A program made the position numbers and the translations under genes. A stretch of DNA of 26,531 bases from a virus. The notes beneath the pieces were generated by a model. The model made no database searches. It saw only the letters and a program-made list of their open reading frames with translations, and was not told the origin of the DNA. Where the stretch lies: positions 1 through 26,531 of the IMG/VR virus record IMGVR_UViG_3300030104_002922; one strand, written 5' to 3'. Shown here in pieces: positions 1 to 26,531 of this stretch. How positions within the stretch are numbered: the first letter of the stretch is position 1; every line of letters begins with the position of its first letter.

Positions 1-634
1 AGAAATCGAAAATGTAGAAGTTATCGTTGAGGAGCGAGGCGGTAAAAAGTCTATGTTTATTGAGGGTATCTTCCTTCAAGGAGACTTGAAGAATCGTAAT
101 GGACGCATGTATCCAATGCAAACTCTCCGCAAGGAAGTTCAAAGATACAATGAAAGTTTCGTTGCTGGTGGTCGTGCTCTTGGCGAATTGGGTCATCCCG
201 AAGGTCCAACAGTAAATCTAGATAGGGTCTCACATAAAATAACTTCTCTTAGAGAAGACGGAACCAATTTCATTGGTAAGGCGAAAATCCTTGATACGCC
301 AATGGGAAGAATTGCTAAAAATCTAATCGATGAGGGTGTCAGACTAGGAGTATCATCTCGTGGTCTTGGTACACTTACTACTAATAATGAAGGTGTTAAA
401 ATTGTTTCTGATGATTTTCACCTTGCAACTGCTGCTGATATTGTAGCTGATCCATCCGCACCTGATGCTTTTGTACAAGGTATTATGGAAGGAAAGGATT
501 GGGTATGGGATGGCGGTATAGTAAGAGAAAGATTGGCAGCTAAGACATATAAAACGGTCAATACTATGGTTGACCAAAAACAACTGGAGGAGAATAAGTT
601 AGGATTGTTCCAGAACTTCCTATCAAATCTCTAA
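1..634 (+). CDS. 21: Prohead core protease gp21 (5' partial)
   Basis: T4 gp21-type serine protease that matures the prohead by cleaving scaffold and capsid proteins. The reading frame is open to the left edge (codons from base 2), and the first ATG at 53 falls inside a conserved block: the visible KSMFIEGIF..NRNGRMYP matches a T4 gp21 segment about 37 residues from its N-terminus. The true start is therefore upstream of the window. Catalytic-type motifs are visible: the His in ALGELGHPE, the Ser in GVSSRGLG, and a conserved ADPSAPDAF block near the C-terminus, all matching T4 gp21 as recalled. The next genes are scaffold gp22 and capsid gp23, which are its substrates in T4. No terminator follows; a late promoter begins 6 bases after the stop. 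Confidence 0.95.
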   Translation, partial: EIENVEVIVEERGGKKSMFIEGIFLQGDLKNRNGRMYPMQTLRKEVQRYNESFVAGGRALGELGHPEGPTVNLDRVSHKITSLREDGTNFIGKAKILDTPMGRIAKNLIDEGVRLGVSSRGLGTLTTNNEGVKIVSDDFHLATAADIVADPSAPDAFVQGIMEGKDWVWDGGIVRERLAAKTYKTVNTMVDQKQLEENKLGLFQNFLSNL

Positions 635-639
635 CATTT

Positions 640-647
640 TATAAATA
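640..647 (+). promoter_or_regulatory. T4-type late promoter before gene 22
   Basis: TATAAATA is an exact match to the T4 late promoter -10-like box read by the gp55-containing polymerase. It lies in the 52-base gap between genes 21 and 22, with 39 bases to the gp22 ATG. A GGAG ribosome binding site follows at 674-677. There is no -35 element, as expected for gp55 promoters. Confidence 0.85.
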
Positions 648-686
648 AACATAGATTATACCAAGATCTAATCGGAGTGTTCACAA

Positions 687-1757
687 ATGTCCGCTAAGGA
701 ATTACAAGAAATGGAAAATCCTGTAACAAGGGGTGCGAAGGCTGGCGACCCGATGAAGAAAGTTGATGACTCAACTTCTCCAGGAGCAAGTTGTTCTTAT
801 GAAGATCTAGGAGGACCTACTCCTGATAATTATAAGCCAGACAACGACTCAGCCAAGCTTAAAGAACCCAAAATTAAAACTGTATCAGATGTAGTAAATC
901 GTGGAGCAGGTAAAGCTGATGCCATGCAGTCTATCGGTACAGAAGTTCTTAAGCAAGGTGATGAGCCAGCTAAAGAAGATTCAGCAGAAGTAGTTGCTGA
1001 AACCCCATCCGAAGAGGAGACAACTCCAACTGTGGATGTCGAGCAAGATCTTGCTGCTCTATTTGGTGGTGAAGAACTATCAGAAGAGTTTCAAGCAAAA
1101 GCTAAAACAATTTTTGAAGCAGCAGTAACTGAAAAAGTTAATGCTGTTAAAGAAGAGTTGACAGCAGAGTTTGAAAGAACTATGTCTGAACAACTTGAGT
1201 CTACTAAGGCAGACTTGATCGAAAGAACTGATGCTTATTTGGAGTATGTCTCCTCTGAGTGGATGTCTGAGAACAAGATTGAAGTAGAGCATGGACTCAA
1301 ATCTGAAATGACTGAATCATTCTTACAAGGAATGAAGAGTCTTTTTGAAGATCATTATGTATCAATCCCTGACGATAAATATGATGTATTGGAGAGTATG
1401 GTCTCCAAATTAGATGAAATGGAATCCAGACTTAACGAACAGATCGAAACAAACATTTCTCTCAACAAACGCCTAGGTGAATCTACAGCAGATGGAATTT
1501 TCCGTGAAGTAGCCGAAGGACTTGCTGAAACACAAAAAGAAAAGTTAGGATCGTTATCTGAGGGTGTTGAGTTTGAGAGTGAAAACGCATACCGTGAGAA
1601 ACTAGTTACACTTAGAGAATCTTATTTCCCTAGTGAAACAAAAAGTTCCCCAAATAAAGTCGAAACTCTCTCTGAGGGTGTGACTGCCGAGGGTGCTGGA
1701 TCAGCAACTACTGATTCTATGAGCAACTATCTTAAGGCCCTTGGAATGGCCAAATAA
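687..1757 (+). CDS. 22: Prohead core scaffolding protein gp22
   Basis: Major scaffold protein of the prohead core, removed by the gp21 protease during maturation. Identification rests on position (between 21 and 23) and composition: 356 residues, very acidic and Lys/Glu rich. Residues about 130-275 are strongly helical and coiled-coil-like (repeated EEL/AEFE/SEQLE patterns), as in T4 gp22. The N-terminal ~110 residues are low complexity (Asp, Lys, Pro, Ser) and probably disordered. It is longer than T4 gp22 (about 270 residues as recalled). The start is supported by GGAG at 674-677, 9 bases before ATG. A late promoter at 640-647 fits late expression together with gp23. Confidence 0.88.
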   Translation: MSAKELQEMENPVTRGAKAGDPMKKVDDSTSPGASCSYEDLGGPTPDNYKPDNDSAKLKEPKIKTVSDVVNRGAGKADAMQSIGTEVLKQGDEPAKEDSAEVVAETPSEEETTPTVDVEQDLAALFGGEELSEEFQAKAKTIFEAAVTEKVNAVKEELTAEFERTMSEQLESTKADLIERTDAYLEYVSSEWMSENKIEVEHGLKSEMTESFLQGMKSLFEDHYVSIPDDKYDVLESMVSKLDEMESRLNEQIETNISLNKRLGESTADGIFREVAEGLAETQKEKLGSLSEGVEFESENAYREKLVTLRESYFPSETKSSPNKVETLSEGVTAEGAGSATTDSMSNYLKALGMAK

Positions 1758-1788
1758 CTCGCAAATTTAAACACTATTCCCCCGTACA

Positions 1789-3234
1789 ATGTACAACGCA
1801 GAACAATTAATGGAGAAGTGGGGTCCACTTCTCGATGCTGATGGGGTTGATCCTATTAAGGATTCCCACAGACGATCAACAACGGCGGTTCTCCTTGAAA
1901 ACCAAGAGCGTTTTCTAAAAGAACAACAAGCATTTGAAACAGGCAACGGAATGCTTACTGAGGCAGCTCCTACAAACAGTGGTAACGCTGTAGGTGCTTC
2001 AGGTGCATTCGGTGCAGACTCAACAGCATCAGGTCCTGTTGCTGGTTTCGACCCAGTACTAATTTCATTGATTAGAAGATCAATGCCTAACCTCGTTGCA
2101 TACGAGTTAGCAGGTGTTCAACCAATGAATGGTCCTACTGGACTAATCTTTGCAATGAGATCAAGATTCACCGATCAGGGTGGAACAGAGGCGTTCTTCA
2201 ACGAACCAGATTCTGCATTCTCTGCAAACAAGGCAGGAACTAACATCGGTCAGGCAACTCAGGGTAATTACACTGATGCTGTTGATGACGACGGTACTGT
2301 TGGTTTCGGTTCTACTGCAACACAGAGAGGAAACAACCCTGCGATACTTGAAGGAACAGCATCTGATGCGGTTCAAGCACAGTATTCAGTCGGTCAAGGT
2401 ATGGCAACTGGTGACTCTGAGGCACTAGGTGACGGTACTAACGGTGACTTCAACGAGATGGCATTCTCCATCGAGAAGGTAACTGTTACTGCTAAGTCTA
2501 GAGCACTAAAGGCAGAGTACAGCATGGAACTTGCTCAAGACCTTCGTGCAATCCACGGATTGAACGCTGAGGCTGAGTTAGCGAACATACTTTCTTCTGA
2601 GATTCTTGCTGAGATAAACAGAGAAGTTATAAGAACAATCTATAAGACTGCTGAAGCAGGATCACAAGTCAATGTTGCCAACGCTGGATTCTTTGATCTA
2701 GATGTTGACTCCAATGGTAGATGGTCAGTTGAGAAGTTCAAGGGTCTTCTGTTCAACATCGAAAGAGACGCTAACAGGATCGCACAAAGAACTCGTCGTG
2801 GAAAGGGCAACATCATCATGACAAGTGCTGATGTAGCATCTGCTCTAACCATGGCTGGTGTACTTGATTACACTCCTGCTCTTAACGCTAACCTACAGGT
2901 TGACGATACTGGTAATACATTTGCTGGTACTATCAACGGTAAGTACAGAGTTTATATCGATCCATTCTCAGCAAACAGTGCTCAGAATCAGTACTATGTT
3001 GTTGGTTATAAGGGAACATCTCCTTATGACGCTGGATTATTCTACTGCCCATATGTACCTCTACAAATGGTCAGAGCCGTGAACGACGGAACCTTCCAAC
3101 CTAAAATTGGATTTAAGACAAGATACGGTCTTGTTTCAAACCCATTTGCTGAAGGAACTGCTCAAGGTCTTGGTAGAATCACATCTAACAGCAACCGTTA
3201 CTATCAGAGAACAGTTGTTAAGAACCTTATGTAA
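1789..3234 (+). CDS. 23: Major capsid protein gp23
   Basis: T4-family major capsid protein, HK97 fold, forming the hexamers of the head. The 481-residue length is close to the cyanophage and T4 versions. The N-terminus (EQLMEKWGPLL, then VLLENQERFL) matches the gp23 delta-domain region. A gp21-type cleavage site, LTE|A, lies at residues 56-59, so the mature protein would start at Ala59. Conserved gp23 blocks include LVAYELAGVQPM, GPTGLIFAMRS and the C-terminal FKTRYGLVSNPF. The in-frame stop at 1768-1770 makes 1789 the only reasonable ATG, although no purine-rich ribosome binding site precedes it. A terminator follows at 3257-3285. Confidence 0.97.
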   Translation: MYNAEQLMEKWGPLLDADGVDPIKDSHRRSTTAVLLENQERFLKEQQAFETGNGMLTEAAPTNSGNAVGASGAFGADSTASGPVAGFDPVLISLIRRSMPNLVAYELAGVQPMNGPTGLIFAMRSRFTDQGGTEAFFNEPDSAFSANKAGTNIGQATQGNYTDAVDDDGTVGFGSTATQRGNNPAILEGTASDAVQAQYSVGQGMATGDSEALGDGTNGDFNEMAFSIEKVTVTAKSRALKAEYSMELAQDLRAIHGLNAEAELANILSSEILAEINREVIRTIYKTAEAGSQVNVANAGFFDLDVDSNGRWSVEKFKGLLFNIERDANRIAQRTRRGKGNIIMTSADVASALTMAGVLDYTPALNANLQVDDTGNTFAGTINGKYRVYIDPFSANSAQNQYYVVGYKGTSPYDAGLFYCPYVPLQMVRAVNDGTFQPKIGFKTRYGLVSNPFAEGTAQGLGRITSNSNRYYQRTVVKNLM

Positions 3235-3256
3235 GCGAGACGCTTATATATTTCTC

Positions 3257-3285
3257 AAGAGACTCCTTAGGGGGTCTCTTTTTTT
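3257..3285 (+). terminator. Rho-independent terminator after gene 23
   Basis: Arms AAGAGACTCC (3257-3266) and GGGGTCTCTT (3271-3280) pair over 10 bp with one G-U pair. The loop is TTAG, and an unbroken T run continues to 3285. It closes the capsid transcript. Confidence 0.93.
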
Positions 3286-3287
3286 AT

Positions 3288-3294
3288 CTAAATA
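3288..3294 (+). promoter_or_regulatory. Putative late promoter variant (CTAAATA)
   Basis: CTAAATA starts 3 bases after the gene 23 terminator and 30 bases before the next ATG. It resembles the T4 late box TATAAATA, matching 6 of 8 bases when read as TCTAAATA. The same heptamer occurs in two other intergenic gaps here (22455 and 24772) at a similar distance from a start codon, which supports a promoter role. Experimental start sites are needed. Confidence 0.55.
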
Positions 3295-3317
3295 TTGTTG
3301 GAGACCTGTCTGAACCA

Positions 3318-3854
3318 ATGTCCAATTCGTTTTTTGCTAAACAAGTTACAAATAAAAATTATTTGTCTCCTGTTGGTTTTAAATTTAATATAGTTAAAAC
3401 GCCTAAGGTTGATTTCTTTTCTAATAGTGCAAAAATACCTGGTATAAATTTACCTACACCTAATGTTGGAAGCTATCTAAAAAAGATTGATTTGCCTGGT
3501 GATAACATAGAATTTGAAGATTTAACTTTAGATTTTATTGTTGACGAAAACCTAGAAAATTATTTGGAAATACATAACTGGATATATGGTTTAGGATATC
3601 CTGAGAGTGTATCAGAATTCCAAAATTTAATTACACAACCTGATGGGTCAAGAGATGTAAAGGCACAATATAGTGATGGAACATTATCCATTTTAAATAG
3701 TAATTTTAATGTAAACACTCGTGTAAAATTTAGAGATTTATTTCCAATCTCATTGTCATCATTAGAATTTACTGCCACCGAAAACGATTATACATACTTT
3801 ACAGCTACTGCAACATTTAAGTATCTGTTTTATACTATTGAAGTTGACAATTAA
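3318..3854 (+). CDS. Tail-tube family protein, probably tail terminator gp3
   Basis: A 178-residue protein with the character of phage tail-tube proteins: an N-terminal YLSPVGFKFNIVKTP strand, the IPGIN.P.P segment followed by LPGDNIEFEDLTLDFIVDE, and a C-terminal beta-rich half (DLFPISLSSLEFTATENDYTYFTATATFKY). These features are shared by the gp19 tube protein and gp3, the protein that caps the head-proximal tail tube. The position directly after gene 23 and before uvsY is, as I recall, where marine T4-like phages carry gene 3, whereas gene 19 sits next to 18 and 20. I therefore favour gp3 and leave the symbol blank. GGAG at 3300-3303 is 14 bases from ATG, a long spacing. Confidence 0.7.
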   Translation: MSNSFFAKQVTNKNYLSPVGFKFNIVKTPKVDFFSNSAKIPGINLPTPNVGSYLKKIDLPGDNIEFEDLTLDFIVDENLENYLEIHNWIYGLGYPESVSEFQNLITQPDGSRDVKAQYSDGTLSILNSNFNVNTRVKFRDLFPISLSSLEFTATENDYTYFTATATFKYLFYTIEVDN

Positions 3855-3857
3855 TTT

Positions 3858-4283
3858 ATGAATCTTGAAACTATACAAAGTATGTGGTCAAAAGACGCAC
3901 AGATTGATCAAGATAACTTACATGACGAGGCAGCAAAGATACCATCTCTTCATGCAAAGTATTTTGACTTGTATAATAATATAAAGTTACTCAGAGAAAG
4001 GTCTGTAGGAGTAGATAATAAGGTTCGTTTAGAAAGATGGAATTACTACTCAGGAAAATCCGACCCTGAAGTGTATCAGGCCGAACCTTTTCCTTATAAA
4101 GTTAGAGAGAAAGATGCAATAAAAAGATATATGGATGCTGATGAGAAAGTACAGCAGTCAACTTTGAAAATTAAATACTATGATGTAATGCTTACCTATC
4201 TTGAGGATATAATTAAACAGGTAGGGAATAGAAGTTATCAGTTAAAAAATATTATTGATTGGCATAATTTCCGATCTGGATAG
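3858..4283 (+). CDS. uvsY: Recombination mediator UvsY
   Basis: Loads UvsX recombinase on gp32-coated single-stranded DNA in T4-type recombination-dependent replication. Length is 141 residues (T4 UvsY 137). It aligns with T4 UvsY as recalled: N-terminal LETIQSMWSKD..ID...LHDEAAKIP..H.KY, central R...RL...YYSGKSDPEVY, and C-terminal helix YDVMLTYLEDIIKQV..RSYQLKNIIDW. It is followed 2 bases later by uvsW, the same functional pair as in T4, and lies 3 bases after the tail-tube gene. No strong ribosome binding site is visible, so translation may be coupled to the upstream gene. Confidence 0.93.
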   Translation: MNLETIQSMWSKDAQIDQDNLHDEAAKIPSLHAKYFDLYNNIKLLRERSVGVDNKVRLERWNYYSGKSDPEVYQAEPFPYKVREKDAIKRYMDADEKVQQSTLKIKYYDVMLTYLEDIIKQVGNRSYQLKNIIDWHNFRSG

Positions 4284-4285
4284 TC

Positions 4286-5755
4286 ATGAGCAAACTCGTT
4301 ATCTCTAAAAAGAATGAGGTCTTTCTAAAGATCCAATCTGAACCACATGTGTATCAAGAACTGTCGGATCATTTTTCTTTCGACATAGAAGGAGCACAGT
4401 ACATGAAACAATATCGGAAACGATATTGGGATGGTAAAATTCGTTTGTTCTCAACTCATACTAGAGAATTGTATGTTGGGTTGTTGGATAAATTAGTTTC
4501 TTTTTGCGATAGACATGGATATGAATATGAATTTGTTGATAGTAAATTTTTTGGCACTCCTTATGAAGAGAATGAACTGATATCAAAAGAAGGTATTAAA
4601 GAATATATCACTCGGATATCAAGTCATCGCCCAAGGAAATACCAAGTTGAGGGAGTATACGATGCTCTAAGACACAATAGAAGGTTAGTGATATCGCCCA
4701 CTGCCTCTGGCAAGTCTTTGATGATTTACTCAGTCGTTCGTTACTTCGCAGAACGAAAGAAAAATATTCTGATAGTTGTTCCAACGACATCTCTGGTAGA
4801 GCAGATGCATAAAGACTTCTTGGAATATGGTTGGGATGCTGATTCATATTGTCAAAGAATATATGCAGGAAGAGATAAAGAAGCGAGTGCTCCAGTTGTT
4901 ATTACTACCTGGCAATCTATCTATAAACTAGAAAGAAAGTATTTTGAAAGGTTTGAGGTTGTAATAGGAGATGAAGCACATTTATTCAAAGCAAAATCTC
5001 TGACACAAATCATGACAAAACTTCATCTAGCGAAATATAGATTTGGTTTTACTGGAACACTTAGTGGTACACAAACTCATAAGTGGGTTCTTGAAGGCTT
5101 GTTTGGTCCTTCTTACAAAGTAGTTCGTACCGATGAGTTGATGGATAAGGGTTATCTAGCAAAATTACAAGCAAAGATTCTTTTACTAAAACATGACGAG
5201 ATAAAATTTTCTAACTATCAAGATGAAATAGATTATTTAATTAGTAATGATCGTAGAAATAATTTTATTAAAAATCTAGCATTAGATCTAAAAGGCAATA
5301 CTTTAGTTCTTTTTGCTAGGGTAGAAAACCACGGACAAATACTTTTTGATAAGATAAATAGTGACAAGGAAGAAACTCAAAAAGTTTTTTTCATACATGG
5401 AGGTGTAGATGTTGATGAAAGAGAAGAAGTTCGTGGGATTGCAGAAAAAGAAAGCAATGCCATTATAGTTGCCTCTTATGGCACCTTCTCAACTGGAATC
5501 AATATCAAGAATCTTCACAATGTTATTTTTGCTTCGCCATCGAAGTCAAGAATAAGAAACCTACAATCAATTGGTAGGGTTCTCCGTAAAGGACATAATA
5601 AATTTAGTGCAACTCTATATGATATAGCAGATGATTGCACTTATTTGTCGAATAGAAATTACACATTAAATCATCTCATTGAAAGAATTAAAATCTATAA
5701 AGAAGAAAATTTCAACTATGATATGATAACTATTAACTTCAGGAGTAAGTCATGA
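4286..5755 (+). CDS. uvsW: Recombination DNA/RNA helicase UvsW
   Basis: SF2 helicase of the RecG-like T4 UvsW type, which unwinds R-loops and branched DNA and helps the switch to recombination-dependent replication. 489 residues (T4 about 500). Residues 1-100 form the small N-terminal DNA-binding region typical of UvsW. RKYQ (117-120) is followed by Walker A SPTASGKS (137-144), DEAH box (229-232), GFTGTL motif III, and QSIGRVLRKG motif VI near residue 430. The start codon is 2 bases after uvsY. Its stop overlaps the start of the following LSm-like gene in ATGA, suggesting coupled translation. Confidence 0.96.
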   Translation: MSKLVISKKNEVFLKIQSEPHVYQELSDHFSFDIEGAQYMKQYRKRYWDGKIRLFSTHTRELYVGLLDKLVSFCDRHGYEYEFVDSKFFGTPYEENELISKEGIKEYITRISSHRPRKYQVEGVYDALRHNRRLVISPTASGKSLMIYSVVRYFAERKKNILIVVPTTSLVEQMHKDFLEYGWDADSYCQRIYAGRDKEASAPVVITTWQSIYKLERKYFERFEVVIGDEAHLFKAKSLTQIMTKLHLAKYRFGFTGTLSGTQTHKWVLEGLFGPSYKVVRTDELMDKGYLAKLQAKILLLKHDEIKFSNYQDEIDYLISNDRRNNFIKNLALDLKGNTLVLFARVENHGQILFDKINSDKEETQKVFFIHGGVDVDEREEVRGIAEKESNAIIVASYGTFSTGINIKNLHNVIFASPSKSRIRNLQSIGRVLRKGHNKFSATLYDIADDCTYLSNRNYTLNHLIERIKIYKEENFNYDMITINFRSKS

Positions 5756-6210
5756 TAAACGCAGAAGAAGACTTTTACGCCACTATTAAATTAGTTACTG
5801 GGGAGGAACTATTTGCTATAGTAACTACCGATCCAGATGCTCCTGAGACATTAATTCTGCAAGATCCAGTTGTCATACAAGTTATCCACGGAGCGAGGGG
5901 CTCGTTCGTAAGAGTAGAACCTTGGTTGCACATACCTAGTGATGATTTCTTCTTTATAAATTTTGACAAGGTTGTTACGATGACTGAGATAGATGAAGAA
6001 CACGATATGATCGAATACTATCTAAACTACTTGGCAGAAAAATTAGAAAAGAAGTACGGTCCTATATTCAAAGGAAAAGGTAAACAAGTCCGCCCCTCGG
6101 AAAAAATGGGGTACAAAGGAACTGTTAAAGATGCTAAGAAAAAATTAGAAAATATATTTGCTCTAGATGCTCAAGAAAATAAGTCAGTAGGAATAGCAAC
6201 AGATACTTGA
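5752..6210 (+). CDS. LSm-like small protein, unknown function
   Basis: 152 residues. Residues 11-45 (TIKLVTGEELFAIVTTD...LILQDPVVI) have the strand pattern of Sm/LSm-like beta-barrels. After Trp58 comes a second block (SDDFFFINFDKVVTMTEID...IEYYLNYL). Both blocks recur in the two small proteins at 25035-25343 and 25333-25626, so the three look like paralogues. This one has an extra basic C-terminal tail (about 95-140, many Lys and Gly). The start overlaps the uvsW stop by ATGA. Similar short proteins are, as I recall, frequent in marine T4-like phages. The LSm fold is inference from the strand pattern, and function is unknown. Confidence 0.8.
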   Translation: MINAEEDFYATIKLVTGEELFAIVTTDPDAPETLILQDPVVIQVIHGARGSFVRVEPWLHIPSDDFFFINFDKVVTMTEIDEEHDMIEYYLNYLAEKLEKKYGPIFKGKGKQVRPSEKMGYKGTVKDAKKKLENIFALDAQENKSVGIATDT

Positions 6211-6223
6211 TACAATCCTTCTG

Positions 6224-6238
6224 AACTTTGACAAAGTT
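6224..6238 (+). promoter_or_regulatory. Operator-like inverted repeat upstream of gene 55
   Basis: AACTTTG-A-CAAAGTT is a perfect 7+1+7 inverted repeat. A further copy of the half-site, GAACTTT, occurs at 6255-6261, 32 bases (about three helical turns) after the first at 6223-6229, and it overlaps the -35 element of the gp55 promoter. This arrangement is typical of a regulator binding site; no regulator is identified. Confidence 0.4.
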
Positions 6239-6252
6239 ATTCTAAATGGTAT

Positions 6253-6280
6253 TTGAACTTTTGTCAAGCTGTGCTATAAT
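6253..6280 (+). promoter_or_regulatory. Sigma70-type promoter for gene 55
   Basis: TTGAAC (6253-6258), 16-base spacer, TGC then TATAAT (6275-6280): an extended -10 with a consensus -10 box. It lies 21 bases before the gp55 ATG in the 91-base gap after the LSm-like gene. It would let host RNA polymerase make the late sigma factor before late transcription begins. Confidence 0.78.
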
Positions 6281-6301
6281 ATCCTTATACAGATAAGAAC
6301 T

Positions 6302-6778
6302 ATGCCACGCAAAAGATCTGATCATTATGTTAATAATAAAGAGTTATTAGAGGCAATGGTGGTCTATAGAAATAAGTGTGCGATTGCAAAAGAAAAAGGA
6401 ATAGATCCACCATTAATCAGTAATTACTTGGGTGATTGTTTTTTAAAGATTGCAACTCACTTGTCATACAAACCAAACTTCGTAAACTATATGTTTAGAG
6501 AAGACATGATTGGCGATGGCATAGAGAATTGCGTCCAATACATCCATAATTTCAATCCTGAGAAGTCTACTAATCCTTTTGCATACTTTACACAGATAAT
6601 ATATTATGCCTTTCTGAGACGCATACAGAAGGAGAAGAAACAATTAGAGATAAAAACTAAGATAATAGAGAAAACAGGATACGATCAGGTCATGGTTGTA
6701 GAGGAGGGTGCAGGAGGCACCGCTTCAGACTATAATACTATTAAAGATAATATCCAGTATAGAAATTCTAATAGATGA
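6302..6778 (+). CDS. 55: Late-transcription sigma factor gp55
   Basis: Phage sigma factor that directs host RNA polymerase to late promoters of the TATAAATA type and works with the gp45 clamp in T4. 158 residues, shorter than T4 gp55 (185). A sigma region 2-like core is visible: ENCVQYIHNFNPEKSTNPFAYFTQIIYYAFLRRIQKEKKQ (residues about 78-118), the part that binds beta' and the -10 region. The N-terminal ~20 residues (PRKRSDHYVNNKEL) match the usual gp55 start. The stop overlaps the start of the methyltransferase gene (ATGA). Own promoter at 6253-6280. Confidence 0.93.
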   Translation: MPRKRSDHYVNNKELLEAMVVYRNKCAIAKEKGIDPPLISNYLGDCFLKIATHLSYKPNFVNYMFREDMIGDGIENCVQYIHNFNPEKSTNPFAYFTQIIYYAFLRRIQKEKKQLEIKTKIIEKTGYDQVMVVEEGAGGTASDYNTIKDNIQYRNSNR

Positions 6779-7704
6779 GAGACTTAGTTTTGTTTGGGGA
6801 TTGTTTAGATACCCTTAAAAAATTTGATGAGAAACCTAGGATGTGTGTTACTTCTCCCCCTTATTATGGTCTAAGAGACTATGGTGGCGAGGGCGATCAA
6901 ATAGGATTGGAATCAACTCCAGAAGAATATATTCAAAAACTAGTAGAAATATTTCGAGAGGTAAGAAACATTCTAACAGATGATGGTACACTGTGGTTGA
7001 ATATAGGAGATTCATACTATAACTATAGACCTGGTACTGGAGGATTGCCTAAGCAAACTGTTAGTAGAACGAATCAAGATCTACCAGAAAATTGTAATCG
7101 TAGAGCAAATAAATTAGAAGGACTAAAAGAGAAAGATCTTATTGGTATTCCTTGGATGCTTGCATTTGCTCTGAGATCAGACGGATGGTATCTCAGACAA
7201 GATATCATATGGCACAAACCTAATCCCATGCCAGAAAGCATGAAGGATAGATGCACAAAATCACATGAATACATTTTTCTTTTAAGCAAAAATAAAAAAT
7301 ATTTTTACGACAATGAAGCAATTAAAGAACCAGCAAAAGACTGGGGGACAAGAGATCGCACTAAAGGCAAGTACCATAATCCTGGCACTGGCTTGGTTCC
7401 TCATAGTGGGTTATCCAAGTCTTACCCTACAAAAAATAAACGGTCTGTTTGGTCAGTAACTAACAAACCATATAAAGGAGCACACTTTGCTGTTTTCCCA
7501 CCAGATCTAATTGAACCATGTATTCTTGCAGGAAGTGAAAAGGGTGATCTTGTTCTTGATCCATTCATGGGATCTGGAACCACTGCTATGGTTGCTAAAA
7601 AACTAGGCAGAGATTACATTGGTTGCGAATTACATGAGGGTTATGGTAATCTAATAGAAGATAGAGTCAATTCTAGACAAGGTACATTAGAGATTTTCTT
7701 ATGA
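6775..7704 (+). CDS. Beta-class DNA methyltransferase (N6-A or N4-C)
   Basis: SAM-dependent amino-methyltransferase acting on DNA. The catalytic motif TSPPYYG (26-32) comes first, a variable target-recognition region follows, and the SAM-binding motif DPFMGSGTT (262-270) is near the C-terminus. That order defines beta-class enzymes of the N4/N6 methylase family. SPPY rather than DPPY is common in N4-cytosine enzymes but not decisive. 309 residues, so full length. It is linked by ATGA overlaps to gp55 upstream and gp47 downstream, so it is translated as part of the replication operon. No cognate restriction nuclease adjoins it. Protection of phage DNA from host restriction is the simplest role (inference). 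Confidence 0.92.
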   Translation: MRDLVLFGDCLDTLKKFDEKPRMCVTSPPYYGLRDYGGEGDQIGLESTPEEYIQKLVEIFREVRNILTDDGTLWLNIGDSYYNYRPGTGGLPKQTVSRTNQDLPENCNRRANKLEGLKEKDLIGIPWMLAFALRSDGWYLRQDIIWHKPNPMPESMKDRCTKSHEYIFLLSKNKKYFYDNEAIKEPAKDWGTRDRTKGKYHNPGTGLVPHSGLSKSYPTKNKRSVWSVTNKPYKGAHFAVFPPDLIEPCILAGSEKGDLVLDPFMGSGTTAMVAKKLGRDYIGCELHEGYGNLIEDRVNSRQGTLEIFL

Positions 7705-8753
7705 AGATAGCAATTATAACTGATCAGCATTTTGGTGCTAGAAAAGGTAGTATACAATTTCATCAGTATTTTCAAAAATTTTATGAAGACATTTTTTTCC
7801 CTGCGATTGATAGAGAAGGTATCACAACTCTTATCGATATGGGAGATACTTTCGACAATAGGAGGAGTATTGATCTCTGGTCTCTTAAATGGGCTAAAGA
7901 AAATTATTTCGATAGGTTGCGAGATATGGGAATTGCTGTATACTCTATTGTTGGGAATCACACTGCGTACTACAAAAATAACAACTCAGTTAATACAGTT
8001 GATTTACTTTTACGAGAATATAATAATATTGTTCCTATCAGAGACTTTGCTGAATATACAATTGGAGGTACCAAGTTTGCATTTCTCGCTTGGATAAACA
8101 AGGAGAATGAAAAGATGATGATGAAGAAGATAAAATCATCTAAGGCAAAAGTTGCTTGCGGTCATCTAGAATTAAATGGTTTTTCTCCTTACAAAGGATT
8201 TCAACAAACAAGAGGACATGATATAGAATACTTACAGAAGTTTGATAGAGTTTTTAGTGGACATTATCATACTCGTAGTAATGATGGTAAGGTATTCTAT
8301 CTTGGAAATCCATATGAAATGTATTGGAATGATGTAGAAGATGATAGAGGGTTTCATTTCTTTGATACTGAGACTTATGAATTAGAATCAGTTAATAATC
8401 CTTATCGTATGTTTTATAATGTTTATTATAATGATACACCATATCAAACATTTGATACTAGAGAACTGAAAGGAAAGATAGTTAAAGTAATTGTTCAAAC
8501 TAAAACTGATCCAAAATCATTTGAGAGATTTATTGATAAAATTCAATCATCTAATGTTGAAGAATTAAAAATTGTAGAAAATTTTGATTACAATAATGGT
8601 TGGTTGCATGGCGATGATGATGTTGATATTAGTGAGGAAAATACCCTATCAATTTTAAATACATATATTGATGAGTCTGAAGACACCCTAGATAAATCTA
8701 GAGTGAAAGACATGTTTAAATCATTATACGCTAAAGCTTCAGAAGTTGAGTAA
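7701..8753 (+). CDS. 47: Recombination endonuclease subunit gp47 (Mre11-like)
   Basis: Nuclease half of the gp46/gp47 complex that resects DNA ends for recombination-dependent replication. 350 residues (T4 339). Calcineurin-like metallophosphoesterase motifs appear in order: TDQHFG (7-12), GDTFDNRR, VGNHTAYYKNNN, CGHLEL and SGHYHTR, giving the two-metal Mre11 site. The C-terminal part is the cap/partner-binding domain. Start overlaps the methyltransferase stop (ATGA); the stop overlaps the next start (TAATG). Confidence 0.96.
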   Translation: MKIAIITDQHFGARKGSIQFHQYFQKFYEDIFFPAIDREGITTLIDMGDTFDNRRSIDLWSLKWAKENYFDRLRDMGIAVYSIVGNHTAYYKNNNSVNTVDLLLREYNNIVPIRDFAEYTIGGTKFAFLAWINKENEKMMMKKIKSSKAKVACGHLELNGFSPYKGFQQTRGHDIEYLQKFDRVFSGHYHTRSNDGKVFYLGNPYEMYWNDVEDDRGFHFFDTETYELESVNNPYRMFYNVYYNDTPYQTFDTRELKGKIVKVIVQTKTDPKSFERFIDKIQSSNVEELKIVENFDYNNGWLHGDDDVDISEENTLSILNTYIDESEDTLDKSRVKDMFKSLYAKASEVE

Positions 8754-9022
8754 TGTATTTACTGACATCAGAAAAAAAAACAAAGGATGGTGCATATGCT
8801 GTAAAGGATAAGTCTGGAGAGAAGGTATTGTTTATTTTTCAAAAAGAAGATGATGCAGAAAGATACTCATCTCAACTCCTTTCTGATCATGGAGTACGAA
8901 TGCAAGTTATAGAAATTGATGAAGGGGTTGCAATTTCTGCTTGTGAGATGTATAATTATAAGTACACTGTAATTACACCTAACGATATCGTTGTACCTCC
9001 ACCACTAGATGATAAAATTTGA
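8753..9022 (+). CDS. Small DUF3110-like protein between gp47 and gp46
   Basis: 89 residues, no known function. The central VLFIFQKEDDAERYSSQLLSD..VRMQVIEID resembles the cyanobacterial DUF3110 pattern: a beta strand, then an acidic DDA-x-RY helix, then a second strand ending in ID. The ending VPPPLDDKI is proline rich. It starts in the gp47 stop (TAATG) and overlaps the gp46 start by 14 bases, so it is made together with the nuclease subunits and may act with them (inference). The DUF3110 link is recalled, not searched. Confidence 0.75.
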   Translation: MYLLTSEKKTKDGAYAVKDKSGEKVLFIFQKEDDAERYSSQLLSDHGVRMQVIEIDEGVAISACEMYNYKYTVITPNDIVVPPPLDDKI

Positions 9023-10739
9023 AAAAGTTCGTTGGAAAAATTTCCTAAGTACAGGAGATCAATGGACTCATATACAACTTGATAAGGCTGGAACTACTCT
9101 AGTCGTAGGATCAAATGGTGCAGGGAAATCTACCATGCTAGATGCCTTGTGCTTTGTTTTGTTTAATAAACCATATAGAAGAATAACTAAACTTCAGATG
9201 GTCAATAGTTCTAATGAGAAAGGAACTGTAGTAGAAGTTGAATTTACAATAGGAACTAAAAAATATCTTGTTCGTCGTGGCATCAAACCTAATATGTTTG
9301 ATATAGAAATTGATGGTGAGATGCGTAATAAAGAAGCTGACGATAGAATTAATCAAAAAATTCTTGAAGAGCAGATTTTGAAATTAAATTTTAAATCATT
9401 TACTCAAATTGTAATATTAGGTAGCAGTAATTTTATTCCATTCATGCAACTATCTCTTTCTCATCGTAGAGAGGTGATAGAAGATCTGTTAGATATTAAA
9501 ATTTTCTCAGCAATGTGGAATCTTGTTAAGGAAAAAATAAAGGATGTTAGAGATGAAGTTAAAGTCTTAAATGGAAAGAAAGATAATGTAAAAGAAAAGA
9601 TATTTATGCAAGAAGAATTTTTAAAAGAGTTGCAAGATAGAGGTGAAAAAAGTATAGAAAAAAATGAAGGAAAGATTACAAAAATTAATTTAGAAATCGA
9701 CAATTTACTTAATGAAAATACAAAAATAGATGAAGAAATTGTTACGAAAAATAAACAGTTAATAGAGGTAAGCGAATCCCAAAAACGCTTGAAAACACTA
9801 GGGAATTTGAAAATTAAGTTGAATGAAAAAGTATCAACGATTACTAAGGAACACAAGTTCTTTACAGATAATGTAACATGCCCTACATGTACCCAACCTA
9901 TAGAAGAAAACTTTCGTCTAAATAAAATCGAAGACGCTCAAAATAGAGCAAAGGAACTCAGAGACGGCTACATTAAGCTAGAGGAGTCGATAAAAGAAGA
10001 AACAGAAAGAGAGCGTCTTTTCCTCACACTTTCAAAGGAGATAACGAATCTAACACATGGCATTTCTCAGAACAATGTTCGCATTACTGGATATCAGAGA
10101 CAGACAGGAGATTTACAACAAGAAATTCAAACTATTACCAAACAACTTCAAGGTAGAAATTCTGAACATGAGAAATTAAAAGGATTCGAGCAAGATCTTC
10201 AGACAATATTTGATGAACTCGTAGATAAAAAAGAAGAAATAAAATATCAAGAATTTGCATTTTCACTTCTTATGGATGGTGGAGTGAAGTCTAAGATTGT
10301 CAAAAAATATTTACCTCTTATCAATCAGCAAGTCAATCGTTACTTGCAGATGATGGATTTCTATATCAATTTTAAATTAGATGAAGAGTTTACTGAAACT
10401 GTTCAGAGTCCAGTCCATGATAAATTTACATACTCATCCTTTTCAGAGGGTGAGAAAATGCGTATAGACCTAGCACTTCTCTTTGCTTGGAGAGAGGTTG
10501 CTAGGTTTAAAAATTCTGCAAATACAAATCTTCTCATACTCGATGAGGTATTTGATTCCTCATTGGATAGTGTAGGTACAGAAGAATTTAATAAGATAAT
10601 AAGATATGTTATTGCTGACTCAAATGTATTTGTAATATCCCATAAGATTGACATGCTAGATAAGTTTAATACTGTTATAGAATTTACTAAAAAGGGTGGA
10701 TTCTCTTACATGTCAAGTAAATCTCTAGTTGAAGGTTAA
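9009..10739 (+). CDS. 46: Recombination endonuclease subunit gp46 (Rad50-like ATPase)
   Basis: SMC/Rad50-type ATPase partner of gp47. 576 residues (T4 560). Walker A GSNGAGKST at 34-42, a long coiled coil (about 165-410) broken by a zinc-hook CPTC at 291-294, signature SFSEGEKMR, and Walker B LLILDEVFD with D512-E513. The start gives MIKFEKVRWKNFLSTGD, the standard N-terminus, so the 14-base overlap with the preceding gene is real. The CPTC hook implies dimerisation through zinc. Confidence 0.96.
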   Translation: MIKFEKVRWKNFLSTGDQWTHIQLDKAGTTLVVGSNGAGKSTMLDALCFVLFNKPYRRITKLQMVNSSNEKGTVVEVEFTIGTKKYLVRRGIKPNMFDIEIDGEMRNKEADDRINQKILEEQILKLNFKSFTQIVILGSSNFIPFMQLSLSHRREVIEDLLDIKIFSAMWNLVKEKIKDVRDEVKVLNGKKDNVKEKIFMQEEFLKELQDRGEKSIEKNEGKITKINLEIDNLLNENTKIDEEIVTKNKQLIEVSESQKRLKTLGNLKIKLNEKVSTITKEHKFFTDNVTCPTCTQPIEENFRLNKIEDAQNRAKELRDGYIKLEESIKEETERERLFLTLSKEITNLTHGISQNNVRITGYQRQTGDLQQEIQTITKQLQGRNSEHEKLKGFEQDLQTIFDELVDKKEEIKYQEFAFSLLMDGGVKSKIVKKYLPLINQQVNRYLQMMDFYINFKLDEEFTETVQSPVHDKFTYSSFSEGEKMRIDLALLFAWREVARFKNSANTNLLILDEVFDSSLDSVGTEEFNKIIRYVIADSNVFVISHKIDMLDKFNTVIEFTKKGGFSYMSSKSLVEG

Positions 10740-10741
10740 TT

Positions 10742-11281
10742 ATGAAAGAAGCATACATTGCTAAAAATGTTTTAGATTATACAGAGATCAAACAGGTCTA
10801 TGATCATTTGATGAACAATCCCTGTTGGCATATTGGTGGTGGTTATGCGAATGCAGATAATCCACAACTAGCATACCCTAGATTTGTTGCAAAAGATCCT
10901 GGTGGAATTCATTCTGAATTTATTTCTGCATATATGATTGCCACTATGGTTAATGTTAAACAAAAGATCAGAGATAAATATGGTTTTGAACTACCTACAC
11001 ATGATATAGAGTCGGTAGTTTTCAATGCCCAAAGGAAAGGGAATATACCTTGTTTCCATACTGATGGTACTGGAGGTAAGAAATATAGTTGGAGTATCAT
11101 TGGATTCATGACTCCACAATGGGATAAGTCTTGGGGTGGAGAATTGCAAATCCAAGAGGAGACTTTTACTTTTGAACCTGGTGATTTTATAGCATTCAAA
11201 TCTACTGAACTACATGATGCCATGCCTATACTAGTAGACACACCATTTTATAGATTAACCTGTGCATGCATGATACCATGA
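10742..11281 (+). CDS. 2OG-Fe(II) oxygenase (prolyl 4-hydroxylase-like)
   Basis: 179 residues with a complete 2-oxoglutarate/Fe(II) facial triad: H106-x-D108 (CFHTDG), H158 (ELHDA), and R171 (YRL) for 2-oxoglutarate. GGELQI and FEPGDFIAFKS before H158 are the usual double-stranded beta-helix strands. The substrate cannot be read; protein, nucleic acid and small-molecule targets are all known in the superfamily. It lies 2 bases after gp46, so it is the last gene of that operon before the terminator at 11307. Two more oxygenase-like genes are at 14707 and 16461. Confidence 0.88.
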   Translation: MKEAYIAKNVLDYTEIKQVYDHLMNNPCWHIGGGYANADNPQLAYPRFVAKDPGGIHSEFISAYMIATMVNVKQKIRDKYGFELPTHDIESVVFNAQRKGNIPCFHTDGTGGKKYSWSIIGFMTPQWDKSWGGELQIQEETFTFEPGDFIAFKSTELHDAMPILVDTPFYRLTCACMIP

Positions 11282-11306
11282 TGTGACAGTTTACAAAGTG
11301 TACACT

Positions 11307-11329
11307 AGGGGGTTCTTACCCCCTTTTTT
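11307..11329 (+). terminator. Rho-independent terminator after the 2OG oxygenase gene
   Basis: AGGGGG (11307-11312), loop TTCTTA, CCCCCT (11319-11324), then T to 11329. It ends the transcript carrying genes 55 to the oxygenase. Confidence 0.9.
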
Positions 11330-11331
11330 AT

Positions 11332-11340
11332 TGGTATAAT
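11332..11340 (+). promoter_or_regulatory. Extended -10 promoter for the metallopeptidase-VWA gene
   Basis: TGGTATAAT: TGn plus a consensus -10 box, 22 bases before the ATG. The -35 position falls in the terminator hairpin and has no consensus, so the promoter would depend on the extended -10 or an activator. Confidence 0.68.
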
Positions 11341-11362
11341 AATACTATACAAGACGAGACAC

Positions 11363-13561
11363 ATGCTTCACGAAATTAAAGGTAAACTTGCTAAACTCCT
11401 AGCAACAGAAAACTTAATCATCGAACACAGAGATGTATCTACAGCATCTTTTGATGTAGATCGTAGAGTCCTTACTCTACCAATGTGGAAGATTAATTCT
11501 GAAGATGTGTACGATCTTCTAGTAGCACATGAGGTTGGTCATGCACTTTTTACTGACCCTCGTAACTGGTTCATGGAAGATGAGTACAAAAATCTAAATC
11601 CATCTCTAGTAAACATCACAGAAGATGCTCGTATTGAGAAGTTGATGAAGAGAAGATATGCAGGTCTAAACAAAACATTCAGCAGAGGATATACACAGTT
11701 AAATGAGGATGATTTCTTTGAGACCAAAGGCGAAGATCTTGCTACATATAGTTTTCCTGATCGTATCAATCTATGGTTCAAGGTAGGTGCATTCTTAAAT
11801 ATCAAGTTTTCCAACACAGAAAAATATATCGTAGATCTTATTGGTAAAGCAGAAACATTTGATGATGCATTACAAGCAGCAAAAAAACTAAGAGATTTTA
11901 TTGAAGAGAATCAAAGTAAAGATCAAGAGTTTGTAGAGCAAGTAGTTTCAAAAGAAAATGTAAGTCAAGGTGGTCTTAACAATCCTGTTGACCTAGAAGA
12001 TCTACTAGATGATATACAAGATGAAAAAGAAGAACAAGAGTCAGGTCAAGGAGAAGGTAAACCAGATCAGTTTGATGAAGATTTTGATGAAGACAGAGAA
12101 GAGTATGAATCAGATCTAGATGTACCAAGTTACGAGCAAGGTGGCACTCATGGTAATAATGATTTTGAGACTAAAACTGTAGACTCACTAGCAGAAAAAT
12201 TAGAAGAACTCGCAGGTAAGTTTGACCCTAATCGTGAAGCACCAGTCTATGTAAATCTTCCAAAAATAAATCTTGATAGAACTGTAGTTCCTGTGAATGA
12301 AATTCATACTTATATTGAAACAGAGTGGAAAGCATATGAAGAAAAAATGAATGAGGAGTATGACAGTTATGGTGGTGCTAATTGGATAACACAATGGCAC
12401 AAAGATTCTGAAACAGAATATCAAAAGTTCAAAAGATCAACTGGTAAAGAAGTTAGTTATCTTGTTAAAGAATTTGAAATGAAAAAAGCAGCATCTGCAT
12501 ATGCTCGTGCTGCTACTTCTAAAACTGGAGTTCTTGATTGCTTAAAACTACACCAGTACAAGTTCAACGATGACATTTTCAAAAAGATTACAGTTCTTCC
12601 TGATGGTAAGAATCATGGCTTACTCTTTATACTAGATTGGTCAGGTTCTATGGCAGATGTGTTACTAAACACAGTAAAACAGATGTATAATTTGATATGG
12701 TTTGCTCGCAAAGTCGGCATCCCATATGAGGTTTACGCATTCAGCAACGAATGGTACTACTACGGTAACGCTGACAACAGACCTGCAGCAGAAGAGCAAG
12801 GTCCTGATGAGATATTCATTGAAGATCATTTCAGTTTGATGAACCTTCTTAGCAGCAACTGTAATGCTAAAGAGTGTGAGAGACAGATGCTAAACATCTG
12901 GAAGATAGCAGAAGGTTTTACTAGTAGATATGGAATTTCTCCTAGAAGGATGTCACTATCTGGCACTCCATTGAATGAAGCACTAATTTCTCTTCATGAA
13001 ATCATCCCTCAGTTCCAAAAAAATACTGGAGTTGAGAAAGTAAATTGTGTTGTACTTACTGACGGTGAAGCAAGTTCACTTTGTAGAACTGCAATGGTTC
13101 AGCGTAACTGGGAACCTCAACCAGAACTTCGTCACAAAGCAATTCGTAGTCACTGTTTCTTAAGACACAATGGTCATGTTCGTAGGTTAAGTGATGTTTA
13201 CTACAAGTTTACTAAGATCTTATTAGATGATCTTAAGTCATCTTTCCCTTCAGTTAATTTTGTAGGATTCCGTTTACTTGGTGCTAGAGATCTATCATCT
13301 ATGCTCAATCATTACATTTCAGATTTTGAGAAGAGAGATCGTGCTCGTGCTGACTGGAAAAAGCATAAGTCTTTCACTATCAAGAATCAAGGATACGATT
13401 CATTCTTTGTTCTTTCTTCCAACAATCTTTCAAATACTACTGAGTTTGAAGTTGCTCAAGATGCAACTAAAGCACAAATCAGATCTGCATTCAAGAAATC
13501 TTTTAACAACAAAAAGATGAACAAAAAAGTATTAGGCGAATTCGTTGAGATGGTCGCTTAA
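11363..13561 (+). CDS. CobT/DUF2201-like metallopeptidase with VWA domain
   Basis: 732 residues, three parts. N-terminal zincin-like domain: HEVGH (56-60) with a downstream NITEDARIE whose E87 would be the third zinc ligand, a gluzincin layout. An acidic linker (about 210-252). C-terminal von Willebrand A domain with MIDAS residues D425-x-S427-x-S429 (DWSGSM), T535 (SGTP) and D567 (LTDGE). This order matches COG3864/DUF2201 'predicted metallopeptidase-VWA' proteins and cobaltochelatase CobT, which also has an acidic linker and VWA domain. The following gene is a CobS/MoxR ATPase, the usual partner. Flanked on both sides by the same regulatory cassette. A cobalt-chelatase role would also need a CobN subunit, absent here; a protein-remodelling role is equally possible. 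Confidence 0.88.
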   Translation: MLHEIKGKLAKLLATENLIIEHRDVSTASFDVDRRVLTLPMWKINSEDVYDLLVAHEVGHALFTDPRNWFMEDEYKNLNPSLVNITEDARIEKLMKRRYAGLNKTFSRGYTQLNEDDFFETKGEDLATYSFPDRINLWFKVGAFLNIKFSNTEKYIVDLIGKAETFDDALQAAKKLRDFIEENQSKDQEFVEQVVSKENVSQGGLNNPVDLEDLLDDIQDEKEEQESGQGEGKPDQFDEDFDEDREEYESDLDVPSYEQGGTHGNNDFETKTVDSLAEKLEELAGKFDPNREAPVYVNLPKINLDRTVVPVNEIHTYIETEWKAYEEKMNEEYDSYGGANWITQWHKDSETEYQKFKRSTGKEVSYLVKEFEMKKAASAYARAATSKTGVLDCLKLHQYKFNDDIFKKITVLPDGKNHGLLFILDWSGSMADVLLNTVKQMYNLIWFARKVGIPYEVYAFSNEWYYYGNADNRPAAEEQGPDEIFIEDHFSLMNLLSSNCNAKECERQMLNIWKIAEGFTSRYGISPRRMSLSGTPLNEALISLHEIIPQFQKNTGVEKVNCVVLTDGEASSLCRTAMVQRNWEPQPELRHKAIRSHCFLRHNGHVRRLSDVYYKFTKILLDDLKSSFPSVNFVGFRLLGARDLSSMLNHYISDFEKRDRARADWKKHKSFTIKNQGYDSFFVLSSNNLSNTTEFEVAQDATKAQIRSAFKKSFNNKKMNKKVLGEFVEMVA

Positions 13562-13575
13562 CAAACTGTCCACTT

Positions 13576-13591
13576 GGGGGTTTATTCCCCC
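13576..13591 (+). terminator. Short G/C hairpin after the VWA gene, weak terminator
   Basis: GGGGG (13576-13580), loop TTTATT, CCCCC (13587-13591), followed by TTGATTT rather than a clean T run. Probably allows partial read-through into the ATPase gene. Confidence 0.6.
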
Positions 13592-13602
13592 TTGATTTAC
13601 AG

Positions 13603-13608
13603 TATAAT
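13603..13608 (+). promoter_or_regulatory. -10 box for the CobS-like ATPase gene
   Basis: TATAAT, 23 bases before the ATG, in the same place within the cassette as in copy 1. It lacks the TG extension (CAG instead) and has no clear -35. Confidence 0.6.
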
Positions 13609-13631
13609 ATATACATACACGAGACAACATT

Positions 13632-14717
13632 ATGGCTTTCCAAGCAAAATTTTCAAACGAAGACTTGATTTCATTCTTAACAAAAAACGATACTGTTAAA
13701 GAAGTTACTAGTAAAGAAATTAATGAAGCAGCAGCACACTTCGATGTACAAGTGCAAAGCGTTACAAAGCGTGTCAACAAACTTCAAGAGTTCCGTAAAG
13801 TTACTCGTGGTAAGTGGACATTAACTGTGGCAGAAGCACTAGAGAAAAATTATTCAGCACCTGCTGCTCAACCAGTACAGAGTACAAATCTTATTCCAGA
13901 GATAGATGATCACTTTGTTAAATTTGGAAACTTTAATGATATTAAAAAGATTATAAAATCCAAAGTATTTTATCCTGCATTCATCACAGGTTTATCAGGT
14001 AATGGTAAGACCTTCTCTGTAGAGCAAGCATGTGCTCAATCAAATAGAGAGTTTATTCGTGTCAACATCACAATCGAAACCGACGAAGATGACCTTATTG
14101 GTGGTTTCCGTCTTGTCAATGGCAGCACTGTATGGCATAACGGTCCAGTTGTCGAGGCATTGGAAAGGGGAGCTACACTCCTTTTAGATGAGATCGATCT
14201 AGCATCTAACAAGATTCTATGTTTACAATCTATCCTAGAAGGTAAAGGAGTATTCCTTAAAAAGATTGGTAGGCATGTTCTCCCTGCCAAGGGATTCAAT
14301 GTAATAGCAACTGCTAATACAAAAGGTAAAGGTTCTGACGATGGTAGATTCATCGGAACTAATGTTCTTAATGAAGCATTCCTTGAGAGATTCCCTGTAA
14401 CCTTTGAGCAATCATATCCTAGTGTTGCTATCGAGCAAAAGATTCTTGAAAAAGAATGTGCAGATACTGCATTCTGTAAGCATCTTGTAGACTGGGCAGA
14501 CATTATCCGTAAGACATTCTTTGACGGTGGTGTTGATGAGGTTATCTCAACTCGTAGGTTAGTTCACATTGTTCGTGCCTATGCTATCTGGGGTGACAAA
14601 CTCAAAGCAATCCAAGTTTGCTTAAATCGTTTCGATGATGAAACAAAATCTGCTTTCCTTGACTTATATGATAAGGTAGATGCAGATGTAGATCTCAAAT
14701 CTGAAGATGCTAATTAA
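13632..14717 (+). CDS. cobS: CobS-like MoxR-family AAA+ ATPase
   Basis: 361 residues. Residues 1-75 look like a small helical, possibly winged-helix domain (VQSVTKRVNKLQEFRKVTRGKWTLT). The AAA+ core has Walker A GLSGNGKT (120-127), Walker B LLLDEID with D186-E187, a sensor-1 region VIATANTKGKGSDDGRF, and NEAFLERF as the arginine-finger region. This is the MoxR/CobS type that marine T4-like phages carry and that is annotated cobS. CobS works with VWA partner CobT, and here the VWA-metallopeptidase gene lies directly upstream. The cobalamin function is by name only; I read a MoxR-VWA pair. The stop overlaps the next gene by 11 bases and a hairpin terminator follows at 14727. Confidence 0.9.
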   Translation: MAFQAKFSNEDLISFLTKNDTVKEVTSKEINEAAAHFDVQVQSVTKRVNKLQEFRKVTRGKWTLTVAEALEKNYSAPAAQPVQSTNLIPEIDDHFVKFGNFNDIKKIIKSKVFYPAFITGLSGNGKTFSVEQACAQSNREFIRVNITIETDEDDLIGGFRLVNGSTVWHNGPVVEALERGATLLLDEIDLASNKILCLQSILEGKGVFLKKIGRHVLPAKGFNVIATANTKGKGSDDGRFIGTNVLNEAFLERFPVTFEQSYPSVAIEQKILEKECADTAFCKHLVDWADIIRKTFFDGGVDEVISTRRLVHIVRAYAIWGDKLKAIQVCLNRFDDETKSAFLDLYDKVDADVDLKSEDAN

Positions 14718-15348
14718 ACCTTTCGGTCCTCTGATATTGCATGAAGTGATATCAGAGGATTTTTTAAAATTTCTTGTTGAAGCATCTGTCCAAACAAAAA
14801 TTAAAAACGAAAATGTTGGATGGGATTTAGCAGGTAACATAGATGATCAATTGCAAAGTGTGATTGATCCTCAAGGGTTTATGAAGGAAATCTATCCTCA
14901 TATTTTTAGGTATATGGCAGGATGTTTTGATAGAAGAAAAGAAGATATGTTGGGGCAACCAGATCCACCAATGTCAAGACTTACTTTTGATTGTGGTAAT
15001 GGTCCTTGGATTAATTTTCAAAAGAAAAATGAGTTTAATCCTGTTCATGTTCACGGTGGTGAACTTTCTTCTGTTATAATGATTGATGTACCCGAAGAGA
15101 TAGCAAAAGAATCTGATACTGTTAAGGACAAAACTAATATGCCTTGTCCTGGTCAGTTGGAATTTATTGACGGTCCTTCTGGATACATGTATACTGGAAG
15201 TTATAAAGTAGTTCCTAGGACAGGTGACATATTTGTATTCCCTGCACAGTTAAAACATACTGTGTATCCATTTACAAGTGATGTTACTAGGATAACTATG
15301 AGTTATAATATATTCAACATACAAGTTGACTCAAACACTCAGGAGTGA
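14707..15348 (+). CDS. 2OG-Fe(II) oxygenase-like protein (TIGR02466-like)
   Basis: 213 residues. Metal-binding pattern NPVHVHGGE gives H114-x-H116, with H184 in QLKHTVYPF and R195 in VTRITMSYN. GDIFVFPA before H184 is the usual strand. This HxH...H...R form recalls the TIGR02466 group of putative 2OG-Fe(II) oxygenases common in marine phages and bacteria; the HxD aspartate is replaced by His. Activity is not proven. It starts inside the ATPase gene (11-base overlap), and its 5' coding region holds a perfect terminator hairpin (14727-14765), so its full transcript may be attenuated. Confidence 0.8.
   Translation: MLIKPFGPLILHEVISEDFLKFLVEASVQTKIKNENVGWDLAGNIDDQLQSVIDPQGFMKEIYPHIFRYMAGCFDRRKEDMLGQPDPPMSRLTFDCGNGPWINFQKKNEFNPVHVHGGELSSVIMIDVPEEIAKESDTVKDKTNMPCPGQLEFIDGPSGYMYTGSYKVVPRTGDIFVFPAQLKHTVYPFTSDVTRITMSYNIFNIQVDSNTQE
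14727..14765 (+). terminator. Perfect hairpin terminator embedded in the oxygenase coding region
   Basis: TCCTCTGATAT (14727-14737) and ATATCAGAGGA (14749-14759) are perfect 11-base complements with an 11-base loop, followed by six T (14760-14765). It begins 10 bases after the ATPase stop but inside codons 7-20 of the next gene. Confidence 0.82.
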
Positions 15349-15354
15349 TATAAT
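15326..15354 (+). promoter_or_regulatory. Near-consensus sigma70 promoter upstream of gene 45
   Basis: TTGACT (15326-15331), 17-base spacer, TATAAT (15349-15354) preceded by TGA (extended -10). It is the best sigma70 match seen in the window. It overlaps the ribosome binding site and ATG of the DUF3310-like gene, so its transcript would begin just after that ATG and serve gene 45 and beyond. Confidence 0.65.
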
Positions 15355-15790
15355 GGTAAATGCATGGAGTCTAGCAGCATCTATACTAGACGGAACCTTT
15401 GAGGAGGATTATCCAGTTATGGATAAAGATGAAGACTTAGAATGGATTGAAAAATCTGGAGGATATGAATGGACTCCTGGTTCTCCATGGCCACCAGAAG
15501 TTCCAGAAGATTCTACTGATGAATCTCCTGAGTACAAGTACAACGAAGATGAGATTTTAGATAGTATAAAAGAGTATATTGGACAAACATATTCTAAACA
15601 TTACTCTAATAAAATACAAACTTTAGATCTCATTGATTCTGTTGGGGATGCATCAGCATTCTGTCGTAGTAACATACTTAAGTATGCGTCTCGATACGAC
15701 AAAAAAGGAACTGCGAGACTTGACATACAGAAGATAATGCATTATGCTGTATTATTATACCACTTTGAAGGATTAGACAAGGACTCTTAA
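15353..15790 (+). CDS. DUF3310-like small protein
   Basis: 145 residues from the ATG at 15353, chosen because AGGAG (15341-15345) lies 7 bases upstream; a longer reading from TTG at 15326 is unlikely. The N-terminal half is acidic and Pro/Trp rich (GGYEWTPGSPWPPEVPED). The C-terminal half, TLDLIDSVGDASAFCRSNILKYASRYDKKG..DIQKIMHYAVLL, matches the DUF3310/SaV-like pattern (helix, N-x-x-KY..RY..KG, helix) found in many phages. Function unknown. Located just before the clamp gene. A promoter covers its start codon. Confidence 0.78.
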   Translation: MVNAWSLAASILDGTFEEDYPVMDKDEDLEWIEKSGGYEWTPGSPWPPEVPEDSTDESPEYKYNEDEILDSIKEYIGQTYSKHYSNKIQTLDLIDSVGDASAFCRSNILKYASRYDKKGTARLDIQKIMHYAVLLYHFEGLDKDS

Positions 15791-15793
15791 CCA

Positions 15794-16471
15794 ATGGATA
15801 TGAAACTATCTGAAAAAACAATCGATCTGTTAGAAAATTTTTCTTCTATTAACCAATCTATTTTGGTAAAAAAAGGATCTAAACTTCGCACAATATCTGT
15901 GATGAAAAACATCCTAGCAGAAGCAGAAGTTGATGAAAATTTTGAAAAAGACTTTGGGATATATGATCTCCCACAGTTTTTAAATGGTGTCAATCTTATG
16001 AATGACCCAGACATCGATCTTAGGAATGAATCATATATGATTCTTCGTGAAGGTAATACTACTAAAGTAAAATTTGCTTTTGCTGATCCTGATGTCATTA
16101 TTACTCCACCAGAGAAAGGTATAGAATTACCTACTCCTGATGTATCATTCCAGTTGGATAGTATTCAATTGCAGAAGTTGCTCAAGGCATCTTCAATATA
16201 TCAGTTGCCAGATCTTGCTGCTGTTGGTAATGCAAAAAATATTACTCTAACAGTTCGTGACAAGAAGAATGATAACTCTAACGAGTTTGCTCTTGTTGTT
16301 GGTGAGACCGATAGTATATTTGAATTCAATTTTAAGATTGAGAATATCAAGTTGATTCCTGGTTCATATGAAGTACAAATTTCTAGAAAGAACCTTGCTA
16401 AGTTTACCAATAGTAAGTATAATTTAGATTACTTTATAGCGTTAGAACCTGATTCAACTTATGCCGATTGA
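15794..16471 (+). CDS. 45: DNA polymerase sliding clamp gp45
   Basis: Trimeric processivity clamp for gp43, and mobile activator of late transcription with gp55 in T4. 225 residues (T4 228). It matches T4 gp45 as recalled: N-terminal MKLSEKTIDLLENF..IN, IYDLPQFL, LQKLLKASSIYQL, ENIKLIPGSYEVQISRKN, and the C-terminal YFIALEPDSTY. T4 begins at the MKLS methionine, so the true start could be 15800 instead of 15794. The stop overlaps the next gene by 11 bases. Confidence 0.95.
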   Translation: MDMKLSEKTIDLLENFSSINQSILVKKGSKLRTISVMKNILAEAEVDENFEKDFGIYDLPQFLNGVNLMNDPDIDLRNESYMILREGNTTKVKFAFADPDVIITPPEKGIELPTPDVSFQLDSIQLQKLLKASSIYQLPDLAAVGNAKNITLTVRDKKNDNSNEFALVVGETDSIFEFNFKIENIKLIPGSYEVQISRKNLAKFTNSKYNLDYFIALEPDSTYAD

Positions 16472-16991
16472 GTCTTTACCACTCTTTACTGTTTATATCC
16501 ATAAAGTCAATGTGACTGAGTGGAAAAAAGAAGGGAACCGTATACTTTCTATGGTTCCCTTTGATAATATTAAGGCAAAGAATACTCACATTGATTACAC
16601 AGATTACTTTAATAAATCAGCACCACCATATGCTGAAGATTTTTTGAAGATAACACAACCTTATCTAGATGAATTTTTAAAAATTTCTCAATACAAATTT
16701 ACTCATGTAAGTGGTCTGTGGTGTCAAAGATATAAGAGCAGAGACTATCATGTTCCACATGATCATGGCACTGTTGGTTATTCTTGTGTATTCTATGCTA
16801 AAATGAATGCAAAGGTGCATAAAAGCACTTTGTTCTTTTCACCGTTTGCAGCAGAATCTGGTAGTCGTGATACTGGTTCTATTGCAGTTGAAGAAGGTGA
16901 CTTGGTAATCTTCCCAAGTGGTTTGATGCATATGGCACCACCACATGATAGTGACCAAGATCGTATTATTATTTCGTTAAATCTTTTGTAA
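16461..16991 (+). CDS. 2OG-Fe(II) oxygenase-like protein (TIGR02466-like)
   Basis: 176 residues. HVPHDHGTVGYSCVFYA gives H100-x-H102; GDLVIFPSGLMHMAPPH gives H157; R168 lies in DRIIISLNL. The layout parallels the protein at 14707 (HxH, GDxxxFP, H, R), but overall sequence differs. It sits between clamp gene 45 and clamp-loader gene 44, overlapping 45 by 11 bases and meeting 44 with a one-base overlap (TAATG), so it is translated with the replisome. Substrate unknown. A GC-rich hairpin is inside its coding region at 16531-16561. Confidence 0.8.
   Translation: MPIESLPLFTVYIHKVNVTEWKKEGNRILSMVPFDNIKAKNTHIDYTDYFNKSAPPYAEDFLKITQPYLDEFLKISQYKFTHVSGLWCQRYKSRDYHVPHDHGTVGYSCVFYAKMNAKVHKSTLFFSPFAAESGSRDTGSIAVEEGDLVIFPSGLMHMAPPHDSDQDRIIISLNLL
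16531..16562 (+). other. Stable hairpin inside the oxygenase-like gene after gene 45
   Basis: AAGGGAACC (16531-16539) pairs perfectly with GGTTCCCTT (16553-16561); 3 further inner pairs are possible (one G-U). Only three T follow (16560-16562), so termination is uncertain; it could be an RNA-processing or stability element. Confidence 0.5.
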
Positions 16992-17935
16992 TGAGAACTG
17001 AATTTCTATGGGTAGAAAAATATAGACCCAAGACAATAGACGAGTGCATACTTCCTAAAAGTATTAAAGATACTTTCCAGAAGTTTGTAGATAAAGGTGA
17101 GATACCTAATCTATTACTTGCTGGTCCTGCAGGATGTGGTAAGACAACTATTGCAAGAGCACTCTGTGAACAATTGTCATGTGACTATATTATTATCAAT
17201 GGATCTGATGAAGGAAGATTTCTTGATACAGTAAGAAACCAAGCAAAGAATTTTGCATCAACTGTTTCTTTGTCACAAACTAGCACTCATAAAGTAATCA
17301 TTATTGATGAGGCAGATAATACTACTCATGATGTACAGTTACTACTAAGGGCAAACATAGAATCGTTTTATAACAATTGTAGGTTTATCTTTACTTGTAA
17401 CTATAAGAATAAAATTATAGAACCATTGCATTCTAGATGTGCTGTTGTAGAGTTTGGTATTAAAGGTAAAGAGAAACAAAATATTGCAGCATCTTTTTTC
17501 AAAAGACTTAATGAGATCTTAGATAAAGAAAATATCAAATCAGATAAGAAAGTTATTATTGAGTTAATCAACAAACACTTTCCAGACTGGAGAAGAGTCT
17601 TAAATGAATGTCAAAGATATTCAGTTGGTGGTATAATAGACTCAGCAATACTTGCGGAATTTTCAGATGTAAAAGTAAATGATCTCATTAAAAAACTCAA
17701 AGAGAAAGACTTCCCATCGGTTCGGAAATGGACGGTTGCTAATTTGGACAATGATCCTAATCTCCTCTTCCGTCGTATCTACGATGCTTTATACACATCC
17801 CTTGACGGTCCTAGTATTGCTGCTGCTGTTCTTATTATTGCTAAGTATCAATATCAAATGGCGTTTGTAGCAGATCAAGAAATTAACATGCTTGCATGTC
17901 TTACGGAAATTATGGTAGAATGTAAGTTCAAATAA
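16991..17935 (+). CDS. 44: Clamp-loader ATPase subunit gp44
   Basis: Large subunit of the gp44/gp62 clamp loader that opens and loads gp45. 314 residues (T4 319). AAA+ motifs: N-terminal WVEKYRPKTIDECILP, Walker A GPAGCGKT (45-52), DEAD-type Walker B (106-109), SRC motif with the arginine finger (148-150). The C-terminal collar-domain region is present. Partner gene 62 is not adjacent as in T4 but about 3.3 kb downstream (21266). Confidence 0.96.
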   Translation: MRTEFLWVEKYRPKTIDECILPKSIKDTFQKFVDKGEIPNLLLAGPAGCGKTTIARALCEQLSCDYIIINGSDEGRFLDTVRNQAKNFASTVSLSQTSTHKVIIIDEADNTTHDVQLLLRANIESFYNNCRFIFTCNYKNKIIEPLHSRCAVVEFGIKGKEKQNIAASFFKRLNEILDKENIKSDKKVIIELINKHFPDWRRVLNECQRYSVGGIIDSAILAEFSDVKVNDLIKKLKEKDFPSVRKWTVANLDNDPNLLFRRIYDALYTSLDGPSIAAAVLIIAKYQYQMAFVADQEINMLACLTEIMVECKFK

Positions 17936-17940
17936 AAATT

Positions 17941-18144
17941 ATGACTACTAAATCAAACAAATTACGCAACCAAGTTAAGAGTAGATTCTACTATCTATTC
18001 TGGGGTATTGCGACATTCTCTGTAGTAACAGGTCAACTGTATGTTGGATCTGGTTACAGAATATTTGCTAGATCTTTAAATAGAATCTTTGATACTATTG
18101 AGATCCAAGTTACTGAAGATCCATTCTCATACATGAACGACTAA
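17941..18144 (+). CDS. Small single-pass membrane protein
   Basis: 67 residues. A basic N-terminus (KSNKLRNQVKSR) is followed by a hydrophobic segment at about 17-37 (FYYLFWGIATFSVVTGQLYVG), then a positively charged and amphipathic stretch (YRIFARSLNRIF) and an acidic tail. The layout fits an inner-membrane protein with a short C-terminal tail. No family recognised. It lies 5 bases after gene 44 and its stop overlaps the next start (TAATG). Confidence 0.7.
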   Translation: MTTKSNKLRNQVKSRFYYLFWGIATFSVVTGQLYVGSGYRIFARSLNRIFDTIEIQVTEDPFSYMND

Positions 18145-18752
18145 TGCGTATAGTTCCAGTTATGCCTCCTCTATTACCAGAGGAAAAAATTGATAAGACA
18201 AACCATAAAAATTCCGACACTATTTTTAGTGGGGGTTCTTGTGAAAAGGCAGTGGAGATGTATTTGTTAAGAGAGAAAATTAATTTTTCTCAACCTCATG
18301 TAGATCAAGGCATTGACCTTATGGTACATGAAAAAGGATTAGAGAGAGCACAGATTAAAAAGATTGTATATAAAAATAAACTAGATTTAGGAATGAAAAA
18401 GCGTGGTACAATAAAGTATAGGGACACATTTGATGTTAGATTTCAAACCGCAGGAAATGGTGCTAGTCCTAGAACTAAAGAAAATACAGATGTCTTTTAT
18501 CAGGTTTTATTGACTAAGTGGAGGACTCTTATTTTTAAGGTTCCAACAGCAGGGTTAACAACAAATTCTAATGGTACATTTGCAAAAATGAAAAATCCAG
18601 TTTTAGATAGACCTGCTATACAAAGAAGGAGACAAGAAGGAACAGATATTAGATCATGTCTTGTATCAGCACAATACGATCCTGTAATCTTTCAAAAATA
18701 TCCAGAGTTCTTTACACCAAAACCTAATTTATTAGATCTTTTAGAGCAGTAG
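18144..18752 (+). CDS. PD-(D/E)XK nuclease-like protein
   Basis: 202 residues. A candidate nuclease site is visible: E34 in a helix (SCEKAVEMYLL), D58 in GIDLMV, and Q70-x-K72 in AQIKKIVY, the spacing and context of PD-(D/E)XK enzymes of the Q-x-K variety (as in PF11645-type endonucleases). Later blocks DVRFQTAG, TDVFYQVLLTKWRTLIFKVP fit the strand that follows the active site in that group. The Dam-family methyltransferase gene begins 2 bases after its stop, so the two may form a restriction-modification pair. It is not gp62, which is found at 21266. Nuclease activity is inferred from motifs only. Confidence 0.7.
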   Translation: MRIVPVMPPLLPEEKIDKTNHKNSDTIFSGGSCEKAVEMYLLREKINFSQPHVDQGIDLMVHEKGLERAQIKKIVYKNKLDLGMKKRGTIKYRDTFDVRFQTAGNGASPRTKENTDVFYQVLLTKWRTLIFKVPTAGLTTNSNGTFAKMKNPVLDRPAIQRRRQEGTDIRSCLVSAQYDPVIFQKYPEFFTPKPNLLDLLEQ

Positions 18753-18753
18753 T

Positions 18754-19599
18754 ATGAAGCAATTAAAAACTCCTCTTCGTTATCCTGGTGGAAAATCTAG
18801 AGCAGTTAAAAAATTATTTGGTTTTTATCCTTGGAAAAGATCTGATGGTCGTCAACCAATGTATAGAGAGTTTCGTGAACCATTTCTAGGTGGTGGTTCG
18901 TTTGCTTTGGAATGGACTAAAAGATTTCCTAATACTAAAGTATGGGTTAATGATTTGTATGAACCATTAGCAAATTTTTGGATGGAATTGCAGCATGATG
19001 GTCAAGCATTACAGGATCAAGTTTTTAATTTAAAGAAGAAGTATCCTGATAGAGATTCTGCTAGAGAATTATTCACTCAAGCAAAAGATGATATAAACAA
19101 TAAAACATTACCAAATCTACATCGTGCAGCAGCATTTTATGTTACTAATAAATGTAGTTTTTCTGGTCTTACTGAGTCAAGTTCATTTTCTCCACAGGCA
19201 TCAGAATCTAATTTTTCTTATAGAGGAATTGAGAAACTAGCAGACTATGGAAATTTGATTCAGAATTGGAACATAACTAATAGTACATACTCAGATCTAT
19301 TAACTGACGATCCAACAGTCTTTATCTATTCAGATCCTCCTTACGATATTAAAACAAATTTATATGGTAAGAAGGGTGCTATGCATAAAGGATTTGATCA
19401 TGATATATTTGCACAAGATTGTGACAATGCATGTTGTGATCAGATAATATCTTATAACTCATCACAATTAGTTCGTGATCGTTTTATCAATTGGAATGCA
19501 TCTGAATTTGATCACACATATACTATGAGATCTGTAGGTAAATATATGTCAGAACAAATGGATCGCAAAGAGTTAGTCTTAACCAACTATACGATATGA
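18754..19599 (+). CDS. dam: Dam-family N6-adenine DNA methyltransferase (D12 class)
   Basis: 281 residues. D12-class order: LRYPGGKSRAVKK (SAM-binding N-terminus, residues about 8-20), REPFLGGGSFALEW (motif I), and catalytic DPPY at 194-197. Dam-type enzymes methylate adenine in GATC, but the target here cannot be read with certainty. It directly follows the nuclease-like gene and overlaps the carbamoyltransferase by ATGA. It is the second DNA methyltransferase of the window, unrelated in class to the one at 6775. Confidence 0.92.
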   Translation: MKQLKTPLRYPGGKSRAVKKLFGFYPWKRSDGRQPMYREFREPFLGGGSFALEWTKRFPNTKVWVNDLYEPLANFWMELQHDGQALQDQVFNLKKKYPDRDSARELFTQAKDDINNKTLPNLHRAAAFYVTNKCSFSGLTESSSFSPQASESNFSYRGIEKLADYGNLIQNWNITNSTYSDLLTDDPTVFIYSDPPYDIKTNLYGKKGAMHKGFDHDIFAQDCDNACCDQIISYNSSQLVRDRFINWNASEFDHTYTMRSVGKYMSEQMDRKELVLTNYTI

Positions 19600-21275
19600 A
19601 TATTATAGGACTATATGGTACAATTGAAAATCCAGAGGCAATAAGTCATGACTCTGGTGCAACTTTATTTGTAGATGGATATCATATTAGAAGTATAAAT
19701 GAAGAGCGTTTGAGTAGGATAAAAGAGGATGGTAGTTTTCCTTTTAGATCTATTGATTATGTCTTAGGAGATTATTCTAAAGATGATATTGATGTAGTAT
19801 GTTATGTTCCAACATACCCTTGGAATAATCTTTTTAAATATAGTGAAGTTACTACTACAGAGCGTAAAATTTGGTATGATGGAAAAGAAAAAGAAGCAAG
19901 TAAATTACTAAGAGATATATTTCCATGTGCAGATGTTTGGTTTTTATCGCATCATTTATGTCATGCAGCATCTACCGTATTTACTTCTCCATTTAATAGT
20001 GGAAGTTTTTTAACATTAGATGGTTTGGGTAGTGGACTGTGGGATTTTGCTACTGGTAATATTCGTGGAGGAGAAAATAATAGTATAGGATATTTTGATA
20101 AGAGAAAAAAGATTTTTAGATTCTTTCGTATGCCTGGCGATGTTGGTGAGAATTCTTTTGGAGAATTTTATTGTCAATGGTCTAAGATGATATATGAAGG
20201 TAAGTGTAAAGAGATAGGTAAAGATTATGAAGATGATAAGACACCAAAAGAAGGAAAGATAATGGGTCTTGCATCGTATGGAAATGAGGTAGACGCACCC
20301 AAACCATACACACTTGCTAATGATTATGCTAAAGAATTATTTGATATTGAAAAGTATGACTTCGGACATAATGTAGCAAACTTCTATGACTATCGTATGG
20401 TATTTAATTCTATCGAGGGAAGTTTAGAAGATAAGGCATATTATTTGCAAAGATCATTTGAGGATGCTCTGCTTGGATTGATTAAGTCTTTACAAAAAGA
20501 TGGTTACCTAGAAGATAATCATTGTTTTGCAGGTGGATCTTTCCTCAATGTATGTGCTAATAGTTTATTAAAACCATTGTTCAAGAACATGCATATACCA
20601 CCATATACAAATGACTCTGGTATTCATTTCGGAGCAGCAGCATGGGGTGCTTATAAAACTGGAAGTAATCCTCGTATGCCAAAAAATAATATTTCATACC
20701 TTGGAAAATCTTATGAAGATTTTGTTCCTGATGTAGAGAATATGGAATATTATAAAGACTTTGATTTGTTATGTGAGACAGTTGCTTTTGAACTTGAGAA
20801 GAATAAAATTGTAGGATGGTTCCAAGGTAGATCAGAACATGGTCCTCGTGCTCTTGGTAATCGTTCTATTCTCATGAGTGCTGCTCAAGCAGAAAATAAA
20901 GATATCTTGAATAAAAGAATTAAGCATCGTGAGCATTGGAGACCGTATGCTGGTATAATGTTAGAAGAAAGAATAGATGATTATTTTCTTGAGGGTGAAA
21001 TTACACCATACATGTTGAGTTCTCAGCATGCTATAAATGATAGGATCCCTGCTATTGTTCATGAGGATAAAACTTGTAGGATTCAAACTGTTAATAAGAA
21101 ACAAAATCCTAAAATATATCATCTACTATCTAAATTTGAAGATCCTGTTCTTTTAAATACATCATTCAACAAGAGTGGAGAACCTATCATTGAAACTCCA
21201 GAAGATGCTATTAAAGGATTTAAAAATATGGATCTAGATTTTCTTGTCATTGGGAATTACATACTATGGAATTAA
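19596..21275 (+). CDS. NodU/CmcH-family carbamoyltransferase
   Basis: 559 residues, full length. The N-terminal Kae1-like domain starts IGLYG.....HDSGATLF; metal ligands H119 and H123 (HHLCH), D142 (LTLDGLG) and D340 (NDSGIHFG) keep the spacing of TobZ as I recall it. The C-terminal domain has the family signature GWFQGRSEHGPRALGNRSIL and ends with LLNTSFNKSGEPI. These enzymes transfer carbamoyl from carbamoyl phosphate, through carbamoyl-AMP, to a hydroxyl group. Targets can be sugars, antibiotics or hydroxymethylated DNA bases in some phages. The acceptor here is unknown. ATGA overlap with dam and 10-base overlap with gene 62. Confidence 0.92.
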   Translation: MNIIGLYGTIENPEAISHDSGATLFVDGYHIRSINEERLSRIKEDGSFPFRSIDYVLGDYSKDDIDVVCYVPTYPWNNLFKYSEVTTTERKIWYDGKEKEASKLLRDIFPCADVWFLSHHLCHAASTVFTSPFNSGSFLTLDGLGSGLWDFATGNIRGGENNSIGYFDKRKKIFRFFRMPGDVGENSFGEFYCQWSKMIYEGKCKEIGKDYEDDKTPKEGKIMGLASYGNEVDAPKPYTLANDYAKELFDIEKYDFGHNVANFYDYRMVFNSIEGSLEDKAYYLQRSFEDALLGLIKSLQKDGYLEDNHCFAGGSFLNVCANSLLKPLFKNMHIPPYTNDSGIHFGAAAWGAYKTGSNPRMPKNNISYLGKSYEDFVPDVENMEYYKDFDLLCETVAFELEKNKIVGWFQGRSEHGPRALGNRSILMSAAQAENKDILNKRIKHREHWRPYAGIMLEERIDDYFLEGEITPYMLSSQHAINDRIPAIVHEDKTCRIQTVNKKQNPKIYHLLSKFEDPVLLNTSFNKSGEPIIETPEDAIKGFKNMDLDFLVIGNYILWN

Positions 21276-21640
21276 AAGACTGGTTAAATTCAATCAATCT
21301 TAATAAGAAAGATCTTTTTGAAGAAGATCCAGATGCAAAGTATCCTGCATACATTGTAAATCGTTGCTTATCTGGTCACCTTGATTGCATAATGTATGCT
21401 AATGAGATGAATAGATTTCCTAATTTGGATAATGATATGCAATATAATTTTATGTTGAATGGAGTTAGAAAAAGAAAGCGTTTTGCTCCTTGGTTAAAAC
21501 AAGAAAAAATAGATGATTTGGATCTTGTTAAAAAATATTATAAGTACAATACTGAGAAGGCAAAACAAGCACTAAGAATATTAACTCCTGATCAATTAGA
21601 ATACATAAAAAAGAAAATGGATGTAGGTGGAATCAAGTGA
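21266..21640 (+). CDS. 62: Clamp-loader small subunit gp62
   Basis: 124 residues, shorter than T4 gp62 (187). Matches recalled T4 gp62 blocks: HLDCIMYANEMNRF, DMQYNFMLNGVRKRKRFAPWLK (T4 FNYLMAAVPRGKRYGKWAK), then LVKKYYKYNTEKAKQALRILT. T4's longer C-terminal segment is reduced. It joins gp44 to form the loader for gp45. It starts within the carbamoyltransferase gene, and its TGA overlaps the next gene's GTG. Separated from gene 44 by an accessory block. Confidence 0.85.
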   Translation: MELKDWLNSINLNKKDLFEEDPDAKYPAYIVNRCLSGHLDCIMYANEMNRFPNLDNDMQYNFMLNGVRKRKRFAPWLKQEKIDDLDLVKKYYKYNTEKAKQALRILTPDQLEYIKKKMDVGGIK

Positions 21641-22458
21641 AAAAAGTTTTAAGTATTGATATTGATTATTGTTTCCCTGCAGTAGAAGACTGGCCGAATG
21701 AGGATAATGAACTATGGGAAGAGTGGCATCCTTATACAAAGTGGACACAATACTTTAAGAAGTATCCTGATTTGAATGATAAATCTAGGATAATTAATGA
21801 TGAGTGTTTGAATTACATATTAGAAACATATACTAGAGCACTCGGAGCATCTCCTAATGCTACAGTTTCTTTTGGATTTGATCATGATATGATACTTAAA
21901 GATCTTCCTAAAGGAAAGATTGATCTAGTTAACATAGATCATCATGATGACTTTCTAGCAGGAACTTATATTGGTGATGATGAAGAAGAATTTAAAGAGT
22001 TTCTTGCTAGTCATCTAGTAGAATATCATTATGCTCATGCTTATGGTAAAGTTGATGAAGGTAGTTGGGGTGCGTATCTACATTATCAAGGAAGACTCAA
22101 TAGCATGACTTGGATTCGTAATGAAGGAACAAAAGAAGTTGATACTCGTACTCCAGTCAATCAATTTATATGTGAGAATGTTGGTGAACCATGCGAATGG
22201 AAATCTTGTTTTGCTCATGAGTATGATCATGGTGATTATGTTTATGATCATATTTTTGTTTGTCTATCTCCAATGTATTTTCCATTACCTGCTTGGGATA
22301 CCTTTAGTGTATTCCTTGGCATCTATGAAAAACAAAGTGGTAAGGATTGTAAGATAAATGAATGGTGGGATAAGAGATATATCAATAGAATGGCTTATGG
22401 TAAGGCATATGAGGTGGTTCATGCAGGACTTCAAAATGTCAAGAAGTCCCTAAACTAA
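21637..22458 (+). CDS. UPF0489/arginase-like protein
   Basis: 273 residues, GTG start overlapping the gp62 stop (GTGA). Begins VLSIDIDYCFP and contains FGFDHDMIL (79-87) and LVNIDHHDDF (97-106); the DHHDD motif and the His/Asp-rich surroundings are like the metal site of the arginase/deacetylase superfamily and the UPF0489 group. No signal peptide. Enzyme activity and substrate unknown; amidohydrolase chemistry would be the family's expectation. Neighbours gp62 and RegA are core replication genes, so this is an insertion between them. Confidence 0.72.
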   Translation: MKKVLSIDIDYCFPAVEDWPNEDNELWEEWHPYTKWTQYFKKYPDLNDKSRIINDECLNYILETYTRALGASPNATVSFGFDHDMILKDLPKGKIDLVNIDHHDDFLAGTYIGDDEEEFKEFLASHLVEYHYAHAYGKVDEGSWGAYLHYQGRLNSMTWIRNEGTKEVDTRTPVNQFICENVGEPCEWKSCFAHEYDHGDYVYDHIFVCLSPMYFPLPAWDTFSVFLGIYEKQSGKDCKINEWWDKRYINRMAYGKAYEVVHAGLQNVKKSLN

Positions 22459-22461
22459 ATA
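22455..22461 (+). promoter_or_regulatory. Putative late promoter variant (CTAAATA) before regA
   Basis: Same heptamer as at 3288 and 24772. It overlaps the stop codon of the UPF0489-like gene and is 26 bases before the regA ATG. Confidence 0.4.
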
Positions 22462-22487
22462 GAAATACTGAATATTATCTTAGTATA

Positions 22488-22925
22488 ATGAGCGTTGTTG
22501 TTGAACCGACCTATGAATGGTCGCCTGAGTTAATGGTTGAAGTCGCATTGAGTGAACCAGATGACTTCTTAAAAGTACGAGAAACTTTAACACGCATAGG
22601 TGTTGCTTCCCGTAAAGAAAAAAAATTGTACCAGTCGTGTCATATACTACATAAGCAGGGACGATATTATATCGTACATTTCAAAGAATTATTTGCCTTA
22701 GATGGAAAAAGAGCTAACCTTACTATTAACGATGTGCAGCGTAGGAATCGTATTAGTCAGTTGCTTGCTGATTGGGGCTTGATTTCTATCAAAGATTCTG
22801 ATAGAATAGCAGATATTGCTCCTTTAAATCAGATAAAGGTGTTGTCTTATAAAGATAAAGGCAATTGGATACTAGAAACTAAGTACAACATTGGTCGCAA
22901 AACTAAAGAAGAGGAATCGTCATGA
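22488..22925 (+). CDS. regA: Translational repressor RegA
   Basis: RNA-binding repressor that blocks ribosome access on early mRNAs, including its own in T4. 145 residues (T4 122). Strong match to T4 as recalled: DFLKVRETLTRIG, LYQSCHILHKQGRYYIVHFKE, DWGLISI, and ending KYNIG. The N-terminus is about 15 residues longer than in T4; the ATG at 22533 (MVEVALSEPDDF) would give a T4-like start, but neither start has a good ribosome binding site. Stop overlaps the next gene (ATGA). Confidence 0.95.
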   Translation: MSVVVEPTYEWSPELMVEVALSEPDDFLKVRETLTRIGVASRKEKKLYQSCHILHKQGRYYIVHFKELFALDGKRANLTINDVQRRNRISQLLADWGLISIKDSDRIADIAPLNQIKVLSYKDKGNWILETKYNIGRKTKEEESS

Positions 22926-23551
22926 CTTATAAAAAATGGATTGCATTGGGTTCAGCAGGTCTTATTGGATTAACTTATGTTGGTGCAATAGGAACAATTG
23001 CTAGAAAGAGTGCAGAAGAGAGTCGTTTTCCTACACTCCCTGTCGGTCCTTATACATCATATAGAATCAAGAGTAATGCAGATGGTTCATATGAAATGGC
23101 ATACAGAGCAAACGATCCATTAGTAATGACTAATGTAAAAGATATAGAGAAGAGAGGTGGATTCCTAGGTAGTAAGAAAGAAACCATACAAACCAAAGAA
23201 ATGTATACTATGGATGGAGCAATCCATCATGGAGGACCAGTTAGTAGTACTAGTGCATGGATAGATCCATCTGCTCAAGGTAATAAAGGTGCTGTGGAAG
23301 ATACCACACTTAGTGCAAAAACTATCGCATGTATCGAAGCTGCTGGTTCTGGTAGAGGTACAGGAAAGGTAGTTGGAAGTAGCGTTGCTGCAGGAACAGT
23401 TGCCCCTGCCTTGGCAAATATACCATTCGTAGGTTGGGTTGCTGCTGGATTTGTTACTATGTTCGGTGCAGATAAGGGTGGTGATATAGGTGCTGACTTG
23501 TCAACATCATACGCAGGATGCGACGATATAGATATTCCACATACTAAGTGA
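22922..23551 (+). CDS. Membrane-anchored protein with glycine-rich hydrophobic C-terminal segment
   Basis: 209 residues, no family recognised. An N-terminal hydrophobic helix (about 6-26, WIALGSAGLIGLTYVGAIGTI) is a likely anchor or uncleaved signal. The middle is polar. Residues about 145-195 are rich in Gly and Ala (GSGRGTGKVVGSSVAAGTVAPALA..PFVGWVAAGFVTMFGADKGGDIGAD), like glycine-zipper membrane segments. It ends with DDIDIPHTK. Start overlaps the regA stop; stop overlaps the GTG of the next gene. A role at the host envelope is possible but not shown. Confidence 0.72.
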   Translation: MTYKKWIALGSAGLIGLTYVGAIGTIARKSAEESRFPTLPVGPYTSYRIKSNADGSYEMAYRANDPLVMTNVKDIEKRGGFLGSKKETIQTKEMYTMDGAIHHGGPVSSTSAWIDPSAQGNKGAVEDTTLSAKTIACIEAAGSGRGTGKVVGSSVAAGTVAPALANIPFVGWVAAGFVTMFGADKGGDIGADLSTSYAGCDDIDIPHTK

Positions 23552-24285
23552 AGCATTATATATTTGATGTAGATGGCACTCTCACACCTAGTAGAGGTCA
23601 GATTGACATTTCATTTGAGGCATTCTTTATAAAATTTTGCTGTACATATCCTGTATATCTGGTTACTGGTAGCGACAGACAGAAAACAGTTGATCAACTT
23701 GGTCTTGATATATGTTACAGAGCAAAGAGAGTTTATAATTGCTCTGGTAGTGATGCTTATGAGAGAGATGTCAATGTCTACAGGGATGATTGGGAGTTGC
23801 CAAGGGATGTAGAAAAATTTTTAAAAGATGAGTTAGCATATAGTTGTTTTCCTATCCGTAACGGATTGCATATTGAGAGAAGACCTGGTGGAGTAAATTT
23901 TAGTATCTTAGGTAGAGGAAAAGATCCAACTGCAGGTAGAGAAGAATATGTTAAATGGGATAAAGAAAGATTAGAGAGAGAAGATATTGCAAATAGACTT
24001 AGAAATAATTTTCCTAATTTATCGGTAGCACTAGGAGGACAAACAGGTCTTGACTTAGGACCTATAGGTAGTGATAAAAGTCAGATTCTTAGAGACTTTA
24101 GACTAGGAGAAGAGTTACATTTCTTTGGTGATAGGATGGAAGAAGGAGGAAATGATCATAGTTTAGGGAAAGCAGTACAAGAAATGGGTGGTAAAGCGTA
24201 CCATGTCAAGGATTGGAAAGAGACTGAAGGTATTATAATTAGTAGTGTCGCCGAAAGGGACAACAAAAAACAACTCGCTTATTAA
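23548..24285 (+). CDS. Eukaryote-type phosphomannomutase-like HAD protein
   Basis: 245 residues from a GTG that overlaps the upstream stop. HAD nucleophile motif FDVDGTLT (D7, D9). Then IERRPGGVNFSILGR (109-123), GGQTGLDLGPIGSDK (163-177) and FFGDRMEEGGNDH (192-204) match eukaryotic PMM1/PMM2 blocks as recalled (for example SIGGQ..FD..P.GWDK and FFGDK...GGNDH). The conserved Trp before DK is Ser here. Such enzymes interconvert mannose-1- and 6-phosphate for GDP-mannose synthesis; a phosphatase or altered substrate is possible. Its neighbours give no sugar operon. Confidence 0.85.
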   Translation: MKHYIFDVDGTLTPSRGQIDISFEAFFIKFCCTYPVYLVTGSDRQKTVDQLGLDICYRAKRVYNCSGSDAYERDVNVYRDDWELPRDVEKFLKDELAYSCFPIRNGLHIERRPGGVNFSILGRGKDPTAGREEYVKWDKERLEREDIANRLRNNFPNLSVALGGQTGLDLGPIGSDKSQILRDFRLGEELHFFGDRMEEGGNDHSLGKAVQEMGGKAYHVKDWKETEGIIISSVAERDNKKQLAY

Positions 24286-24293
24286 GGAGAACT

Positions 24294-24722
24294 ATGACTA
24301 ACCTAGCAAGGTATCACGCTGCCAACCTTCCAGAATTAATGAAGGTTATAAGAGAAAATGGTATAGGGATGGATGACTATCTCAATCGTTTTTGGGATGA
24401 TACCACAACAAGTAATTACCCACCTTACAATCTCATCACCGTAAGTAACACAGAATCTAGACTAGAGATTGCTCTAGCAGGATTTAAAAAGGATGAGGTT
24501 AAGGTCTATACAGAGTATGGTAGACTCACTGTAGAAGGAAACAAAGAAGTTAAAGAAGATACAACTTACGCACATAGAGGACTTGCACAAAGATCCTTTA
24601 ATAGATCATGGACTATTGCTGAAGACACTATTGTCAATGAAGCAAACTTTGAAGATGGGTTACTAACTGTTACTCTTGGTAAGGTAGTTCCAGAGCATCA
24701 TCAGCGTAAAGATTGGATCTAA
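24294..24722 (+). CDS. Small heat-shock protein Hsp20
   Basis: 142 residues. Alpha-crystallin domain at about 46-130 with EIALAGFKKDEVKVYTE, RLTVEGNKE, RSFNRSWTIAE and the signature FEDGLLTVTLGK. Short N-terminal arm (LARYHAANLPELMKVIRENG) as in marine phage Hsp20 proteins. Prevents aggregation of unfolded proteins, and may stabilise host or phage proteins during infection. GGAG (24285-24288, part of AAGGAGA) lies just upstream of ATG and is the clearest ribosome binding site here. Confidence 0.95.
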   Translation: MTNLARYHAANLPELMKVIRENGIGMDDYLNRFWDDTTTSNYPPYNLITVSNTESRLEIALAGFKKDEVKVYTEYGRLTVEGNKEVKEDTTYAHRGLAQRSFNRSWTIAEDTIVNEANFEDGLLTVTLGKVVPEHHQRKDWI

Positions 24723-24771
24723 CTAGGCATAAATTTTTGTAACTAAAAGCAAAATTGTTAGGGTTTCCTGA

Positions 24772-24778
24772 CTAAATA
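24772..24778 (+). promoter_or_regulatory. Putative late promoter variant (CTAAATA)
   Basis: CTAAATA in the 76-base gap after hsp20, 20 bases before the next ATG, with GGAGG (24789-24793) in between. Third copy of this heptamer in an intergenic gap. Confidence 0.5.
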
Positions 24779-24798
24779 AAGTACATATGGAGGATTAA

Positions 24799-24972
24799 AT
24801 GCACAACATGATGCCACAGAACCAACTGTCTGGATGGACAGTTACCGATCACAATTACTCAAGTGATTCATGGGAACAAAAATTGGATGAGTATTATGAG
24901 TGCATTGTTGAATGCTCCGAAGTACCTGGTCAACCTGCCTGTAAACGATTATGCAATGAAATCCTAAGGTAA
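24799..24972 (+). CDS. 57-residue twin-CX3C protein
   Basis: Short gene with a good ribosome binding site GGAGG 5 bases upstream. The predicted 57-residue protein starts MHNMMPQNQLSGW and has a helix-like second half with four cysteines in two CxxxC motifs: CIVEC (34-38) and CKRLC (48-52), nine residues apart. This helix-hairpin pattern resembles twin-CX3C/CHCH proteins held by two disulfides, or a small metal site. No family is recognised. The following terminator (24979) starts 7 bases after the stop, and a possible late promoter lies upstream, so it looks like a single-gene unit. Confidence 0.75.
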   Translation: MHNMMPQNQLSGWTVTDHNYSSDSWEQKLDEYYECIVECSEVPGQPACKRLCNEILR

Positions 24973-24978
24973 TATATA

Positions 24979-25003
24979 AGGGGGTCGTCAGACCCTCTTT
25001 TTT
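24979..25003 (+). terminator. Rho-independent terminator after the twin-CX3C gene
   Basis: AGGGGGTC (24979-24986), loop GTCA, GACCCTCT (24991-24998), one G-U pair, T run to 25003. Part of the third terminator/promoter cassette. Confidence 0.9.
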
Positions 25004-25004
25004 A

Positions 25005-25013
25005 TGGTATAAT
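25005..25013 (+). promoter_or_regulatory. Extended -10 promoter for the LSm-like pair and gene 43
   Basis: TGGTATAAT, 1 base after the T run, identical to the box at 11332-11340, and 21 bases before the ATG at 25035. -35 is weak (TCGTCA at 24985-24990 with a 17-base spacer). Likely drives the two small genes and the polymerase. Confidence 0.68.
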
Positions 25014-25034
25014 GGCAGGAGGAATCCCAAACAC

Positions 25035-25343
25035 ATGTCGATAAAAGTAGCATTGATTAACAACGATCAAGTGATCGCTGATATAAAGGAAGTAATCGAT
25101 CCTGATAATGATAGTAGACAATATCTTTTCAACAATCCATTGAAGGTTGTTTTGCAACCAACATTGACTCTTCAAGAAGATGCATCGCAAGTTGAATCAA
25201 ATCAATCTCAAGTTTCATTAGCAACTTGGCAACCATTAACTAGTGATTCTACTTTTATAGTAAATCCTAATGTAGTTCAATGCGTTTTTGAACCTATTGC
25301 TGATTTAAAATCAATGTATTTGGAGTTGCAAAATGGCAATTAA
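25035..25343 (+). CDS. LSm-like small protein, paralogue B
   Basis: 102 residues. SIKVALINNDQVIADIKEVID...YLFNNPLKVVLQ (2-41) then W65 and SDSTFIVNPNVVQCVFEPIADLKSMYLEL (70-98). This strand and tryptophan pattern matches the proteins at 5752 and 25333. The first block resembles an Sm/LSm barrel; RNA binding is a guess from the fold. GGAGGAAT at 25019-25026 serves as ribosome binding site. Overlaps the next gene by 11 bases. Confidence 0.78.
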   Translation: MSIKVALINNDQVIADIKEVIDPDNDSRQYLFNNPLKVVLQPTLTLQEDASQVESNQSQVSLATWQPLTSDSTFIVNPNVVQCVFEPIADLKSMYLELQNGN

Positions 25344-25626
25344 GATAGTAGTATTTGATGACAGTTACAAATGTGTCATCGCAGATGTACAAGAAGTTGT
25401 TGGTGCTGACATTGGTGAACCCGATTGTCAACTTTCCGATCCATATGAGTTTATTGACTTCAAAGAAGGTGAGGAAGAACCAAAACAATATATTGATCGT
25501 TTGAGACCTTGGAATGTTCTCAACAAATCAGCAGATAATAAATGTCGTATTAGTAGTGATAAGATTCTGACTCTTGTAGATCCAGAAAAATTTATTTTAG
25601 AAGCATACAACGAGATTATCAATTGA
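25333..25626 (+). CDS. LSm-like small protein, paralogue C
   Basis: 97 residues. AIKIVVFDDSYKCVIADVQEVVG...CQLSDPYEFIDF (2-43), W60, then NKCRISSDKILTLVDPEKFILEAY (69-92). Same layout as the 102-residue neighbour and as the protein after uvsW. Its stop abuts the polymerase ATG (TGAATG), so it is translationally linked to gene 43. Confidence 0.78.
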   Translation: MAIKIVVFDDSYKCVIADVQEVVGADIGEPDCQLSDPYEFIDFKEGEEEPKQYIDRLRPWNVLNKSADNKCRISSDKILTLVDPEKFILEAYNEIIN

Positions 25627-26531
25627 ATGAAGTTTTATACTAATGTACAAATGATCGGGGATCATTTCCTTGTTCGTGGTTATGATAATGGTGAGTACAT
25701 TCAGTTCAGAGAAAAATACAATCCAACTCTTTTTGTTCCATCAAAGAAAAAAACTTTCTACAAAACTTTAGAAGGTGAATATGTGGCACCTATCAAACCA
25801 GGTTCGGTAAGAGACTGTAGAGATTTTTATAAAAAGTATGAAGATATTGATGAGTTTAAAATTTATGGCAATGAGAGGTATATCTACCAGTATATCTCTG
25901 ATAAGTACCCCGAAGCAGAGATCAAATTCGACATTGGAAAGGTAAGATTATTAACTGTTGATATTGAGACTCGTTCTGAGAATGGATTTCCTGATGTAGA
26001 AACTGCTGATCAGGAGATATTATTGATCTCAATACAGGATTATAATACTAAAGAGATAACAACATGGGGTGTTGGATCTTTTAAAGTTAAGCAAGAGAAT
26101 GTTCGTTACATACAATTTAATAACGAGCATGATATGCTGAGTAGTTTCATCCAATGGTGGATGGATAATACTCCTGATGTTGTAACTGGTTGGAATATTC
26201 AACTGTTCGATATGCCATACATTACCAAAAGGATTAATCGTCTTCTAGGTGAAAAACTTGCTAGGAGATTATCTCCTTGGGGATTAGTTAGTGAGAAGGA
26301 AGTGTATATTAAAGGTCGCAGACAAGTTTACTATGATATTGGTGGCATAACTCAGTTAGATTATCTTGATCTTTATAAGAAGTTTACTTACAAGGCACAG
26401 GAATCATATCGTTTGGATTATATTGCTAGTGTGGAACTGGGGCAAAAGAAACTCGATCACTCTGAGTTTGATACCTTCAAGGATTTCTATACTAATGGGT
26501 GGCAGAAGTTTGTAGAATACAATATAATTGA
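25627..26531 (+). CDS. 43: DNA polymerase gp43 (3' partial)
   Basis: Family B replicative polymerase with 3'-5' exonuclease; the window holds 301 codons, about the first third, with no stop before the end. It matches T4 gp43: exonuclease motif I LTVDIETR (Asp, Glu), exo II GWNIQLFDMPYI, then LDYLDLYKKFTYKAQESYRLDYIA, ending at YNII, where T4 reads YNIIDVE. The polymerase domain lies outside. The ATG follows directly after the stop of the LSm-like gene. It uses gp45/gp44/gp62 as processivity partners and, in T4, is regulated by RegA and by itself. Confidence 0.96.
   Translation, partial: MKFYTNVQMIGDHFLVRGYDNGEYIQFREKYNPTLFVPSKKKTFYKTLEGEYVAPIKPGSVRDCRDFYKKYEDIDEFKIYGNERYIYQYISDKYPEAEIKFDIGKVRLLTVDIETRSENGFPDVETADQEILLISIQDYNTKEITTWGVGSFKVKQENVRYIQFNNEHDMLSSFIQWWMDNTPDVVTGWNIQLFDMPYITKRINRLLGEKLARRLSPWGLVSEKEVYIKGRRQVYYDIGGITQLDYLDLYKKFTYKAQESYRLDYIASVELGQKKLDHSEFDTFKDFYTNGWQKFVEYNII

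Follow-up and report, generated by a model that had tools for sequence, protein, structure and literature searches.

Organisation of the locus

The window, that is, the whole stretch of DNA analysed here, is a linear virus record of 26,531 nt (26.5 kb). PHROG matches gave a T4-like gene order, gp21-22-23-3-uvsY-uvsW-55-(DNA methylase)-47-46-2OG-VWA-AAA-2OG-45-44-62-regA-hsp20-43, which is syntenic with that of Prochlorococcus phage P-SSM2. The two genes of interest encode a VWA protein and, following it, a MoxR/CobS-like AAA+ ATPase (Table 1). Both belong to a block of genes conserved in T4-like phages (Kyanoviridae), gp55-47-46-VWA-AAA-45-44-62-regA, with the head genes gp21-gp23 lying upstream in the window. 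HTVC008M and Mosig, two Pelagibacter phages, and Ochrobactrum phage OC share the order gp46-VWA-AAA-gp45. A sequence-only reading of the DNA had described HEVGH, a downstream Glu in NITEDARIE, an acidic linker, a complete MIDAS and a following MoxR/CobS ATPase, and each of these was found exactly in place. The 2OG-Fe(II) oxygenases that adjoin the pair in the window were rejected as functional partners, as such a gene follows the ATPase gene in 5/57 loci and precedes the VWA gene in 2/72. Membership of an anti-phage defence system was likewise rejected, with no match to a PADLOC model.

Table 1. Features of the VWA-ATPase locus, in window coordinates
Feature	Coordinates	Strand	Details
Intrinsic-terminator-like hairpin (GGGGGTTCTTACCCCC + T6), upstream of VWA gene	11308..11329	+	Read directly
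TATAAT box, sigma70-type promoter candidate	11335..11340	+	23-28 nt before VWA start
VWA protein, 732 aa: N-terminal zincin-like domain, acidic linker, C-terminal VWA/MIDAS domain	11363..13561	+	phrog_459 'peptidase', E 1.9e-247; AF2 model pLDDT 78.5
N-terminal zincin-like (gluzincin-type) domain, residues 1-185	11363..11917	+	AF2 pLDDT 91.1, pTM 0.87; Foldseek
HEVGH, residues 56-60; presumed zinc ligands H56/H60, presumed general base E57	11528..11542	+	Invariant 81/81
NITEDARIE, residues 84-92; E87 presumed third zinc ligand	11612..11638	+	N84, E87, D88, R90, E92 invariant 81/81; helix 80-98
Acidic low-conservation linker, residues 186-280	11918..12202	+	32 D/E vs 7 K/R in 95 residues; residues 198-267 pLDDT <50
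VWA MIDAS, D425-x-S427-x-S429, T535, D567 (range D425 to G568)	12635..13066	+	Invariant 81/81; fold match to NorD VWA
GGGGGTTTATTCCCCC hairpin between VWA and ATPase genes, weak T tract	13576..13591	+	Read directly
TATAAT box	13603..13608	+	24-29 nt before ATPase start
MoxR/CobS-like AAA+ ATPase, 361 aa	13632..14717	+	phrog_249 'porphyrin biosynthesis', E 6.5e-136; Walker A GNGK, Walker B LLLDEID, sensor 1 TANT, R253, RR308-309

TATAAT boxes were enriched upstream of homologues of both genes, being present in 38/77 regions before VWA homologues (4 expected) and in 41/59 regions before ATPase homologues (5 expected). The late motif, which in the window precedes gp22 (TATAAATA at 640), was at chance level upstream of the VWA (2/77) and ATPase (2/59) homologues. 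Since a hairpin and an enriched TATAAT box stand before each gene, each probably has its own sigma70-type promoter. The promoter sequences suggest that both genes are expressed early or in the middle of infection.

The VWA protein has a strictly conserved putative zinc-peptidase site

Alignment of 81 full-length homologues revealed that H56, E57, H60, N84, E87, D88, R90, E92, D425, S427, S429, T535 and D567 are invariant (81/81). Across the same homologues the mean column match to the window residue was 44%, falling to ~10-20% in the linker. In a second set of 79 sequences, down to 29% identity, the same residues were invariant except E92. The pairing of HExxH with a conserved downstream Glu, which is the gluzincin-type signature, was therefore present in 81/81 and 79/79 homologues. 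Because the peptidase and MIDAS motifs are so strictly kept against a mean column match of 44%, they are not due to chance. The suggestion in the sequence-only reading that the metallopeptidase site is intact is thus well supported at the level of sequence.

An AF2 model of the N-terminal domain placed H56 and H60 within helix 47-63 and E87 within helix 80-98. At the level of helix placement, this predicted arrangement on neighbouring helices resembles that of zincins. When this model was used in a blind Foldseek search of the PDB, the top ten matches were all zincins, minigluzincin peptidases among them (ArdC, abylysin, jannalysin, selecase), with a best match of only E 0.08 and probability 0.96, and further matches included PprI, ZMPSTE24 and Wss1. 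The fold match, not strong on its own, supports a gluzincin-like N-terminal domain in the model. With the model of the whole protein, the best fold matches were the VWA domains of NorD in NorQ-NorD complexes (E 8e-6), and the MIDAS domain of Rea1 was found lower down. Direct comparison of the VWA protein sequence with solved structures yielded no meaningful match. An earlier suggestion of DUF2201/COG3864 membership was not upheld, with no Pfam match to that family at E<=1.

HExxH was found in VWA partners from phages of Cyanobacteria, SAR11, Ochrobactrum, Rhizobium, Pseudoalteromonas, enterobacteria, Vibrio and two actinobacterial genera. The related phages nickie and ANB28 have kept the pair and lost HExxH, so proteolysis is not required in every lineage.

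The ATPase belongs to the MoxR clade

The ATPase matched AAA_5 (PF07728, E 5e-17) and CbbQ_C (PF08406, E 3.5e-5), and its catalytic motifs are intact and invariant in 58 homologues. The two proteins have the features of a MoxR AAA+/VWA pair, namely a MoxR-clade AAA+ protein with Walker A and B motifs, sensors and arginine finger, and an adjoining VWA protein with a MIDAS. The closest solved single-domain chains to the ATPase were CobS (68 bits), then NorQ (46 bits) and CbbQ. Midasin was rejected as the nearest relative, since its whole-protein score adds up many modules and its best single module reached 43 bits against 68 for CobS. In a phylogenetic tree, the T4-like phage ATPases formed one clade (95/98) separate from CobS (100/100), with deep branches that were long and unsure. 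The separation makes it less likely that the ATPase was captured recently from a cobaltochelatase operon.

The two genes co-occur in T4-like phages

Using tblastn, the VWA protein was detected in 463 of 50,697 phage records and the ATPase, at >=80% of its length, in 457 of the same records. The counts were equal in the main groups, which are Synechococcus phages (365), records named 'Cyanophage' (61) and Prochlorococcus phages (24). As judged by group counts rather than record by record, nearly the same ~460 GenBank phages carry both genes, in line with the co-occurrence anticipated by the sequence-only reading. ATPase matches in Staphylococcus, Acinetobacter and Microbacterium phages were left out of this comparison; they were partial, long-branched in the tree and, as far as the surrounding regions were read, not accompanied by an HExxH/MIDAS protein.

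When 84,980 species genomes were scanned by pattern, only 21 relatives came up, almost all of them on metagenome-assembled or single-cell contigs, and those that were read closely had T4-like phage synteny. The family therefore looks viral. Among the closest known systems is the phrog_459/phrog_249 pair of T4-like cyanophages (T4-GC 146 and 150, labelled 'peptidase' and 'cobS'), whose proteins are full-length homologues in the same order and position. The VWA protein of the window differs in being only ~45% identical to known members, except for four close uncultured relatives at ~82-85%.

Cellular CobT is related to the VWA protein but lacks the HExxH motif

The three-part layout of the VWA protein had been likened to that of cobaltochelatase CobT. 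The layout is indeed the same, but the likeness does not extend to the peptidase motif. Cellular CobT has lost HExxH in 31/31 sequences, its three positions being taken by S/A/G/Q, by mostly hydrophobic residues and by R/K/W, whereas the downstream Glu is kept in 31/31. As the equivalent of E87 is retained in proteins without HExxH, E87 may have a structural role instead of binding zinc.

Profile searches did not assign the window protein to CobT, with no match to TIGR01651 at E<=1e-3 and none to PF06213 or PF11775 at E<=1. The ATPase scored 59 bits with the CobS equivalog model TIGR01650, against a cut-off of 558.55. In the profile check proposed in the sequence-only reading, the ATPase thus matched AAA_5 and CbbQ_C, and the CobT models were unmatched.

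The connection to CobT runs through proteins of SSU5-type phages and phage-plasmids, which match both CobT Pfam domains (in PhiR41, PF06213 at E 9e-27 and PF11775 at E 8e-82) and retain HEVAH...NALEDVFIE. Over the peptidase domain, HHalign aligned a set of SSU5, Rhizobium and nickie proteins with the window family at 97.6% probability (E 3.4e-12), and the VWA domain of the SSU5-type set aligned with CobT at 99.9%. Direct HHalign of the T4-like VWA family with CobT was weak (E 0.018), and the homology therefore depends on the phage-plasmid bridge. The CobT-like and CobS-like pairs of SSU5-type phage-plasmids and of Rhizobium, Vibrio ICP2 and Gordonia phages have HExxH and MIDAS as in the window. 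Unlike the window protein, those proteins of this group that were tested match PF11775 (CobT_C), and several also match PF06213.

The simplest reading of these sequences is that the ancestor of cellular CobT had an intact site, which CobT has since lost. Cobaltochelatase (CobNST) resembles the phage pair in having an AAA+ motor and a partner built of N-domain, acidic linker and VWA domain; it differs in that CobT acts with CobN as well as in the lost motif and the unmatched CobT model. We regard as evenly balanced the broader proposal that CobT derives, with loss of catalysis, from a MoxR-coupled zinc-peptidase co-chaperone kept active by phages, and that the cyanophage 'cobS', which is counted among auxiliary metabolic genes in hundreds of genomes, is no cobalamin gene.

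Cobalamin-related genes in phages and their hosts

No CobN model matched in the window, which is a genome fragment, in agreement with the sequence-only reading. We screened 15 phage or phage-plasmid records, including ten whole GenBank records, and detected a CobN-family gene in 0/15, with S. meliloti pSymB giving a positive control. Both subunits of class I ribonucleotide reductase, an enzyme that needs no B12, were present in all ten whole records except the 50-kb ICP2. SAR11, which is the host of HTVC008M and Mosig, both carrying the pair, lacks MetE and MetH (PMC12478193). CobN-type proteins were found in a Prochlorococcus genome and in Synechococcus elongatus, and CobT was detected in 0/61 genomes of the Prochlorococcus host family; recruitment of host CobN by a phage is thus conceivable for cyanobacterial hosts. 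One Nonlabens assembly contains a T4-like phage contig with the pair, and that Nonlabens genome has no CobN-family protein.

Proposed mechanism and alternative explanations

Collectively, the family tests, the conservation of the site, the fold searches, the absence of CobN from the records screened and the class I ribonucleotide reductase of the carriers favour the explanation that the pair consists of a MoxR AAA+ ATPase and a VWA co-chaperone bearing a zinc-peptidase domain of predicted catalytic activity, which we consider probable. The sequence-only reading had preferred a MoxR-driven remodelling or peptidase system to cobaltochelatase; the same evidence supports that preference, with proteolysis as a prediction, and the idea was not wholly new. 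From these data we infer complex formation, zinc binding and proteolysis. The ATPase would form a hexamer on which the C-terminal VWA domain would dock, with the MIDAS binding an acidic residue of the target protein. ATP hydrolysis would pull or twist the VWA domain against the N-terminal domain via the flexible acidic linker, and the opened target would be handed to the HExxH...E site and cut.

The motor step is modelled on NorQ-NorD, a MoxR AAA+/VWA metal-insertion chaperone. In that complex the VWA domain inserts a finger into the pore of NorQ, and the study proposes a twisting of the VWA domain relative to the N-terminal domain, driven by ATP hydrolysis and passed on through a linker (PMC13036017). 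By analogy, this principle likely carries over to the phage pair. NorD provides the closest solved VWA fold and the AAA protein shares CbbQ_C, but the passages of that study considered here describe no HExxH peptidase domain in NorD (PMC13036017). Several observations count against the favoured explanation, namely the weak E-values of the zincin matches in Foldseek, the retention of the E87 equivalent in CobT without HExxH, the loss of HExxH in nickie and ANB28, and the fact that, among solved single-domain chains, CobS is still nearest to the ATPase.

The resemblance to NorQ-NorD could also mean that the pair is a non-proteolytic machine for metal insertion or enzyme activation, like NorQ-NorD, CbbQ-CbbO or CoxD-CoxE, in which HExxH holds or delivers the metal. 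Beyond the NorD fold match and CbbQ_C, the loss of HExxH in nickie, ANB28 and cellular CobT is consistent with such a role. However, a residue of the E57 type is required for catalysis and dispensable for metal binding, and E57 is invariant; furthermore, the pair has no conserved metalloenzyme neighbour, the 2OG oxygenase after the ATPase being infrequent. We consider this explanation unlikely. Still less likely is the view that phage CobS/CobT borrow host CobN to raise cobalamin or pseudocobalamin output (Liu et al. 2021, PMC8651126; cyanophage literature). The affinity of the ATPase to CobS speaks for it, as does the combination of CobN with missing CobT in cyanobacterial hosts, where a phage-supplied motor is conceivable. 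Against it stand the TIGR01650 score far below the cut-off, the unmatched CobT models, the separation from CobS in the tree and the class I ribonucleotide reductase of the carriers, together with the relatives that infect SAR11 and the Nonlabens phage contig. The HExxH that is gone from cellular CobT is intact in the phages, and we know of no role for an intact HExxH in chelation.

The remaining alternative concerns the choice of target inside the favoured explanation rather than a wholly separate mechanism. Here the pair would act as a chaperone of virion assembly and cleave structural proteins, a role that Iyer et al. 2021 (PMC7824862) put forward for the analogous pair of group 2.2 jumbo phages, whose architecture is the same. 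A MoxR-vWA pair of an archaeal virus works in tail assembly, as cited in PMC7824862, and gp21-gp23 lie upstream in the window. Both genes are, however, in the replication block and have TATAAT-type promoters, with the late motif at chance level; early or middle promoters weaken a role in virion assembly, though such timing is compatible with one. We regard this choice of target as possible but rather unlikely.

Relation to previous work

Earlier work had already described the genes, labelled one of them 'peptidase' and placed cobS in the cyanophage core (PMC3037559; PMC9983427). In group 2.2 jumbo phages, Iyer et al. 2021 (PMC7824862) reported a MoxR protein together with a metallopeptidase-vWA fusion protein, so the idea of a MoxR-driven peptidase is partly published. 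That is another phage group than the one in the window, and the likeness, as described there, lies in the domain architecture and in the working principle put forward. Liu et al. 2021 (PMC8651126) took the opposite view and held the peptidase label to be a mistake. What is new here is quantitative evidence of an intact, strictly kept site in the T4-like family and the recognition of cellular CobT as a degenerate relative, for which we found no statement in the open-licence literature.

A core gene of cyanophages that serves as an ecological marker, cobS has been taken to show that phages raise vitamin B12 in their hosts. Should the pair prove to be a protein-remodelling peptidase, these interpretations fall, and it would serve a core infection function common to phages of cyanobacteria, SAR11 and other bacteria. 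The sequence link with CobT bears on the role of CobST in the many alphaproteobacteria that lack CobN. It also provides a testable origin for CobT, whose N-terminal domain keeps the architecture of the peptidase domain without its active site.

Results

We measured the identity of the window pair to its closest relatives (L003-L006). The ATPase was 96% identical and the VWA protein 82-84%, indicating that the VWA partner is the faster-evolving of the two, as would be expected if it faces a changing target. HExxH has been lost from the pairs of two other phages, which provide a natural control for what the peptidase site does.

Coordinates of the pairs and of other genes
Feature	Position	Source	Remark
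VWA protein/ATPase pair	11363-14717	window	
CobT-like/CobS-like pair	L087:1442-3526	Pseudomonas phage nickie	HExxH lost (SEISK)
CobT-like/CobS-like pair	L160:2492-4477	Stenotrophomonas phage ANB28	HExxH lost (REVST)
DNA methyltransferase	18754-19599	window	
Nol-like carbamoyltransferase	19596-21275	window	phrog_1601, E 4e-115
Ribosomal protein S21	L094:12783-12986	Pelagibacter phage	
Ribosomal protein S21	L095:8742-8951	Pelagibacter phage	

Both HExxH and MIDAS were found in Gordonia and Rhodococcus phage proteins (L159, L161) annotated as 'CobT-like cobalamin biosynthesis protein', so the wrong cobalamin naming probably reaches past cyanophages. Among 96 alphaproteobacterial genomes (G007, G014-G108), many of them drafts, CobT was detected in 72 and CobN in only 40, with CobN absent from 33 CobT-positive genomes. 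The control, Caulobacter vibrioides, likewise had CobT without CobN. Draft status notwithstanding, this suggests that cellular CobST, too, may have another role.

The S21 gene lies immediately downstream of the ATPase in both Pelagibacter phages. In the window, the carbamoyltransferase gene lies within the replication block, with gp44 on one side and gp62 on the other, and adjoins the methyltransferase gene.
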